A stretch of 64,000 bases of DNA from Robiginitomaculum antarcticum DSM 21748 (GTDB lineage: Bacteria > Pseudomonadota > Alphaproteobacteria > Caulobacterales > Maricaulaceae), in contig NZ_KB823014.1 in NCBI RefSeq assembly GCF_000365025.1, positions 62,001 to 126,000 of the forward strand, in the 5' to 3' direction. The notes under the pieces are model-generated. The model worked only from the letters and a program-made list of their open reading frames with translations. It was not told the origin of the DNA and searched no databases. The translations under genes and the position numbers were made by a program. This document shows positions 1 through 64,000 of the stretch, piece after piece; the stretch's first letter is position 1; every line of letters begins with the position of its first letter.

Positions 1-111
1 CGCTAATCATCACTACGCGAATACGCGCTTATTGATTCTTACCAACACACCCTCACTCCTTAACGAGTGGGGCTAACGGTTTGGCTAATCGCCTTTACCA
101 CGCTCACGCTA

Positions 112-246
112 TTCCCCACGGTTGTCTGCGTTTTACAACGCGACTTTTTAGCTTTTTCCTGTCCATTTAACATGGTCTGACAATCGCCACCGGATAAACC
201 TAAAAAGTCGCCTTGCTAACCGCGCGTAAACGACAACCGTGGGGAA
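112..246. repeat. Large interrupted inverted repeat, possible origin or structured RNA
   Basis: The 15-base block at 112-126 (TTCCCCACGGTTGTC) is the exact reverse complement of 232-246. A second block, GCGACTTTTTAG at 140-151, is the reverse complement of 200-211. The stretches between the blocks differ, and a 48-base centre separates the arms. The structure lies just downstream of a primase-like gene, so a replication origin of a P4-like element or a structured RNA are both possible. I see no gene in 1-281. Confidence 0.6.
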
Positions 247-281
247 AAAGCTCGCGGCCTATTGCCCGCGCACGGTTCAAC

Positions 282-310
282 AAAAAAGCCCCGCATAGAA
301 TGCAGGGCTT
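282..310 (-). terminator. Rho-independent terminator of the primase gene
   Basis: On the minus strand an 11-base stem (286-296 with 300-310, one mismatch, 3-base loop) is followed by a run of six T. It begins about 17 bases after the stop codon of the primase-like gene. A second short stem, CTCCC...GGGAG around 318-340, overlaps the stop codon. Confidence 0.75.
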
Positions 311-326
311 TGCTTCCACTCCCCCG

Positions 327-1262
327 CTAGAAACGCGGGAGTGTGGCTAAAATGTCTTCGCTCATTGTGTCCGGCTTAACGCCATCCTCCAGAGCGACGG
401 TTTTAACGAACAGATGCTTTGCCAAAATTGGCAAAGACGAGGCCGTACCCACACGGCCTCCTTCATCCCCATCAAAGATGAGAATGACGCTTTTAATGCC
501 GTGCTTAACGAGCAATTCAGCTTGGGCCTCCGTAACGCTATCCCCGAATGTAGAAACGCAAGGAATGCCTGCGCTGTGTAGACGCAGGACAGACCAGAAG
601 CCTTCTACGATCACAAGGCAATCGCTTCCCTTTTCAAGAACGCGATTGAGATTATAGAGCACTTTGCTTTTCTCAAACCCTTTAGGCAAGAGATAGCGCG
701 GCACATCTTTTGGCGGAAAATCATTGGCCCATCGTCCTGAATAGGCAATTAGCTGCCCTTCGGCGTTATTAATCGAAAAGCAAATGCGATCCTTCATCAT
801 ACCCTTATTGGCAAAGCCAATCCCAAACGCTTTAACAAGTTTTTTCTTAAACCCTCTCGCGGCAATGAACCCATGCTTATGATCCAGCTTAAGCTCAAAC
901 GTCAGAGGCTTGTTAGACGGCCCGGCGGGTTTGTCTTTTGCGCTCGATTCAGACGGCTTGGACTTCTCCGCCTTTTTCGCTTTCGCCTTAACAGGCTTAG
1001 CGGAACGAGCCGTTTTACTCTTCGCTTTACCGCGACCATTTGAAGTCCGCTCTAAAGCTTGAGTGATCCCGAACATCTCCGCAGCCGCGAATGCAGCTTT
1101 GCGAAGCTCGCTGGTATTGCTTGGATCAAGCCCTTCCATATGCGCCACAAAGTCAAGTGCATTGCCGCCTGCATCGCAGGCGAAACAGTTATAAATCTGT
1201 TTTGCCACATTTACACCGCAGGATGGTTTGTGATCGTTATGAAAAGGACAGATGATCTTAAT
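327..1262 (-). pseudogene. Toprim primase-like gene lacking its 5' end
   Basis: The C-terminal half carries a Toprim fold: CLVIVEGFWSVLRLHSAG, then FGDSVTEAQ and the acidic pair in ILIFDGDEGG. This is the catalytic core of DnaG-type and mobile-element primases. Reading upstream of the first usable start (GTG at 1208), the same frame encodes the rest of a CHC2 zinc finger: CPFHNDHKPSC, then CFAC. The frame then meets TAG at 1263-1265, so the roughly 40 residues that normally precede the zinc finger are missing. A Lys/Ala/Ser-rich linker of about 60 residues joins the two domains. It lies next to repeat A, which probably replaced the 5' end. The internal GTG could yield a protein with a split zinc finger. 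It is probably a remnant of a P4-like element. Confidence 0.65.
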
Positions 1263-1277
1263 CTAATCCCCGTTGCC

Positions 1278-1425
1278 GTGCTCGTCTATTCCATAATGCT
1301 CGAGCACATCTTCAAAAACTCAGATGCTCGCGCATCGTTTGAAGTCTAACCATTGTGTAATGTTGAAAGCGCCCATATGACTGTTGATTAGGGAGACGTA
1401 ATTTTAGCATACTCGGTGTGTTTGA
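1278..1425. repeat. Direct repeat A (pair with 13298-13436)
   Basis: This stretch matches 13,298-13,436 in the same orientation at roughly three quarters identity. The best blocks are TCGTCTATTCCATAAT, GAAGTCTA.CCATTGTGT and TTAGGGAGACGT.ATTTTAG. It begins right where the primase frame is lost. It holds no open frame and no terminal inverted repeats. The rest of the 378-base gap to gspD (1426-1640) shows only possible gspD upstream elements, none convincing. Confidence 0.65.
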
Positions 1426-1640
1426 GGAAAATTTCTAATAGATTTGCAAACTGATGCGACGTTACAATCTAGGCTTTAAGGGCCGCCGCAAATCTTCACG
1501 GTCGATATTGCGACGGGATTTTGTATATAAATCCTTATATGGCTTAACTTGCGCGCAGGTCTGACTGTGATAGCCTAGCGATTGTCGCATTTCCGTAACA
1601 TTGGATTTATAAAGGCGCAGCTTTGCAAGGGTTTAGGTTA

Positions 1641-3521
1641 ATGAAATACGGTCTGAGACAATTTTTGTACGCGATTTTGATTGTTTTGGCCGCGGCCCTT
1701 GTATTATCACCGTTTGCCCGTGCCCAAGACGGCCATCTCATTACCATGCAAGAGGCCGATATTCGCGCCTTTATCGATGATGTATCCATCGTCACCGGCA
1801 AGACCTTTCTGGTCGACCCGCGCGTGCAGGGCAAAGTCACGATCAGCTCCGAGCAAAACCTGTCCAAAGCTGAAGTGTTCGAGGTGTTCAAAGACGTCAT
1901 GCGCCTGCACGGCTACGCCGTAATCCGAACGCCTGGCGGCGAATACCGCATCACGCTTTTGCAGGGCGCGGCGCAGGACGCCCCCTATGTCGTCAATAGC
2001 GGCTATAACGGACAGCTTGCGACAACGATTATTCGACTGAATTATGTCGATGCCGCCGAAGCCGCAAAATTAATCAAACCCGTTATGCACAGTCAGGGCG
2101 TTCTGACCGCTTTGCCCAATGGCAATATTATTGTCGTCACGGATTTTCCTGAAAACCTGCGCAAAGCGCGCGAAATTGTTAACGCCATGGACACAAGCGG
2201 CATGGTTGTCGAAACCGTGCAGCTGACCCAGATTAGCCCCATGGATGCCGAAGCGGCTATTAATAAACTTGCCGGTCCGCGCGCCGCCTATCGCGCCATC
2301 GCCGTGCCCGGCACAAACAGCATTATTCTCGAAGGCAATTTCGCCGACATAGCCCGTATCCGACCGATTATTTTGCAAATGGATCAAATCGGCGCCGTGC
2401 CGCGCGGACAGGTCACGGTTATTCCGCTGCGGTTTGCCGATGGAGAGCAAATCGCTGGTATTCTTGCCGCACTGCTGCCGAGTTATGCGCGCGAGGGACA
2501 GCCTGTTCCGACTGTAGCTTACGAAGCCGGAAGCAACACCATCATCATTAGCGCGTCGGGTGAGACGCAGCAGGCTCTGTCCACTGTGATCCGGCGCCTC
2601 GACGTGCGCCGCCCGCAGGTTCTGGTCGAAGCGATAATTGTCGAAGTGTCTGACACGGCGACGCGCGATCTGGGACTGCAATTTGCCATTGCCGGCGCGC
2701 GCGGGAATTCCGTGCCCTTTATCGGCACGAATTATTCACGCCAAGCCCCCAATATCCTCTCTCTTACCGGAGCGATTGCAACGGCAGGCGCGCCGGACGC
2801 GGCCAATCCAAATATTCCGGCGGCGGCACTGAGCTCTCTATTTGGCCTTGAAGGGGGCATTCTGGGCGGAGCCGGAATTTCCGGTAACACATTGTTCTCA
2901 GTCATTTTGAACGCGGTGGAAACTGATGATAATTCTAACGTCCTGTCCACGCCTTTTGTCACCACGGTCGATAATGTTCCGGCAACATTTTTGGTCGGTC
3001 AAGAAATTCCGATTACAACAGGCGAAAGTCTCGGGGCCAACAATGTTAATCCGTTTCGCACATTTGAGCGCCAAGAGGTAGGTATCAAACTTGAAGTCCT
3101 GCCACAGATTAGCGAGGGTGATGTCATTCGGTTGACCATTGCCCAGGAAGTATCTTCGATTAATGGCGCGGTGACAGGAAGCTCGGCGGATTTCATTCTC
3201 AATAAGCGTGAAATTACCACCACTGTTCTGGCCAATGACGGTGAGGTCATTGTGCTCGGCGGCTTGATACAGGACGACGAAGAGATCAATATCGACAAGG
3301 TTCCGGGGCTGGGCGATGCGCCTATTATCGGGCGTTTGTTTCAGTCACGCGGTAAAGCCCGCACGCGCACGAATTTAATGGTGTTCCTGCGCCCGACAAT
3401 TATCCGTAGCGCCGAGGATGCCCGCCCGATTACGCGCGAGCGTATGGAATATATGCGCCGTTATGAGATTGAAAACTCAGAGGACGGGACGAGTAAACTT
3501 GACCGCGTAATGCCGCAATAA
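1641..3521 (+). CDS. gspD: T2SS outer-membrane secretin GspD
   Basis: 626 residues. It forms the outer-membrane channel of the type II secretion system. An N-terminal signal peptide (hydrophobic run ending in FARAQ, near residue 28) is followed by an N0 domain (ITMQEADIRAFIDDVS), three N-type repeats, and the C-terminal secretin domain with the family motif VPGLGDAPIIGRLFQ. It is slightly shorter than many GspD proteins, with no long C-terminal S-domain, so a pilotin-binding tail is not evident. I chose ATG 1641; a TTG at 1623 in frame would add six residues before the lysine of the signal peptide. It is the first gene of a tightly packed cluster, and gspE starts within its stop codon (TAATG). 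Confidence 0.95.
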   Translation: MKYGLRQFLYAILIVLAAALVLSPFARAQDGHLITMQEADIRAFIDDVSIVTGKTFLVDPRVQGKVTISSEQNLSKAEVFEVFKDVMRLHGYAVIRTPGGEYRITLLQGAAQDAPYVVNSGYNGQLATTIIRLNYVDAAEAAKLIKPVMHSQGVLTALPNGNIIVVTDFPENLRKAREIVNAMDTSGMVVETVQLTQISPMDAEAAINKLAGPRAAYRAIAVPGTNSIILEGNFADIARIRPIILQMDQIGAVPRGQVTVIPLRFADGEQIAGILAALLPSYAREGQPVPTVAYEAGSNTIIISASGETQQALSTVIRRLDVRRPQVLVEAIIVEVSDTATRDLGLQFAIAGARGNSVPFIGTNYSRQAPNILSLTGAIATAGAPDAANPNIPAAALSSLFGLEGGILGGAGISGNTLFSVILNAVETDDNSNVLSTPFVTTVDNVPATFLVGQEIPITTGESLGANNVNPFRTFERQEVGIKLEVLPQISEGDVIRLTIAQEVSSINGAVTGSSADFILNKREITTTVLANDGEVIVLGGLIQDDEEINIDKVPGLGDAPIIGRLFQSRGKARTRTNLMVFLRPTIIRSAEDARPITRERMEYMRRYEIENSEDGTSKLDRVMPQ

Positions 3522-5050
3522 TGGAAGCCACGGCGCCCATAGTCGTCTCTCCAATCGCTGCGCCGGCGCGGCTATCCTATAGTTTTGCGCGGCAGCACGG
3601 CGTACTGCTGATGAGCGGTGAAGAAGGACTAACGGCACTATACCGGACAGGCGCAGACGTTTTTGCACTACGTGAAGCCCGCCGCGTAGGGCGTCAGCCG
3701 CTGATCCGCCGCGAAGTTGATCCGGCGGAATTTGACCGTCTGCTCTCATCTATTTATGCCCAAGGTGATCTGAGCGAAACGGCCGCCACGGTAATGGAGG
3801 CGCCGCAGGATTTATCCGCTCTGGCGGACAGTATTCCGCAGACTTCTGACCTTCTCGATAGTGAAGACGATGCACCGGTGATCAAACTGATCAACGGCAT
3901 CTTGCAGGAAGCTATCCGCCAGAAAGCCTCCGATATACATATCGAGCCCTATCAAAACCGTGTTTCAACACGCCTGCGTGTCGACGGCGCATTGCGCGAA
4001 GTTCTCTCGCTTGCCCCTCAGCTCTCCGGTTCACTGGTGAGCCGGGTCAAAGTCATGGCGCGTTTAGATATTGCCAAAAAACGTGTGCCGCAGGATGGGC
4101 GGTTTTCGCTTAATCTTGGAGAGCGGGCCGTGGATATCCGTGTCTCCACTCTACCCAGCCAATATGGCGAGCGAGTGGTGATGCGTTTGCTCGAAAAAAC
4201 GGCGCAGCTCCTCGATTTATCACAAATCGGCTTGGGCACAGAGGATCTGGCCCTGATGCGACGCGCCATTGCCCGCCCAAACGGCATTGTTCTGGTCACA
4301 GGGCCGACAGGCTCGGGTAAAACCACCACGCTTTACGGCGCGGTCAGCGAGCTCAATGATGGCTCGCGCAATATTCTGACGATCGAAGATCCGGTCGAAT
4401 ATGCGCTGGACGGGATAGGACAGACCCAGGTCAATTCCAAGATCGGCATGACATTTGCGGCAGGACTACGCGCTATATTGCGGCAAGATCCGGACGTCGT
4501 CATGGTCGGGGAAATTCGCGACCCTGAAACGGCGCAGATCGCTGTGCAAGCCGCGCTCACAGGGCATTTGGTACTGTCCACCGTCCATACCAATAGCGCC
4601 GCGGCCGCCATTGCCCGTCTGCGCGATATGGGCATTGAAAGCTTTCTGCTCGCCTCTACCGCCACAGCCATTGCCGCCCAGCGCCTCGTGCGAAAATTAT
4701 GCGAACAGTGCAAAGAGGGCTACACACCCAGCGCGCGCGAATTATCCGATCTGGGCCTATCGCCTAAAACCAAGCTGACATTCTTTGCGCCCAAGGGCTG
4801 CATGACCTGTCGCCAGACCGGATATAATGGACGGCTCGGCATTTTCGAGATCATCAGCGTCGACGAGGACATAAAACGTCTGATCCATGATCAGGCCCGC
4901 GAGGGCGAAATCGCTAAAATGGCGTTTAAAGACCGCCCGACCCTTCTGCAAAGCGGGGCCGACCATGTGATCTCCGGCCGCACAAGCGCTGCCGAAGTGT
5001 TGCGCGTCTGCCGCGCCAATGAAGCGGAGGCCGTCAGTGGAGACATTTGA
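3521..5050 (+). CDS. gspE: T2SS assembly ATPase GspE
   Basis: 509 residues, cytoplasmic hexameric ATPase that powers pseudopilus growth. Visible motifs in order: the short N-terminal GspL-binding region, the Asp-box region ([18 protein letters not shown]), Walker [14 protein letters not shown] near residue 261, a Walker B-like segment [16 protein letters not shown] near 325, the His box [12 protein letters not shown], and a tetracysteine zinc site (CEQC near 394 and CMTC near 427). All hallmark residues are present. Its ATG overlaps the gspD stop by one base, which suggests translational coupling. Confidence 0.96.
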
Positions 5051-6245
5051 TTATGCCGCCGTAACGGCGCAGGGCCGTAAGACCTCGGGCTCAATTTCTG
5101 CGGTCAGCGCGCGGGCCGCACGTGATGTTTTGCGCGGACAGCATCTGACGCCGATTGCGATCACCCCCGCCAAAAGCAAAAGTACACTGAAAACCGCCAA
5201 AGGCGGACAGACGGTGCGGTTCAAACATCTCACCCAGGCCACACGCCAAATTGCCATACTAATTGATGCCGACACGCCGATTGAAGAAGCATTAAAAGTC
5301 ATCGCGCAGCAATTTGAAAAGCAGAATATGCGGGGCATTTTAATGGGCGTGCGCGGCCGGGTGATGGAGGGCGCGCGCTTGTCCGAAGCGCTCGCCGCCT
5401 ACCCCAAGGCTTTCCCGAAACTATACTGCTCTATGGTGGCTTCCGGCGAAGTGTCGGGCCAGCTTCCTACCGTGCTTAACCGTCTGGCCGCAGATTACGA
5501 AGCCGCGCAGGCTATTCGCCGCAAGGTGCTGGGCGCGATCATTTACCCGATCATTCTGTCATTTGTGGCGCTGCTGGTGACCGGCATATTGATGATGGTG
5601 GTCGTGCCCAAAGTCGTCGAGCAGTTCGATACATTAGGCCAGGAGCTGCCCTGGCTGACCAAAGCCGTGATTGCGCTATCGGACTTCCTGGCCGCTTATG
5701 GACTTCTGCTCGGCCTCGCTATCGTCGCGGCGATTGCCGGATTTGTCTTTGCGCTGCGCCGGCCAGCTTTTCGCCTGCACGTCGATAGCGCGCTTTTGCG
5801 CCTGCCGCTGATCGGCAATATGGCGCGCAGCCTCAATGCCTCGCGCTTTGCCCGCACGGCGTCCAGCCTGATGCAATCGGGCACGCCCAGCGTGGCCTCG
5901 CTACAATCGGCCAGCCATACATTGCGCAACTCTCTGATGCGGCTGCGCACGCAAGGCGCGATTGAACGTATACGTGAAGGCCAGAGCATTTCGCGCGCCC
6001 TGCGCGGCTCCGGCGTGTTTCCGCCGCTTGTCGTCCAAATGGTGGCGGGCGGGGAAACCGGCGGCGATGTAGCGGGCATGTTTGCCAAATCCGCGGATTA
6101 TCTGGAAGGTGAACTGGACAGCGTTATTGGCGTGTTCCTGGCGCTACTCGAGCCCTTGATTATTATCTTTCTGGCGATGGTTGTACTGCTGATTATCGGC
6201 GCGATTTTCATGCCGATTTTGCAACTTAACTCCGCTGTTTTATAA
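5037..6245 (+). CDS. gspF: T2SS inner-membrane platform protein GspF
   Basis: 402 residues from GTG 5037. It is the polytopic inner-membrane platform that contacts GspE and GspL. Two repeated cytoplasmic helical domains (about 55-170 and 255-375) alternate with hydrophobic segments (for example VLGAIIYPIILSFVALLVTG and the C-terminal LLEPLIIIFLAMVVLLIIG). The GTG is preferred because AGCGGAGG lies seven bases upstream and VETFDYAAV matches the usual GspF beginning. An ATG at 5019 would add six residues. It overlaps the 3' end of gspE by 14 bases, as expected for a coupled operon. Confidence 0.94.
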   Translation: METFDYAAVTAQGRKTSGSISAVSARAARDVLRGQHLTPIAITPAKSKSTLKTAKGGQTVRFKHLTQATRQIAILIDADTPIEEALKVIAQQFEKQNMRGILMGVRGRVMEGARLSEALAAYPKAFPKLYCSMVASGEVSGQLPTVLNRLAADYEAAQAIRRKVLGAIIYPIILSFVALLVTGILMMVVVPKVVEQFDTLGQELPWLTKAVIALSDFLAAYGLLLGLAIVAAIAGFVFALRRPAFRLHVDSALLRLPLIGNMARSLNASRFARTASSLMQSGTPSVASLQSASHTLRNSLMRLRTQGAIERIREGQSISRALRGSGVFPPLVVQMVAGGETGGDVAGMFAKSADYLEGELDSVIGVFLALLEPLIIIFLAMVVLLIIGAIFMPILQLNSAVL

Positions 6246-6254
6246 GGAGACATT

Positions 6255-6728
6255 ATGAGCGACATTCAAAACACCCCTGAACGTGACAACGCAGACATCC
6301 GAAAGACCGATGGTGAGTCCGGATTTACCCTTGTCGAAGTCCTGACCGTACTGGCCATCATCGCCATCATCACGACGGCTGTGGTCGTCAATGTGTTCTC
6401 CATTACCGGCACGGCCAAGGTCAAACGCGCACAGGTCGATATCTCGACATTGTCCAGCGCGATTGAGCAATATAATCTCGACATCGGGACTTATCCCGAT
6501 GAACGTGACGGGCTAAACGCCTTGAGAGAATTACCCGCAGGCGCGCGGAATGCCGAACTTTACCGTCAGGGCGGGTATATCAAAAAACTGCCGACCGATC
6601 CGTGGGGTAGCGCTTATATATACCGCTATCCGGGCGATTATGGTGCTTATGATATTTATAGTTTTGGCGCAGACGGCGTCGAGGGCGGCGAGGGCGATAA
6701 TGCCGATGTCACCAGCTGGGAAGAATAA
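6255..6728 (+). CDS. gspG: T2SS major pseudopilin GspG
   Basis: 157 residues. It is the main subunit of the periplasmic pseudopilus. A 23-residue charged leader ends in Gly before FTLVEVLTVLAIIAII, the prepilin peptidase site with the conserved Glu at +5. The C-terminal half carries the GspG signature (KKLPTDPWGSAYIYRYPG) and the calcium-loop region (DNADVTSW). A good ribosome-binding site (AAGGAGA) precedes the ATG. The leader is longer than in Escherichia GspG. Confidence 0.95.
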   Translation: MSDIQNTPERDNADIRKTDGESGFTLVEVLTVLAIIAIITTAVVVNVFSITGTAKVKRAQVDISTLSSAIEQYNLDIGTYPDERDGLNALRELPAGARNAELYRQGGYIKKLPTDPWGSAYIYRYPGDYGAYDIYSFGADGVEGGEGDNADVTSWEE

Positions 6729-7194
6729 AATTATAGACAGGCAGGCCGGCTTTACGCTGGTCGAAGTGCTCACGGTTTTGACCATCATTGCGCTGGTCAC
6801 GGGGGCTGTGGTTTTGACGCTGCCCCCTAAGACGCCAGAGGCGCTGGAGCAGGCGCGCGATTTGCGCACCGATTTGAACGTTGCCGCCGATGACGCCCTG
6901 CTGCGCGGACAACCCACCGCGCTCTCTGTGACGCAAACGGGCTACCAGATTTACAGCTATGACGCGCTTGAGTGGCAGTCGCTCAAAGACGCGCCATGGG
7001 CTGACGGGGTTAGCGCGCAGCTTCGCCGCGATGGAGAGGTAATGACCCTGCCGGATACGCCGACGCCGCTGATTATTTTTGAACCTGTCGGCCAGTCAGA
7101 GAGCTTTGAATTGCGATTGCAGAGCCTTAGCGGCACTTATGTGCTACGCAATTCCGGCAATGGGCGCACTGTTTTGGGAGACGATAGACCATGA
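6700..7194 (+). CDS. gspH: T2SS minor pseudopilin GspH
   Basis: About 164 residues. The prepilin site AGFTLVEVLTVLTIIALV follows a short basic leader, and a beta-rich GspH-type domain follows. The start is uncertain: ATG 6700 (after GAGGGCG) or ATG 6706 are both plausible, and both lie inside the 3' end of gspG. Longer readings upstream would put an unrelated segment before the leader. Its position between gspG and gspI fits GspH, which joins the pseudopilus near the tip. Confidence 0.88.
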   Translation: MPMSPAGKNKIIDRQAGFTLVEVLTVLTIIALVTGAVVLTLPPKTPEALEQARDLRTDLNVAADDALLRGQPTALSVTQTGYQIYSYDALEWQSLKDAPWADGVSAQLRRDGEVMTLPDTPTPLIIFEPVGQSESFELRLQSLSGTYVLRNSGNGRTVLGDDRP

Positions 7195-7556
7195 GAGCCA
7201 GCCTATCAGACCGGGGCTTTACCCTGACCGAAGTGCTGGCGGCTTTGGTAATTTTTTCCTTTGCCATATTAGGGCTGACGCAAGCGGCAGGACAATCCGC
7301 CGCCAGCGCCGCGCGGCTTAAATCCAAATCCCTTGCCGCAATTGTTGCTGATAATGAAATTGCGCGGCTGGACTTAACGCCTGTTAGTCCGGGCAGCCGC
7401 TCCGGTTCCGCGATGCAAATGGGACGTACATTTGATTATGTGGTCGAGGCAAGCGCCACAGACGCGCCGGGTTTCCTGCGTATTGACGTGACCGTGAGAG
7501 AACTGGACTCAGAGCAAGCACTGATCAAACGCACCGCGTTTAAGGCCGCGCAATGA
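7191..7556 (+). CDS. gspI: T2SS minor pseudopilin GspI
   Basis: 121 residues. A short leader ends in DRG before FTLTEVLAALVIFSFAIL, a class III prepilin site with Glu at +5. The rest is a compact GspI-type domain (NEIARLDLTP, RTFDYVVEA). Known role: GspI starts the tip complex with GspJ and GspK. The ATG overlaps the gspH stop (ATGA), and the gspJ start overlaps its own stop, so translation is probably coupled through this stretch. Confidence 0.92.
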   Translation: MRASLSDRGFTLTEVLAALVIFSFAILGLTQAAGQSAASAARLKSKSLAAIVADNEIARLDLTPVSPGSRSGSAMQMGRTFDYVVEASATDAPGFLRIDVTVRELDSEQALIKRTAFKAAQ

Positions 7557-8155
7557 TCGTGCAGAGGCGCCAAGATTCGGGCTTCACGCTGACCGAAGTA
7601 CTGGTTGCGCTGTTTATTTTCTCCTTGATCAGTGTCGGGTCTTTGTCGGCCATGTCGAGCAGCTTGCAGGCTAAAGCCAGCATTAAGACGCAAACCGAAG
7701 CGATGCGCGAGATCGATCTGGCCCGCGCGATACTAACATCCGATATGGGCGCGCTGCAGCGCCGCGTCGCACGCGATATACAAGGCGGATTTCAGCCTTA
7801 TATTTTCGAAGGCGGGTCGGATGTTTTGCTACGCTTTACCCGCAGCGGACGAGATAATCCTGCCGCCTTGTCTGCGCGAGGGGATATACAGCGCGTAGAG
7901 TATATTTTCGACTCGGGCCGCCTTATCCGGCGCGCCCGCCTGCAAGCCAATCCCGCGCCGGATACACCCTATAGCGAACGCATATTGCTGGAGGGCCTGA
8001 CCCACGCCGAGCTGCGTTTCGATACTTCGCTTGGCCCCGTCACGCAGGTGCTTATTCCGGCGGGCAGCGCAAAAGAGCTACCGCCGCTCATGACCCTGGT
8101 TTTGACATTTGAGACGGGCGAAACACTGACCCAAACATTTGGGATAGAGATGTGA
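7553..8155 (+). CDS. gspJ: T2SS minor pseudopilin GspJ
   Basis: 200 residues. The prepilin site SGFTLTEVLVALFIFSLISV follows a nine-residue leader. The body matches GspJ in its IDLARAILTSDMGALQ helix, the segment VEYIFDSGRLIRRAR and its position before gspK. It forms the tip heterotrimer with GspI and GspK. It starts four bases before the end of gspI and its TGA shares a base with the gspK ATG. Confidence 0.92.
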   Translation: MIVQRRQDSGFTLTEVLVALFIFSLISVGSLSAMSSSLQAKASIKTQTEAMREIDLARAILTSDMGALQRRVARDIQGGFQPYIFEGGSDVLLRFTRSGRDNPAALSARGDIQRVEYIFDSGRLIRRARLQANPAPDTPYSERILLEGLTHAELRFDTSLGPVTQVLIPAGSAKELPPLMTLVLTFETGETLTQTFGIEM

Positions 8156-9153
8156 TGCGCGGTCATAAACCCGACACTGAACGCGGCGCAGTTTTGCTGA
8201 CAACCATCCTTGTCATGGTGATTATGGCGAGTGTCGCCGTCGCCATATTCGACGATCTGCGCTATGCTGTGCGCCGCGCCAACAATATCCAGACCGCCGC
8301 ACAGCTGGATTTATATGCTGACGGAGCGGAGGATTTTGCTGCGCAATATCTGGCGCAAGTCATGGGCACAGCCTCGCCCGCGCAAATGAACGCCGGCCTT
8401 AATGCACCCGAGCCGATTATCTTTCCGCTGGATAACGGCGTCATGACATTGTCAGTCCGCGACGGCTCGCAATGCCTATCTTTGACGCAAATGAACCGCG
8501 GGAATGGCCGCCGCAATTTCAGACAGCTTCTTGAGGTCATGGGCGTGCCGACAAGCCAAGCCGCGCAAATGACCAGTGCCGTGGCCGATTGGCAAGACCC
8601 CGATAGCGCGCCGCTGCCCGGCGGGGCCGAGGACGGATATTACCTTGCGCTTGATCCGCCCTATCGCACGGCCAATACGCCCATGAGTTCACCTCAGGAG
8701 CTGCGCGCTGTGCGCGGCTTTGACGCCGCCCTCGTCTCCCGTCTCCGACCTTACATTTGCGCGCGTCCCGATCCCGCGCAGAGCCGCATTAATCTCAATA
8801 CCTTGACCGCCGATTATGTGCCTCTTCTGGCCGCTTATTTGGGCGGGACGGACTGGATTATTGCGGCTAAGAAGCTCATTACCAATCGTCCCGCTTCGGG
8901 CTATACCGACGCTACGGCGCTTCGGGCCACGCCTGCGCTAGAGGGGCTCGACTTGCGCGATGTTGATATCGACGCTTTGATTTTCACGCCGAATTACATA
9001 TGGGTTGAGGCACAGATCCGTGACGGAGATATTATGCGCCTGCGCAGTTTCGAGTTTGATATTAGCGGCGGCGCGCCGCAGATAATCCTGCGCCGGCGCG
9101 GGGCCGAAGGTTTGCGTCCGATAGCGGCCCTCTCCCGCAGGGCGACGCCATGA
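8155..9153 (+). CDS. gspK: T2SS tip pseudopilin GspK
   Basis: 332 residues. It has a prepilin-like N-terminus (ERG before AVLLTTILVMVIMASV) that lacks the Glu at +5, which is typical of GspK. The large alpha domain inserted in the pilin fold is recognisable from the helix-hairpin-helix-like segment INLNTLTADYVPLLAAYLGG and the earlier QMTSAVADWQDPDSAP. GspK caps the pseudopilus. I use ATG 8155, sharing a base with the TGA of gspJ. Confidence 0.92.
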   Translation: MRGHKPDTERGAVLLTTILVMVIMASVAVAIFDDLRYAVRRANNIQTAAQLDLYADGAEDFAAQYLAQVMGTASPAQMNAGLNAPEPIIFPLDNGVMTLSVRDGSQCLSLTQMNRGNGRRNFRQLLEVMGVPTSQAAQMTSAVADWQDPDSAPLPGGAEDGYYLALDPPYRTANTPMSSPQELRAVRGFDAALVSRLRPYICARPDPAQSRINLNTLTADYVPLLAAYLGGTDWIIAAKKLITNRPASGYTDATALRATPALEGLDLRDVDIDALIFTPNYIWVEAQIRDGDIMRLRSFEFDISGGAPQIILRRRGAEGLRPIAALSRRATP

Positions 9154-10229
9154 GCCGCGGCTATCTGTTTGTCTCTGAGAATCCCGATGAAAGCTGGCTC
9201 TGGCTGGACAGCGGCGCAGCGCATGGTGAGCAGATTGAGGGCGCGCAAAAGCAGGTTTTTGGAGGCACGTTAACCGAACCCCCTATTATCGTCTTGCCGG
9301 GGCAATTGGTCAAAGCGTTACAGCTTGACCTGCCCAAATTGCGGCCTGCGCAGATGCGCGAAGCCGCCCGTTTCGGCGCGGAAGATAAGCTTGGTAGCGC
9401 GGCGGGCCAAATGCATATCGCGCTTCCCAAAGGCGACCAATCCTTAACGCTAGCCTGTGATCGCGATATGCTGGCCGCGCAGCTTTCGGCGCTCAATGCG
9501 GCGTCTATTTCGCCAACGGACATTTACGCGGATTTTGACCTCGTCGCGGCGGGCACTGCGCCGGTGCGCTTTTTAGAGCAGGTGATTTTATCCGCCCCGA
9601 GCGCTTATACCGAAGATGCCGGATGGGATACCAATATGACGGCGCGCGCGAATACCGTCGACGCCACGCAAATTGCGGCGCTGTTCAATCCGTCTCAAGC
9701 GACCAATTTATTGCAGGATGACTACGCGCCGCGCCGCGCCTTATTCGGCGAGCGTGCTGGGCAGATGGATATCTTAAGACCTGTCGCGGCAGCGCTGTTA
9801 TTTACCGGAATTGCTGCGCTACTGTTTGACATATCCCGCCTGCGCGCTGAGCAAATGCAGATATCGTCCCTGCGCGCGGATACGGCCCGTCTTTACACTG
9901 CGGCTACCGGTGAGACCGCGCCGCCTGATCCTGCCCGCGCCCTGCGCAGAAGCGTGGATAGCGGCGCGGATATATCTGTGACCTACGCCCGGCTCTCCGC
10001 TATTGCCCTGTCTGCTGTACAAGCCACAAATGGCGTGCAGCTTGAAAATTTGCGTTATGACGCCGGCAATAACCGCCTCGTTTTGACGCTGAATTATTCC
10101 GCCTTTGAAACCGCCTCCGCATTTCAGCAGGCCGTAGCCGCTCGCGGCGGAAACCTGTCTGTCGGCGGCGTCAGGGAGCAGAACGGCGTATTGGTCGGTG
10201 AAGCTGTACTCAGCGGGGATGCATCATGA
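9150..10229 (+). CDS. gspL: T2SS inner-membrane protein GspL
   Basis: 359 residues. The N-terminal ~200 residues form a divergent actin-like cytoplasmic domain (the region ILPGQLVKALQLDLPKLRPAQ is typical of the GspE-binding part). One membrane segment follows near residues 213-230 (PVAAALLFTGIAALLFDI), then a periplasmic ferredoxin-like domain. It links the ATPase to GspM and GspC. It overlaps both neighbours by four bases. Confidence 0.88.
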   Translation: MSRGYLFVSENPDESWLWLDSGAAHGEQIEGAQKQVFGGTLTEPPIIVLPGQLVKALQLDLPKLRPAQMREAARFGAEDKLGSAAGQMHIALPKGDQSLTLACDRDMLAAQLSALNAASISPTDIYADFDLVAAGTAPVRFLEQVILSAPSAYTEDAGWDTNMTARANTVDATQIAALFNPSQATNLLQDDYAPRRALFGERAGQMDILRPVAAALLFTGIAALLFDISRLRAEQMQISSLRADTARLYTAATGETAPPDPARALRRSVDSGADISVTYARLSAIALSAVQATNGVQLENLRYDAGNNRLVLTLNYSAFETASAFQQAVAARGGNLSVGGVREQNGVLVGEAVLSGDAS

Positions 10230-10696
10230 GGCTTTCTGATATCGGCTTTCTGAGAAACCGCGCGCCGCGTGAACGGGCCCTGGTGTTGGGCGCATTGAGC
10301 CTCGGCATTGTGTTTTTGCTCTTTCAATTCATATTGATGCCTTACCTTACCTATCGCAGCGAGACGGCCTCGGCGCTACAAAAAGCTAAACAGGATTTCG
10401 CTTATGTCACGCGTATGGCGCCGCAGGCCGGCGGGCCGCAGACCGCCGCGCGCCGGCCTTTTACCCGCGAAGTCTTGATTGAGCAGGCCCGCGCCGACGA
10501 TCTGTCTATTAGCCGCGTACAGCCTGCGGCCAACGGCATGGTCACAGTCTGGTTTGATGACCAAAGCGCGGCAGGCGTGCTCGGCTTCATGAGGAAGATT
10601 GAAAGCAGCTATGAGACCGATATTGATCAAGTCATCCTGTCGAGGCGCGCCGGTGGACTGATTACGGCGCAAATTACCTATCGCGCCGGAGAGTAA
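10226..10696 (+). CDS. gspM: T2SS inner-membrane protein GspM
   Basis: 156 residues. A basic N-terminus, one membrane segment near residues 18-37 (ALVLGALSLGIVFLLFQFIL), a short coiled-coil (SETASALQKAKQDF) and a small periplasmic ferredoxin-like domain are all as expected for GspM, the GspL partner. Assignment rests on layout and position as well as sequence, because GspM is poorly conserved. It overlaps gspL by four bases, and gspN follows directly. Confidence 0.88.
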   Translation: MRLSDIGFLRNRAPRERALVLGALSLGIVFLLFQFILMPYLTYRSETASALQKAKQDFAYVTRMAPQAGGPQTAARRPFTREVLIEQARADDLSISRVQPAANGMVTVWFDDQSAAGVLGFMRKIESSYETDIDQVILSRRAGGLITAQITYRAGE

Positions 10697-11405
10697 ATGC
10701 GCGCTCTGATCGTCATTTTGGCCGCAATGGTCAGCGCCTATGCAGTTCTCGCGTTTTTTCCGGCCCAATGGGCAGCCGCTCTGGCGCTACCGCAGGACGC
10801 GCGCAGGCAAGCGCAATTTACCGGTACGGTCTGGCGCGGCGAGGTCAAGCCTAACGTCAAGCTCGGGCTTGCGCCGATCGTTTACACTTTATCGCCAAAG
10901 GCTCTCATAAGCGGCGGGGATTATTTTGAGTTTAGGTCAAATGGGGCACTAATATTGCGCGGCAGCGGGTCGCATAAACGCGTAAATTCACTTCATATTT
11001 CCGGCCCCTCTTATCGCCTTTGGCCCTACTGATCCGCGTCTGGGCGGTCTGCTCGGGGACATCAAACTGGATATGAAGGACTTCATTTTCGAGCCATTTT
11101 TCCGAAGCGGCAGGGGGACATCCAGCACTGACATATTGGCCCGAAACCAGAGTTATCTCAATTGAACGGGACCGGTTTTATCGGGGCCGCTTGCCTGTGA
11201 AAACGGCGTGCTCACCGCGCGGCTCAGCGGCGCACAAGGCCAAAGCCGCATTGACCTGACCCTGCAATTTTACGGGAATGGCACATATAGCGCCGATATT
11301 GTCGCGACCTCGCCCGATCCCGGTATAGCGCCTTATCTACAAAGCTTCGGCTTTTCCGGCGACGCCTCGCGCCTATCGCTGGCGGAGACAGGCAATTGGC
11401 GCTAG
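10697..11405 (+). pseudogene. gspN: T2SS protein GspN, broken
   Basis: The first frame encodes a membrane anchor and a beta-rich GspN-like region (TGTVWRGEVKPNVKLGLAP) but stops at 11,032. The protein continues in another frame from about 11,005 (AFGPTDPRLGGLLGDIKLDM), so there is a frameshift near 11,000-11,010. That second frame is cut by an in-frame TGA at 11,163-11,165 and then resumes (TGPVLSGPLACENGVLTARL) to TAG at 11,403-11,405. Two independent lesions argue for decay rather than one sequencing error. GspN is dispensable or absent in many T2SSs, so the rest may still work. Confidence 0.85.
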
Positions 11406-11413
11406 GCTGAGCT

Positions 11414-11878
11414 ATGAGATACGCCATAATCCTACTGATATCGACGCTGAGTCTCGGCTCGTGTCAGACGGCGGCTCCGCTGGAGACGACGCAAACACAG
11501 CCTGCGACGCAAAGGCCGGAGCAGCTTTCGCCGCAGACTCTAGCCCGTGGAGATTGCGCGATGTTCGTGTGGGAGCGCGCGGCGCCCAATCGCTTCATTT
11601 TATTTACCCAATCGCGTACGGGCGCGGGCGTCTGGTATGACGGGTCTAAATCTGTATCCGTCACTATTGACGCGGCGTCCGGGGAGGTTGAGCAGGGCCA
11701 AAGCCCTCAGCAAAGCCTGTCCGGCGCAGATGCCGCGCTGGATATCCGCCTTGTCGACGCGCAGTCCATTACGGGCGGCACGCGTTATAGCGGTGGACGT
11801 TTGCGGGTTACCAGCGCCCAGGAATGGGAGCGTTTTATCCCCGTTGTTGGATTGTCGAGCTGTAATATAGAGCCCTAA
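11414..11878 (+). CDS. Small lipoprotein in the T2SS cluster, unknown function
   Basis: 154 residues. A signal peptide with lipobox (LSLGSC) gives acylation at Cys17. The mature part has two further cysteines (GDCAMFVWE and LSSCNIEP) that could pair, and a predicted beta-rich domain (NRFILFTQSRTGAGVWYDG). I do not recognise the family with certainty. It follows gspN by eight bases on the same strand and is the last gene before the convergent gspO, so it probably belongs to the T2SS operon. A role as an outer-membrane accessory or pilotin for GspD is conceivable, but this is inferred from position and size only. Confidence 0.75.
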   Translation: MRYAIILLISTLSLGSCQTAAPLETTQTQPATQRPEQLSPQTLARGDCAMFVWERAAPNRFILFTQSRTGAGVWYDGSKSVSVTIDAASGEVEQGQSPQQSLSGADAALDIRLVDAQSITGGTRYSGGRLRVTSAQEWERFIPVVGLSSCNIEP

Positions 11879-11889
11879 TATTTCGGGCC

Positions 11890-12372
11890 TTAATAGCCCG
11901 ATAATGTCAGGCCTATCCACGTTAAAAATATGCCGGCGCTTAAAAACGGCCCGAACGGCAACTGCCCGTTTTCGCTCTTTGCCCGCATAGACGGCAGAAT
12001 GAGCAGAGATAAAGCGCCTGCGCTGGCAATCAGGACGATAAAGGGAAGTGCGAATGCTCCGCACCACGCGCCGCCGACAGCGAGCATTTTCGCGTCGCCG
12101 CGCCCCAGACCGTCGCGCCCGCGCAGACGTTTGTAGCCCAGTTCCAAAATGACGAAAACGCCGTACCCTATGGCCGCGCCGAGCAGGGCGGACATAAGCG
12201 CGTCGATGAAAAAGCTATAAACCAAACCCGCTATAATCAGCGGGAAAGTGAGCCTATTCGGAAGGCGGAATGTCCGCCAGTCAATCACGGACAATGCCAG
12301 AAGTCCCGCGAGCAAGACCGCGCCGCCGCCCATATTAATCCAGTTTATATTATCCAGTGAAAAGCTCTCCAT
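11890..12372 (-). CDS. gspO: Prepilin peptidase, peptidase domain only (GspO)
   Basis: 160 residues from ATG 12372. It is an A24-family aspartic protease that cleaves prepilin leaders at the inner membrane. The two catalytic Asp motifs are visible: LSVIDWRTFRLPNRLT and GLGRGDAKMLAVGG. Several hydrophobic segments surround them. The N-terminal cytoplasmic domain of bifunctional PilD/GspO, with its zinc cysteines and N-methylase, is absent, so size and layout are like CpaA/TadV peptidases. An upstream GTG or ATG could extend the frame but adds unrelated cysteine-rich sequence. It is convergent with the lipoprotein gene and divergent from gspC, with 73 bases between starts. Confidence 0.9.
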   Translation of the reverse strand: MESFSLDNINWINMGGGAVLLAGLLALSVIDWRTFRLPNRLTFPLIIAGLVYSFFIDALMSALLGAAIGYGVFVILELGYKRLRGRDGLGRGDAKMLAVGGAWCGAFALPFIVLIASAGALSLLILPSMRAKSENGQLPFGPFLSAGIFLTWIGLTLSGY

Positions 12373-12445
12373 AGGGCGGCTTAAATAGCGCTCACGCTTC
12401 ACGCAAGCGCATTGATAAACCGCCGCCCGCGCGATACACGGATAT

Positions 12446-13270
12446 ATGACCTCACGCTCGACAGCATCGCCCGCCATGACATGGGCCGCGCGCCTTGCCG
12501 CTCTGCTGATTGCTGCGCTCGGTGTGTTTTACATTGTGCGGGCGGTGATGCTGTTTCTTGCGCCGACATCTTATTGGGCCGCGCCCCACATTCGCGGTGG
12601 TGACAGCGTTCCGGTCGCGCGCGCAATCGTGACTGTAGATCCGGCATTTGATCCGTTTTATCGTGATGAGCAGCAGTCGCAATCGGGGCAAAGTTTCGAA
12701 GACGCGCCGGAAACGACGCTGAACCTGACCCTTGTCGGCCGTATTACGGGTGACGGCGGACGCGCTATTTTGCAAACTCCAGACGGCGTGCAGCGCGGCT
12801 ATGCTGTCGGCGAAGAGATCATAAATGGCGTAACGCTACAGGCGATTAATCCGGGCTATATTGTTATTTTGCAAAATGGCGCGCCGGAGCGTTTGACCAT
12901 TACTGATAAGGGCGGCGTCATGTCTGCGGCGCTCCCGGATATGCCAGCGGATATTCCCAATAGTGTTGGCACAGATATCGATTTTAATCCCGCAGAGTTT
13001 CTGACCGAGACAAATATCACGCCCGTGCGCGGTGATGATGGTGCCGTGCAAGGCTACCGGATTACCGAGCGCATTTCGACGGCTGACCTTTCGCGTTATA
13101 GTCTACGCAGCGGCGATGTGATCACGGCTGTTAACGGCGCAGATATTACGCAGGGCCGGCCTGAATTCGGGCCATTATTCAATGACGCTAAACGCAGTGG
13201 AAGATTAGAACTTACCGTTATACGTGAAGGCGTAGAATATACTCGAACTGTGATTGTGAAGACCGAGTGA
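12446..13270 (+). CDS. gspC: T2SS inner-membrane protein GspC with PDZ domain
   Basis: 274 residues. A short cytoplasmic tail precedes one membrane segment (RLAALLIAALGVFYIVRAVM). A homology region follows (about 90-150: LNLTLVGRITGDGGRAILQ, YAVGEEIINGVTLQAI), then a C-terminal PDZ domain (about 195-270: YSLRSGDVITAVNGADI). GspC bridges the inner-membrane platform to the secretin and recruits substrates. Placing gspC last and apart from gspD is unusual compared with the enterobacterial order C-D-E, but it is seen in some alphaproteobacteria. ATG 12476 is an alternative start. Confidence 0.93.
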   Translation: MTSRSTASPAMTWAARLAALLIAALGVFYIVRAVMLFLAPTSYWAAPHIRGGDSVPVARAIVTVDPAFDPFYRDEQQSQSGQSFEDAPETTLNLTLVGRITGDGGRAILQTPDGVQRGYAVGEEIINGVTLQAINPGYIVILQNGAPERLTITDKGGVMSAALPDMPADIPNSVGTDIDFNPAEFLTETNITPVRGDDGAVQGYRITERISTADLSRYSLRSGDVITAVNGADITQGRPEFGPLFNDAKRSGRLELTVIREGVEYTRTVIVKTE

Positions 13271-13297
13271 AACTGATTTTGAACTGATCGCCGCCCC

Positions 13298-13436
13298 ATG
13301 TTCGTCTATTCCATAATACGCAAGCACATCATGGAAATTTAAGTGCTAACGCACCGTTTTGAAGTCTACCCATTGTGTCATGATTATCTCCCGTGACTGA
13401 AATTTAGGGAGACGTTATTTTAGCATAATCTGTATT
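13298..13436. repeat. Direct repeat B (pair with 1278-1425)
   Basis: It is the same-orientation partner of repeat A, beginning 28 bases after the gspC stop. Its right end cuts the Rhs core frame of the next gene, whose last native residues are GGQVSAK before an unrelated tail. It contains a small stem (TCTCCC 13387-13392 with GGGAGA 13407-13412). It has no open frame. Confidence 0.65.
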
Positions 13437-13749
13437 GGTCTTGTTTTGCGCTGACCTGCCCGCCGAGGCGCAGATAGGTAAATTGGTCATTGCCCGTGAG
13501 CGGATCAACCATAGAGACGAGGCCGGAGCTGTCATAAATATTATAGATCGTCTCCCCATTCATCACGGATTTCACGCGCTTTAGACTTTGGAGGAGGTTA
13601 GCTGTGCTGACAAATCGATCCTGTGAATCGATTTGAACCGGAAAAGGCGTTGGCAGACGCCCGTCATACCCATAAGCCGCGCTGCCCCACGGCCCGGTCG
13701 AGATGAATAAGGTCAGAATGGTGAGGATAATGGGTTTTATAAAAGCCAT
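13420..13749 (-). pseudogene. Signal peptide plus Rhs core fragment, truncated
   Basis: From ATG 13749 the frame encodes a Sec-type signal peptide (MAFIKPIILTILTLFIST, then a small-residue cleavage region) and the start of an Rhs core: YNIYDSSGLVSMVDPLTGND and FTYLRLGGQVSAK. It then ends in a short foreign tail (QDQYRLC) because repeat B interrupts it. The matching core segment in the gene at 15,067-16,146 continues into the full Rhs-associated core. A GTG at 13,776 is another possible start. The first ~75 bases belong to repeat R1. This is the 3'-most member of the Rhs array. Confidence 0.7.
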
Positions 13750-13950
13750 GATACAGAGATAACAGATTGCACCCAAAGAGTCCCGGGGGATGGCAAAGCG
13801 GGACTACTTTGGCCCACTCAATAAGCTACCCGCTTTCGCGGGCACAGACTCCAAATCAGAAACTCCGCTCATCCCGGACTTGAGCCGGGATAGCGTCGAA
13901 GTGGGCCACAAGGCACGCTTCGCTTTATCTTGCTCCGCACCTATTCTGAC
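13676..13950 (-). repeat. Rhs-array repeat R1 (leader plus intergenic repeat)
   Basis: This stretch matches 14,532-14,815 along its whole length. The part coding for the signal peptide and about 40 bases upstream is almost identical, and the rest is roughly 80 percent alike. In the direction of transcription it starts inside the last codons of an immunity gene (KEKGSE then stop) and ends within the leader of the next toxin gene. It includes a strong stem, ATCCCGG...CCGGGAT, near 13,871-13,891. It is a substrate for recombination between cassettes. Confidence 0.8.
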
Positions 13951-14204
13951 CCTTTTTCCTTCTCAACCTGCCTTTTATCAAAACGACTAATGAGGGCTAA
14001 CATCAAGAACGTCAGCACAAATATGAAAGCAAGCCATCCTGCCTCAACATACCATCTTTCCATTGTCTGTGCGAAGCCATTTGAAAATAAGACCAATAAA
14101 AATCTCATCACAAATAGCACCATAGCTATTTTTGTAGATGCCCACATAATCGATTTTATTGAAGTCACGGTCTCGACCATCTTAATAGTTTCTTTCTGGA
14201 TCAA
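13941..14204 (-). CDS. Probable membrane immunity protein, cassette 3
   Basis: 87 residues with two membrane segments (IAMVLFVMRFLLVLFSNGFA and LAFIFVLTFLMLALISRF) and a charged tail. It starts inside the 3' end of the preceding toxin frame (about 23-base overlap) and ends in the shared KEKGSE codons of repeat R1. Position directly after an Rhs tip and overlap with it are typical of immunity genes. I do not recognise a named family. A membrane location would fit protection against a membrane-acting toxin. It looks intact although its toxin is frameshifted. Confidence 0.6.
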   Translation of the reverse strand: MIQKETIKMVETVTSIKSIMWASTKIAMVLFVMRFLLVLFSNGFAQTMERWYVEAGWLAFIFVLTFLMLALISRFDKRQVEKEKGSE

Positions 14205-14605
14205 TCATTGGTTCGGGTTGCACCATGTCTGATAATTGGCCAGCAGCATCATTTATTGCCGCTCCTGCATCTTGTAGGGTGTTTGATACTGCATCGACCG
14301 CACCAGGAATTTGATTCACTACTGCATTACCTAAAGCGGCAGTCCCGGCGGTAACCACATTCCCTGCAGCTTCACTCTTCAATATGGAGCCGCCAATTAG
14401 CGCCAGCTTGACCTCCAACTAATGTAGAAGTTGCTGCGACTGTAGCCCCAGCTATACCTCTTGTCACGATATCTCCTGCTGAACCACCACTAACAGTAGA
14501 TTTAATTGCACCATCTGCTCCTCCCAAAAATGCCGCGCCGCCCCACGGCCCGGTCGAGATGAATAAGGTCAGAATGGTGAGGATAATGGGTTTTATAAAA
14601 GCCAT
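14182..14605 (-). pseudogene. Signal peptide joined to toxin tip, frameshifted (cassette 3)
   Basis: The same signal peptide as at 13,749 is joined directly to a Gly/Ala-rich region (GGADGAIKSTVSGGSAG, TRGIAGATVAATSTLVGGQA) without any Rhs core. The frame is lost near 14,405-14,413. The other frame takes over (LIGGSILKSEAAGNVVTAG ... MVQPEPMIDPERNY) and ends at 14,182, so one base has been gained or lost. The composition resembles the tip of the gene at 15,067-16,146. Fusion of leader to tip looks like the product of deletion or displacement by recombination. Confidence 0.65.
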
Positions 14606-14815
14606 GATACAGAGATAACAGATTGCACCCAAAGAGTCCCGGGTGATGGCAAAGAGGGGACGACTTTGTCCCGGTAAATAAGTTACCCGCTTTCACGGGC
14701 ACAGGCTCCAAATCAGAGACTCCGCTCATCCCGGACTTGATCCGGGATAGCGTCGAAGTGGGACAGAATGGTCGCTTCACTTTATATTGCCCTACACCTA
14801 TTCTGTCCTTTTTTT
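14532..14815 (-). repeat. Rhs-array repeat R2
   Basis: It is the partner of R1 (13,676-13,950), lying between the cassette 2 immunity gene and the cassette 3 leader. It contains the signal-peptide codons, the stem around 14,728-14,748, and the box CCTATTCTGTCCTTTTT at its far end. Confidence 0.8.
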
Positions 14816-14824
14816 ACTATTTCA

Positions 14825-15067
14825 CTATTCATTTTTCCTGTTACGAAAATCATAAAGTAACGCCCACAGTAATGGCGTTATTATAAGAAGAAAATAAAAC
14901 AATAATGATGGCGGATAGATGAGTATTTTTAAGAAGTAAGATGGAAATTCCATCAAAGTGATACCATATATAGGAAGACTAATTAGTCCTCCCAAAAAAA
15001 CAACGGCAAAGAATATGGTGGAAAATATTCCACCTAATTTCAAAGCGGCTTTAACATTTTCACTCAT
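14825..15067 (-). CDS. Probable membrane immunity protein, cassette 2
   Basis: 80 residues with two to three hydrophobic segments (IFSTIFFAVVFLGGLISLPI and LIYPPSLLFYFLLIITPLLW) and a charged tail. Its ATG overlaps the TAA of the Rhs gene (TAATG), so the two are translationally coupled. Low G+C compared with neighbours. Unrecognised family. An immunity role is inferred from coupling and from the membrane-like nature of the toxin tip upstream. Confidence 0.62.
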   Translation of the reverse strand: MSENVKAALKLGGIFSTIFFAVVFLGGLISLPIYGITLMEFPSYFLKILIYPPSLLFYFLLIITPLLWALLYDFRNRKNE

Positions 15068-16146
15068 TACCGATTTTCCTCTATATCTGCTTTAGGTGGA
15101 GGAATTGCATTGCCCCCTTCTGTAACACCAGAGCCAACAGCCGCGCCTAATGCTTCACCCGCAATTACGCCTGCACCATTCAAATTGCCTGCACCTCCAA
15201 ATGCAGAAGCCTTAGTCAAAGCCTTTCCGATAATTGGTGATGCGCCCCCTCCAATGCCTGCGCCAAGAGCACCAGTTGCCATATTGATACTACCATTTCT
15301 GCCAATTGTTTCTGCGGCTGCTCCATCCGCAATATCGTTGGTTATACCAACTATAGCATTGCCAGTCGCTGCAACAGCCGCTGATGGTAAAGCAATTGTT
15401 GCGGCAGCACCTGCACCTGTAGCTCCTGTTAGACCAACGACTCCAGCAGCAGCCCCTCCAGTTAAACCGACAGCACCTCCAACAAAAGCGCCCTTACCAG
15501 CCCTTGAGCCTATCTTACCCCAATCTAATTTTCGACCAGGGTTCGCTTTGTGTTGTTTGTAGGCTTCAATTCCGCCGCCTACCGCGCCTCCAACAACAGC
15601 CCCTACTGCTCCAGTGATAAGCATTGCGAATTCGCCATCCGGGTCAATCTTGTTAATAGGATCATTCGTTACGTAAGCATATCTATTGAACATGCCCGGC
15701 GTGCTTGGCGTCACATTTACCGGATCAATGCTGAGGAACCGTCCGATGTTTGGATCATAATAGCGCGCCTGCATATAGGTCAGCCCTGTGGCGCTATCGT
15801 AGATATGTCCCGTAAAGGCGGCTTGGTTGTCCAGCGCGGTGGGGTTGAGCAGTTTCTCGCCATAAGGCGTATAGCGCTCGCGCCAAGCCACATTGCCTGC
15901 GCTGTCTGTGCCCGCGACGGGGCTGCCCAGATGATCGGTATGGGTATATTCGATCACCGGCGCGGTGAGATTAGACGGTTGGCGGTGTATTTTCGCGCTG
16001 ACATTGCCGCCGTGGCGAACATAAGTAAATTGGTCATTGCCCATGAGCGGATCGACCATTGAGATGGAGTGTCGAATTTTATTCAGTGAATCAAATTTGG
16101 ACTGCGCTTGGGGCAAAAGATTTATCTTTTGGGGAAAAGATTCCAT
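15067..16146 (-). CDS. Short Rhs protein with hydrophobic Gly/Ala-rich tip (cassette 2)
   Basis: 359 residues. Residues ~30-165 are an Rhs-associated core: SMVDPLMGNDQFTYV, EYTHTDHLGSPVAGTD, YGEKLLNP, GLTYMQARYYDPNIGRFLS and DPINKIDPDGE. The tip after the DPDG hinge has several Gly/Ala-rich hydrophobic stretches (MLITGAVGAVVGGAVGGG, GLTGATGAGAAATIALPSAA). Rhs proteins are normally over 1,000 residues with many YD repeats; this one has almost none and lacks the signal peptide of its neighbours, so it is probably an orphan tip. The tip suggests a membrane-active toxin, which the coupled membrane protein downstream would neutralise; that is inference. Confidence 0.72.
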   Translation of the reverse strand: MESFPQKINLLPQAQSKFDSLNKIRHSISMVDPLMGNDQFTYVRHGGNVSAKIHRQPSNLTAPVIEYTHTDHLGSPVAGTDSAGNVAWRERYTPYGEKLLNPTALDNQAAFTGHIYDSATGLTYMQARYYDPNIGRFLSIDPVNVTPSTPGMFNRYAYVTNDPINKIDPDGEFAMLITGAVGAVVGGAVGGGIEAYKQHKANPGRKLDWGKIGSRAGKGAFVGGAVGLTGGAAAGVVGLTGATGAGAAATIALPSAAVAATGNAIVGITNDIADGAAAETIGRNGSINMATGALGAGIGGGASPIIGKALTKASAFGGAGNLNGAGVIAGEALGAAVGSGVTEGGNAIPPPKADIEENR

Positions 16147-16223
16147 AACGATCTGATAGTGTCGAAGTGAGTCACATGACCCGCTTCGCTTTATCTTGTT
16201 CTACACCTATTCTAACCCTTTTT
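16147..16223 (-). repeat. Rhs-array repeat R3, short copy
   Basis: It matches the distal part of R1 and R2: GTCGAAGTG, CGCTTCGCTTTATCTTG and the box CTATTCTAACCCTTTTTC. Its far end holds the last codons of the cassette 1 immunity gene. The leader part of the repeat is missing here. Confidence 0.65.
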
Positions 16224-16524
16224 CTTTAAAATTCCCGTTCCTTAATTTTTCCGCTAAATCTCTAAGTGCTTGCTCACCCTCCTTGGAACACCATCTCTTT
16301 TTCGGGTTTTTCGCAGGATATTTTTTCGCAATTGCAATAACTTCTTGCCGCACATTTTCAACATTAGTATACTTGGATTCAAATATAGTAAAGTCTTCCC
16401 ATTCATACGGGCCCTGATTTTTTGCTCCAGACAATGCATCATCTATGAAATCGGCAAGTTTCGCATTGTTTCTAAGCGGGTCTGTGAAGTCACTATTAAA
16501 ATATTTAAAGATCGAACAAATCAT
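16207..16524 (-). CDS. Probable immunity protein, cassette 1
   Basis: 105 residues, soluble and charged, without signal peptide or membrane segment (FKYFNSDFTDPLRNNAKLAD, WEDFTIFESKYTNVENVRQE). It starts within the last codons of the toxin frame (toxin stop at 16,505-16,507) and ends in codons KEKGLE of repeat R3. The partner toxin is therefore probably a cytoplasmic enzyme. The family is not recognised. It appears intact. Confidence 0.6.
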   Translation of the reverse strand: MICSIFKYFNSDFTDPLRNNAKLADFIDDALSGAKNQGPYEWEDFTIFESKYTNVENVRQEVIAIAKKYPAKNPKKRWCSKEGEQALRDLAEKLRNGNFKEKGLE

Positions 16525-17029
16525 AATGTTTAGTTTTAGCTCCCTTACCTATACGCATACTAAATTTCTCTTTTCCAGACTTCTTATCATAACTAGCGCC
16601 AAAACGGATATATTTGTTGCTGTTAAAGAGGCCTCTTGTTCCTGAACCGTCTGGCTAAACACGTCCAAATAATTTGCTTCCGTCTGATGGCAATTCTGTC
16701 GCCGCCTTAGCGCCGCGCGCCGATTTTGCCATAGTATTTACGATAGGGGCCGCTCTTCCAACAAAGCTTCCGCCCCCTCCTGCAAGTATAGGGCCTTGAA
16801 CCAAGCCTTCAGCAGCCCCGTCCGCGGCTTCAGGAGTCCCAGATGCAACTGCAGTTTGCGCCTGATAGGCATCGTTAGTGTCCACTGTCGGTTGACCTTC
16901 TGCTGCTGGATTTGAGTCCTGAACAAAGTTATTCAGCGCTTCATTTCGAGCTTCTTTGCCAAATATTTTCTTAAAGATATCAGGAACCCAACCCTCTTTC
17001 TCCTCTCCATACATGCCTGTTGGATCAAT
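16505..17029 (-). pseudogene. Rhs toxin tip with in-frame stop, cassette 1
   Basis: The frame enters at an Rhs hinge (IDPTGMYGEE) fused to the broken integrase, so the whole core upstream is lost. A linker (FKKIFGKEARNEALNN, then an acidic Ala-rich part) leads to a tip domain (AKSARGAKAATELPSDGSKL). TAG at 16,655-16,657 interrupts the frame. The same frame continues for 49 codons (PDGSGTRGLFNSNKYIRFGA, SMRIGKGAKTKHYDLFDL) to TAA. The domain type resembles small Rhs/CDI toxin ends of the LFNS...RIG kind, but I cannot name it. With the core missing and a stop in the tip it is probably inactive. Confidence 0.65.
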
Positions 17030-17497
17030 CGCGCATATCGTGATGCATCCGTAGCAAGTCTTGCTTTTTGATCTTCCCCACGGTTATGTGTTTGAAGCGC
17101 GGTAGAATGTGTTTTTTGAAAATTAAGCGATAATCCGCCGCAGAATTTGATTTCAGGCGCACAGATATATGGCTCTCATCAAACCTCTCATAAAGCACGA
17201 GCATTGAATAACCCGCTTTAGCCACGTCACGTTCAGCCGCAGGGTCTATGCCTAAGAAACTCGTCCTAATAAAGTTTTGGCTCTCTGGCGCGCCTCCTCA
17301 GTCGTTAATTGGCCGTGCGTGCCGAGGGTTATCCGGCGGGTACGGCCATTACGACCGCCAAGCCGATATTGGACTAGGTAGACCTTGCGTCCTTTAGGCG
17401 TGACTTTCAGGCCAAAATCTCTAAGTTCTGAGTCCCAAACATAGGTGTCTTTTAGCGCTTTTTCGGTGCTATCGACAATCCGTTTTGATATACGCAT
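17025..17497 (-). pseudogene. Tyrosine integrase, frameshifted and truncated
   Basis: Residues 1-81 are an arm-binding DUF4102 domain (YVWDSELRDFGLKVTPKGRK, TRRITLGTHGQLTTEEARQR). The frame stops after LLGRVS at 17,252. Loss of one T explains it, because the next frame continues as LGIDPAAERDVAKAGYS and a core-binding domain (FDESHISVRLKSNSAADYRL, LPRFKHITVGKIKKQDLLRM). It ends at HHDMRD where Rhs sequence begins, so the whole catalytic domain is missing. It sits beside the tRNA attachment remnant, as such integrases do. Confidence 0.85.
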
Positions 17498-17510
17498 ATT
17501 TGCCTCACAG

Positions 17511-17550
17511 GGTACTTACTAGCAATTTCCAGTAAGCACATAGTAAGCAC
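17511..17550. promoter_or_regulatory. Short repeats upstream of the integrase, possible arm sites
   Basis: AGTAAGCAC occurs at 17,531-17,539 and 17,542-17,550, eleven bases apart. A near inverted copy (GTACTTACT) lies at 17,512-17,520. Their place between integrase and attachment core fits arm-type integrase sites or an autoregulatory operator. Confidence 0.4.
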
Positions 17551-17668
17551 AGCAAGCGAAAACGGCAACCCGCACGAGGACATGCAATGCAACTCAACTA
17601 ATTGTTTTTATTGATTTAATCATACTATAAGCATTTCAGTCTAAGCCCGTAAAACCCGCAAAATAAGC

Positions 17669-17713
17669 TTCCTAATCTGGAGGCCGGTGGTTCAAATCCA
17701 CCCGGGGTCGCCA
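17669..17713 (+). other. Attachment remnant: 3' half of tRNA-Arg(CCU)
   Basis: The 45 bases fold as the 3' half of a tRNA: anticodon loop TTCCTAA (anticodon CCU), stem half TCTGG, variable loop AGGCC, a perfect T arm (GGTGG/TTCAAAT/CCACC), acceptor strand CGGGGTC, discriminator G and encoded CCA. The matching 5' half is absent upstream, so this is not a working tRNA. It is the classic scar left at the far border of an element inserted at a tRNA 3' end. Confidence 0.85.
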
Positions 17714-17721
17714 TTTTTTAA

Positions 17722-18444
17722 TTAATTCAATGTTTTGCGCGCGAGATACACGGTTTGTGTAAAAGGTTTATTTTGCAATGGATTATTAAACGTAACGGGC
17801 TCGGCCCGCGCCGTACCGAAAACCTGTTTCAGCCGGGCGGTAAATGACGCGTCTTCGCGCGCATCAGACCATAGACCCATAATCCCGCCGGAGCGGAGAT
17901 GCGAAGCCAGACGCAACAGCCCGTCCTCGCTGTAAAAATTGCCGCTGCGCTCATCCAACAGCCAGTCCGGGGTATGATCAATATCGATAAAAATAGCATC
18001 AAATGTCCTCCCAGGCAGATCAGGATCAAAGCCGCCCACCGACTTCGCCAGCGCGAAAAAATCATCGGTAATGATGCGGCAGCGCGGGTCATCACTTAGC
18101 GGCGGATCAAGCGGCAGGTGGCCGGCGGCATGCCAGTCTACAATGGCGTCTAATAACTCGACCACGATCAGGGAGCTTACACGATCATCTTCGAGCGCGG
18201 CAGCGGCCGTATAGCCAAGCCCAAGACCGCCAACAACAATGTCGAGCTCTTTTTCCTCAAGATCGGCCAAACCCAGCTTGGCCAAGGCGATTTCGGACGC
18301 CGTGAACAGGCTCGACATTAAATGCTCGTCGCCCAGAATGATTTCAAAGATATCTATGTCTAATGATATCAGCCGCCTGCGGCGTAAGCTGATTGGCCCG
18401 ATAGGCGTTTCACGATAATCTATTTCTTCGAATAATTTGCTCAT
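17722..18444 (-). CDS. Spermidine synthase-like SAM-dependent methyltransferase family protein
   Basis: 240 residues from ATG 18444. The fold of the spermidine/spermine synthase family is visible: LDIVVGGLGLGYTAAAAL (nucleotide-binding glycine loop), IVVELLDAIVDWH and FDAIFIDIDHTPDWLL. The polyamine-specific gatekeeper residues are not obvious, so the substrate is unknown. It faces away from ubiA and ends nine bases outside the tRNA remnant, so it is the first chromosomal gene past the island. A longer upstream start would add 16 residues with no clear benefit. Confidence 0.75.
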   Translation of the reverse strand: MSKLFEEIDYRETPIGPISLRRRRLISLDIDIFEIILGDEHLMSSLFTASEIALAKLGLADLEEKELDIVVGGLGLGYTAAAALEDDRVSSLIVVELLDAIVDWHAAGHLPLDPPLSDDPRCRIITDDFFALAKSVGGFDPDLPGRTFDAIFIDIDHTPDWLLDERSGNFYSEDGLLRLASHLRSGGIMGLWSDAREDASFTARLKQVFGTARAEPVTFNNPLQNKPFTQTVYLARKTLN

Positions 18445-18612
18445 AACGCAGAGCCATACACGCGCGCGGGCTGTAGTCATAGTCATTACCAAATGCGTTA
18501 TGCCTCCTTCATGCGATCATTCCATACCGCACAGTTGAAAAATTGGCATTGGATTATGTCTCACCTCCCGCAAATGCATGACCTGCCGCGCCGCTCATGC
18601 TAACGCGAGGAT

Positions 18613-19599
18613 ATGAGCCTTACCCCAACACAGGATGCCAGCGCGCGCCACTGGATCTACCGACTGCCCAAAGACTGGCAGCCTTACGGCCAGTTGTCAC
18701 GATTGGACCGTCCCGTTGGCTACTGGCTGCTCGCTTTGCCCGGATGGATGGGACTGGCTTTTGCGGGCCTAAAGACTGGCTATGCCACATCGGATGCAGT
18801 TTGGGCGTTATTTATCTTCATAGGGGCGATCGCCATGCGCGGGGCGGGCTGCACTTATAATGATATTGTTGATCAAGACCTGGACGTAAAGGTTGCGCGC
18901 ACCGCGCTGCGACCCCTGCCCGCCGGACATGTCACGACAAAGCAGGCGTGGATATGGCTATTTATTCAAGTCGGAATTGGATTTTGCGTCTGGTTGACCT
19001 TGCCCATGGTCGCAAAGCTCGTCGCGCTAGGCTCCATCCCGCTTGTCGCGGCCTATCCTTTTATGAAACGCATTACGTGGTGGCCGCAGCTCTGGCTGGG
19101 TTTGACCTTTAACTGGGCGTTTTTGGTCGCGGTCGCGATCAAGACCGGGGCTGTGAATATCCCCGCGCTTATCTTTTATGCCGGGCTGATCTTTTGGACG
19201 GTGGGATACGACACCATCTACGCCATGCAAGACGTCGAAGATGACGCGCTGATCGGGGTCAAAAGCACGGCGCGTCGGTTTGGCAGGCATGTGCGCAAAA
19301 TTGTGTCTATATTTTATCTTTTGACAGCGTCGCTCATATTTGTGGCCGTTGGGTTACAGATTATTTCGCTGGCTAATCCGGGACTTGATTTGGGGTTTTA
19401 CGAGCGCTTCTCGCGGACACAGCTTCTAAACACTACGATCATCATATGCGTCGCATTCGGTCTTTCTTTGCTGGCGCAGCCTGTCTTATTAAGGCCGGAT
19501 AGCCGCAATGCGCTTCGCTTATTCAAGATCAACGGCGTGATTATGGTTTTGCTGGGCGCAGCTCTTATTGTGGTGCGTTTCCTGTGGGAGCTGAATTAG
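18613..19599 (+). CDS. ubiA: 4-hydroxybenzoate polyprenyltransferase UbiA
   Basis: 328 residues, an integral membrane prenyltransferase that attaches the isoprenoid tail to 4-hydroxybenzoate in ubiquinone synthesis. Both Asp-rich motifs are present: YNDIVDQDLDVKVART near residue 80 and YAMQDVEDDALIGVKSTARR near 200. About eight hydrophobic segments cover the rest. The ATG is preceded by GCGAGGAT. It is divergent from the methyltransferase gene, with 168 bases between them. Confidence 0.95.
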   Translation: MSLTPTQDASARHWIYRLPKDWQPYGQLSRLDRPVGYWLLALPGWMGLAFAGLKTGYATSDAVWALFIFIGAIAMRGAGCTYNDIVDQDLDVKVARTALRPLPAGHVTTKQAWIWLFIQVGIGFCVWLTLPMVAKLVALGSIPLVAAYPFMKRITWWPQLWLGLTFNWAFLVAVAIKTGAVNIPALIFYAGLIFWTVGYDTIYAMQDVEDDALIGVKSTARRFGRHVRKIVSIFYLLTASLIFVAVGLQIISLANPGLDLGFYERFSRTQLLNTTIIICVAFGLSLLAQPVLLRPDSRNALRLFKINGVIMVLLGAALIVVRFLWELN

Positions 19600-19684
19600 C
19601 CCCGCTCTCACCCCATCGTGATGCAACGTGAGCGCCCACGCGCACGTATACAGAGTATATAAAGGCCACACACAGGAGACGACC

Positions 19685-20179
19685 ATGTTCACACGGCGAG
19701 ATTTTAGTATTATTGGCGTAAGCACATTGGCTCTTGCGGCCTGTAGCAGCACAGACGCCGAAACCGTTAAGGAGGCCAATATGAGTAATACGGATTGGAC
19801 AAATATGTCTGAAAATGAATGGCAGGAACGCCTGACCGAACAGGAGTTTTATGTCCTGCGCAAAGAAGGCACAGAACGCGCGTTTTCAAGCCCGCTAAAT
19901 GATGAGAAGGCCAGCGGCACATTTGTCTGTGCCGGCTGTGATCTGCCCTTGTTTAATTCGGACACGAAATTTGACTCCGGAACAGGCTGGCCAAGTTTCT
20001 TTGACACAATTGAGGGCGCGGTTGAGACTAAACGCGACTTCAAACTCATTTTGCCGCGCACGGAATATCACTGCGCGCGCTGCGGCGGTCATCAGGGCCA
20101 CATCTTTAAAGACGGCCCCGCGCCGACCGGACTGCGCTATTGCAATAATGGCGTCGCCCTTGACTTTAAGCCTGCATAA
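19685..20179 (+). CDS. msrB: Peptide-methionine (R)-S-oxide reductase MsrB, exported form
   Basis: 164 residues. It reduces methionine-R-sulfoxide in proteins. The N-terminus is a twin-arginine signal (FTRRDFSIIG) with a lipobox (LALAAC), so this form is probably a membrane-attached envelope lipoprotein. The enzyme domain carries both zinc CxxC pairs (CAGC, CARC), GTGWPSFF, HQGHIFKDGP and the catalytic Cys in RYCNNG near residue 153. The start has a good ribosome site (AGGAG). A second strong site inside the gene predicts a cytoplasmic form, described separately. Confidence 0.93.
   Translation: MFTRRDFSIIGVSTLALAACSSTDAETVKEANMSNTDWTNMSENEWQERLTEQEFYVLRKEGTERAFSSPLNDEKASGTFVCAGCDLPLFNSDTKFDSGTGWPSFFDTIEGAVETKRDFKLILPRTEYHCARCGGHQGHIFKDGPAPTGLRYCNNGVALDFKPA
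19769..19783 (+). promoter_or_regulatory. Internal ribosome-binding site and second msrB start
   Basis: AAGGAGG at 19,769-19,775 stands five bases before an in-frame ATG at 19,781. Starting here gives a 132-residue MsrB that lacks the Tat/lipobox leader but keeps the whole catalytic domain. This is one of the best Shine-Dalgarno matches noticed in the window, which makes chance less likely. Confidence 0.6.
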
Positions 20180-20246
20180 GCATTCCAAAGCCGCATAGGC
20201 CTAGCCGACAGACCAGAATAACGCTAAACAGGGCGCATGGAGATCG

Positions 20247-20507
20247 GGCTCAGAACTCCTTAATTTTGTTCATTCTGTTTCGAAATAAGGCGCAGAGACT
20301 GATTTTGCTGAGGTGAAGATGTGCAACCTCTTTATATCCGCAAAATCTTGTGTATGCGGCATATTTCGAAACCCTTCGGGCAAGAGACGAAACGGTTTTG
20401 GTTGCGTTGCGCCAATTTCACTATACTCATATAGCTAAAAATCGGCGCGCCTAACCCAATTCCATTTCGTCTCGCGCAGAATAAACAAAATTAAGGAGTT
20501 CTGAGCC
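20247..20507. repeat. Inverted-repeat-bounded element (MITE-like) upstream of pyrC
   Basis: The 31 bases at 20,247-20,277 are the reverse complement of 20,477-20,507 with one mismatch. They enclose about 200 bases without a coding frame, which include a smaller inverted pair (GTTTCGAAAT near 20,277 and ATTTCGAAAC near 20,363). I see no transposase and no clear target duplication. The right arm supplies AAGGAG 11 bases before the pyrC start. It is either a small non-autonomous element or a long-range RNA stem that could hide the pyrC ribosome site. It fills nearly all of the 330-base gap. Confidence 0.7.
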
Positions 20508-20509
20508 TT

Positions 20510-21853
20510 ATGCGCCCTATTTTTTACCCCGAAACATTTGATACGATCATTCGCGGCGGCACGGTCGTCAATCATGACGGGCGCGGCATTGCCGACATTG
20601 GTATCCGCGGCGGTAAGATTGCCGCGATTGGCGATCTCTCAACATTCGACGCAGGCCAAACCCTTAACGCCAAAGGACTGCATGTCCTGCCCGGCGTGAT
20701 TGACACACAGGTTCATTTTCGCGAACCCGGCCCGACGCATAAAGAGAACCTGGAAGCGGGGTCACGCGGCGCCGTTTTAGGCGGCGTCACAGGCGTTTTT
20801 GAAATGCCCAATACCAATCCGACGACCAGCACGGCGCAAATGCTCGAAGATAAGCTGCGCCGCGCGAATGGCCGCATGCATTGCAATCATGCCTTCTATG
20901 TCGGCGGCACGCATGCCAATGCTGACCATCTGGGCGATTTAGAGCGCCTGCCCGGATGTTGCGGCGTGAAAGTCTTTATGGGCGCCTCGACAGGCGATTT
21001 ATTGATCGCCGATGATGAAGGCGTCAGCCGCGTGCTCGCCTCTATCCGGCGGCGCGCAAGCTTTCATTCTGAAGACGAATTTCGCTTAGAGGAACGCCGC
21101 AAGCTGGCCCGCAAAGGCGATTGGACGTCCCATACCGATGTGCGCGACAAGAAAACCGCCCTGCTGTCCACCCAGCGGCTGATCGGATTGGCGCGACAGG
21201 CCAATAAACGCATCCACATTTTGCATATTTCTACCGCTGAAGAGCTGCCTATTCTGGCGGCTAATAAAGACCTCGTGACCTGCGAAGTTCTGCCCAATCA
21301 TCTGTCGATCATAGGGCCGGAAGCTTACGAGATCCAGAAAGGCCGCGTGCAGCAAAACCCACCCATTCGCGACGCCAAGAACGCCGCCATGTTATGGGAG
21401 GGTGTGCGCCAAGGCATTTTCGATATTTTGGCCACAGACCACGCCCCGCATACGCTGGAAGAAAAAGCCATGCCTTATCCGGCGAGCCCGTCCGGCATGC
21501 CGGGCGTGCAAACGCTCGTCCCGATTATGCTGGACTGGGTCAATAAAGGCGCGCTGACGCTGGAGCGCTTTGTTGATTTGGTCTGCCACGGGCCAAACCG
21601 CGTCTGGGGCATAGCCGGCAAAGGCCGCCTCTGCGTCGGCTATGACGCGGATATTACCATTGTCGATCTGAAAAAAACGCGCGAGCTGCGCGACGAAGAC
21701 CAAGCCAATATTTCAGGCTGGACGCCTTATCACGGTAAGACCGTGACCGGCTGGCCGACGCATACAATCATTGACGGCCAGATTATCATGGCTGAAGACG
21801 AAGTAGTGCTTGAAGGCCAAGGCAAGCCCTACCGCTTTAGCGAATCTATGTAG
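20510..21853 (+). CDS. pyrC: Dihydroorotase, class I
   Basis: 447 residues. It converts carbamoyl-aspartate to dihydroorotate in pyrimidine synthesis. Metal-binding and catalytic motifs in order: LPGVIDTQVHFREPG (two His), the carbamylated-Lys segment CCGVKVFMGASTG, HILHISTAEE, CEVLPNHLS, and FDILATDHAPHTLEEK with the catalytic Asp. Length fits the alphaproteobacterial class I enzyme. Related cyclic amidohydrolases such as allantoinase are possible but less likely given the KVFMGASTG segment. The ribosome site lies in the right arm of the inverted-repeat element. Confidence 0.88.
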   Translation: MRPIFYPETFDTIIRGGTVVNHDGRGIADIGIRGGKIAAIGDLSTFDAGQTLNAKGLHVLPGVIDTQVHFREPGPTHKENLEAGSRGAVLGGVTGVFEMPNTNPTTSTAQMLEDKLRRANGRMHCNHAFYVGGTHANADHLGDLERLPGCCGVKVFMGASTGDLLIADDEGVSRVLASIRRRASFHSEDEFRLEERRKLARKGDWTSHTDVRDKKTALLSTQRLIGLARQANKRIHILHISTAEELPILAANKDLVTCEVLPNHLSIIGPEAYEIQKGRVQQNPPIRDAKNAAMLWEGVRQGIFDILATDHAPHTLEEKAMPYPASPSGMPGVQTLVPIMLDWVNKGALTLERFVDLVCHGPNRVWGIAGKGRLCVGYDADITIVDLKKTRELRDEDQANISGWTPYHGKTVTGWPTHTIIDGQIIMAEDEVVLEGQGKPYRFSESM

Positions 21854-21881
21854 TTACGAGGCGTAATTACTCAATTGTCGC

Positions 21882-22301
21882 CTATTCCCGATAAGGGTCA
21901 GCCAGCATATTGGCCAGATGCCGCCCGTTTTCGGCCAGCGCCGCTGCGTCAGTAGAGACCGCGTTGGAGCATTGTGAAAACCGATCTTTCTGATCGTAAT
22001 ATCCCGTATTAAACGCATCAACCAGAGCACTGCGTTTTGTGGAGTCCCCTTTCGCTTCGATATCCATCATCCGCTGGGCATAATTACGCCAGGTCTGATC
22101 AGTATCGCCAAAGCATAAGGTGCGCAGATAATGAAGCTGCCCCAAATTTTTCACCAATGCCTGCACCATATTGGGCATAGCGACCATGTCTGCCTCTATA
22201 CGGGCGTCAATCGGCTGACGGGGCGTCTCTGTTTGCGCATATGCCGGGCCTGTCAGACCGGCCACGCAAAGCGCGGGTAGTATAAAGCGAAACAATCTCA
22301 T
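21882..22301 (-). CDS. TIGR02301-type secreted protein
   Basis: 139 residues from ATG 22301 with a clean signal peptide (LFRFILPALCVAGLTGPAYA). The mature part has two cysteines (LRTLCFGD, RFSQCSNA) and the helix NLGQLHYLRTLC typical, from memory, of a conserved alphaproteobacterial family of unknown function. The frame can extend to 22,352, directly after the marR stop, so the two genes are probably cotranscribed. Confidence 0.7.
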   Translation of the reverse strand: MRLFRFILPALCVAGLTGPAYAQTETPRQPIDARIEADMVAMPNMVQALVKNLGQLHYLRTLCFGDTDQTWRNYAQRMMDIEAKGDSTKRSALVDAFNTGYYDQKDRFSQCSNAVSTDAAALAENGRHLANMLADPYRE

Positions 22302-22352
22302 ATCTTTGATATATCGCGTTTCGGAGCCCGCGTCATCTTTGCTATCCAGCAC

Positions 22353-22823
22353 CTAAGTGTCTGAACCCGGTTCGAAGTCTGGCAAAACGGAGTCCAGATT
22401 ATCTTCGGCGGTATTTAAAAATCGGAAGATCATATCAAGCTCAGCCTCGCTAAACCCTTTGCGCAGGGCGGCATTAAAATCGCGCATGACGTCCATGACG
22501 ATAACGCGTTTTTCCCAGCCTCTTTCTGTCAAATGTACCGTGCGGCCGCGCCCGTCAAACAGCATTTTGCGGCGTTGCAAAAGATCCGCGCTTTCCATCC
22601 GGTCGCTGAGCGCGGTGATGGCGGAATTATTATGTCCAACGCCGCCGGCAAGCTCGCTCAGGCGGCATCCGTCATTATATCCCAGATAGGTGAGAACCGC
22701 GGCTTGAGCCCGGCCCAGACCGGCCTGCGCGCGCAAAATTTTATCGGCTTTTTTACCCAGTCGCGCATGGCTGCGGTCAATGAGGAAAAACAAACGCCGG
22801 TCAACACTTCGCGCAATTGCCAT
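22353..22823 (-). CDS. MarR-family transcriptional regulator
   Basis: 156 residues with a winged helix-turn-helix: QAAVLTYLGYNDGCRLSELA, then the recognition part NNSAITALSDRMESADLLQR and the wing GRGRTVHLTERG. Flanking helices would form the dimer. Ligand and targets are unknown. It lies upstream of the secreted-protein gene on the same strand and may control it. Confidence 0.85.
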   Translation of the reverse strand: MAIARSVDRRLFFLIDRSHARLGKKADKILRAQAGLGRAQAAVLTYLGYNDGCRLSELAGGVGHNNSAITALSDRMESADLLQRRKMLFDGRGRTVHLTERGWEKRVIVMDVMRDFNAALRKGFSEAELDMIFRFLNTAEDNLDSVLPDFEPGSDT

Positions 22824-22872
22824 AACGGCCTCCTGATAGGAGACCCGTCATCGCAAGAGATTGCCCCGTTGT

Positions 22873-23544
22873 CTAGGCAGCGATGCGCGGTTTTGGTCCG
22901 CGCGGCGGGGTCTTACGACTGGGAAGAATATGAACGTTACCGTCCGCTGTCTCGATTACAGTTTCACCGTCAAAAATAGCTTTGATAACCTCAGAGGCAT
23001 GAGCAAATGGTCCCAATTCCTGCAATAGGCGCCATTGTGCGTCCTTATTCGGTAAGGTCGCAAAAGCCGCCGCTTGATCAAGCGACACATGACCCTCGCA
23101 AAAATAATCCATAATGTGCGGGTGCAATTTATCAAGGCTGCGTATTTTGAGCATATATTCCGGGCTGCACGCAAAACGCTTAGCAATGGCTAGCGGAGAC
23201 TCGCCCGCCTCTTCAGCACGCAATATGCGGCGCACAAGCTCGGCTTCAGTGACAAGTACGGGATGCTCACGCGCCGTCACGCCGCCCTGCGTAATCTCGA
23301 CAGGGATGCGGGACAATCCACGCGGAAGGCGATGTGTGATGCGCAGCAATTGCAACGCGGCAAGACGGATTTTACCGTCAATGACGCTGAAATGCTTACC
23401 AGATATGACGACAGAAATAGGGTTTAAAAGACCGTCTCTGCGAATACGCCGTGCCATTTTAAGAACGCTATTGCGGTGTGTCCGCAGCATAGCCGCCGCG
23501 CTGAGGCGGGGGAGTTCGGATAAGGGCAGTGTAATCATAGTCAT
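22873..23544 (-). CDS. ParB-like DNA-binding protein
   Basis: 223 residues. An N-terminal ParB-like domain (KMARRIRRDGLLNPISVVIS, VIDGKIRLAALQLL) is followed by a KorB/Spo0J-type helix-turn-helix (SPLAIAKRFACSPEYMLKIR, VSLDQAAAFATLPNKDAQW). No parA partner is adjacent. The CTP-binding GERR motif of chromosomal ParB is not obvious (ENPV-type segment is replaced), so it is probably an accessory or plasmid/phage-type relative rather than the main segregation protein. The 208-base upstream region has one small hairpin (GCAGG...CCTGC near 23,592) and no gene. Confidence 0.72.
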   Translation of the reverse strand: MTMITLPLSELPRLSAAAMLRTHRNSVLKMARRIRRDGLLNPISVVISGKHFSVIDGKIRLAALQLLRITHRLPRGLSRIPVEITQGGVTAREHPVLVTEAELVRRILRAEEAGESPLAIAKRFACSPEYMLKIRSLDKLHPHIMDYFCEGHVSLDQAAAFATLPNKDAQWRLLQELGPFAHASEVIKAIFDGETVIETADGNVHILPSRKTPPRGPKPRIAA

Positions 23545-23752
23545 GACAACCTCTACAGTTTAGGGCGCTAATGCTCCCCTTTGATATGTGCAGGACATAC
23601 GCCTGCTACAAGTAGAGTGTTCCGCTCAATTGCACTCAAATTGTGTCATATTGGATTAAATCATGTATAAGGTGGTTAATGATCGGTTAATGACTTAAGC
23701 TTTACTTGGCAAAACAGCGAGTCAACGCTCCGGGCTAAAGGGTTGACCCGGA

Positions 23753-24511
23753 ATGCAAAACACAGTGTTAGATAACCCGATGAGCGCAATTTCAGGCAAA
23801 ATGCAGACACATGACGGTATCTTCCGCCCGCCGCATTACGGGCGCATCTTTGATTATGCGCCTCCTGCGACAGATTTTACGCCCCAAGGCCGTGATATTA
23901 TCTATTGTGATGACCACATTATTGTCGCGAGCAAGCCCCCGGGTCTGTTATCCGTCGACGGTAAATCAGACGGCCATAAAGACAGTCTCAGCTCGCGCAT
24001 GGCCGCCGCCTATCCCGGGGCGAGGATAGTGCACCGCCTCGATATGGCGACATCGGGCGTCATCATCTTCGCCCGTACGCCAGAGGCGATGCGTCATATT
24101 GGGCTGCAATTTGAGCGCCGCCATGTCGAAAAAAGCTACATCGCGCAGATATCAGGCCATCCCGATTCGGATAATGGCGAAATAGACGCGGCGATTATTT
24201 GTGATTGGCCGCGCCGGCCGTTGCAGATGATTGATTTCGCGCAGGGCCGCAAAGCGGTGACGCGCTGGGAAGTTATTTCGTGTGATCACAAAAACACAAG
24301 CCGGATAAAGCTGACCCCGGTTACGGGGCGGTCACACCAATTGCGCCTTCACATGCTTTATATAAGACATCCTATTCTTGGCGACCGGCTTTACGCGCCT
24401 GATGCGATATATGCCGCGGCCCCGCGGCTGTATCTTCATGCTCATACTCTGTCAATTTTTCATCCGGCCGGCGGCGCGCGGGTGACATTTAAGGCCCCCT
24501 GCCCGTTTTAG
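23753..24511 (+). CDS. RluA-family pseudouridine synthase
   Basis: 252 residues. The catalytic motif IVHRLDMATSGVIIFART carries the conserved Asp. It is preceded by the family N-segment DDHIIVASKPPGLLSVDG and followed by KSYIAQISG and GRSHQLRLHMLYIRHPILGD. It modifies uridine in rRNA or tRNA; the exact site cannot be read from sequence. There is no S4 domain. The start could also be the ATG at 23,780. A weak stem (GCCCC...GGGGC near 24,553-24,580) lies downstream. Confidence 0.88.
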   Translation: MQNTVLDNPMSAISGKMQTHDGIFRPPHYGRIFDYAPPATDFTPQGRDIIYCDDHIIVASKPPGLLSVDGKSDGHKDSLSSRMAAAYPGARIVHRLDMATSGVIIFARTPEAMRHIGLQFERRHVEKSYIAQISGHPDSDNGEIDAAIICDWPRRPLQMIDFAQGRKAVTRWEVISCDHKNTSRIKLTPVTGRSHQLRLHMLYIRHPILGDRLYAPDAIYAAAPRLYLHAHTLSIFHPAGGARVTFKAPCPF

Positions 24512-24861
24512 GCGCAAACCAGCGGAGATAAGCTCACCTCCAGATACAACAATGCCCCCCTGACAGTATCAGAGGGGCACGCTTTGAAGTTTGGGTCGAC
24601 CGGACATCATGCCGGCTTTGACGTTAGAAAGCACGTTTACCCATTTCGATTTTTACGAAAGTGCTGATTTAACAGCTTCGGGCAGACCCCCCAAAAAAGA
24701 TAACCAAGATACACCTCCTTTCGTAATGCGGCCAGACAATCCGGCAGCTAATGATAGCTTAATAAAACCCCATTTGCGAAAAATTGCAATCCCGAAATTT
24801 TATGAAATTTTAGTGACAATTAAGGTGCTGTTAACCCTGTTTGGAGGAGACTTCTTTTTTG
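24512..24861. other. Gap with weak stem and one doubtful frame
   Basis: The 350 bases hold a hairpin with no T run at about 24,553-24,580. A plus-strand frame from ATG 24,609 (beginning MPALTLESTFTHFDFYES) runs into the convergent gene to 24,944. It has no recognisable domain and its codon use is unlike the neighbours, so I do not call it a gene. Confidence 0.4.
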
Positions 24862-25461
24862 CTATTTTCCGGCATTTCGGCCCATACCGCAGCCACCTCC
24901 ATAATAGGCGAAGTCCTGGTTTGGTTTTGGGAGGTGTAAGGTAAAATCATCGACACCGCGTACGTCCTCTATCGTGACCGTTTCCCCTAAAATTGCAGCG
25001 TTATATATTTTCTTGGATAAGCTGGGATCCAGCGGCAACATAACATTGTGGCGAAGGTTGGCCATCCAGACTGAATGACTGCGTTTTTGACCGCCGATTG
25101 TCACTTTGGGCTTGGTCCGTCTTGTCTTTCCCACATCATCACCTATCGACTGCGTAATAAGTTTGTGCGTGTTTGCTCTCCCCTCAAGACTGACTAAGGC
25201 AATGAAATCTCCATTCGCGCACATAAAGCCAACGCCGCCGGGCCCGTCTAATCGATCAGCTGACATGTACTCGACTGATGTAATTTGAACTCCGCCGCGC
25301 ACACGTACTGATGACTCTACGTTAATAGTCAGTTTTCCGTCCTGCGTATGCCACTCAGAATACGAGGATGTCTCTTCATCCTCCTGTGCATAAGCCATTG
25401 GGACAAATGCAAGCGCTAAAGCCGCAAAGCTTGAAAAAAATAGGCTGAAAATATGTTTCAT
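24862..25461 (-). CDS. Secreted protein of unknown function
   Basis: 199 residues with a typical signal peptide (FFSSFAALALAFVPMAYAQ). The mature part is beta-rich (GKLTINVESSVRVRGGVQIT, DDFTLHLPKPNQDFAYYGGG) with a Cys near the middle (FMCANGDF) and one near the end (GGGCGMG). No family is recognised. It is a single gene between convergent and divergent neighbours; ygfZ starts 74 bases away on the other strand. Confidence 0.7.
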   Translation of the reverse strand: MKHIFSLFFSSFAALALAFVPMAYAQEDEETSSYSEWHTQDGKLTINVESSVRVRGGVQITSVEYMSADRLDGPGGVGFMCANGDFIALVSLEGRANTHKLITQSIGDDVGKTRRTKPKVTIGGQKRSHSVWMANLRHNVMLPLDPSLSKKIYNAAILGETVTIEDVRGVDDFTLHLPKPNQDFAYYGGGCGMGRNAGK

Positions 25462-25534
25462 CTAATATCGCCTTATAAAGCAGTTTACAATTTTTAAGCC
25501 TTCCCGTCACCACTCTGCGCGATTATAGATAACT

Positions 25535-26320
25535 ATGTCAATTACGCTCCTTCCCGATACGATATTGCGCCTTTCAGGCGAGGGCGTCTATGCATGGCTG
25601 GACGGGATCGTCACATGCACTATGCCGCCGCCTGCAAAGTTCGGCGCTTTGCTCACGCCGCAGGGCAAAATCATCGCCGATTTCTTTTTGTTCCGCGACG
25701 GTGAAACGGCGCTCTATCTAGCGACGCCGAGCAAATTTTCTGATGATCTGGAAAAGCGCCTGAAAATGTTCCGGCTTCGCGCGCCTATCACGATAGAGCG
25801 CGCAGACCTGAAATCTTACGCCATATTCGGCGATGAGGCGGATGAGGCAGATATGGGGCAGGTTGATCCGCGTCATCCATCGCTGGGGCGCCGCGTCATC
25901 GCCGCTGCACTTCCGGCGACAGCGTCACTTGACGATTACAATGCCCACCGACTCTCGCTGGGCGTTGTCGACAGCCATTTTGACTTTGACACGGCGAAAG
26001 TCTTTCCGGCAGATGTCAATATGGATTTACTGGGCGGCGTAGATTACAAAAAAGGCTGCTTTGTCGGCCAAGAAGTAGCCAGCCGCATGAAGCGCATGAC
26101 CATAGCCAAGAAACGCGCGCGCGGTATTATCTGCGACAATGTATTCGCAGTTGGCGACGACATTATGTGCGGCGAGCGCGTGATCGGAACAGTGATGAGC
26201 GCGCAAAACACAATGGGCATGGCCATGATCCGCCTTGACCGGTTCAAGTCCGCAACGCAAGATCCGACACTCAACGGCGCACCGGTTCAGATTATGGGAT
26301 CGCCAGATGGAGCGGAATAA
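25535..26320 (+). CDS. ygfZ: Folate-binding YgfZ/GcvT-like Fe-S assembly factor
   Basis: 261 residues, shorter than Escherichia YgfZ (326) but like alphaproteobacterial forms. The signature KKGCFVGQEVASRM (K-G-C-x-G-Q-E) is near residue 170, after the beta-rich N-terminal folate-binding region (LLTPQGKIIADFFLFRDGE). The family supports [4Fe-4S] enzyme maturation using tetrahydrofolate. The next gene, tag, starts 14 bases before its stop, so the two are coupled. Confidence 0.9.
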   Translation: MSITLLPDTILRLSGEGVYAWLDGIVTCTMPPPAKFGALLTPQGKIIADFFLFRDGETALYLATPSKFSDDLEKRLKMFRLRAPITIERADLKSYAIFGDEADEADMGQVDPRHPSLGRRVIAAALPATASLDDYNAHRLSLGVVDSHFDFDTAKVFPADVNMDLLGGVDYKKGCFVGQEVASRMKRMTIAKKRARGIICDNVFAVGDDIMCGERVIGTVMSAQNTMGMAMIRLDRFKSATQDPTLNGAPVQIMGSPDGAE

Positions 26321-26915
26321 GCTTTGGACACACCGGCCTGATACCCCGCGCTGCGCATGGGTGCCGTCCGCCGATGCGCTATATTGCCAGTATCACGATC
26401 TGGAATGGGGCGTGCCTGTGCGCGACTCCAAAGCGCTATTCTCCAAGTTGATTCAAGACGGCATGCAGGCAGGACTGGCGTGGATTACGATATTACGTAA
26501 GCGCGAGAATATCCTGGCCGCATTTGACGGTCTCGATCCCGATATTATCGCGCATTATGACGAGGCAAAATTTGACGCATTGATGCAGGATGCGGGTATT
26601 ATCCGCTCCAAGCTTAAGATCAAAGCCGCCATCACCAATGCACAAATTTACCGCAAAATGCGCGACGAAGAAGGTCTGGATTTCAGCGCGTATTTATGGA
26701 GTTTTGTCGGCGGCGAGCCTATCGTCAACAGCTGGGACGCATTTGGTGACGCGCCCGTCAAATCGCTCGAATCGGAGGCTCTGTCCAAAGATTTAAAAAA
26801 ACGCGGTTTTAAATTCGTCGGCCCTGTTATCGTCTACGCCTTCATGCAGGCCGTCGGTATGATTAATGACCATGAGGTCAGCTGCACCGCGCGCGGCGGG
26901 GCATATCACGGATAA
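26307..26915 (+). CDS. tag: DNA-3-methyladenine glycosylase I
   Basis: 202 residues from ATG 26307. It removes 3-methyladenine from alkylated DNA. The zinc ligands of the Tag family are visible: Cys in RCAWVPSADALY, His in QYHDLEWGVP, and His and Cys in MINDHEVSCTARG. The segment AGLAWITILRKRENILAAFD is a strong family block. The start inside ygfZ is preferred to longer readings that lack homology-like sequence. Confidence 0.94.
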   Translation: MERNKLWTHRPDTPRCAWVPSADALYCQYHDLEWGVPVRDSKALFSKLIQDGMQAGLAWITILRKRENILAAFDGLDPDIIAHYDEAKFDALMQDAGIIRSKLKIKAAITNAQIYRKMRDEEGLDFSAYLWSFVGGEPIVNSWDAFGDAPVKSLESEALSKDLKKRGFKFVGPVIVYAFMQAVGMINDHEVSCTARGGAYHG

Positions 26916-26975
26916 TTTCTGCTGGCCCTGCGCGCCGGAGCCGCTATTGTGTACCGATATGAAAAGGGCACATCT

Positions 26976-28121
26976 ATGACTTCAGTAATCAGCGCGACCG
27001 GACTCTGGACCCCTGAACAATCAATTTCAAATGCGGAGCTGGTCGAGAGTTTCAACGCCTATGTCGACAAATGGAACAACGAAAATGCTGCAGAGATCGA
27101 GGCGGGTGATAAAGACGCGCTGGCGCACAGCTCGGCTGAATTTATTGAAAAAGCGTCAGGTATAAAATCGCGCTTCGTCATCTCCAAAGACGCCATCCTC
27201 GACCCTGAAAGAATGGCGCCACACATCCCCGCGCGCAGTAATGATGAGCCATCAATTCTGGCGGAAATTGCGGTCAACGCCGCCAAAATAGCGCTGCAAA
27301 AAGCAGGACGCAAACCCGAAGACGTTGATGCGGTGATTGTCGCCTGTTCTAACCTCCAGCGGGGTTATCCGGCAATTGCGGTCGAAGTGCAGCATCTGCT
27401 CGGCACGTCCGGATTTGCCTTTGACATGAATGTGGCCTGCAGTAGCGCAACCTTCGGAATCGAGACAGCGCGCGGCCTGATCGCGGGAGGACAGGCCAAA
27501 TCGATACTGGTGTGCAGCCCCGAAATCTGCACCGCGCATTTAAATTTCAAAGACCGCGACGCGCATTTTATCTTTGGGGATGTGGCGACCGCAGTTTTGC
27601 TCGAGCATGTCGATATTGCGCCCGCCGAGCATTGGGACGTGATAGGCTCTAAACTCGTCACGCAGTTTTCTAATAATATCCGTAATAATTTCGGCTTCCT
27701 CAACTCAGCCGCCCCCGAAGATGACGGGCTATATGGTGAGCGGGGCCGCAAGGGCCTGACGGATAAATTGTTCGTGCAAAACGGGCGCAGCGTGTTCAAA
27801 GAAGTCGTGCCGATGGTCGCTAAAATGATCACCGAGCAATGCGTGGCCAATGGCCTTGACCCGCATGAGCTAAAGCGCATGTGGCTGCATCAGGCCAATC
27901 TGAACATGAATGTGCTGATCGCGAAAAAGGTCCTCGGCAAAGATGTCGATATTTCCAAAGCGCCCGTCGTGCTTGACGAATATGCCAATACGTCATCAGC
28001 GGGATCGATCATCGCCTTTGATAAATATAGTGATGATTTCAAAAACGGCGAAACCGGCCTGATCTGCTCTTTCGGCGCGGGCTATAGCGCGGGCGCGATT
28101 TTTGTGCGCAGGGTAGACTAA
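26976..28121 (+). CDS. 3-oxoacyl-ACP synthase III family protein
   Basis: 381 residues. Thiolase-fold condensing enzyme with catalytic Cys in VACSSATFG (residue 155), His in WLHQANLNMN (near 305) and Asn in YANTSSAGSI. It is about 50 residues longer than housekeeping FabH and contains an early insert (YVDKWNNENAAEIEAGDK). This fits the beta-ketoacyl-ACP synthase III variants found beside normal FabH in many Proteobacteria. The acyl substrate is unknown. ATG 26976 follows AAAAGGGC. Confidence 0.88.
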   Translation: MTSVISATGLWTPEQSISNAELVESFNAYVDKWNNENAAEIEAGDKDALAHSSAEFIEKASGIKSRFVISKDAILDPERMAPHIPARSNDEPSILAEIAVNAAKIALQKAGRKPEDVDAVIVACSNLQRGYPAIAVEVQHLLGTSGFAFDMNVACSSATFGIETARGLIAGGQAKSILVCSPEICTAHLNFKDRDAHFIFGDVATAVLLEHVDIAPAEHWDVIGSKLVTQFSNNIRNNFGFLNSAAPEDDGLYGERGRKGLTDKLFVQNGRSVFKEVVPMVAKMITEQCVANGLDPHELKRMWLHQANLNMNVLIAKKVLGKDVDISKAPVVLDEYANTSSAGSIIAFDKYSDDFKNGETGLICSFGAGYSAGAIFVRRVD

Positions 28122-28175
28122 TTTGCGATTTACCAGCATGGCGTATAAGTAATATTCCTTTAGAGGAGTTTTTAC

Positions 28176-28631
28176 ATGGTATCTAAGCGAAATACGAAAA
28201 AGAGTAAGTTTAATCTCACAGCGATTTTAGCTATTAGCAGCGCCATTGCCGCTATAGTTTTTGGAGCATGGCAGATTATTCTAGCAGACAAGAGCAATGA
28301 CATTGCTGCTCAACATCTTAGCAGCAATCAAAAGATCGATAGTGAAAGATCGAACGCTCTTTATGATAAAAGAAGAGTCGAGAGCCTAATCAAGACTTGC
28401 ACAAGAACTGCGAAGGGAGAACCGGAAGCTGCGATTATTGCAGATCGTCTTTTTGAGCTGGTGAAGTCCGGTCAACGATCTATTCGTGGAACTGGAGAGG
28501 CCAACCCTTTTTGTAAGGCTAGTGATTTCATTTCGGAATATAATTTAGATTCAGGCTACTCTGATACTTTTGTGTGGATGGAAAACTCAACATCTGAAGG
28601 TGTTAAGATCATTTGCACCTGCAGCACATAG
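28176..28631 (+). CDS. Single-membrane-span protein of unknown function
   Basis: 151 residues. A lysine-rich cytoplasmic start is followed by one membrane segment (TAILAISSAIAAIVFGAWQI), a short coiled coil and a Cys-containing extracytoplasmic domain (LIKTCTRTAKGEPEAA, NPFCKASDFI, KIICTCST). A clear AGAGGAG precedes the ATG. G+C is lower than in flanking genes, suggesting recent arrival. I recognise no family. Confidence 0.65.
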   Translation: MVSKRNTKKSKFNLTAILAISSAIAAIVFGAWQIILADKSNDIAAQHLSSNQKIDSERSNALYDKRRVESLIKTCTRTAKGEPEAAIIADRLFELVKSGQRSIRGTGEANPFCKASDFISEYNLDSGYSDTFVWMENSTSEGVKIICTCST

Positions 28632-28729
28632 TATTTTTGATTGAGTGTTTTGTATTCTACTAAATTATCTACCGCGAAGAATTTGCTTATGCGCTAGGCT
28701 AGGCAAATTTGCCGTGCTAGTCGCGGCTA

Positions 28730-29338
28730 ATGCCACGAACAAAAACTCCCCCCAAACGTGCATGGCAGCGCATGTTGTCCGGCCGCCGTCTCGACCTGCT
28801 TGATCCCTCGCCCTTTGATATTGAGATCGAAGACATTGCCCGCGGCCTCGCCCGGGTCGCGCGCTGGAATGGACAGACGCGCGGCGATCACGCCTTTAGC
28901 GTCGCCGAGCATAGCGTTGTCGTGCATGACCTTTTTGCCACGCTTCACCCCGAAGCCAGCCAGCAAGACCGCTTAATGGCCCTGCTCCATGACGCCGCGG
29001 AATATGTGATCGGGGATATGATTAGCCCGTTTAAACACGCGCTCGGTCTGGATTATAAAAGCTTTGAAGCGCGGCTAGAGCAGGCCATTCATTTGCGCTA
29101 CGGCTTGCCGCCCAAAATGCCGGCCGCGCTTAAAAAGCAGATTAAAAAATGCGATATTTATTGCGCTTGGTTCGAAGCCACGCAGATTGCTGGCTTCACA
29201 GAAGAGGAAGCCGATCAGTTCTTCATCCACCCGCCGAAAAAGCTCGCCATGACAATAGACCCCCTGCCCGTGGTCAAAGCTGAAGCGGTATTTTTGAACT
29301 GCTTTGAGGCGCTGGTAAGTGATCTGCCGAAATTATGA
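28730..29338 (+). CDS. HD-domain phosphohydrolase, YfbR-like
   Basis: 202 residues. Metal-binding HD motifs are visible: His in RGDHAFSVAEHSVVVH, the paired His-Asp in LLHDAAEYVIGDM, and a late Asp in KKCDIYCAWFEA. Related YfbR enzymes are 5'-nucleotidases acting on deoxynucleoside monophosphates; that substrate is inferred. Its stop overlaps an ATG (ATGA at 29,335) that begins a broken membrane-protein frame. Confidence 0.85.
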   Translation: MPRTKTPPKRAWQRMLSGRRLDLLDPSPFDIEIEDIARGLARVARWNGQTRGDHAFSVAEHSVVVHDLFATLHPEASQQDRLMALLHDAAEYVIGDMISPFKHALGLDYKSFEARLEQAIHLRYGLPPKMPAALKKQIKKCDIYCAWFEATQIAGFTEEEADQFFIHPPKKLAMTIDPLPVVKAEAVFLNCFEALVSDLPKL

Positions 29339-29686
29339 GAGTACAAAAAATCTGAAAAATACCGTTCCATTACTATACTATCTTTAAGTTTTGGTATCAC
29401 GGCGTTTTTAATCGCCATTTTAGGAATCGTATTTGTTCTTATTGGCGAAACATTTTCGATCGATAAGAATTCGCTTATTTTTCGCTTCGATTATTTGGCG
29501 CTGTCTTACTTACTGTTTATATTCCCGAGTCTGGCAATTACTGGTGGAATATGGGGCATCTATCTCAACAGGAAAACTTATCATGAAAGAAATATGCGGG
29601 CATCTGTGCTCTCGATAGGAGTGGGTATATTTTTCTTCATTGTGTTCTTTGCGGTTTATCGCCTAGCGGTTTATGGTTCAGTCTGA
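29335..29686 (+). pseudogene. Small membrane protein with frame break in an A run
   Basis: ATG 29335 overlaps the upstream stop (ATGA) but its frame ends after six codons at a run of six A. In the next frame an open reading continues from there with three hydrophobic segments (SFGITAFLIAILGIVFVLIG, YLALSYLLFIFPSLAITGG, SIGVGIFFFIVFFAVYRLAV) to TGA 29,686. That frame has no good start of its own except TTG 29,495. An indel in the A run or programmed slippage would restore one protein of about 116 residues. Low G+C. Confidence 0.5.
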
Positions 29687-29763
29687 TGATATATAATGCT
29701 CAGTGTTTTAGCGTCCACACTATAAATACCTGCCAAACATACACTTTAAAATCGCGCTTTTCA

Positions 29764-29793
29764 TTGGCGAAACCTCCCAGCACCCCCTATATA
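29764..29793 (+). promoter_or_regulatory. Possible nadA promoter
   Basis: TTGGCG at 29,764-29,769 and TATATA at 29,788-29,793 are 18 bases apart, placing transcription start about 10-15 bases before the nadA start codon. No repressor site is recognised. Confidence 0.35.
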
Positions 29794-29815
29794 TTAATCA
29801 CAGACACGACAAAGG

Positions 29816-30997
29816 ATGACGCGCATGGGTAAGGAATTGATCAATTGGGAAAATGGCCGCTGGATCGGTCAAACGCTCGAGGTCGAAAACGGCGTCTGCG
29901 CGGTGCCGGGCCATGATGCGGACGGCTACCCCGAAGGTCTGTCTTATACCGACGAGGTCAAGGCCGCCACCGATCACCTTCATGCGGAAGTCGCCGACTT
30001 TATCCCAGAGTTTGAATGGCCCGCCTATGCGCCGCTCGTCCACGCGATCAACACACTGAAAAAACAGAAAAACGCGGTTATTCTCGCCCATAATTATATG
30101 ACGCCGGATATTTTTGCCCTTGTCGGAGATTTTCGCGGCGACAGTCTGGGCCTTGCGATTGAAGCGACCAAAACCGACGCTGATATTATTGTGCAGGCCG
30201 GCGTGCATTTCATGGCCGATACATCAAAAATCCTGTGCCCGGATAAAAAAGTGCTCATCCCCTCATTGCGAGCGGGCTGTAGTCTGGCCAGCTCCATCAC
30301 GGGCGAGGACGTGAAATTAATCAAACAGCGCTATCCCGGCATTCCGATTGTCACCTATGTCAACACCTATGCCGATGTGAAAGCCGAGAGCGACATTTGC
30401 TGCACGTCGTCCAACGCCGTTGCCGTTGTCGAGCACATTACCAAGGCATGGGGCGTCGATAAGGTCATCATGATCCCGGATGAATATCTGGCAAAAAATG
30501 TAGCTAAACAGACCGATGTTGAAGTCATTGCCTGGCATGGCCGCTGCGAAGTCCATGCCCGGTTTAGCGCAAAAGATGTGCGCGAGATGCGCGCTGCCCA
30601 TCCGGGCGTCACCGTGCTGGCCCATCCCGAATGCCCGCCCGATGTGGTCGCCGCGTCTGATTTTACCGGCTCGACCAAAGCGATGAGCGATTATGTCAGT
30701 GATAACCGTCCCAATAATGTCATCCTGCTGACCGAATGCTCTATGTCGGACAATGTCGCCATGGCCAATCCGGGCGTCGATTTCGTCCGCCCCTGTAATC
30801 TGTGCCCGTATATGAAACGCATTACACTGGAAAATATTTATGATTGTCTGCGCTATGAGCAGTTCGAAGTCCTCGTCCCGGATGATGTGCGCGAACGCGC
30901 CCACAAATCAGTCATGGATATGATCAACGTTAAATTTGACCCTGTCAAAGGCCACTTCAATCCCGAACTCCCCGAAGTTGATGTGAAGGTGATTTAG
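29816..30997 (+). CDS. nadA: Quinolinate synthase A
   Basis: 393 residues. It condenses iminoaspartate with dihydroxyacetone phosphate to quinolinate in NAD synthesis. The three [4Fe-4S] cysteines are present: RAGCSLASS (about 155), LAHPECPPDV (about 273) and CNLCPYMKRI (about 330). The substrate motif AHNYMTPDIFALVGDFRGDS is also typical. ATG 29825 is an alternative start. nadB follows at 730 bases on the same strand, and nadC after an inserted fic gene. Confidence 0.96.
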   Translation: MTRMGKELINWENGRWIGQTLEVENGVCAVPGHDADGYPEGLSYTDEVKAATDHLHAEVADFIPEFEWPAYAPLVHAINTLKKQKNAVILAHNYMTPDIFALVGDFRGDSLGLAIEATKTDADIIVQAGVHFMADTSKILCPDKKVLIPSLRAGCSLASSITGEDVKLIKQRYPGIPIVTYVNTYADVKAESDICCTSSNAVAVVEHITKAWGVDKVIMIPDEYLAKNVAKQTDVEVIAWHGRCEVHARFSAKDVREMRAAHPGVTVLAHPECPPDVVAASDFTGSTKAMSDYVSDNRPNNVILLTECSMSDNVAMANPGVDFVRPCNLCPYMKRITLENIYDCLRYEQFEVLVPDDVRERAHKSVMDMINVKFDPVKGHFNPELPEVDVKVI

Positions 30998-31192
30998 CAT
31001 TTAAGCCGTTCAGAAGGGCGACTGCATAAACTTTTATCCCGCTTTTCTCAGCCTATTTGAGATATGGAGATAAAAATAATTTATGCTGCAGCCTATTGAA
31101 AAGTTGGATTTTTGACGGCCATACGGCCATCAAAGCTTTTGAATTTCAACTTAGTTCATCCCCGCAGTGTCATTCGCATATATTGTGAAACC

Positions 31193-31603
31193 ATGACCGC
31201 TGCGGATGATATCCTCTCTTTGGCCGCCGATTTTATCGCGCGTGTTACGGCCTATTTGCTGGGCTTGAAAAATATCTACGCCCCGATAATAATCCCCCAG
31301 CCGGACGACATAATTCACTCTGATGAAATGCGGCTTATCCGTATAACGGCATGGTGTGGCCGCCGCAAAAGCGCTCAAAATATCTATACCACACCCAAGC
31401 ACGCGCCGCATTTAAGCCTTGGCGGGATACCCGCTATTCGGTTGTCCGGCGCAAAACGGTGTTCGCGCCGGTGCCTCGCGCAGCGCTGGCGCGTAATTTT
31501 TTGCTCATTTTTGACCTATGCCCGCACGGCGCGCGGCGACATAATATTACCGCCGGTGCATTGCGCCGCCGCGCTAGTAAACGGACATGATCCACCCGAA
31601 TAA
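31193..31603 (+). CDS. Doubtful frame between nadA and nadB
   Basis: From ATG 31193 the first ~55 codons look coding (MTAADDILSLAADFIARVTA, IPQPDDIIHSDEMRLIRITA) with GC-rich third positions. Further on, another frame (starting MVWPPQKRSKYLYHTQARAA) has equal claim, so the gene may be frameshifted. There is no recognised domain. The remaining 730-base nadA-nadB gap (30,998-31,728) shows only AT-rich stretches and no clear promoter. Confidence 0.3.
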   Translation: MTAADDILSLAADFIARVTAYLLGLKNIYAPIIIPQPDDIIHSDEMRLIRITAWCGRRKSAQNIYTTPKHAPHLSLGGIPAIRLSGAKRCSRRCLAQRWRVIFCSFLTYARTARGDIILPPVHCAAALVNGHDPPE

Positions 31604-31728
31604 TCCGCCATTTAAATTTTATAACTTTACCGTTTAAATTCTTTTTAAGCGGCTATCGGCGCTGCCCTATCGCGCATTGCACGGACTATCGTTCCATGGC
31701 ATCACGGCCTTCATATTATGGATTGCAT

Positions 31729-33258
31729 ATGAAATCTGATTGGACACTCGATCACAAACGCCTCCCTGCAGGCGCGGTATTGATCGTCGGGGCGGGGCTG
31801 GCGGGTCTCTATATGGCGCTTAAGCTTGCGCCGCGCCCCGTCTTTATCCTGACCTCAAGGCGCTCTCGCAAAGGCGCGGCGAGTGCATGGGCGCAGGGCG
31901 GTATTGCTGCGGCGCTCTCCGCCGATGACAGCGCCGCCGAGCATGCGGCAGATACGATCGCGGCTGGAGACGGGCTGGTTGATCCGGATATTGCGCTTCT
32001 GCTCGCGACTGAAGGGCCTGACCGCGTAAGAGAGCTTCTTTCGCTGGGCGTACCATTTGATTTAACCGATAATGGTGACTTTATTTTAGGCTTGGAGGCC
32101 GCGCATAGCCGCCCGCGCGTGGCCAAAGTCAAAGGTGACGGCGCAGGCCGCGCGATCATAGATGTCATGTTGGAGCACGTCCAAGCCGCAGACCATGTGA
32201 CGGGCCTGATCGGCTGGCGCGCCGAAAGCTTACTGCCTGACGGCAATGGCGGCGTGGCGGGCGCGCTCGCGCGTAATGATAGCGGCGCGCTGCTGGGTAT
32301 TGAAGCCGATATGACTGTGCTCGCCACAGGCGGGGTTGGCGGACTGTTCGCGGTGACGACCAATCCGCGGACGGCGCGCGGCGACAGTCTGGGCATGGCG
32401 GCGCGCATTGGCGCAACTCTACGCGATTCTGAATTTGTGCAGTTCCATCCCACCGCCATAGATATTGGCCGCGACCCCGCGCCTCTGGCCACCGAAGCGC
32501 TGCGCGGCGACGGGGCAATCCTTGTCGGATCTGACGGCCTGCGGTTTATGGATAGCTATCATCCCAAGGGCGAGCTTGCTCCGCGCGATGATGTCGCCCG
32601 CGCTATATTTGCTGAAATTCAGGCAGGGCGGCAACCCTTTCTGGATTGCCGCACCGCGATTGGCGATCACTTCCCTGAAGAATTTCCAACCGTATTTGCA
32701 ATCTGTCAGAGCGCGGGCATTGACCCGCGCACACAGCTTATCCCCGTCGCACCCGCCGTGCATTACCATATGGGCGGGCTGGCGACGGACAGCGTGGGGC
32801 AGACCAACAAGGACGGCCTGTTTGCCATCGGGGAATGCGCTGCCACGGGCGTGCACGGGGCCAACCGCCTCGCCAGTAATAGCCTGCTGGAGGCGATCGT
32901 CTTTGGCGGCCGCGCCGCGCAGCACATCCTCTCCCATGACATGCCGCAGCGCAGCGCGGACACAATCGAGAGCCAGCCTTGGCTGTCTATGGGACGGCAG
33001 GTCAGCTGGACACTTCGCCAAGGCATGACGCAATATTGCGGCGTGCGCCGCAATGGGCGTGATTTGAATATTTTGCTGGAAATAATTGACAGCCTTATCG
33101 CTAAAGTCGGCGAGGCCAATCCGCTTATTGCATCCAAAATGATCGCCGCCGGCGCGCTGGCCCGCGAAGAATCACGTGGCGGGCATTTTCGCGAAGATTT
33201 CCCCGAGGAGGCCACCCCCGCGCGCAGCTCCTACCTGACCCTAGATGATTTGGGATAG
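31729..33258 (+). CDS. nadB: L-aspartate oxidase
   Basis: 509 residues from ATG 31729. An FAD enzyme that oxidises L-aspartate to iminoaspartate for NadA. The dinucleotide-binding fold (VLIVGAGLAGLYMALKLA), the serine/alanine stretch (KGAASAWAQGGIAAAL), the active-site block (EFVQFHPTAID, YHMGGLATDSVGQT) and the FAD end motif GANRLASNSLLEAIVFGGRA are all visible. The usual C-terminal helical domain is shorter than in Escherichia. Confidence 0.95.
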   Translation: MKSDWTLDHKRLPAGAVLIVGAGLAGLYMALKLAPRPVFILTSRRSRKGAASAWAQGGIAAALSADDSAAEHAADTIAAGDGLVDPDIALLLATEGPDRVRELLSLGVPFDLTDNGDFILGLEAAHSRPRVAKVKGDGAGRAIIDVMLEHVQAADHVTGLIGWRAESLLPDGNGGVAGALARNDSGALLGIEADMTVLATGGVGGLFAVTTNPRTARGDSLGMAARIGATLRDSEFVQFHPTAIDIGRDPAPLATEALRGDGAILVGSDGLRFMDSYHPKGELAPRDDVARAIFAEIQAGRQPFLDCRTAIGDHFPEEFPTVFAICQSAGIDPRTQLIPVAPAVHYHMGGLATDSVGQTNKDGLFAIGECAATGVHGANRLASNSLLEAIVFGGRAAQHILSHDMPQRSADTIESQPWLSMGRQVSWTLRQGMTQYCGVRRNGRDLNILLEIIDSLIAKVGEANPLIASKMIAAGALAREESRGGHFREDFPEEATPARSSYLTLDDLG

Positions 33259-33263
33259 TGCCG

Positions 33264-33352
33264 TTAGTTTATAAGCATGCCACGATTAGTTTATAAATTA
33301 TAAAAATCTATACTATTTATAACTTGCTGCAGATTAGTTTATAGACTATAAT
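33264..33352 (+). promoter_or_regulatory. fic promoter with three operator-like repeats
   Basis: TTGCTG at 33,324-33,329 and TATAAT at 33,347-33,352 are 17 bases apart. The expected transcription start falls at or next to the ATG at 33,359, so the message would be leaderless; no ribosome site is visible. TTAGTTTATA occurs at 33,264, 33,286 and 33,334, the last copy between the -35 and -10 boxes, consistent with a repressor site. Confidence 0.55.
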
Positions 33353-33358
33353 ATACTA

Positions 33359-34687
33359 ATGAGAATACCTGCAACACCACCTCATAATAACATTGGTGAA
33401 TATTTAAGCGACCCGCAAAGCGCAGAAAAGCTTCCTGAGTTACAATATAAAATTTCAAGTGCAAAAGAATATTTACACTGGGATTTGTTAAGGCGGAAAA
33501 AGACGCCTGAAAATGTATCTGCTGAATTTTATTGGGCAGTTGTAAAGTTAGTTCGAATGATGACAAGAGTTTTCGTTCCTCTCGTTGAGAGAACAGATCC
33601 TCAACGTAATTTTCATTATACTCGCCCCGACAGCCTGCTCGCCAAACTTCGACAAATAGATCTTAAAGCAGGCGGCTTGGTTACAGCTACTGGAGACACA
33701 GGCGTAGACATCGACAGTCGCAGATACTTAACGCGTTCAATTCTTGAAGAACCCTTCAGTAGTTCAGTTCTTGAAGGTGCTGCGACGACGCGCGAAAGAG
33801 CAAGAGAAATAATCGATCAGGGAGCCACTCCACTAAATGAGAGTGACCGTATGGTTTTGAATAATTATCGGGCAATGATGTTTATAAAAAATCATAAGGA
33901 CGAAATGCTCACGCCTGAGTTAATTTGTCAATGCCACAAGATTATTACTGAAGGAACCCTGAAGCACCCTGAAATGGGGGGCCGCTTCCGTGACAATAAT
34001 GACGTAGATGTCGCAGATAGCATAACCGGTGATGTTTTCCACATTCCGCCCAATTTCACTGAGCTTGATTGGCGGATGAGTTTTCTCTGCGATTTTGCTA
34101 ATGCTGGGGAGGGCGAAGAAATACGATTTATTCACCCCGTGATTCGGGCAATAGTTTTGCACTTTATGCTGTCCTTTGATCATCCATTTGTGGATGGAAA
34201 TGGCAGAACTGCGCGCGCTCTATTTTACTGGTCAATGTTACGGTCAAAATACTGGTTAATGGAATATGTTTCTATATCGACAATAATAAAGCGCGCGCCT
34301 AAAAAGTATGGTTTAGCATTTTTACACACTGAAACCGATGAAGGCGACCTAACTTATTTTATTTTACACCAACTCGACATAATTTTAACGGCTCTCGACG
34401 AACTGGATCAATATCTAGACCGGCAAAAAAGACGCCATGCACAAGCCAGTACTCTTATATTAGATGAACAGATCAACAGACGACAACGGGCTCTTCTTAT
34501 TGAGTTTTCACGACGTGTAGTCATGAAAATCACCATTAAGCAGCACAAAAATAAAGAGAAAGTCTCCTACCTTACAGCGCGATCAGACCTTGAAAATCTA
34601 GCAGAACATGGATGGCTAACAAAAGATGCATCGGGACGCCCAACATATTATTCCCCCGGCTCTAAACTGCGTAGTATAATGCAATAG
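33359..34687 (+). CDS. Fic-family AMP-transferase with N-terminal inhibitory motif
   Basis: 442 residues. The Fic motif HPFVDGNGRTAR is complete near residues 276-287. An inhibitory motif of the S-x-x-x-E-G type (SSSVLEG) lies before it near 135-141, which marks class II Fic proteins. An N-terminal Fic-type helical domain (SAKEYLHWDLLRRKKTPEN) and a C-terminal winged-helix-like region (KVSYLTARSDLENLAEHGWL) complete the common Fic/DUF4172-like layout. It probably modifies a protein hydroxyl with AMP. Low G+C, its own promoter, and position between nadB and nadC indicate insertion into the NAD operon. Confidence 0.88.
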   Translation: MRIPATPPHNNIGEYLSDPQSAEKLPELQYKISSAKEYLHWDLLRRKKTPENVSAEFYWAVVKLVRMMTRVFVPLVERTDPQRNFHYTRPDSLLAKLRQIDLKAGGLVTATGDTGVDIDSRRYLTRSILEEPFSSSVLEGAATTRERAREIIDQGATPLNESDRMVLNNYRAMMFIKNHKDEMLTPELICQCHKIITEGTLKHPEMGGRFRDNNDVDVADSITGDVFHIPPNFTELDWRMSFLCDFANAGEGEEIRFIHPVIRAIVLHFMLSFDHPFVDGNGRTARALFYWSMLRSKYWLMEYVSISTIIKRAPKKYGLAFLHTETDEGDLTYFILHQLDIILTALDELDQYLDRQKRRHAQASTLILDEQINRRQRALLIEFSRRVVMKITIKQHKNKEKVSYLTARSDLENLAEHGWLTKDASGRPTYYSPGSKLRSIMQ

Positions 34688-34698
34688 ATACACTAACA

Positions 34699-34732
34699 AT
34701 GAGATTAATTCATAACTATGAGATTAATACAT
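34699..34732. repeat. Tandem 15-base direct repeat after fic
   Basis: ATGAGATTAATTCAT at 34,699-34,713 recurs as ATGAGATTAATACAT at 34,718-34,732, 19 bases apart. It lies in the AT-rich gap between fic and nadC and could be an operator or part of the insertion boundary. Confidence 0.5.
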
Positions 34733-34817
34733 CAAACTTAAATCGCTCACCCCAGTACAGAAAATATCAAATTACCTTTGTATCATCGCACTTAGACATA
34801 CTTTATGAAAGTTGACA

Positions 34818-35681
34818 ATGACCGATCTCCCCCCCCTTCCCCGCGTCATAATCGAGCCCATGGTGCGGCGCGCGCTTATCGAGGATTTCGGTAATAGCGG
34901 CGACCTGACGGCGAATATATTAGTGCCGGATAACGCGCATAGTGCCCTGTCTTTCCGGCCGCGCGAAACGGGTATTATTTGCGGGCAGCAGCTGGCGGCG
35001 CTGACCTATGAACTCGTCGATAGCCGCGTTAATTATGAACTTTTATCGACTGACGGAACGGCAGTAAAACGTCATGACGTCACCGCCCGCGTAGATGGCC
35101 CGGCGCGCAGTCTTTTGTCTGCCGAACGTGTGGCCTTAAATTTCATGGGCCGTATGAGCGGGATTGCGACTCTGACATCGCGCTATGTCGAGGCCGTTAG
35201 AGGCACATCAGCGCGTATTGCCGCGACGCGTAAAACCACGCCAGGGCTGCGCGCGATTGAAAAATATGCCGTGCTGGCGGGCGGCGGTTATGCCCACCGC
35301 GAGAGCCTCGCCGCAGCCATCATGATTAAAGATAATCATATTGCGCTGGCGGGCGGCGTGGACGCCGCTTTGTCGCGCATAAAAGCGCGCGCCGATCACA
35401 TGGCCAAGATCAGCGTCGAGGTCGACACATTAGAGCAATTTGAAACCGTTTTATCTTATGAACCGGACGTGATCTTGCTGGATAATATGAGCCCGGCGCA
35501 ATTATCTGAAGCTGTAAAAATCGCAGGATCGACACAATATCGCCGCCCCACACTCGAAGCCTCCGGGGGCGTTAATCTTGACACTGTAGCCGCCATTGCC
35601 GCCTCCGGCGTCGACGTGATTAGCGTTGGCGCGCTGACCCACAGCGCACCCAATTTCGATGTCGGACTGGACGCGATATAG
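34818..35681 (+). CDS. nadC: Nicotinate-nucleotide pyrophosphorylase (carboxylating)
   Basis: 287 residues from ATG 34818. It converts quinolinate and PRPP to nicotinate mononucleotide, completing the NadA-NadB route. Family blocks: EDFGNSGDLTANILVPD, ERVALNFMGRMSGIATLT, the substrate-binding ATRKTTPGLRAIEKYAVLAG, GYAHRESLAAAIMIKDNHI and the late EASGGVNLDTVAAIAASGVD. A TTG two codons earlier is possible but less likely. It is separated from nadB by fic, so it may depend on fic-region transcription or its own promoter. Confidence 0.95.
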   Translation: MTDLPPLPRVIIEPMVRRALIEDFGNSGDLTANILVPDNAHSALSFRPRETGIICGQQLAALTYELVDSRVNYELLSTDGTAVKRHDVTARVDGPARSLLSAERVALNFMGRMSGIATLTSRYVEAVRGTSARIAATRKTTPGLRAIEKYAVLAGGGYAHRESLAAAIMIKDNHIALAGGVDAALSRIKARADHMAKISVEVDTLEQFETVLSYEPDVILLDNMSPAQLSEAVKIAGSTQYRRPTLEASGGVNLDTVAAIAASGVDVISVGALTHSAPNFDVGLDAI

Positions 35682-35692
35682 ATTTTGACACT

Positions 35693-35721
35693 TGACATGC
35701 GTCACGTGTCACGTTATGTAA
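35693..35721 (+). promoter_or_regulatory. higBA promoter
   Basis: TTGACA at 35,693-35,698 and TATGTA at 35,716-35,721 are spaced 17 bases. The spacer contains CACGTGTCACG, a partly palindromic sequence suitable for binding by the HigA antitoxin. A 120-base leader follows. Confidence 0.5.
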
Positions 35722-35759
35722 ATCATGACTACAGAATCATTGTAATCCCCCCTTACAAG

Positions 35760-35805
35760 TCTAGGCATAGTCAGCGAAAGGCTGACACAGCGAAGTGAGC
35801 CTAGA
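35760..35805. other. Structured leader of higBA
   Basis: An outer stem (TCTAGGC 35,760-35,766 with GCCTAGA 35,799-35,805) encloses an inner stem (GTCAGC with GCTGAC at 35,770-35,786). It is in the untranslated leader between promoter and higB. It has no T run, so it is not a usual terminator. It may be an intergenic palindromic repeat or a regulatory RNA fold. Confidence 0.5.
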
Positions 35806-35840
35806 TTGTCCTTTGAATACTTTTTCAAATGGAGATTAAG

Positions 35841-36131
35841 ATGATTATTAGAAGTGTACGCCATAAAGGTTTAAAGCGCTTAATACAAAAGAACGACCCG
35901 AGCCTGTTGCCCGCTCAATATGTAAGCAAAATTAGGCGTTTATTACTGGCCTTGAGTATGGCCACAGACATTAATGACTTTTTGGCTCTTCCCCACGGAC
36001 GGCCTCACAAATTGAAAGGAGATCGTTCAGATAGTTATGCAATTTCTGTATACGCCAATTGGCGCCTGACGTTTATTTATATGGAGGATGATCAGTCTCT
36101 CCATATTTTAGACTTTGAGGACTATCACTGA
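35841..36131 (+). CDS. higB: HigB-family mRNA interferase toxin
   Basis: 96 residues from ATG 35841 (GGAG seven to eight bases upstream). It has the RelE/HigB fold: IIRSVRHKGLKRLIQKNDPS, then ALPHGRPHKLKGDRSDSYAI and the conserved core SVYANWRLTFIYMEDD, ending in LDFEDYH. It should cut mRNA on the ribosome. It precedes its antitoxin, the order typical of HigBA. The two genes are ten bases apart. Confidence 0.9.
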   Translation: MIIRSVRHKGLKRLIQKNDPSLLPAQYVSKIRRLLLALSMATDINDFLALPHGRPHKLKGDRSDSYAISVYANWRLTFIYMEDDQSLHILDFEDYH

Positions 36132-36141
36132 TCTGAAGCTT

Positions 36142-36444
36142 ATGACTATCGAGTTTAATATACCACCGGAGCACCCCGCAGGATTCCTAAAGGATTGGAT
36201 ATTGCCTGAGGGTATGACTGTTACCGAAGCGGCCAAGCGATTGGGCGTTTCGCGGCAAAGTCTTGATGCGCTTTTGAACCAGCGGCGATCCCTCACCCCC
36301 GAAATGGCCAAACGTCTGGAGCTCACCTTTGGCGGCACAGCCCGTTTGATGCTCGCCTTACAGACCAAATATGATTTATATCTCACTGAACAACGGGTTG
36401 CAGAAATTGCTAAAACTTTGACGCCCTTTAAACGAGCTGGCTAG
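36142..36444 (+). CDS. higA: HigA-family antitoxin with XRE helix-turn-helix
   Basis: 100 residues from ATG 36142. The N-terminal part includes the HigA motif HPAGFLKDWILPEGMTVTEA, then a helix-turn-helix (AAKRLGVSRQSLDALLNQRR) and FGGTARLMLALQTKYDLYLT. It should bind HigB and repress the pair's promoter. It looks intact. Confidence 0.92.
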   Translation: MTIEFNIPPEHPAGFLKDWILPEGMTVTEAAKRLGVSRQSLDALLNQRRSLTPEMAKRLELTFGGTARLMLALQTKYDLYLTEQRVAEIAKTLTPFKRAG

Positions 36445-36527
36445 ATATCCATATACAATCTTTAGTTTAGTCACAATGCAATTTGCGTTTGATTGTTTTA
36501 AAGTGCTTTACACGCTTTACTCTACAA

Positions 36528-37313
36528 ATGAAGCGGGGGCTTGTTCTAGTTATTTTATGTCTTTGGGCGCCGCTCGCCCGCGCCGGCGCGTGGCCTTATG
36601 ATAAAGGCACAGGACAGATTATCACGACGACGGTTTACGCGCAGGCCGATACGCAATTTGATGAGACAGGTGAGCCGTCTATCGACGCCGAATTTCGCAA
36701 GTTTGATACGTCTATTTATTGGGAGCACGGATTATCTGATAGATGGACAATCATCCTGCAACCGACATACCAAAATGTGGCCTTCGAGACGACAGCAGGA
36801 CCCGAAGACTATTCCGGTTTCGGGCCGACTGAACTAGCGTTGCGCCGCACACTCTGGCGGAACGAGAAGACGATAGTGTCGGCGCAAGGCGGCGTGATAT
36901 TTGCGGGCGGCGGCGAGAATATTCCTGATAGAGCGCTGGGCATAGGCGGCACGGATTACGAGGCCCGACTGCTACTGGGGCGCAGCCTCATGATGGGGTC
37001 GCGGCGCGGATTTGCCGAAGCCCAATTTGGGTACCGCGTGCGAAGCGAAGGCCTCCCCGATGAGTGGCGTCTTGACGCGACCCTTGGCTTTCGACTCGTC
37101 GAGTCCGTACAGATTATGGGACAGATATTTGCTATCCAAAGTCAGCCCGCTATCTTCCCGCAACGTGAATATTTCAGCGTTAAAGGGCAAGCCTCAATTG
37201 TCTGGGACAGAGCCGCTAACCGGAGTTATCAACTCGGCCTCTACCAAACCCTCGCCGGAGAAACCATTGTCAAAGAGACTGGATTAGTGTTTTCTATCTG
37301 GCAGAGATATTAG
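36528..37313 (+). CDS. Outer-membrane beta-barrel-like protein
   Basis: 261 residues from ATG 36528 with a signal peptide (RGLVLVILCLWAPLARAGA). The mature part consists of alternating amphipathic strands (TGQIITTTVYAQADTQFDE, RWTIILQPTYQNVAFETTAG, RRGFAEAQFGYRVRSEGLPD) and ends in an aromatic-rich strand (GLVFSIWQRY), which suits recognition by the BAM machine. It could be a small transport or solute-sensing barrel. No specific family can be named. Confidence 0.75.
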   Translation: MKRGLVLVILCLWAPLARAGAWPYDKGTGQIITTTVYAQADTQFDETGEPSIDAEFRKFDTSIYWEHGLSDRWTIILQPTYQNVAFETTAGPEDYSGFGPTELALRRTLWRNEKTIVSAQGGVIFAGGGENIPDRALGIGGTDYEARLLLGRSLMMGSRRGFAEAQFGYRVRSEGLPDEWRLDATLGFRLVESVQIMGQIFAIQSQPAIFPQREYFSVKGQASIVWDRAANRSYQLGLYQTLAGETIVKETGLVFSIWQRY

Positions 37314-37347
37314 AGGGACTATATAGTACCTTCTGGCCCGTGACCTC

Positions 37348-37899
37348 TCATTTACTGGGAATATAAGTAAATATGGTCTTGGGTTTTAATTGATCTGATT
37401 TTGGACAGGTCTTTAAATCTTTAAGACACAAATCAGCACCCTCTACGTGCCCATAAGATAGGGTTAAACTAGAGTTTTTAAACCTAAAGAATATTTCGGC
37501 CCCTTCATGCCAAGCCCAAAATATATCGCCTTCGGGGAACACTTTTTCAATCTCAGCAAGTGAAGTGTCGAATAGATTTATGTGATTATAGTAAAAAATA
37601 CTGTGCTCAGAAGATATAGTTTTTACGCGCCCATCCAAAAACTGAACAGATAATTCATAATCACCACAAATATTCAACCGTGTTTCAATCCACTCATCTC
37701 CATAACGTCTAACCGGAAATAATTTCGTGGAATAGAGTTTTTCAATTTCACTTTGTGTGTTCCCTAAAACTTCAGTTTCCAAATAGTCATCGGATACATC
37801 AAGACTACAAAGTTTTTCAGCCGATGCTATTTCGGGCAAGCTCATCATACCCAAAATGAAAATAAGCAGCATAAAAATATTTATCGGAAGATACGACAT
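37348..37899 (-). CDS. Secreted protein of unknown function
   Basis: 183 residues from ATG 37899 with a signal peptide (NIFMLLIFILGMMSLPEIASA). The mature part has four or more cysteines (KLCSLD, LNICGDYEL, ADLCLKDLKTCPK) and repeated DTSLAEIEKVFPEG/NTQSEIEKLYSTK segments, which suggest two copies of a small domain. Low G+C, isolated between convergent and divergent genes. Unrecognised. An upstream start at 37,974 would overlap the etf terminator. Confidence 0.65.
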   Translation of the reverse strand: MSYLPINIFMLLIFILGMMSLPEIASAEKLCSLDVSDDYLETEVLGNTQSEIEKLYSTKLFPVRRYGDEWIETRLNICGDYELSVQFLDGRVKTISSEHSIFYYNHINLFDTSLAEIEKVFPEGDIFWAWHEGAEIFFRFKNSSLTLSYGHVEGADLCLKDLKTCPKSDQLKPKTIFTYIPSK

Positions 37900-37973
37900 A
37901 TTATAATCACCGTTGCGAAACTTAAAAACCTCTTTCCCTATAATTGTGTCAAAGTTAAGGTATGTAAAACACA

Positions 37974-38002
37974 CAAAAAAGCCCGCTCGGATGAGCGGGC
38001 TT
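37974..38002 (-). terminator. Rho-independent terminator of etfBA
   Basis: On the minus strand a perfect ten-base stem (AAGCCCGCTC 37,979-37,988 with its complement 37,993-38,002, four-base loop) is followed by T-rich sequence. It lies 24 bases after the etfA stop. Confidence 0.85.
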
Positions 38003-38025
38003 CAATTGAATAAATATCATTTAAT

Positions 38026-38952
38026 TTAAAGTGCGGCGTCGAGCTCGGGTACGGCTTTGAACAGATCGGCGACAAGGCCATAATCCGCGACTTGGAAAAT
38101 CGGGGCGTCTTCATCTTTGTTGATGGCGACGATGATTTTACTGTCTTTCATACCGGCTAAATGCTGGATCGCTCCGCTAATACCAATGGCGATATAAAGC
38201 TCCGGCGCGACGGATTTCCCTGTCTGCCCGACTTGATAATCATTGGGCACATATCCTGCGTCAACAGCGGCGCGTGATGCGCCAACAGCAGCGCCGAGTT
38301 TATCAGCCAAGCTTTCAATGATCGCAAAGTTTTCCGCAGAGCCTACGCCGCGTCCGCCGGAAACAACGATTTTAGCCGCCGCCAGTTCAGGGCGGTCGGA
38401 TTTGGTCAGCTCTTCGCTGACAAATTGCGATGTTGTCGGCGCGGCCGGCGCATCGAGCATTTTGTCGTCAGCGCTTCCGCCCTCGCCCGCCGCGTCAAAT
38501 GCGGTGGTGCGGACTGTGATGACTTTCTTGGCGTCAGATGATTTCACGGTTGCCATGGCATTGCCGGCATAGATGGGACGGATGAATGTATCTGCGCTCT
38601 CCACACCCGTGATTGAACTGATCTGCATTACGTCAAGCTTGGCGGCCACGCGCGGCATATAGTTTTTATGCGCGGTTGTATCGGGCGCGATGACGGCGTC
38701 ATATTCGCTCATCAACGGAACTATTACGGCCTGCATCGCTTCGGCAAGCTGGCGCGTCAGGCTGTCATGGTCAACGCCGAGAATGTGGCGCACACCGTCG
38801 ATTTTCGCCGCCTGGGCCATGACGTCTTTGATGTTTTTACCGGCGACCAGAATATCGACATCGCCGCCCATTTGTTTGGCGGCGGTGACGGTTTTATGCG
38901 TCGCGTCTTTAAGGTCTGTATTATCGTGTTCAGCAACAACAAGAATGGCCAT
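38026..38952 (-). CDS. etfA: Electron transfer flavoprotein alpha subunit
   Basis: 308 residues. With EtfB it carries electrons from acyl-CoA and other dehydrogenases to ETF:ubiquinone oxidoreductase. The C-terminal FAD-binding domain is clear: [60 protein letters not shown] and [18 protein letters not shown]. The ATG overlaps the etfB stop by one base (TAATG). Confidence 0.96.
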
Positions 38953-39698
38953 TAGATCACTCCTTCTTTTTTAAGACTGGCGACCAATTCTTCGACATTT
39001 TCAACGATGACGCCGGCGCTGCGTCCGGCCGGCTCTGTGACTTTGACCGTCTTTAAGCGCGGGGTCGTATCGACACCGAAATCTTCAGGTGTTTTGGCAT
39101 CTATCGTCTTTTTCTTGGCCTTCATAATATCGGGAAGGCGGGCATAGCGCGGCTCATTGAGACGCAGATCGGTCGTAACAACAGCCGGCAATGTCAGTTT
39201 GACGGTTTGCAGTCCGCCATCGACTTCGCGCTTGACGGTCATTGAACCTCCGCTGGTCTCGACCGTGTTGGCAAATGTGCCTTGCGGCCAGTCCAGCATG
39301 GCCGCGAGCATAGAGCCGGTTGCGCCGTAATCATTATCAATCGCCTGCTTGCCGGCAATAACCAGCTGCGCATCTTCGGCCTCAACAATGGCCTTAAGGA
39401 TTTTAGCAATGGCCAAAGGTTCAAGATCTTCGTCGGTGAGAACATGAATGCCGCGGTCCATACCGATGGCCAGTGCCGTGCGGATGGTTTCCTGCGCTTT
39501 GGCGGGGCCGATGGAGACAACAATCGCCTCGGTAGCGGTGCCGGCTTCTTTCATGCGCACAGCCTCTTCGACAGAAATTTCGTCAAACGGATTCATGCTC
39601 ATTTTAACATTGGACAGGTCAACGCCGGATTGGTCAGCTTTGACGCGGGCTTTAACGTTATAGTCAAGCACGCGCTTGACCGGGACAAGGACTTTCAT
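38952..39698 (-). CDS. etfB: Electron transfer flavoprotein beta subunit
   Basis: 248 residues. It begins [20 protein letters not shown] as is typical, followed by [18 protein letters not shown], the AMP-binding region ([20 protein letters not shown]) and [20 protein letters not shown]. It is first in the etfBA operon. A palindrome upstream may be its operator. Confidence 0.96.
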
Positions 39699-39780
39699 AT
39701 TTTACTCCGTATCGGGGTAGATTTTAGCTTTCGCTTCATATGCTTTGTTTACGCGGCCAGCGCAAGACGGCTGCGTATTT

Positions 39781-39800
39781 ATATGCAAAAGAGTGCATAT
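39781..39800. promoter_or_regulatory. Palindromic operator candidate upstream of etfBA
   Basis: ATATGCA at 39,781-39,787 and TGCATAT at 39,794-39,800 form a perfect seven-base dyad with a six-base spacer. It is 83 bases before the etfB start and 78 bases after the stop of the upstream gene on the same strand, in an otherwise featureless gap. Confidence 0.4.
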
Positions 39801-39877
39801 TCTGATTTGCCATAAATGATTTTGAATGCGTCACCTAATTTCAAATCGAACAATGTTAGCGTCACGGCCTTTATGGC

Positions 39878-40453
39878 TTACCGGCTTGCGCCCGGCACCC
39901 ATTTGACATCGGCCTCGCCTTTATCATTGCACCAGCGCGCGGCGACAAACAGAAAATCGGACAGACGGTTGATATATTTCACCGCCATGGGATTAACAGC
40001 ATCGACGTCTTGCATCGCCACAATATTGCGTTCCGCGCGCCGCGCGACCGTGCGCGCCTGGTGTAGAAAAGCTGAGGCTGCGCTCCCGCCCGGCAGGACG
40101 AAACTATTGAGCGGGGCGAGATCTTCATTTAGCGCGTCGAGGTCTGCCTCGACCTTATCAATCTGGCTCTGGACGATGCGCAGCGCATATTCACTGTCAG
40201 GATCTTCACCCTCTGGCAGTGGCGTGGCAAGGTCCGCGCCCAGATCAAACAGATCATTCTGGATACGCGAGAGTATATCGTGGACAGCTGGTCCGCTGAC
40301 ATGAAGCCGTGCCAAGCCTATGACGCTATTGGTCTCGTCTATATCCCCGTAAGCGGCGACGCGCGCGCTGGCTTTAGATAGGCGCGAACCGTCAACCAGA
40401 CCCGTTGTGCCGTCATCACCCGTGCGGGTATATATTTTATTGAGCTTAACCAC
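39878..40453 (-). CDS. PduO-type cob(I)alamin adenosyltransferase
   Basis: 191 residues. It attaches the adenosyl group of ATP to cobalamin. Motifs: KIYTRTGDDGTTGLVDGSR at the ATP site, VAAYGDIDETNSVIGLARLH, FVLPGGSAASAFLHQARTVA, RRAERNIVAMQD and YINRLSDFLFVAAR. All are standard for the trimeric PduO/MMAB family. It overlaps the end of the HIG1 gene by eight bases. Confidence 0.95.
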   Translation of the reverse strand: MVKLNKIYTRTGDDGTTGLVDGSRLSKASARVAAYGDIDETNSVIGLARLHVSGPAVHDILSRIQNDLFDLGADLATPLPEGEDPDSEYALRIVQSQIDKVEADLDALNEDLAPLNSFVLPGGSAASAFLHQARTVARRAERNIVAMQDVDAVNPMAVKYINRLSDFLFVAARWCNDKGEADVKWVPGASR

Positions 40454-40643
40454 TTTGGGTTTTGAGCCAGACAGCGATGAGCATAATCACGACCGCGCCG
40501 CCCTGGGCGTAAATACGCCGCCACATCCATTGGTTGGATTTGATGCGCGCTTCTTCGCTATTGGACGCCAATTGGATCAGGCCCATCACCAAGGTGAACA
40601 GAACCACCAAAACAGAGGCGATAATAATAAGGTTTAAAAACAT
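40446..40643 (-). CDS. HIG1-domain small membrane protein
   Basis: 65 residues with two membrane segments (ASVLVVLFTLVMGLIQLAS and YAQGGAVVIMLIAVWLKTQ) joined by SEEARIKSNQWMWRRIYA, the usual HIG1/twin-transmembrane pattern. Bacterial HIG1 proteins are linked to cytochrome oxidase assembly. It is often found next to the PduO adenosyltransferase in alphaproteobacteria, as here. Confidence 0.85.
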   Translation of the reverse strand: MFLNLIIIASVLVVLFTLVMGLIQLASNSEEARIKSNQWMWRRIYAQGGAVVIMLIAVWLKTQSG

Positions 40644-40700
40644 AACAGGCCTTTCAGTTAGGCTCTATATACGACCCCGCGCGAAAAAAATAGCTGCGGC

Positions 40701-41903
40701 TTATTGTGCAGGGGCGATCAGCATGCAGTTCATGGCCGAGCTGCGCAGGGCCGCGCAGGCGGCTTGGGCTGCCCCGCCCTCCAGCCCCGTAAGGCGCACG
40801 CGGTATTGCGCGCCCATAGGCGTAATGTCCGGCGTAGCGGGCCCGCCGATAATTGTCATAGCCGGATCAATCGCGGCCTCGGCCGTGACGGGATCAGAAA
40901 ACAGACCGATCTGAATTTGCCATGTGGACTGCGCAGCGCGCATGGGCGCGGTGTTAACGCCCAGCACAACCTGGCGCGTGACGGCGCCGCGTCCACGCAG
41001 GTTGAACACTCTGGGCGCGCCGGTATAAGCGGCCAATTGAGTTTGCGGCTGCGTCATCGCGATCAGGGCCGGTTTTTGAGCCTGCACTTCAAAGGCGCGG
41101 TCAATAAGACGTTCCATATGCTGGTTACGCGCCGTGGTGCTTGCCCCGCCGAGCACGACAGCGATGATGCGCCGCCCGTCGCGTTGCGCGCTGATCGTCA
41201 GGTTATAGCCGCTGGCATTGGTATACCCGGTCTTAAACCCGTCAACACCGTCAACGCGGCCTAAAAGCCTGTTGTGATTGCGCAATGTCCGCCCTTTATA
41301 GACAAAGCTTTGCTGTCCGAAATAATGATAATATTTGCGATGATTGACCAGAATTTGATCAGCGAGCTTGGCCTGATCGCGCGCAGTGGTCAGCTGCGCC
41401 GGATGTGGAAGGCCGGACGCGGTCATATAAGTCGTGTGGTTCATGCCTAAAGATTTGGCCCGCGCCGTCATCATCATGGCGAAATTGTCTTCGGTTCCGC
41501 CAATATGTTCGGCGATGACAATAGCCACATCATTTGAGCTTTTAACGGCAAGCGCCTGTATCGCCTTATGCACTGTAAGGGTCTGCCCTGCGCGCAGACC
41601 CAGCTTGACGGGCTGCGCAGCCGCTGCATTGCGCGATACCGTCATTTTATCCGATAGGGCCAGATCGCCGCGGTCTATGGCATCAAAAACCAGATATAGT
41701 GTCATCATCTTGGTGAGGCTGGCGGGATAGCGCGGCGCGTCAATTTGCCGGGCGTGCAAGACTTCGCGGCTATCGGCATCTACCGCAATGGAAGCGTAGC
41801 GGTTAGCGCCGGGCCCCGCATAGACGTTTGAATACAGCGAGCCTGCCCATAGCAAGGACATGGCCGCAATATAGCGCAAAACATACATAATCCGGTGATT
41901 CAT
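40701..41903 (-). CDS. D-alanyl-D-alanine carboxypeptidase with SPOR domain
   Basis: 400 residues. A signal peptide is followed by a serine penicillin-binding fold with SxxK (PASLTKMMT near 65), SxN (KSSNDVA near 124) and KTG (GFKTGYTNASGY near 222). The C-terminal ~75 residues (TWQIQIGLFSDPVTAEAAID ... GAQYRVRLTGLEGGAAQAAC) form a SPOR domain that binds denuded peptidoglycan at division sites. The enzyme trims the stem peptide's last D-Ala in the periplasm. ATG 41891 is an alternative start. Confidence 0.93.
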   Translation of the reverse strand: MNHRIMYVLRYIAAMSLLWAGSLYSNVYAGPGANRYASIAVDADSREVLHARQIDAPRYPASLTKMMTLYLVFDAIDRGDLALSDKMTVSRNAAAAQPVKLGLRAGQTLTVHKAIQALAVKSSNDVAIVIAEHIGGTEDNFAMMMTARAKSLGMNHTTYMTASGLPHPAQLTTARDQAKLADQILVNHRKYYHYFGQQSFVYKGRTLRNHNRLLGRVDGVDGFKTGYTNASGYNLTISAQRDGRRIIAVVLGGASTTARNQHMERLIDRAFEVQAQKPALIAMTQPQTQLAAYTGAPRVFNLRGRGAVTRQVVLGVNTAPMRAAQSTWQIQIGLFSDPVTAEAAIDPAMTIIGGPATPDITPMGAQYRVRLTGLEGGAAQAACAALRSSAMNCMLIAPAQ

Positions 41904-42067
41904 GAACGTAAATTAGGTCGCCGGAGTTTAATCTTCGTTAACAGAAATTTACCATTTTAGCCTTGAGAGCCATTCGAACTGCGCTAGGCTTGCAAATATC
42001 CATTATGGGGGGTTTTCGCCAAAAGATTACTTCCTATCTATCAGTGTAAGACAGACACGGAGAGTTA

Positions 42068-42400
42068 ATGCCCGACGACAATACGCCAGATGCCCCGGAC
42101 GGGACGCCGGAACGCGGCGTAGCCACAAAGACGCGGCCCAAGACGAAAAAACCGTCAATGTACCGCGTTTTAATGATGAATGACGATTACACCCCTATGG
42201 AATTCGTCGTTCAGATTTTAGTGGGCGTCTTTAACAAGACGGCCGAAGAGGCAACACGGGTTATGCTCGCCGTTCACCAAAGCGGTGTCGGTGTTTGCGG
42301 CATATACACTTACGAAGTCGCAGAGACGAAAGTGTCGCAAACGATGGACGCCGCGAAGCGGGCTCAACACCCGCTACAATGCACAATGGAAAAGGCGTAA
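42068..42400 (+). CDS. clpS: ClpA adaptor ClpS
   Basis: 110 residues. After a disordered acidic/basic N-terminus the ClpS core is clear: [20 protein letters not shown], then [20 protein letters not shown]. It delivers N-degron substrates to ClpAP. ACGGAGAG precedes the ATG. A possible promoter (TTGAGA 41,963, TAGGCT 41,985) is weak. clpA starts 26 bases after its stop. Confidence 0.96.
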
Positions 42401-42426
42401 ATTATGCGCCCTGAAAGGATAGTATA

Positions 42427-44772
42427 ATGGCTTCATTTTCACCTTTACTGGAAGAAACCATTCACAAGGCTCTCGTATTTGCGTCTGACCGCAAGCACGA
42501 ATTGGCCACGCTCGAGCATTTATTGCTCGCGCTGATCGATGACAAAGACGCCGCCGCCGTTATGACGGCCTGTGATGTCGATCTGCAAAGCCTGCGCGCC
42601 GATGTGCTGCGCTATATTGACGAAGATCTTATGAGCCTCGAAGTCGACGACTTTGAAGAGGCCCGCCCGACCGCCGGTTTCCACCGCGTGATTCAGCGCG
42701 CCGTCATTCATGTTCAAAGCTCCGGCCGTGAAGAAGTGACGGGCGCGAATGCGCTTGTGGCCCTGTTCGCCGAGCGCGAAAGCCACGCCGTCTATTTCCT
42801 CTCCGAGCGGGATATGACGCGCTATGACGCGGTTAATTATATCTCCCACGGTCTGGCCAAGAACGGCAAAAGCGCCCCAAGCGCGCCGCGCGGCGCTGAG
42901 GGCGAGGACGAGGACGGCCCTAATAGCAAGAAAGACAGCGCGCTGGACAGCTATACGGTCAACCTTAATGAAAAAGCCAAAGCGGGCGATATTGACCCGC
43001 TGATCGGGCGTGACCACGAGGTCGATCGCTGTATCCAGGTGCTGGCCCGCCGCCGTAAAAATAACCCGCTTCTGGTGGGTGATCCCGGCGTTGGTAAAAC
43101 CGCCATTGCTGAAGGTATTGCGCGCCGTATTGTCAACGGCGAGACACCTAAAGCGATTGCAGAGAGCACGATTTACTCGCTGGATATGGGCGCCCTTTTG
43201 GCCGGAACGCGTTATCGCGGGGATTTCGAAGAACGCCTCAAAGCCGTGATGACCGAGCTTGAAGAGACCGAAGGCGCGATTTTGTTTATTGACGAAATTC
43301 ATACTATTGTCGGCGCAGGCGCGACATCAGGCGGGGCGATGGACGCCTCCAATCTGCTTAAGCCCGCACTTCAATCCGGAAAGTTGCGCTGTATGGGCAG
43401 CACAACCTTTAAAGAATATCGTCAGATATTTGAAAAAGACCGCGCGCTCGCCCGCCGCTTCCTCAAGATCGATGTGATCGAACCAACGCCCGAAGATACG
43501 GTGAAAATCCTTGTCGGCCTGAAGTCTCATTTTGAGGACTTCCACAATGTCAAATATACCGATGAAGCCATTCAGGGCGCTGTTGATCTCGCTGTGCGTC
43601 ATATCACCGACCGTAAATTGCCAGACAAGGCGATTGACGTGATTGATGAGGCCGGGGCCAAAATAAAACTGCGCGATGATGAAAAAGAAACAAAGTCCAA
43701 GCGCAAGAAAAAGGTCGGCATTAAAGAGATCGAAGATGTCATCAGCCGGATTGCGCGCATTCCGCCCAAATCCGTCAGCCGCGACGATGCCAAAGCGCTC
43801 AAAACTCTGCCCGCAGATTTGAAACGCATGGTGTTCGGACAGGATGACGCGATTGAGCAAGTGGCTTCGTCTGTGCGTCTGTCCCGCGCGGGTCTGCGCG
43901 AGCCGAATAAGCCGATCGGCTCTTACCTATTCTCCGGCCCGACCGGCGTGGGCAAAACCGAAGTCGCTAAACAGCTCGCTATGACCATGGGCTTGCAGCT
44001 TCTGCGCTTTGATATGAGCGAATATATGGAGCGCCATACTGTGTCACGCCTGCTGGGCGCGCCTCCGGGATATGTCGGATATGATCAGGGCGGTCTTCTG
44101 ACCGATCAGGTTAACCAAAATCCGCATAGCGTGCTTCTGCTCGACGAGATCGAAAAGGCGCATCCGGATGTGTTTAACATCCTTTTGCAGGTCATGGATA
44201 ATGGCTCGCTGACCGACAGTAATGGCCGCGCGGTTGATTTTCGCAATGTGATCTTGATCATGACGACCAATGCGGGCGCAGCCGATGCCGCGAAAAACGC
44301 CATTGGGTTTGGCCGGGATAAACGCGAGGGCGAGGATGACAAAGCCATCAAGCGCCTGTTTACGCCGGAATTCCGCAACCGTCTGGACGCGATCATTCCG
44401 TTCGCGCCGCTGGACGAGGACACCATTGCTCACGTCGTGGACAAGTTCATCATCCAGCTAGAGGCGCAGCTAGCTGACCGCAAAATCATGTTCGAGCTGT
44501 CCAAAGCCGCCAATGCATGGCTGGCCGGTAAAGGCTATGACCGTCAATTTGGCGCGCGTCCGCTGGGCCGTGCGATCCAGGAGCATATCAAAAAACCGAT
44601 TGCGGAAGAAATTCTGTTCGGCAAGCTCCGCCAAGGCGGATTGGTTAAAGTCGGCGTGGATAAAAAAGCGGATAAACTCACCTTTAAAATTATCCCGCCG
44701 GAGCAGCTGAAAATCGAAGGCAAAGGCGGCGGCAAAGGTTTGCCAGCGCCGAAGCCGAAAGAGGACGCGTAA
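42427..44772 (+). CDS. clpA: ATP-dependent Clp protease ATPase subunit ClpA
   Basis: 781 residues. It unfolds proteins for ClpP. The N-domain (residues 1-145) binds ClpS. The first AAA+ module has Walker A GDPGVGKT near 218 and Walker B ILFIDEIHTIVGAG; the second has Walker A GPTGVGKT near 504 and LLLDEIEKAHPDVFNILLQV. The ClpP-docking loop IGF appears as AIGFGRD. The tail (EGKGGGKGLPAPKPKEDA) is a lysine/glycine-rich extension seen in alphaproteobacterial ClpA. Confidence 0.97.
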   Translation: MASFSPLLEETIHKALVFASDRKHELATLEHLLLALIDDKDAAAVMTACDVDLQSLRADVLRYIDEDLMSLEVDDFEEARPTAGFHRVIQRAVIHVQSSGREEVTGANALVALFAERESHAVYFLSERDMTRYDAVNYISHGLAKNGKSAPSAPRGAEGEDEDGPNSKKDSALDSYTVNLNEKAKAGDIDPLIGRDHEVDRCIQVLARRRKNNPLLVGDPGVGKTAIAEGIARRIVNGETPKAIAESTIYSLDMGALLAGTRYRGDFEERLKAVMTELEETEGAILFIDEIHTIVGAGATSGGAMDASNLLKPALQSGKLRCMGSTTFKEYRQIFEKDRALARRFLKIDVIEPTPEDTVKILVGLKSHFEDFHNVKYTDEAIQGAVDLAVRHITDRKLPDKAIDVIDEAGAKIKLRDDEKETKSKRKKKVGIKEIEDVISRIARIPPKSVSRDDAKALKTLPADLKRMVFGQDDAIEQVASSVRLSRAGLREPNKPIGSYLFSGPTGVGKTEVAKQLAMTMGLQLLRFDMSEYMERHTVSRLLGAPPGYVGYDQGGLLTDQVNQNPHSVLLLDEIEKAHPDVFNILLQVMDNGSLTDSNGRAVDFRNVILIMTTNAGAADAAKNAIGFGRDKREGEDDKAIKRLFTPEFRNRLDAIIPFAPLDEDTIAHVVDKFIIQLEAQLADRKIMFELSKAANAWLAGKGYDRQFGARPLGRAIQEHIKKPIAEEILFGKLRQGGLVKVGVDKKADKLTFKIIPPEQLKIEGKGGGKGLPAPKPKEDA

Positions 44773-44811
44773 TCATTCTGCCCAGCCGAAAGGCTAGGTT
44801 AACTCTCAAAG

Positions 44812-44841
44812 AAAAACCGGCGCAAATGCGCCGGTTTTTTT
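44812..44841 (+). terminator. Rho-independent terminator of clpSA
   Basis: A GC-rich stem (AACCGGCGCA with TGCGCCGGTT, 44,815-44,836) is followed by a run of T to 44,841. It lies 43 bases after the clpA stop. Confidence 0.9.
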
Positions 44842-44914
44842 ATACCGAAACGATGCCCATTAATCACCACGATTAACATTGGAGGTAAAGACGCATAGAT
44901 GTTACTGCGCGCAT

Positions 44915-45433
44915 ATGCCCAGCAGCACCCCCATGCCCAACCGTAACGACCTGCTTGATATGGATGACGACGCTCTGCTGTGCCATTGCCGCCAAGAGAC
45001 TTACCGTGCATCCGGCCCGGGAGGACAGCATCGTAATAAAACGGACTCGGCGGTTCGGCTGTCAATTCTAGGCGGCTTGGTTGTGGCCCAGTGCGCGGAT
45101 CATCGCTCCCAGCACCGTAATCGGAAGGACGCGCTCGCGCGTCTCCGGTCCAGCCTCGCAATAGACCTGCGCATGCCCATAGACGCGCAAAGCGAGACGC
45201 AGCATTGGCACGGCTCATGGGCGCTCGGCAAAAAAGACCGCCGCTATGCCGCCTTTTTAGGGCATGTGCTGGATGTCCTATCGTATCACGACTGGGCCGT
45301 CGGTCTTGCGGCGGAGGCGCTGGGCCTCTCAACGGGAAAGCTCATCCGCACCCTCGCCCGCGACCCCCACGCCTGGGCCGCCGTCAATCAAGAGCGCGCA
45401 AAGCTTGATTTGATCAATCTAAGGCGCCCTTAA
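44915..45433 (+). CDS. Peptide chain release factor-like protein
   Basis: 172 residues. It has a class I release-factor catalytic domain with the GGQ motif in [18 protein letters not shown], so it should hydrolyse peptidyl-tRNA on the ribosome. It lacks the codon-recognition domain of PrfA/PrfB. The C-terminal part ([20 protein letters not shown]) differs from ArfB, so it belongs to the broader PCRF-like group of unknown rescue role. ATG 44915 is chosen; ATG 44,933 is possible. Confidence 0.8.
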
Positions 45434-45545
45434 GATCGATTTAAATTCTTTAAAACAAGACAAATACCGAAGGTGATGCACCGCCTTATAAATGGAACGA
45501 TGCCACGCACCGCACCGTTGGTTAGACAACATAAAGGATTTTCAC

Positions 45546-46322
45546 ATGACACAAACGGCACTGATTACGGGCGCATCCTCGGGCATTGGCAAAGAGATGG
45601 CCCGTATCCACGCAGAAAAAGGCGGCGATCTTGTCATATTGGCGCGCAGCAAAGATGAGCTCAACGCGCTCAAAACAGAGCTTGAGACGACGTATGGCGT
45701 CACTGTCACTGTGCTGGTCAAAGATCTGTCCAAAGAACTGGCCCCGCAGCAGATTTTCGACGCCGTGAATAAGGCCGGTATTGAGATTGACTATCTGATC
45801 AATAATGCGGGATTTGGCGGCGTTGGTAAATTCCACGAGCGCGATTGGGACAAAGACCGCGATATGATACAGGTCAATGTCGTCGCCCTATCTGCGCTGA
45901 CGCGGCTATTCCTACCGGATATGGTAGCGCGCAATAGTGGACGCATATTGAACGTGTCCTCCACAGCTTCCGTTGTCCCCGGCCCGATGCAGGCGGTTTA
46001 TTTCGCAACGAAATCCTATGTCCGCTTTCTCTCCAACGCGATTGCCGAAGAGCTTCACGACACTAATGTCACGGTGACAGCCCTCATGCCCGGCGCGACG
46101 CAATCCGATTTCGCCAAAACCGCCGATATGGAAGATACGAAATTATTCTCCAGCACAGCCAGCGCCCGAGACGTCGCGCAGACCGGTTATGACGCCATGA
46201 TGAAAGGCGAGCTGGAAACCTTTGCCGGACTGGATTTTAAAACCAAAATGACCATGCGCCTTGCCCCGCTCATGCCAAAATCCGCCGTCATGCCCAAAAT
46301 CCGTAAGATGCAGGGTGGGTAA
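45546..46322 (+). CDS. Short-chain dehydrogenase/reductase
   Basis: 258 residues. The classical SDR motifs are present: TGASSGIG cofactor loop, LINNAGFGGVG, the catalytic Ser in ILNVSSTASVVPG and the YxxxK pair in AVYFATKSYVRFLSNAI. The substrate is unknown. ATG 45546 is preferred; upstream sequence in frame is unlike SDR N-termini. Confidence 0.9.
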   Translation: MTQTALITGASSGIGKEMARIHAEKGGDLVILARSKDELNALKTELETTYGVTVTVLVKDLSKELAPQQIFDAVNKAGIEIDYLINNAGFGGVGKFHERDWDKDRDMIQVNVVALSALTRLFLPDMVARNSGRILNVSSTASVVPGPMQAVYFATKSYVRFLSNAIAEELHDTNVTVTALMPGATQSDFAKTADMEDTKLFSSTASARDVAQTGYDAMMKGELETFAGLDFKTKMTMRLAPLMPKSAVMPKIRKMQGG

Positions 46323-46373
46323 ACGAAAACAGGCTATTTTTTAAAAGTCGACCATCGTCACGTTAATCTTGGA

Positions 46374-46835
46374 TCACCCTGACAATTCTGATTTATTTTT
46401 ATAATATGTCGTGAGCTCCACGATGATAGCCGCAAGGCCAAACCCCGCCAACCCGACAGTCCACCACATTGCAGGCACCAGCATGACGTAGCCTTCGACC
46501 CCGTCACCGAGGCTAATCGCTGCAAATACGATCATACCGAAGACATAGCTCGCCAGATTAATAAGAAACCCGAGGCGCAGCGCATCTTTGGTTTTAGAAT
46601 TTTCCTGTCGCAAATTTATCGCGGCCTGCTCACGCGGATCGACCATCAGAGCTATGACATCAACATTATAAGCCGCCGCCAGAGCCATGACAGAGTCGCG
46701 CGATGCGCCATCGCCATTCTCAATCCGTTGCACTGTTCGAAGACTAACGCCCGCTGCATCGGCAAGGTGCTCCTGCGACCAACAGCGCTCTTCGCGCCAG
46801 CGTTTGATCTTTGCTCCATCAGGATTCATTTGCAT
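46374..46835 (-). CDS. Membrane-anchored XRE-family regulator
   Basis: 153 residues from ATG 46835 (AAGGAG six bases upstream). The first ~70 residues are a Cro/C1 helix-turn-helix (KRWREERCWSQEHLADAAGV, SLRTVQRIENGDGASRDSVM). Two membrane segments follow (LGFLINLASYVFGMIVFAAI and WWTVGLAGFGLAAIIVEL). This XRE plus two-span layout occurs in several bacteria, often of unknown function. It may sense membrane state and control a nearby gene. Confidence 0.78.
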   Translation of the reverse strand: MQMNPDGAKIKRWREERCWSQEHLADAAGVSLRTVQRIENGDGASRDSVMALAAAYNVDVIALMVDPREQAAINLRQENSKTKDALRLGFLINLASYVFGMIVFAAISLGDGVEGYVMLVPAMWWTVGLAGFGLAAIIVELTTYYKNKSELSG

Positions 46836-46997
46836 TTTACGCTCCTTAATCATGCCTAATATGACCCGATGAAAGTAACAAAAATCTAAGCGTTGACAAC
46901 GTCAGCCCTATGACAAGCAGCCGTCAAAGAGGTGCCAACCCTGCGACAAGATACGCGACAGACTTATGTGCCGAAACGTTTTTACACTGTCATAAAA

Positions 46998-47026
46998 TTA
47001 AAGCGGCACATTGAGCGCCGCTTTAA
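46998..47026 (-). terminator. Terminator of the M49-like gene
   Basis: A perfect ten-base stem (TTAAAGCGGC 46,998-47,007 with 47,017-47,026) with a nine-base loop is followed on the minus strand by a T-rich stretch (TTTAATTTTA). It lies about 20 bases after the stop codon at 47,047. Confidence 0.75.
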
Positions 47027-47046
47027 TAGAAACTGAAACTGAAGCC

Positions 47047-48726
47047 TTAAATCTTATCAGGATAGCTCGGGCGGATATCGTAAGGAATATCGTCGAGCTT
47101 ACCGAGTACGGTATCCGCGGCATCGTCGAGGCGTGCATATTTATCCAAAAACGTTTTAACCGCATCATAATCGCCATTGCCTTGAAGCACCACGACCATG
47201 CCTGTCAGATCGGAAATGGCCTGCTCAAATTTGGCGAAATCGATACGGAATCGGCTCTCTTCAGGGAGCCACTCAACCGCGCCGACTTCGCGAAAATAGC
47301 TATATTGAAAAGCTGCGCCTTTGCCGTGTGCGGCATCAATTCCAAAGCGCATAGAGCGGAAAAGACCGGTGAAATATGTCGCCAGCATCGCCTCTTTTTC
47401 AGAGGCCGGGATTTCGCCGCGCTCCATCATATAAATAATATTATAGACGCCCATGACGTCCGCTTTGCCTTCTTCCATACCGGAATATAGGTCCTTAAGC
47501 TGAGCATTTACGGTGGTTTTCTCGCCGTTGATTTCGATACTGCCGGGGCCGAGACTGTGAGAGAGTTCGTGAAATAAGGTATCCATGGCCATGTATTTTT
47601 TGACCGTTAACCGGGCTTGGTCAGGCACGAGGACGCGCTCGCCAATGGGCTGCAAAATCATTTCATATTTCGCGCCAAGCACATTGTTCAGGATGACTTT
47701 TTTCGCGCCTTTGGCTTCGCGCACTTTCTCATCATTGGGCAGATTAAACGCAATGGTTTGCACGCCCGGCACATTATCGCCGCCGCCGTGAATTTGATAC
47801 GCGGCCACGATCGGGCTTTCAAATCCGCGCTGGAAATTTTTATAATGCTCCTCAACAGGCAGGTTTTTCTCCATATCTTTGAGGAAGTCTTTATATTTGC
47901 CAATCGCCTTGGACTCTTCGGGGTTCTTCACCGTGATGAAAGTCTCAAACGCGGTTTTGTACCCATAAAGGCCATCGTCATACACTTCATAAGGGCCGTA
48001 AACGACTTCGATCGGGCCGTCCAAATCCATCCACGCCATTTCTGAGTCGAAATAGTCATCATCCAGTAAAGCATCGGCGCGCAGGCCTAAGAATTTTTTC
48101 AAATTGGCATTTTTGGTGATCTTTGCCGCCTCGCGCAATTTCGCGGCTGCAGGGACAAGAAACTCTTTATATTCTACCGAATATGGCACGGCATAAAGCG
48201 TGCCGTCTGCATTGCGTTTAATGACCGTATAGCCGGAGGTAAATGCGGCTTTGTCATCGGGATTGGCGTCAATATGTGCTTCAAACTCAGCCTTGGTCAT
48301 ATCGGCGGGATAGAAGCCGGCACCGGCGGTGCACGGCGTATCGCCATAAAACACACGGCCCTCATTGAGCGTATCGCAGACGCCGTAATGCAGGTCGAAC
48401 ATAGACAGCATTAAATCATCACCTGACGCCGCAATTGTTTCGCGCGTAGCCGGGTTATTCGGATTTAATTGCCGCATGTAAATCTGGTCAATATAGTCGC
48501 CGGCTTCAATTAACAAATTAACGACGCGGCGCTCTTCGCTTGTCAGGAATGAGGTGTCCGTATCCATTTTGACAGGCGCAATTTTATCATGTTCGCGCTG
48601 TAGATCATAGCCGGTCTGCGCTGCGGCTACAGGCTCTTGCGGTGCCGGCGCGGCGGTCTCATCCGGTTTCGGGCTACAGCCCGCAATTAGAGCGGCGGCG
48701 GCAATGCTGGCGAGTAAAATACGCAT
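47047..48726 (-). CDS. M49-like zinc metallopeptidase lipoprotein
   Basis: 559 residues from ATG 48726. A lipobox (AALIAGCSP) makes it a lipoprotein. The zinc site is HELSH in LFHELSHSLGPG near 384, with the third ligand region EEGKADVMGVYN near 413. The surrounding blocks (VYDDGLYGYKTAFETFI, YQIHGGGDNVPGVQTIAFN) are typical of the bacterial dipeptidyl-peptidase III-related family. True DPP III uses HExxxH, while this has HExxH, so peptide specificity is uncertain. It is probably an envelope peptidase or hydrolase. Single gene with its own terminator. Confidence 0.82.
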   Translation of the reverse strand: MRILLASIAAAALIAGCSPKPDETAAPAPQEPVAAAQTGYDLQREHDKIAPVKMDTDTSFLTSEERRVVNLLIEAGDYIDQIYMRQLNPNNPATRETIAASGDDLMLSMFDLHYGVCDTLNEGRVFYGDTPCTAGAGFYPADMTKAEFEAHIDANPDDKAAFTSGYTVIKRNADGTLYAVPYSVEYKEFLVPAAAKLREAAKITKNANLKKFLGLRADALLDDDYFDSEMAWMDLDGPIEVVYGPYEVYDDGLYGYKTAFETFITVKNPEESKAIGKYKDFLKDMEKNLPVEEHYKNFQRGFESPIVAAYQIHGGGDNVPGVQTIAFNLPNDEKVREAKGAKKVILNNVLGAKYEMILQPIGERVLVPDQARLTVKKYMAMDTLFHELSHSLGPGSIEINGEKTTVNAQLKDLYSGMEEGKADVMGVYNIIYMMERGEIPASEKEAMLATYFTGLFRSMRFGIDAAHGKGAAFQYSYFREVGAVEWLPEESRFRIDFAKFEQAISDLTGMVVVLQGNGDYDAVKTFLDKYARLDDAADTVLGKLDDIPYDIRPSYPDKI

Positions 48727-48856
48727 GATGGATCCTTTGTTTATGTACGCGCAGTTTAGGCAAATGCGCGCGCGGCTGCAACGTATGTCTACGTGTATTT
48801 TGACGCGCCTTGGATAAAGGCTTTTCATCCCGCGCCGCGCGTCTTAAACGCGGCTC

Positions 48857-49711
48857 ATGACCCATAACCCGATTATTGTAAGAACGCTGACGGAGTTGCG
48901 TGGACAGATATGGCAGTGGCGCGGAGGCGGCGAGTCTATCGGCCTTGTCCCCACCATGGGCGCATTGCATGACGGGCATTTATCACTCATCCGGCTGTCG
49001 CATAAATATGCGAGCAAAACCGTGGCCAGCATTTTCGTCAATCCGGCGCAATTTGCACCGGGCGAAGATTTTGAAGCCTATCCGCGCACCGAAGCCGCTG
49101 ACGTTGCGGCGCTGGCCTCCGCGCGGTGCGATCTTGTCTACATTCCCGATACGCACAGTATGTATGATGAGGGTCATAGCACATCGATTAAAATTACAGG
49201 TGTGGCGCAATCGCTCGAGACTGATCACCGTCCGACATTTTTTGACGGCGTGGCCCTTGTCGTGGCCAAGCTGCTCAACCGCGTCGCCCCAGATTTCACG
49301 ATATTCGGCGAGAAAGATTATCAACAGCTCGCCACGATAAGGCGGCTGGTGATTGATCTGGATATGCCGGTGAAGATTATCGGCGCGCCGATTGCGCGCG
49401 ACGCACATGGCCTCGCTTTGTCGTCGCGCAATCGATATTTTGACGAGGGCGCGCTGACGCTGGCGCGCAAACTGAACGTCATTATGTTTGACTGCGCCGC
49501 CAAAATGGGCGCAGGCATGAATGTCGACGCCGCCGCCGCTCAGGCCAAACAGGACTTTCTCGATGCCGGATTTGAGAGCGTCGATTACGTCGCCGTCGCC
49601 TCCGCCCATTCACTCACGCCGCTCTCGGGCGGCGTTCTGGACCGCACATCGCGGCTATTGGTGGCGCTGCATTGCAGGGGCGTGCGCCTCATTGATAATT
49701 GCGAGATCTAG
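48857..49711 (+). CDS. panC: Pantothenate synthetase
   Basis: 284 residues. It joins pantoate and beta-alanine using ATP. Motifs: the HIGH-like TMGALHDGHLSLIRLSHKYA, SIFVNPAQFAPGEDFEAYPR, TIFGEKDYQQLATIRRLVID and the KMSKS-like LALSSRNRYFDE. No panB is adjacent. It is divergent from the M49-like gene. Confidence 0.95.
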   Translation: MTHNPIIVRTLTELRGQIWQWRGGGESIGLVPTMGALHDGHLSLIRLSHKYASKTVASIFVNPAQFAPGEDFEAYPRTEAADVAALASARCDLVYIPDTHSMYDEGHSTSIKITGVAQSLETDHRPTFFDGVALVVAKLLNRVAPDFTIFGEKDYQQLATIRRLVIDLDMPVKIIGAPIARDAHGLALSSRNRYFDEGALTLARKLNVIMFDCAAKMGAGMNVDAAAAQAKQDFLDAGFESVDYVAVASAHSLTPLSGGVLDRTSRLLVALHCRGVRLIDNCEI

Positions 49712-49712
49712 G

Positions 49713-50225
49713 ATGAAAAAGTTTATTTCGGTTGTCGCCTTGGGCATATTATCATCATGCACCCACATTTCTAATTACAGCCCTAATGATGAAGATAGAT
49801 GCGTTATTTATGCTGATCTTGCTGATGAAAGAATTTTGACTTCTCCCAGCAGGGGCAATCCGGATATACGTCAAAAAGTCTTTTATGAGCATGGTGGGCC
49901 ACCTGTTTTCTCAACAGAAAATATCAATTGGACAACAAATATTGATAACAATTTTTCGCTAGAAAGCTGTAATTTTGGAGAATACATTCAAGTTGTTGAT
50001 GGTGAGAAAACAATGTGGGAGCTCAGTAAAAGTATTCCCGGAGACGCGTTAGACGTGGATTACTTAAATACATCACAAATTGTTTTTTCAACCGATGGAA
50101 ATTATGCAATCGTAGAAACCGGAATAATCTGCGGATGGCTTTGCGGCGTAATGTTCATACATTTGTTTGAATTTATAGAGGGTGAGTGGACACAAATTGC
50201 CATTGCAAGCACGGGAGTGGTCTAA
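49713..50225 (+). CDS. Lipoprotein of unknown function
   Basis: 170 residues. The start right after the panC stop gives a signal peptide with lipobox (VVALGILSSCTH). The mature protein has several cysteines (DRCVIYADLADE, SLESCNFGEY, IICGWLCGVM). Markedly lower G+C than panC suggests acquisition. No family is recognised. It is probably cotranscribed with panC. Confidence 0.65.
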   Translation: MKKFISVVALGILSSCTHISNYSPNDEDRCVIYADLADERILTSPSRGNPDIRQKVFYEHGGPPVFSTENINWTTNIDNNFSLESCNFGEYIQVVDGEKTMWELSKSIPGDALDVDYLNTSQIVFSTDGNYAIVETGIICGWLCGVMFIHLFEFIEGEWTQIAIASTGVV

Positions 50226-50257
50226 TTTTACCGGTGTTGTTGTTAAATATTTTTAGC

Positions 50258-50800
50258 CTAAATAATAAAGACCAAGCCCAAAATAACCAGCGTTCCGAGG
50301 CTGGTTACCCAGAGCGTGCGTTTGCGTAGCGGCTTTGACCAGAGCCCCATCCATAATCCGGACAGCACTACAAACAGAAGTGCCAGCGCGACAAATTTCT
50401 GATACCATTTAAACGCTACAGGGCCGTGGCCTTTATGCAATTCCATCATGCTGGCCTGGAAATTCGGGTCGCGGTAAGAGGCGGTCATAACCCCGTCATC
50501 CAGCTCAAGCTGATAATAGGCGCGCGATGTCGGGCGGGTCTGAATCACATCGCCGCGATCTTTTATATACTGGAATTTATCCATATGGCCCTGACTTTCA
50601 AGAAACGCCTTAACGTCGTCTTTGATTGTCGGACTTTGGAAATCCAGCGTGAAACCTGCAGGAACCGTGATCGGCTCTTGGCTCGTATTGCCTTTAATAT
50701 CAAGCAGGTATAGCCCGCCGGAAATAGCGGCGAGGATAAAAGCGGGAGCCATAAAGGCCGCCAGAATAAGGTGAATTTGGATCAAAAGTTTGCGTGTCAT
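50258..50800 (-). CDS. PepSY-associated membrane protein
   Basis: 180 residues from ATG 50800. A PepSY-TM layout is seen: one N-terminal span (IHLILAAFMAPAFILAAISG), a periplasmic region with a degenerate PepSY-like part (DDVKAFLESQGHMDKFQYIK) and MMELHKGHGPVAFKWYQKF, then two spans (FVALALLFVVLSGLWMGL, LWVTSLGTLVILGLVFII). Related proteins often accompany iron or metal reductases. The substrate is unknown. Confidence 0.75.
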   Translation of the reverse strand: MTRKLLIQIHLILAAFMAPAFILAAISGGLYLLDIKGNTSQEPITVPAGFTLDFQSPTIKDDVKAFLESQGHMDKFQYIKDRGDVIQTRPTSRAYYQLELDDGVMTASYRDPNFQASMMELHKGHGPVAFKWYQKFVALALLFVVLSGLWMGLWSKPLRKRTLWVTSLGTLVILGLVFII

Positions 50801-50867
50801 ACCGCGGCTATAGGAAAGTTTTTCGTAGGCAACAAGGCATAGGAAAGTTTTAATATCGAAAAGCGCC

Positions 50868-51299
50868 TTACCATGCGCCAATTTCGACTAATTTATTACG
50901 CAATTTTGGCGGCAAAGTCTCCGCGCCCGCAATCTCGCTCAGATCCGGCGGCGCGTCTTCGGCCTTAAGATAACGCCAGCCTTGAAAGGCCCTGCGCGGC
51001 GCGGGCTGCACAGGCACAAGTTCAGGATCCATAAGAATGGAGCACGCTTTCAGCCCTTTGGAATTCACCGTCTCTTCAAGACCGATAATACGGTTGCGGC
51101 ACTGAATGATGCCTTTAATGACCCAATAAATCGAACCACCGTCCAAAAGCTCTTCTTTTTGTTTGGGAAACATCCGCGTCACATGTTCGTGACAGGGCAA
51201 AAGGCCCTTCCCTGCGCGGCGCTCGACAACTTTATTCTGCCATGTCTGGAGACTGTCTATACTGCGGGAGCCGACAGAGAGTTTTTGTAAATGCATCAT
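50868..51299 (-). CDS. DUF1489-family protein
   Basis: 143 residues. It matches the pattern of a conserved alphaproteobacterial family: HLQKLSVGSRSIDSLQTWQN, ELLDGGSIYWVIKGIIQCRN, LMDPELVPVQPAPRRAFQGW and YLKAEDAPPDLSE. Its function is unknown. ATG 51296 is an alternative start. The PepSY gene follows on the same strand. Confidence 0.85.
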   Translation of the reverse strand: MMHLQKLSVGSRSIDSLQTWQNKVVERRAGKGLLPCHEHVTRMFPKQKEELLDGGSIYWVIKGIIQCRNRIIGLEETVNSKGLKACSILMDPELVPVQPAPRRAFQGWRYLKAEDAPPDLSEIAGAETLPPKLRNKLVEIGAW

Positions 51300-51391
51300 G
51301 ATAACCGTTTATACGGCTACGGACGCATTTCGGATAGGCCAGGCGCTGAGATATCACAGTCTAAAATATCTTCTGCGAAACTGGCGGTCCG

Positions 51392-52342
51392 CTAAAAATT
51401 TCTTACAAAGGGGTCCACTTTGGCGACATAACTATTCGCCTGCGGATCAACCTTAAAGGTTACGACATCTTCGCCATCAGGAACCTCATATGCCCCGACT
51501 TTGCGCAAGATGCGCCCCGCGATAGATTTGACATATTTCTCGGGCCCAGAGGCGCTGATCCAGCGCGATTTAACGCCGAATTTTTGGCGCAACACGGCAT
51601 TGGTAAACATGACAGAGTTTTTGAACGCGCTTTCGCGCGTCGAATATTCTGTTGTTATTGAGACACAAAACGATTGGTTGTCTACGCGGTGCGGCGCGTT
51701 AAGACGCCAGCTGATCATCTCGCCTTCACCCAAATCGAATGCGCGCGCTGCATCATCCATATCGGCAGCGTAAGGGATATCGTCTTCGCGGTCCTGCGTG
51801 ATGATGTTCTGATAGGCTTCGTCCGACATAAACTCTTCACTGGTCGGGTAGATATAGATGCGTTTTTTGCCGCGTATATGCCACAAAATTGTTTCCGTCT
51901 GGTCACAGTGATAAGGCACTTTGGCGACAGGTGAACTAATCAATATACCGCCGCGGGCATTGAACATCGGTTCGCCGATAATCTGTGCAATCGCGCCATA
52001 CATTTTATCCAGTACCGCTTTATATTCCCGGTGGATATTCATGGCCTCACGGACATTTATCCACACCGCGCCCGCTTTGGCCGCTTTGATCAGCGTTTTG
52101 CCGTCGCAGTCGCGAAAATCCCCAGTCAGAAATTTATTCGGAAATTGGGGATCGTGGTCACTCATCGTGCAAACATCGATCTTATGATTGGGATGTTTGT
52201 CCAACAACTCGGCCAGGGCGTCGTCCGTAAACAGGCCCGTTTGAGCAATTTTATGCCGCACAGTAATAATGTCTTTGCGAAATTTAGACGATTGGTCTTC
52301 GCCCCAATTTGAAAATATTTCTGATTTGAGATCGGGCTTCAT
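51392..52342 (-). CDS. JmjC/cupin-like protein
   Basis: 316 residues. A double-stranded beta-helix is suggested by HxD in VPYHCDQTETILWHIRGKKR near 143 and a second His in MISWRLNAPHRVDNQ near 216. These would be the iron ligands of a 2-oxoglutarate dioxygenase, as in JmjC-type hydroxylases. A possible 2-oxoglutarate Lys lies in RGKKRIYIYP. The target is unknown; it could hydroxylate a protein or small molecule. Encoded alone. Confidence 0.72.
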   Translation of the reverse strand: MKPDLKSEIFSNWGEDQSSKFRKDIITVRHKIAQTGLFTDDALAELLDKHPNHKIDVCTMSDHDPQFPNKFLTGDFRDCDGKTLIKAAKAGAVWINVREAMNIHREYKAVLDKMYGAIAQIIGEPMFNARGGILISSPVAKVPYHCDQTETILWHIRGKKRIYIYPTSEEFMSDEAYQNIITQDREDDIPYAADMDDAARAFDLGEGEMISWRLNAPHRVDNQSFCVSITTEYSTRESAFKNSVMFTNAVLRQKFGVKSRWISASGPEKYVKSIAGRILRKVGAYEVPDGEDVVTFKVDPQANSYVAKVDPFVRNF

Positions 52343-52427
52343 TTGGTTTTCTCACATGCAATAATAATTTGCCTGTTTATACCCGTACATCGTTACCATA
52401 GGCTTTTGGACTAGGGTTAATTCCGGA

Positions 52428-53936
52428 TTAATCTGGGCGGCGCATAAAACTCCGGGCTAGATAGTAAGCCGAGCCGAGCATTAGCGTCGCGCCTAAGACG
52501 ATGGCGGTCGGTATGACAAAAGATATCCACCCCGTATTTCCCAGTCCGCCCAGCATATGGGCCATAAGTCCGCCGCCAAACATTGCGCCCCCCAGAACCA
52601 TAAATGCCCCGTAAATTTCCACATAGCTGCGTTCCCGCACGGATCCATTAATATCTTTATCCGGCAGGCTGACATAGCGGTCAGCCGCATTTTCAACCGC
52701 CGTTTTTTGTTGGGCCCGCGCCTCTTCTAGTGTCAATGTATCATCAATCAGCTGCGGTTCATCCGGCTCGGGATTACGCGTATCGTCAATTAAACGATCC
52801 AGCCGGTCTCCGACCTCTTCGGCGGCTAAAGCAATAGGCGATTTAGACTGTTTTTTATCAAGTGTGAACGACCGATAATCAGGCTGTTCCAGCTCTTCAT
52901 CCGGCACGCCCAGAATCTCGCTATCATCAATGAAGGGAGACAAATCCAGAGGTTCAGTTAGTCTGTCTTCGTCAGTCTCATCAGATGAATTGGAAGGAGA
53001 GGATACACCGCGCGAGACGATAGCCGGTTTAAACCGCTCGGTAGCAGCCCGCGCAGGCGCAGGCTGTGATTCCGTTTGTGTCTCTAACTCCGGCTCTGGC
53101 GATGTGTTAAGGCCCGGCGCCTGCGCGGGCGCGGCTTGGTAAGGCGGCAAAGGCGGCTCCTCAGGCGTAATACCGGTCTCAGGCTCCGGTGATGCGTCCG
53201 GCGAACGGCGGCTGGCAGCCTCCGTGATAGCGTCTTCGTCTTCGTCTTCGTCTTCGTCTTCGTCTTCGTCTTCGTCTTCGCCATCAGCGTCATCGGTTGT
53301 GCCGCCAGACAGATCTAAAGGAGCAGCCTCCACGCGCCGTGTCTCAACGGTTTTCCGGATATGGGGCGCATGGGCCACAATGCCGTCTTCAGGATCAAAT
53401 TTACTTGCATCGTCAGAAACAGGACTGACAGAATCATCGCGCTGCGGCGTGATCTCTTCGCGGCCCGCAGACACTGCGGCGCTTTCAGCCTTCAAAAACA
53501 GCGCTTTTTCTGCTGTGCGGCGGCGCATTAACGCGTCAACGACATAGACTTTACCGTCAATATCGGCTTTGCGCCAGGCGTCAAAGCCATTGGCCGCGTC
53601 CAATATGCGTCCATTATTTATCGCGTGACGGACATGGCTGTCGCGAAAGGCTGTCTCGCCAATATTAAACGCCAGCGAGCACAGGGCGTCGAACTGTCCC
53701 TGCGTGAGCGGTGCATGGATCGAATCATTAATCAGTGTTTCTATGGGGCGAAGGTCATAACGTAAAAGTCGTTCAGCCTGTTCCTTGCTGACATAGGCAA
53801 TCTTCTCGTCGCCGACAATATGGCCGTGTCCGACAACGGTCTGTCCCGTAACAAGTTCGGCCGGTGCAGGGCGGTATCCTTCATAGGCTTTGATTAAACG
53901 AAAGCCCAAATTAGATATCTCGAAATTATGGCTCAT
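52428..53936 (-). CDS. Lysozyme-domain protein with acidic linker and C-terminal membrane anchor
   Basis: 502 residues. Residues 1-150 resemble GH24 phage-type lysozyme (FRLIKAYEGYRPAPAELV, VVGHGHIVGD, LTQGQFDALCSLAFNIGETA). The catalytic Glu is present, but the usual Asp is replaced, so activity is doubtful. A ~280-residue disordered linker follows, including eight ED pairs encoded by a hexamer repeat. The C-terminus has two hydrophobic segments (AFMVLGGAMFGGGLMAHMLG, WISFVIPTAIVLGATLMLGS). It is probably a membrane-tethered peptidoglycan-binding or -cleaving protein. Confidence 0.78.
   Translation of the reverse strand: MSHNFEISNLGFRLIKAYEGYRPAPAELVTGQTVVGHGHIVGDEKIAYVSKEQAERLLRYDLRPIETLINDSIHAPLTQGQFDALCSLAFNIGETAFRDSHVRHAINNGRILDAANGFDAWRKADIDGKVYVVDALMRRRTAEKALFLKAESAAVSAGREEITPQRDDSVSPVSDDASKFDPEDGIVAHAPHIRKTVETRRVEAAPLDLSGGTTDDADGEDEDEDEDEDEDEDEDAITEAASRRSPDASPEPETGITPEEPPLPPYQAAPAQAPGLNTSPEPELETQTESQPAPARAATERFKPAIVSRGVSSPSNSSDETDEDRLTEPLDLSPFIDDSEILGVPDEELEQPDYRSFTLDKKQSKSPIALAAEEVGDRLDRLIDDTRNPEPDEPQLIDDTLTLEEARAQQKTAVENAADRYVSLPDKDINGSVRERSYVEIYGAFMVLGGAMFGGGLMAHMLGGLGNTGWISFVIPTAIVLGATLMLGSAYYLARSFMRRPD
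53231..53280. repeat. Tandem hexamer repeat encoding Glu-Asp
   Basis: CGTCTT repeats about 8.3 times without interruption in the lysozyme-domain gene. Because the unit is six bases, changes in copy number would lengthen or shorten the acidic tract without shifting the frame. Confidence 0.9.
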
Positions 53937-54044
53937 AAGCGTTTACCGACGTTCCAATATAACACAGTGCTCCGCACAGACGGAACCTTCGGGAGTTCAT
54001 CTGCAAAAACTGCGCCGCGTTTGTAAATGCGCTTCAACTTTCTC

Positions 54045-55409
54045 CTAAAACAAGAGAAGCGCGGCTGTGCCCAAAAACGCGAAAAACCCGATCACATCGG
54101 TGACCGTCGTCACAAAGACCGAACTGGACACGGCAGGATCCGCGCCTGCGCGTTTCAGACCCAGCGGCACCAGAATACCGGCAAGGCCTGCGCATATATG
54201 ATTTACGATCATTGCGATAAAGATAACAAGCGCGAGCGTCGCGTTAGAAAACCAAATATAAGTGATAATGGCCAGCAGAACCGCAAATAAAAGCCCGATC
54301 ATCGCGGCGGCAAAGACTTCACGCCGTACAGCGCGCACGGCGTTGGCGCGGGTCAAATCGCGCTCGGCAATACCGCGCACCGCAACGGCTAAAGCCTGCG
54401 TCCCGGCATTCCCGCCCATAGACGCGACAATTGGCATGAGTATGGCCAGCGCCACGATCTCCGCAATTGCGTAGTCAAAGGCGGAAATAACGAAACTGGC
54501 CATGATCGCGGTCAGCAGATTGATAAACAGCCAAGGCGCGCGCGATTTGACCGTGCTGAGCGCTGTATCGGTCAGGCCCGCATCACTCACCCCCGCCAGC
54601 GCCAGCATGTCTTCGGTATTTTCTTCGTGAATGACATTAACAATATCATCAACAGTAATCATACCGATCATGCGATCGTCAGCGTCGACGACGGGGGCTG
54701 AGATGAGGTGGTATTTAGAAAATTGATAGGCGATGTCTTCCTGGTCCATATCACGGGGTATTTTGACCAGTAACGGCATTAGCATATTCGCTATAGGCGT
54801 GTTTCGCGGCTTTCGCATAATCTGGCTGATTGGAACATATCCGACTGGATGCATATGGGCGTCAACGACATAGACGTTGAAAAACAGCTCGGGCAAATTA
54901 TCACCCTGGGCACGCATATGGTCAATGACCTGCCCGACTGTCCAGAAATCCGGAGTAGCGACAAAGTCACGCTGCATCACCCGTCCGGCGGTTTCCTCAT
55001 CATAGGTAAAACTGTCTTCGACCGCGCGGCGATCCGCGTCCGGCATCGCGGAGAGCACGTCTTCTAGACGGTTATCGTCCAGCTCTTCCACCACAGCGGT
55101 TGCGTCATCACTGTCCATTTCTGACAGTGCGTCCGCAATCTGGCGATCACCCAGACGGGGCAGAACGTCTTCAAGGACTTCATCCTCGAGCTCGGACAGG
55201 ATTTCCGGCGTGACCGCTTCGGGGACAAGATCAACAATCGCGCGGCGCTGCTCACTGCTCATCTGCTCTAACTGGTCGGCAACATCAGCCTCATGCGCGC
55301 CGTCCATGAGGCGCAAAAGCTCGACGCGGTCACGCGCGTCCAGAGCAATGGTCAGCTGCGCAATGGCGCTGGCTTCGGGATGATCATCATCGATTAAAGT
55401 GTCAGTCAT
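54045..55409 (-). CDS. mgtE: Magnesium transporter MgtE
   Basis: 454 residues. An N-terminal superhelical domain (ADVADQLEQMSSEQRRAIVD), a pair of CBS domains (about 130-255: VYVVDAHMHPVGYVPISQI, APVVDADDRMIGMITVDDIV) and five membrane segments with the signature PIVASMGGNAGTQALAVAVR follow the MgtE plan. The cytoplasmic domains sense Mg2+. No leader riboswitch is seen in the ~115-base gap upstream. Confidence 0.95.
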   Translation of the reverse strand: MTDTLIDDDHPEASAIAQLTIALDARDRVELLRLMDGAHEADVADQLEQMSSEQRRAIVDLVPEAVTPEILSELEDEVLEDVLPRLGDRQIADALSEMDSDDATAVVEELDDNRLEDVLSAMPDADRRAVEDSFTYDEETAGRVMQRDFVATPDFWTVGQVIDHMRAQGDNLPELFFNVYVVDAHMHPVGYVPISQIMRKPRNTPIANMLMPLLVKIPRDMDQEDIAYQFSKYHLISAPVVDADDRMIGMITVDDIVNVIHEENTEDMLALAGVSDAGLTDTALSTVKSRAPWLFINLLTAIMASFVISAFDYAIAEIVALAILMPIVASMGGNAGTQALAVAVRGIAERDLTRANAVRAVRREVFAAAMIGLLFAVLLAIITYIWFSNATLALVIFIAMIVNHICAGLAGILVPLGLKRAGADPAVSSSVFVTTVTDVIGFFAFLGTAALLLF

Positions 55410-55524
55410 GGCGGGGGCTCAGCGGTAAGCGTGAACAGTTACGCCGCCTCTAGCACCGCCTTGAACTCAAGGGTAGTGTCGCCTCACAGATAATCGAAAA
55501 TAACTGTAAATGCCTTATATGTGC

Positions 55525-56877
55525 CTATTTCAGAGTAGCCTTACGACAATTTTTTGAGCTTGAATTCGCCTTCAAGAATTTCATTAAAGCGGGGAAATTC
55601 TCCCGCCGGGCCAGATTATCCGCCGGTTGTGTGCGGGCCAGCGGCGTGCCGGATACGCCGTGACCTCCTTCGGGATAGATATAGCTTTGCGTCGGCAGGC
55701 CCTTCGTCTGCCGCGTCTGCGTAATCGCGGCCACCATTTGGCCAGACGCCCAGACCGTATCTTTGCCGCCGCCGATCAGAAAGACCGGCTCATCTATATT
55801 TTCGACTTTTATGCGCGCCGCAACCGCGCGGTCAGGGAAAGCGGCGCGTCCGTTTTCATGCGCCTCTATCATGGTATATTTCCCGCCTGTGCGGCGCGCG
55901 CTTAGCGCTTTGCCCATATCGACATAGGGCACAAAGGGCAGCGCCTCGCCGCGCCATGAAAATCCCGAGGTCACGCCGCTATCCGAGCCAGCGCCCCATC
56001 CTTCCCACACAACATCGGAGGGCACGTCGGCGACAATGCCACAAAAACCTCCGCCCGCGCTGTCATCAGCAATAAGGCTTCCGGCGAGCAGAACATATTC
56101 AGCGCCTTTAGAGCCGCCAATAAGCTGAATGCTTTTGGCGTCGACATCCTTGCGCTGGCGTAAGGCTGCAACTGCGGATTCTAAATAGTCAACGCGAAGT
56201 TCTGCAAAGCCTTGCGGCAGGTCTTTGAATTGCGCCTCATTCCCAAACCATGCCGGCGAGTAATAAGGCAGTCCCAGCACAATATAACCCTCCTGCGCGA
56301 ACAGGGGAGCCGACGCACGGGCGGCGCCGTCCCCCCCTTCCGATCCGCCCAGTACGACAATGGTCGGACGCGGCGACGTGATATTTTTTTGTTTTAATAT
56401 AAAGGCGCCCGGGAATTGATCGCCAAGCGGCTCTTCGGAAAGGGTGTCCGTATCCGGCCCGATTGCAACCGATCTCTGCACGGTTATGGCGTCACCCGAT
56501 TTGACGATAATGCGCAATTGACCCTGGTCCAGATCGGTCAGCGGGTCTTCTATATAGGACATGGTGCGTATCGGCCTGTAAGGATCCGCGAGTTCGCCAT
56601 CCTGAGCGGATTGCGTCGCCGTATTTATCGCGCCTTTTTCATCGGATATATAGATAAGCGATGAGCGCTCTGTCGCCTCAGCGTTCCAATTAGAAACGCG
56701 CTCCACTTCCAGTGTATAAGCTGTATCCGGTAGCAGGCCGGAGACTTCAATTGTCGGCGGCTGCGCCCATGTCAGCCGGTCAGCGACGGTGATGGACGGC
56801 TCTGTGACATTAGGTGAGCAAGCCGCAAGGACTAATATAACGGCGGAGAGGCTAATGTATTTAACTATATTTTCCAT
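55525..56877 (-). CDS. BAAT/acyl-CoA thioester hydrolase-like lipoprotein
   Basis: 450 residues. A lipobox (LVLAACSP) is followed by an N-terminal beta domain (VSGLLPDTAYTLEVERVSNW) and an alpha/beta-hydrolase domain. Probable catalytic residues: Ser in IQLIGGSKGAEYVLLAG, Asp in LIGGGKDTVWASGQM and His in YPEGGHGVSG. The layout matches bile acid-CoA:amino acid N-acyltransferase/thioesterase relatives. As an envelope lipoprotein its substrate is probably not CoA but some other ester. Single gene. Confidence 0.82.
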   Translation of the reverse strand: MENIVKYISLSAVILVLAACSPNVTEPSITVADRLTWAQPPTIEVSGLLPDTAYTLEVERVSNWNAEATERSSLIYISDEKGAINTATQSAQDGELADPYRPIRTMSYIEDPLTDLDQGQLRIIVKSGDAITVQRSVAIGPDTDTLSEEPLGDQFPGAFILKQKNITSPRPTIVVLGGSEGGDGAARASAPLFAQEGYIVLGLPYYSPAWFGNEAQFKDLPQGFAELRVDYLESAVAALRQRKDVDAKSIQLIGGSKGAEYVLLAGSLIADDSAGGGFCGIVADVPSDVVWEGWGAGSDSGVTSGFSWRGEALPFVPYVDMGKALSARRTGGKYTMIEAHENGRAAFPDRAVAARIKVENIDEPVFLIGGGKDTVWASGQMVAAITQTRQTKGLPTQSYIYPEGGHGVSGTPLARTQPADNLARRENFPALMKFLKANSSSKNCRKATLK

Positions 56878-56954
56878 GAGCGAGGCCTAGCCCGAATTCA
56901 CTTATAGCTGACATTATTCGGTGAGTGGACAGAAATTGACGGTGAACAGACACG

Positions 56955-57809
56955 CTATGCCGATAATTCCCGCACTCTTTTGGCGCCGGCCCGACTGGTT
57001 GTCAGGGACAGTCCGCGCGGCAAATGCAAAATAAGGCGTCCATCGCCGGAGCTTTCCGCTGATAATATGGCGTCGATTTGCACGATATGGGATCTGTGGA
57101 TGCGTAGAAACTGGCGGGTCGGTAAATCCTGTACAAACTGATTCAATGTCTTTGTCGTCAGTAGCGCTTTGCGGCGTGTCTGCACCTGCACATAATCACC
57201 CGCCCCGGACAAAGCGATCACATCGGAAAACTTAACGGGGATAATTCCATCGCGGGTCTTCACTAGAAGCTGGGCCGGGCTATCGATCGGCGCAACAGAC
57301 GCATTTTTTAGCTCTGTAAGTTTGCGCTGAAGAACCAGCATGTGTTTGCGGTAAAAGGCGGCATAAGCAAATAGCGCAATGACGGCATAGATTGTTACGC
57401 TTTGAAACGCCTGCCATGTGAGTGCAATTCCCAGTAATGGACGTCCTGAAATTCCCGCGCTCATCCAGCCGTCGCGCAGGCCATATCCGACTTGCAAACC
57501 AACATACCACAAAACGCTAAAGGCCACAGCCAGAATAAAATGAGCCAAAGCCTGTTTAACCAAACCCCGTTCAATCACATAGTCTTCGAGAATTTTGACA
57601 ATTGGGAATGATAACAATGCTGCTGGAACCGTATTAATCAACGCGCGCTGCATTGCCGAGAGCATTCCCGCATCATTAAAGATATAAAATATGGTCGTAT
57701 AGGCGGCGGCCATAACGCCCCACCCCGCCAGTCCGATGATACGAATCTGGCGGCTGGCGACATAACCGTCAGATCTGATGGACTCCCCCGCCCTCACAGA
57801 TTTATCCAT
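56955..57809 (-). CDS. Membrane LytTR-family transcriptional regulator
   Basis: 284 residues. Four hydrophobic segments occupy residues ~25-150 ([60 protein letters not shown]), then a short coiled coil and a C-terminal LytTR DNA-binding domain ([35 protein letters not shown]). It overlaps the end of acs by eight bases, so it is translated from the same message. It may sense membrane or metabolic state and control acetate genes; this is inference. Confidence 0.88.
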
Positions 57810-59766
57810 CCTTGTTCATGCGGCCCGTGATCAAATCATCGACAACGCCCGGATCGGCGAGGGTCGACGTATCGCCCAGCGCGTCAAATTGGTTTTCGGC
57901 AATTTTGCGCAATATACGCCGCATGATTTTGCCGCTGCGCGTCTTTGGCAGACCGGGCGCAAACTGAATCATATCCGGCGAAGCAATGGGGCCAATTTCC
58001 TTGCGCACATGTGCCACGAGCGATTTGCGAAGCGCGTCGTCGCCGTCAATACCGGCCAGCGTCGTGACATAAGCATAAATGCCCTGCCCTTTTATATCAT
58101 GCGGATAGCCGACCACGGCGGCTTCGCTAACGGCGTCATGAGAAACCAACGCGCTCTCGACTTCAGCCGTGCCCATGCGATGGCCGGAGACATTAATAAC
58201 GTCATCAACACGGCCTGTAATCCAGTAAAACCCGTCTGCGTCGCGTTTGCACCCATCACCGGTAAAATAATTTCCGGGATAGGCGCTAAAATAAGTGTCA
58301 ATAAAACGCTGATGATCGCCGTAAACCGTGCGCATCTGCCCCGGCCAGCTCTCTTTGATGATCAGATTGCCTTCGGCTTCTCCGTGCAGTTCCTTACCCT
58401 GCGCGTCGACCAGAGCGGGAACTATGCCAAAGAACGGATGGCTACCTGCGCCGGGTTTCATGACTGTCGTTCCGGGAAGCGGCACGATCATCGCCCCGCC
58501 GGTTTCCGTCTGCCACCACGTATCGACGATCGGGCATCGCCCCTCACCCACGACATGGAAGTACCACTCCCAGGCCTCTGGATTGATCGGCTCGCCTACC
58601 GTACCGAGTATGCGCAGGCTTTTACGCGACGTCGCGTTGACCGGCCCCTCGCCTTCGCGCATCAGCGCGCGGATCGCGGTTGGCGCAGTATAAAACAGCG
58701 ACACATTATGCTTGTCACACACTTGCCAGAAGCGCGATGCATCGGGATAGGTTGGCACGCCTTCGAACATCACCGTCGTCGCGCCATTGGCGAGCGGACC
58801 GTAAATTATATAAGTGTGCCCCGTGACCCAGCCGACATCTGCGCTGCACCAATAAATGTCATCTTCTTTCAAATCGAAAACATAGTCATGTGTCACAGAC
58901 GCCCACACCAGATAGCCTCCGCATGTATGGAGCACGCCTTTGGGCATTCCGGTGGAGCCTGAAGTATAAAGAATGAACAGCGGGTCTTCGGCGCTCATCG
59001 GCTCGGCCGGACAATCGTCACTTACCGTCTCCAGCGCCTCGTGCAGCCAGATATCACGCTCCTCTGCCATCGTTTCATAGCCGCCTGTGCGCCGCACAGT
59101 CAGCACGGTTTTCACGGCGCAGCCGGCTTTGTCGGCAATTTCGCAAGCCGCATCGCAATTGGCCTTAAGCGGGATTTTTCGCCCGCCGCGCACGCCTTCA
59201 TCAGCGGTAATAACGCATGTACTGTCGCAATCGACAATGCGTCCGGCCAGCGCTTCGGGTGAAAAGCCGCCAAAGACGACGCTATGCACGGCGCCTATGC
59301 GGGCGCAGGCCAGCATAGCCACGCCCGCCTCAACAATCATCGGCATATAAAGCGTGACGCGGTCACCCTTTTTAACGCCCCGGGCTTTCAGGACATTCGC
59401 AAAGCGGCATACATCGCGATGAAGCTCGCGGTAAGTCAGTGTTTTATCATCGGCCGGGTCATCACCTTCCCAGATGATAGCGGGCTTATCTCCGCGCGTG
59501 TCTAAATGGCGGTCCAGACAGGACTCGGTCACATTTAAAACGCCGTCCTCAAACCAGCGCACATAAAGATCGTCTTTGTCCCAGCTTACATTTTTGACTT
59601 TGGTAAATGGTTTTTGCCACGCAATGCGCCGGCCCTGCTCGCCCCAGAAAGCGTCTGGATCTTCAATTGATGCGGCATACATGCTGGCATAGGAAACAGG
59701 GTTTAAATTCGATGTTTTCGCAAATGCGTCGGGTACGGGATAAATTTTACGCTCGATTTCGGACAT
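57802..59766 (-). CDS. acs: Acetyl-CoA synthetase
   Basis: 654 residues from ATG 59766. It activates acetate via acetyl-AMP. Motifs: [20 protein letters not shown] (P-loop), [39 protein letters not shown] and the acetylatable Lys in [18 protein letters not shown]. It is first in an operon with the LytTR regulator and is divergent from scoAB across a 139-base region with partly palindromic stretches (CATTCG...CGAATG; TTCGCG...CGCGAA). Confidence 0.97.
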
Positions 59767-59905
59767 GGACGCCTCCGGCATGAATTTACCTATCCATAAG
59801 CCCCGTGCGCCAAAGCGTCCACATTCGTTTTAAATTTTTCGCGAATGCGGATTTGTTTTGCGCGAAGGCTCTGTTACCGTCGCCCCAAATCAGAAGGATG
59901 ACATT

Positions 59906-60607
59906 GTGAGCAAAGTTTACAAGACCGCTTCGGCGGCGCTGGACGGCCTGACTTTTGACGGCATGAGCGTGATGAGCGGCGGTTTCGGCCTGTGCGGGAT
60001 TGCAGAGAACCTGATCGCCGCCCTGCGTAATACGAAGGTCAAAGACATTACCTGTATTTCCAATAATGCCGGGGTCGACGGCTTCGGTCTGGGGCAGCTT
60101 CTCGAGACGCGGCAGATTAGCAAAATGATCAGCTCCTATGTCGGCGAAAACAAAGAGTTTGAGCGTCAGTTTCTCGGCGGCGAATTAGAGCTGGAGTTCA
60201 ACCCCCAAGGCACGCTGGCGGAACGCATCCGCGCGGGCGGCGCCGGCATTCCGGGCTTTTACGTCAAAACCGGCGTCGGCACAGTTATTGCCGAAGGCAA
60301 ACCCGTGCGCGAATTTGACGGCGAAGACTATATTATGGAAACAGGCCTCAAAGCCGACCTTTCCATCATCAAAGCGTGGAAGGGCGACGCGGAAGGCAAT
60401 CTCATATATAATTCTACGGCCCGCAATTTCAACGCGCCCATGGCGACAGCAGGCAAGGTCACGGTCGTCGAGGTCGACGAACTTGTCCCCGTCGGCAGCC
60501 TTGATCCGAACTTCATTCACACACCGGGCATTTTCGTGCAGCGCATCATTGAAGCCAAATGCGAGAAGCGCATTGAGAACCGCACGGTTCGGGAGAAAAA
60601 CGCATGA
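59906..60607 (+). CDS. scoA: 3-oxoacid CoA-transferase subunit A
   Basis: 233 residues from GTG 59906 (AGAAGGA upstream). With ScoB it moves CoA between succinate and acetoacetate. It has the alpha-subunit CoA loop [39 protein letters not shown] and [18 protein letters not shown]. scoB starts four bases before its stop. Confidence 0.94.
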
Positions 60608-61257
60608 CCGAAAATGTATCAGGATGGACGAGAGACGAAATGGCGGCGCGGGCCGCGCAGGAGCTGGAAGACGGATTTTACGTCAATCTGGGCATTGGCA
60701 TTCCAACGCTGGTGGCCAACCATATTCCCGACGGCGTAGATGTGACGTTGCAGAGCGAGAACGGTATGCTTGGCATGGGGCCGTTTCCTTATGAGGGCGA
60801 AGAAAATCCCGACCTGATCAATGCGGGAAAGCAGACGATTACGACCCTGCCCAAATCAAGCTTTTTTGATAGCGCGACCAGCTTTGCCATGATCCGCGGC
60901 GGGCATATCGACTTGTCCATTCTTGGCGCAATGGAAGTGGCGGAAAACGGCGATATCGCCAATTGGATGATCCCGGGCAAAATGGTCAAAGGCATGGGCG
61001 GGGCCATGGATCTGGTCGCCGGCGTGAAACGCTGCATTGCCCTATTTGATCACACCAATAAACGCGGCGAGAGCAAATTTCTTAAAGCCTGCACACTGCC
61101 CCTCACGGGGCGCAATTGCATCGGTATGGTGATTACCGATCTGGGCGTTTTTACCCGTGAGGGCGAGCAGCGGCGCTTCCGCCTTAAGGAGCTCGCCCCC
61201 GGCGTGACGCTCGATGAGGTGAAGACTAAAACCGAAGCCGATGTGATTTGGGATTAA
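60604..61257 (+). CDS. scoB: 3-oxoacid CoA-transferase subunit B
   Basis: 217 residues. It carries the beta-subunit catalytic Glu in [19 protein letters not shown], the start [20 protein letters not shown] and [20 protein letters not shown]. The pair allows growth on ketone bodies or turnover of PHB-derived acetoacetate, which suits the neighbouring acs. Confidence 0.95.
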
Positions 61258-61369
61258 AATGTCTTTCTCATCTATTTGACGACTGCGAGAAACTAAGGCA
61301 TAAATATACCCGAAGTTGTAAGTTTAGATGAAAATGTCATCAGGCTTTTGCTAAATTAAGGGGGCTAAT

Positions 61370-62077
61370 ATGCAAAGACCAGTATTTCTCGACGGTTCAA
61401 AAACGACTGAGGATGACGTAGAGTTTTCCAAAGACTATGAATTTAAATCGAAAGGCGCCGCAGAGCCTTTCGAAATGCCCGAGTCCAAATCTGGCCCGGA
61501 AACTCTTGATGAGATGATATCGCAAGCGCAAATTCCGCCTGCTCACCGCCTCTTTATGCGGGCTTATAAGCAACCGGCCGGGAAGAATAACTATTGCGGC
61601 CCGGCCTCTCTTGCGTCGGTTATGGATTATTACGGGATAGACTTTCCTGATCTTTCGAAGCCCGGCGGGAGACCCTTAAATGATGATTTTGTCTACGCTA
61701 CGGCCCGGTGGTCAGGGACGCCGGATGTGTTGGGCGGGGTTCTGGGGACATCCGGAGACCATATGCGCGATACGTTTAAAAACAAATTAAACGGCTTTAA
61801 CGCAGGATGGTACACAAGCGTCGCCGAAGATTATCTTATGAGTCAGGTAAAGTCTGAAATCGCAAACGGACGTCCGTGTATTATTTTGATGGATTACGGA
61901 AATTATTGGATGGATTGGCAGGTCTGTACAGGATATGATCCACACGGCATTTTTACCAATGTTACCTTTGTGCCTCAATATGAGTTCACGCATATGTGTA
62001 ATTCCGAATTCATATCGCGCGCGAAGAATAATATACCCGGCTACACAGGAAGTCTGATCAAGATTTGGAAAACATAG
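61370..62077 (+). CDS. Papain-like C39-type protein
   Basis: 235 residues. The block NNYCGPASLASVMDYYGIDF near 76 is the Cys-helix of C39-like peptidases. A probable His is in DPHGIFTNVTF, and IANGRPCIILMDYGNYWMDW fits the family's central strand. No signal peptide or transporter is present. Function unknown; it could be a peptidase or a ligase-like relative. Single gene preceded by a 112-base gap with no feature. Confidence 0.72.
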   Translation: MQRPVFLDGSKTTEDDVEFSKDYEFKSKGAAEPFEMPESKSGPETLDEMISQAQIPPAHRLFMRAYKQPAGKNNYCGPASLASVMDYYGIDFPDLSKPGGRPLNDDFVYATARWSGTPDVLGGVLGTSGDHMRDTFKNKLNGFNAGWYTSVAEDYLMSQVKSEIANGRPCIILMDYGNYWMDWQVCTGYDPHGIFTNVTFVPQYEFTHMCNSEFISRAKNNIPGYTGSLIKIWKT

Positions 62078-62310
62078 TAAGATTCTTTTGTCAGGCATCC
62101 TTTTTCACCATATCCATTTTCCGAGTAGTATGGCAGTGCGATAAGATCGAAATTGGTCTAAAGGTGAATTGATACGTCCTGTAACGGCGCGGTAAGTTCA
62201 AGACCAGGCCGCGATGCGAAAAATTGTGCCACTCTGGGCCTTCATAAACTATTCGCATTTTTCCTGACATTCACCTACTATATTCTGATTGGGTGAGAGA
62301 ACGACACGTC

Positions 62311-63360
62311 ATGGACAGCCGAAATTCTGATATAGCCGCCCGGGCAACATGGAAGGTTACGTCTGATTTATTAGGCGTATTGGATTCAAGCGGGCTATTC
62401 GCAGATACCAATCCGGCATGGCTGGCAACATTGGGTTATTCAGCACTTGAGATTGAAAATCGGCAATTTTTCGACTTCTTACATCCCGATGATATCGAAA
62501 CCACGCAAGCCGCATTTGTCGCTGTACAGTCGGGCGAGCCTGTTCTGAATTTTAAAAACCGGTATCGCCACACAGATGGTAGCTATCGGTGGTTATCCTG
62601 GAATGCCGTACCCGTTGACGATTTGTATTATTGCAGCGCCCGCGATATTACGATTGATGTCGAAAAGGCCTCCCTGCTACAAACACGCGAAGAAGAGGCC
62701 AAATTGCGGGAGGAATTTGTGGCGGTTCTCGGTCATGATATCCGCAATCCGCTAGCCTCGATCATTGCCGCATCGCGAATCATGAGGCGCGCTGAACAAA
62801 GCGATAAGAATCTGGATTTGCTGGATGCAATTGAAAAATCGGTCGGGCGCATTACCCGATTGGTTGATGACGTTAATGATTTTACACGGACGCGTCTGGG
62901 CGGCGGTTTAATTCTTCATATTGAGCCGGATCGCGCTCTGGTTCCGGCGCTGGATGCGGCGGTTGCCGAAATCCAAGTCGTTAATCCCTCTGCCGATATC
63001 CGATCGTCCATAGACATTCATCAAAATGTGAAATGTGATATTAGCCGAATACAACAACTCGTTTCGAATCTGCTCGCGAACGCTGTCACTCATGGCGATA
63101 TTTCCCGTCCCGTCAGACTCCGCGCCCATATTGAAGACGGCCACTTTAAAATCGCCATTTGCAATGCCGGAGAGGCTATACCGCCCGAAACACAGACAAT
63201 GTTATTCAAGCCGTTTTTTCGTGAAGAGATAAGCGCCTCTAAAAATGGTCTTGGTCTGGGTCTGTATATTTCTCGGCAAATCGCGCTCGCCCATGGCGGT
63301 GACCTTAGCGTCACATCTGATGAAGATGAAACTGTATTTGAGTTTATAATGCCGGTTTAA
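62311..63360 (+). CDS. PAS-domain sensor histidine kinase
   Basis: 349 residues. One PAS domain (about 18-125: VLDSSGLFADTNPAWLATLG, RHTDGSYRWLSWNAVPVDDL) is followed by a dimerisation domain with the H-box VAVLGHDIRNPLASIIAASR and an HATPase domain (SNLLANAVTHGDISRPVRLR, GLGLGLYISRQIALAHGGDL). There is no membrane segment, so it is a cytoplasmic sensor. No response regulator is adjacent. The 230-base gap upstream holds no gene. Confidence 0.9.
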   Translation: MDSRNSDIAARATWKVTSDLLGVLDSSGLFADTNPAWLATLGYSALEIENRQFFDFLHPDDIETTQAAFVAVQSGEPVLNFKNRYRHTDGSYRWLSWNAVPVDDLYYCSARDITIDVEKASLLQTREEEAKLREEFVAVLGHDIRNPLASIIAASRIMRRAEQSDKNLDLLDAIEKSVGRITRLVDDVNDFTRTRLGGGLILHIEPDRALVPALDAAVAEIQVVNPSADIRSSIDIHQNVKCDISRIQQLVSNLLANAVTHGDISRPVRLRAHIEDGHFKIAICNAGEAIPPETQTMLFKPFFREEISASKNGLGLGLYISRQIALAHGGDLSVTSDEDETVFEFIMPV

Positions 63361-63514
63361 GAACAAGCTTGCCTTTATAGTTTTCACCCCACTTATAGTA
63401 CGTCTCAGGATGAGGCCCTTCGGATTGAAGGGCAGGTGTTACAGAGCGGTTAACCCGCATCCCTACTCCAATTCCGTTAAACCCCCATAAAACCGCAGTT
63501 TTAAAAAGATCCAT
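63344..63514 (-). CDS. Small unrecognised protein, 56 residues
   Basis: ATG 63514 opens a 57-codon frame with good codon use (MDLFKTAVLWGFNGIGVGMR, ALQSEGPHPETYYKWGENYK, ending LVLKPAL). AGGCAGG lies a few bases before the start. It is antisense to the last 17 bases of the histidine kinase gene. I recognise no family; the aromatic-rich end suggests a real small protein rather than chance. Confidence 0.5.
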   Translation of the reverse strand: MDLFKTAVLWGFNGIGVGMRVNRSVTPALQSEGPHPETYYKWGENYKGKLVLKPAL

Positions 63515-63989
63515 CCCCGCCTGCCTATCCTGTCCTATGTTAAAGCTGTCTCTTGTGGCGGGCCGGGTGTCGACGTTCGGAACTTATGAGAGATCGGTAT
63601 TGGATCCGGGCGAGGTAGGGTTACGGCCTACATCAAACGGGTTTGGGAGCATTCTGCGCTGCGGAGTGTGACCTTAGCGAGAGCCGCGTATTGGCCGTGA
63701 GATATCGCCGCGAAGTCATCTCTTTGCGAAACACTTAACTCTACGGTCTCCGGCAAGGAGACGGCTTCGCGGATGAGTCCGCAAATAATTGAGAATGTGA
63801 CGACCCGATGCGTCACCGCATGATGATGCTTGGGCGATGCTCCTCCGTCACCCTCCCGATGGTCGGGCGCCACCCGCTCCGGCGGCCCCGGTCCCCCGCA
63901 AGCAGGGGAGGAACCGTGCGGGGCTCTCAGACTTTTGCTCCCCTGCTTTGCGGGGGGAGCTGTCACGAAGTGACTGAGGGGGTGACTCA
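63515..63989. other. Gene-poor right end
   Basis: No convincing gene is seen. Minus-strand frames here (for example SAECSQTRLM at 63,628) are disrupted or arise from the inverted repeat further right. A short peptide frame (MLPNPFDVGRNPTSPGSN) near 63,640 is too small to call. Confidence 0.5.
63892..63983. repeat. GC-rich inverted-repeat element before a new gene
   Basis: CCCCCGCAAGCAGGGGAG at 63,894-63,911 pairs with CTCCCCTGC...GCGGGGG at 63,941-63,958. A small stem GTCACGAAGTGAC follows. An ATG at 63,990 opens a frame that leaves the window. From memory, similar GGGGAGCTGTC...GAGGGGGT sequences precede DUF559-type genes in related bacteria, but too little is seen to say so here. Confidence 0.5.
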
Positions 63990-64000
63990 ATGAAAAAGGA

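What the first reader, a model, noticed from the sequence alone, without database searches (positions are those of the whole stretch)
33259..34732. Fic gene inserted in the NAD operon with a leaderless, repeat-bearing promoter
A class II Fic gene of low G+C splits nadB from nadC. Its promoter ends at the start codon, and three TTAGTTTATA repeats overlap it. Fic enzymes and NAD synthesis both use nucleotides, but simple insertion is also likely. The repeats suggest a dedicated or self-encoded repressor; the Fic C-terminus looks like a winged helix.
Basis: partly seen in the sequence, partly recalled or inferred. Interest (0 to 1): 0.5.

Follow-up and report, generated by a model that had tools for sequence, protein, structure and literature searches.

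The report
Putative self-repressing Fic gene insertion
A foreign gene for a Fic-type (AMP-transferring) enzyme has landed exactly between two NAD-synthesis genes, and it and its closest relatives carry a small palindrome at their own promoter that the enzyme's DNA-binding tail most likely sits on to keep the gene switched down.

Summary
A low-G+C class II Fic gene (33359-34687) lies between nadB and nadC; a perfect TATAAT box ends 6 nt before its ATG, and TTAGTTTATA occurs three times upstream of it. The direct repeat is the wrong unit: the conserved element is an inverted repeat, TTATA-N3-TATAA. I formed this idea on three genomes and then found the element (at most one mismatch) upstream of all 8 further alphaproteobacterial members of its clade; shuffles average under 1 of 11. 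TATAGNCTATA occurs 16 times in ten fic-bearing genomes, 12 of them in front of fic. The element marks one well-supported clade of the Fic tree; in the other large clade 10 of 23 members carry a different dyad (TCAA-N-TTGA), mostly against the start codon. The Fic C-terminus is predicted with high confidence as a winged helix. Best explanation: the enzyme represses its own, often leaderless-looking, promoter, as shown experimentally for the Yersinia Fic protein CccR. The NAD link looks coincidental: 51 other family genes have no nad genes in the flanks held, and none of 29 nadC loci of relatives has fic. Binding, transcript start and enzyme activity are inferred. New variant of a known kind.

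The parts
31696..33258 (+). nadB, L-aspartate oxidase (left flank of the insertion)
   Evidence: NCBIfam PRK07512 659.1 bits, over cut-off 528
33259..34817 (+). 1559-bp insert between the nadB stop codon and the nadC ATG: fic with its regulatory region and a 130-bp AT-rich tail
   Evidence: nadB stop and nadC start are 2 nt apart in same-genus G003 (L142) and 3 nt apart in same-genus G005 (L148); upstream 25% G+C, tail 30%
33264..33274 (+).
33291..33303 (.). distal dyad TTATAAATTATAA, putative operator 2
33324..33329 (+). putative -35 hexamer TTGCTG (3 of 6)
   Evidence: weak, not listed
33339..33351 (.). proximal dyad TTATAGACTATAA, putative operator 1, overlapping the -10 box
33347..33352 (+). 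putative -10 box TATAAT, 6 nt before the ATG (leaderless geometry)
33359..34687 (+). fic: class II Fic protein with a C-terminal winged helix
33761..33778 (+). inhibitory-helix motif S-xxx-E-G, residues 135-140
34181..34216 (+). Fic active-site motif HPFVDGNGRTAR, residues 275-286
34454..34687 (+). C-terminal winged helix-turn-helix (residues 366-442), putative DNA-binding domain; putative recognition helix at SYLTARSDLENL
   Evidence: AlphaFold2 mean pLDDT 92.0; PDB matches of Z 8.8-10.3 to winged-helix proteins, many of them repressors, and to the CbFic2 domain
34818..35681 (+). nadC, nicotinate-nucleotide pyrophosphorylase (right flank of the insertion)
   Evidence: NCBIfam TIGR00078 304 bits, over cut-off 198.4

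Best explanation
The gene is a horizontally acquired, stand-alone class II Fic AMP-transferase gene that represses itself. The protein's C-terminal winged helix, acting as a dimer, binds dyads TTATA-N3-TATAA in its own promoter. The proximal dyad covers the -10 box and lies close to the start codon of a leaderless message, so binding blocks RNA polymerase and sets a low level of a potentially toxic enzyme; the distal dyad helps by cooperative binding. The message starts at or next to the ATG and has no ribosome-binding site, so read-through from the NAD operon would give little Fic protein. The NAD location is an accident of insertion. Shown here by sequence: the insertion, the class II and catalytic motifs, the winged-helix fold prediction, and the conservation and fic-specificity of the dyads. 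Inferred: binding, dimer action, repression, the transcript start, AMPylation, toxicity and the role of the distal dyad.
For: Dyad (at most 1 mismatch) within 200 bp upstream in 11 of 11 members of the alphaproteobacterial clade, 20 sites, against a shuffle mean of 0.78 sites and 0.75 members (largest 4 of 11 in 500 shuffles); 1 of 26 loci matched through other Fic genes has one. Eight of the 11 were found after the dyad had been recognised on the first three (then 33, 37, 51). TATAGNCTATA: 16 sites in 10 genomes, 12 in front of fic, at least one in every genome. Protein identity among the 11 is 40-70%. They form one branch, support 100/98. Their putative recognition helix reads V-(S/V)-Y-(L/I/H)-T-A-R in 11 of 11. 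In the phage/plasmid/gamma clade, TCAA-N4..20-TTGA lies within 70 bp in 10 of 23 members (shuffle mean 1.65, largest 8), in the alpha clade in 0 of 11. Winged helix predicted at pLDDT 92.0. The family profile reaches CccR (7xux, E 1.2e-21), the best stretch running to profile position 432 of 449, so into the C-terminal domain; CccR is an experimentally shown autorepressor. Six of 11 members combine a proximal dyad at -12 to -20 with a -10-like hexamer 5-8 nt before the start and a Shine-Dalgarno match of at most 3 of 6.
Against: No binding, expression or activity data. The window's own dyads do not stand out by strength: the best inverted repeat in -70..+3 has p = 0.29 because the region is AT-rich, and 29 of 44 family members are not individually significant in that test. 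In 4 of 11 members (L052, L054, L057, L058) the only dyad is distal, at -92 to -106, so the start-codon layout is not universal. The recognition-helix link is loose: L006, L007, L061, L177, L040 and L068 share Y-x-T-A-R with other residues at x and have no TTATA dyad. Other places could be bound: the own genome has three further exact TTATANNNTATAA sites, two of them upstream of unrelated ORFs, and G044 and G015 have four TATAGNCTATA sites away from fic, two just upstream of ORFs. Genome-wide the dyad is hardly commoner than its reversed pattern (5 against 4 in the own genome; 16 against 12 in ten genomes); only the place is special. No chance control was run for the -10 spacing. The operator differs in geometry from CccR's, whose half-sites are 26 bp apart.
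Confidence: 0.67

Rival explanations
1. The dyads are bound by a separate host repressor (for example one that silences foreign AT-rich genes), and the Fic winged helix serves another purpose, such as activity control by DNA as reported for CbFic2.
For: No binding test exists; the CbFic2 wHTH is reported to switch enzyme activity (passages); a few dyads lie upstream of unrelated ORFs.
Against: 12 of the 16 exact sites in ten genomes lie in front of fic. The dyad is also in G641, outside the window's order. It follows the Fic clade, and the other large clade tends to carry a different dyad.
Confidence: 0.17
2. The dyads are by-products of AT-rich promoter sequence (TATA boxes that happen to be palindromic) with no regulator.
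For: The window's dyad strength is unremarkable for its composition (p = 0.29).
Against: Dinucleotide shuffles of the same regions give dyads in 0.75 of 11 members on average, largest 4 in 500. Loci reached through other Fic genes have them in 1 of 26. Distal copies lie 68-183 bp before the start codon.
Confidence: 0.1
3. Fic was recruited into the NAD operon because it acts on NAD synthesis or responds to nucleotide levels.
For: Only the position; Fic enzymes use nucleotides.
Against: No nadA/B/C in the held flanks of 51 other family genes (60 loci). No fic in 29 of 29 nadC loci of relatives. G+C marks fic as foreign. A second foreign-looking cassette, higBA, flanks nadC on the other side.
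Confidence: 0.04

Closest known systems
CccR of Yersinia pseudotuberculosis (PDB 7XUX; PMC9755527: abstract, section 10 part 1, section 40 and found passages read)
   Same: Class II Fic with an N-terminal inhibitory motif and a C-terminal HTH; negative autoregulation through palindromic sequence near -35/-10; homologous by profile (E 1.2e-21) and fold (VIA Z 24.0, rmsd 6.8 over 309 residues).
   Different: CccR is a secreted T6SS effector; the VipB family is absent from this genome. CccR's operator is a 10-bp inverted repeat with a 26-bp spacer, here a compact 13-bp dyad with a 3-bp centre, in two or more copies in 7 of 11 members. The CccR chain is 380 aa; this family is 423-504 aa (broken L049 left out) with an extra N-terminal region. 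A leaderless promoter was not mentioned in the CccR passages I read.
CbFic2 of Coxiella burnetii (PDB 8CIL; PMC10628234, passages read)
   Same: Class II Fic with a C-terminal wHTH that binds DNA; profile E 4.6e-22; wHTH domain Z 9.7, rmsd 2.5 over 73 residues.
   Different: Carries DUF4172 at the N-terminus; DNA binding is reported to switch AMPylation/deAMPylation; the terms 'own promoter', 'operator' and 'inverted repeat' do not occur in its main text.
SoFic (PDB 3ZCN/3EQX; PADLOC SoFic)
   Same: Best whole-model match by VIA-align, Z 27.2, rmsd 4.2 over 333 residues, model 77-441, so including the C-terminal domain; PADLOC SoFic profile E 3.4e-38. SoFic is described as an abortive-infection anti-phage protein (PMC12249575, passages).
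   Different: Far below the NCBIfam SoFic cut-off (31.8 against 550 bits); no partner like the 47-aa antitoxin AS1 was recognised (not compared with AS1 itself).

Membership tests
Class II Fic proteins | Fic motif HPFx(D/E)GN(G/K)R | tested here: met
   HPFVDGNGR at 275-283; motif as quoted in the PMC2686095 abstract
Class II Fic proteins | Inhibitory motif (S/T)xxxE(G/N) N-terminal to the Fic motif | tested here: met
   S135xxxE139G140, invariant in the 11 rows of A1 and the 19 rows of A2
Class II Fic proteins | AMP transfer to a target protein | not testable with these tools
   Motifs intact only; no activity data
CccR-type autorepressing Fic | C-terminal helix-turn-helix DNA-binding domain | tested here: met
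   Winged helix predicted, pLDDT 92.0, matches to winged-helix repressors; DNA binding itself not tested
CccR-type autorepressing Fic | Palindromic sequence in its own promoter near -35/-10 | tested here: met
   Dyads at 33291 and 33339, the latter overlapping the -10; 11 of 11 alpha-clade members have a dyad upstream
CccR-type autorepressing Fic | Operator with half-sites about 26 bp apart | tested here: not met
   Arms of each dyad are 3 bp apart; the window's two dyads are 48 bp apart start to start
CccR-type autorepressing Fic | T6SS-delivered effector | tested here: not met
   No VipB-family (PF05943) match in the window's genome; rings in the E. coli control, 1 of 14 control genomes
CccR-type autorepressing Fic | Binding to and repression of its own promoter | not testable with these tools
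   Inferred from conservation only
SoFic defence protein | NCBIfam NF046030 equivalog cut-off (550 bits) | tested here: not met
   31.8 bits
SoFic defence protein | Small downstream antitoxin (AS1-like) | tested here: inconclusive
   A 38-codon ORF (34699-34815) follows fic; best match in the held loci outside the window's own DNA has E 0.37; not compared with AS1 itself
Leaderless genes of alphaproteobacteria | Transcript starts at the start codon | tested here: inconclusive
   TATAAT ends 6 nt before the ATG and the best Shine-Dalgarno match is 2 of 6; the 5' end is not mapped

The most novel reading that the evidence does not exclude
A one-protein toxin-antitoxin logic: a mobile Fic family found on viral contigs, plasmids (one beside a baseplate gene, so probably phage-plasmids) and chromosomes, in which the enzyme is its own transcriptional antitoxin and the operator changes from clade to clade. 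Anything that pulls the protein off its operator (a phage factor, DNA damage, nucleotide state or self-AMPylation) would at once raise its synthesis and free the enzyme, giving an autocatalytic switch for abortive infection or plasmid addiction. DNA binding might also toggle the enzyme's activity, as reported for CbFic2.
Probability: 0.2. Interest if true: 0.7.

Novelty: new variant of a known kind. Interest (0 to 1): 0.42.

Why it matters
[quoted passage not shown] If the reading is right, autorepression is not a peculiarity of one secreted Yersinia effector but a conserved property of a mobile class II Fic clade, with a compact operator laid over the promoter. It gives exact DNA targets in 11 genomes for a simple binding test. 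It also removes a misleading lead: the NAD-operon position is most likely an accident.

Tried and rejected
NAD link: looked for nad genes in 60 loci that hold 51 other family genes (nine order members were held twice, with wider flanks); none found. Strength of the inverted repeat as evidence by itself: rejected, since the window's own dyad is unremarkable for AT-rich DNA (p = 0.29); the argument rests on conservation and place. TTAGTTTATA as the regulatory unit: rejected, because the TTAG prefix is not shared by relatives. Recognition helix as a code for the operator: only weakly supported, since six members outside the alpha clade share Y-x-T-A-R without the TTATA dyad. A 38-codon ORF downstream of fic as an AS1-like antitoxin: no convincing match among held loci outside the window's own DNA (best E 0.37). 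Target-site duplication: no shared word of 7 or more bases between the insert ends examined, so the way of insertion is unknown. A regulon: of the four off-fic sites in G044 and G015, two lie just upstream of unrelated ORFs (L182, L184) and two inside ORFs (L183, L185); of the three in the own genome, two lie upstream of ORFs (L197, L198) and one inside an ORF (L199). I saw no common theme, but these ORFs were read by eye and not searched against families. The one of 26 other-Fic loci with a dyad is L031, the window genome's own second Fic gene (1 mismatch allowed). Papers: eight searches brought up, as relevant, CccR, CbFic2, Sofic, a 2009 Fido analysis and a 2026 AMPylation review (passages); one plasmid paper looked into holds no mention of Fic. 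I saw no description of this subfamily's operator; the library holds open-licence papers only and most papers were seen as listings or passages, so this is not proof of absence from print.

Changed after re-checking: the recognition-helix argument was weakened, the off-fic sites upstream of ORFs and the reversed-pattern counts were added, the nad-gene count was restated as 51 genes in 60 loci, and confidence in the best explanation was lowered from 0.70 to 0.67 (and the host-repressor rival raised from 0.15 to 0.17) for these reasons.

Rows dropped: of 52 family loci read, L047 and L048 (start unclear) and L049 (reading frame broken, left as it is) were dropped and four unclear starts were set by hand; five near-copies (L045, L050, L069, L070, L071) were dropped, leaving 44; L172 was further dropped for the tree (43 rows). 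Starts of L051, L176 and L178 were also set by hand. Start choices rest on the N-terminal MxxPxxPP-like pattern. The TCAA-TTGA pattern was chosen after seeing the sequences, so its excess over shuffles is post hoc; 13 of 23 members lack it. The pattern TTATANNNTATAA was likewise chosen on the first three members; the other eight are the test.

Full report
What is there. Its G+C is 42.2% (36.1% at third positions) beside 61.4% and 57.1% for its neighbours; the 100 bp upstream are 25% and the 130 bp downstream 30% G+C. The start codon is well supported: many relatives begin with a similar M-(K/R)-x-P-x-x-P-P. The protein has the class II inhibitory motif (S135, E139, G140) and an intact active-site motif (275-286); S135, E139, G140 and most of the active-site motif are invariant in the family alignments.

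Insertion. Of 29 nadC loci from other genomes, none has fic or higB; 25 have nadB within the stretch, and in 22 of these nadB ends 61 nt or less before the nadC match or overlaps it; three have larger gaps (L144 610, L152 419, L170 277 nt, the last uncertain); in four no nadB is within reach. In the three same-genus loci the gap is 2 nt (G003, L142; nadB 89% and nadC 83% identical), 3 nt (G005, L148) and 45 nt (G001, L149); two other same-genus genomes, incomplete, gave no nadC match. The window has 1559 nt there. In L142, nadC is followed by the homolog of the window's next gene, with no higBA, so the higBA pair at 35829-36444 is a second insert in the window's lineage or was lost in the other: two foreign-looking cassettes bracket nadC. 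No target-site duplication was recognised. None of 60 loci, which hold 51 other family genes, has a nadA, nadB or nadC homolog (flanks held range from about 1.5 to 5 kb, less at contig ends). I conclude that the NAD context is most likely accidental.

From direct repeat to dyad. TTAGTTTATA occurs three times, 0.08 expected. Comparison with the G015 and G044 homologs (44% and 46% identical) showed that the shared unit is the palindrome TTTATA-N3-TATAAA. The order scan then gave 7 more members (10 of 398 genomes in all, own included), and the class scan one more of this kind, G641 (3 of 385 genomes, own included; the other hit, G545, is a distant member without the dyad). All 8 carry the dyad: in total 11 of 11, 20 sites within 200 bp, against a shuffle mean of 0.78 sites and at most 4 members of 11; 1 of 26 loci reached through other Fic genes has one, and 4 of 38 family rows outside this clade. 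The nine other members from the phylum scan (10 of 398 genomes, own included) have none. Exact TATAGNCTATA occurs 16 times in the ten order genomes; 12 sites lie in front of fic and each genome has at least one; the reversed pattern occurs 12 times in these genomes and never within 250 bp upstream of fic in the 11 members. G641's proximal dyad is TTATAGGTTATAA, so it does not match this stricter pattern. Seven of 11 members have two or more dyads. In five (L055, L056, L059, L060, L171) there is one at -12 to -15 and one at -103 to -116; the window has -20 and -68, L051 has -28, -160 and -183.

Promoter. In the window, TATAAT ends 6 nt before the ATG, which would put the transcript start at or next to the A of ATG; the best Shine-Dalgarno match is 2 of 6. 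Seven of 11 members have a -10-like hexamer (at least 4 of 6) 5-8 nt before the start and a Shine-Dalgarno match of at most 3 of 6; six of them (window, L055, L056, L059, L060, L171) also have a proximal dyad there, the seventh (L054) has only a distal one. L052, L057 and L058 have Shine-Dalgarno matches of 4-5 of 6 and only a distal dyad; L051 fits neither type well. I ran no chance control for the hexamer spacing. Leaderless messages are known to be common in Caulobacter crescentus (375; PMC4117421, passages). No terminator was recognised on the + strand between 33200 and 34900, so fic and nadC may share a message; the lack of a ribosome-binding site would limit Fic translation from nad read-through (inference).

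Regulator. The model of the whole protein (mean pLDDT 83.9, pTM 0.82) matches SoFic best by VIA-align (Z 27.2, rmsd 4.2, 333 residues) and also CccR (Z 24.0, rmsd 6.8, 309 residues). The C-terminal 77 residues modelled alone give a winged helix (pLDDT 92.0); the 50 entries listed (Z 8.8-10.3) are largely MarR-, ArsR- and IclR-type regulators and the CbFic2 domain, with some others such as Z-alpha domains and DsrD. The dyad-bearing members are one branch of the family tree (100/98) and read V-(S/V)-Y-(L/I/H)-T-A-R at the putative recognition helix, but six members elsewhere share Y-x-T-A-R without the dyad, so this is not a code. In the other large clade, from viral contigs, plasmids and other Pseudomonadota, 10 of 23 members have TCAA-N-TTGA dyads, nine of these ending 1-11 nt before the start codon and one 32 nt before it; the alpha clade has none of these. 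Across 44 distinct members, inverted repeats in -70..+3 are stronger than in shuffles as a set (15 of 44 below 0.05; combined p 5e-12), but the window's own is not (p = 0.29). Operators that differ by clade of the Fic protein are what a self-encoded repressor predicts, though shared descent of promoter and gene predicts part of it too.

Known precedents. Fic-HTH fusions were proposed to regulate fic expression in 2009 (PMC2686095, passages). CccR was shown to repress its own promoter through palindromic sequence by reporter, gel shift, footprint and mutation (PMC9755527, section 10 part 1). The window's family shares that logic, if the reading is right, but not its spacing or its T6SS delivery. 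Hence 'new variant of a known kind'.

What the enzyme is for is open. Some family members lie on plasmids with phage-type genes (a gene annotated as a baseplate protein is next to fic in L041) and on viral contigs. The PADLOC SoFic profile matches (3.4e-38) and SoFic is described as an abortive-infection protein (passages), so defence or addiction is a reasonable guess, but nothing here tests it.

Noticed in passing
35829-36444: A HigB/HigA-type toxin-antitoxin pair sits between nadC and the next gene and is absent from the same-genus genome G003 (and higB from all 29 nadC loci of relatives held), so nadC is bracketed by two foreign-looking cassettes.
   Followed up: partly
34699-34815: A 38-codon ORF follows fic and ends 2 nt before the nadC ATG; it begins in a doubled ATGAGATTAATnCAT. 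No convincing match in the held loci outside the window's own DNA.
   Followed up: partly
L051, L054, L055 (twice), L056, L059 upstream regions: A second recurring element, roughly TTATAAA(C)nnnTAAC(C)CA(T/C)TGA, lies upstream of fic in several relatives; I did not see it in the window.
   Followed up: no
L042:2024-2739 and L063:5469-6047: RelE/HigA- or HigBA-type toxin-antitoxin genes are also close neighbours of the fic homolog on a Vibrio plasmid and on a viral contig.
   Followed up: no
G000:C3:255724-256329 and G000:C1:966595-966828: The same genome holds two further Fic-domain ORFs (358 and 129 aa open frames); the upstream region of the first has one dyad-like site with up to one mismatch.
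   Followed up: partly
L049 (Rahnella victoriana plasmid): The fic homolog there appears broken (match in two pieces, no annotated gene).
   Followed up: no
L144, L152: In these relatives nadB and nadC are separated by about 610 and 419 nt without fic; what lies there was not examined.
   Followed up: no
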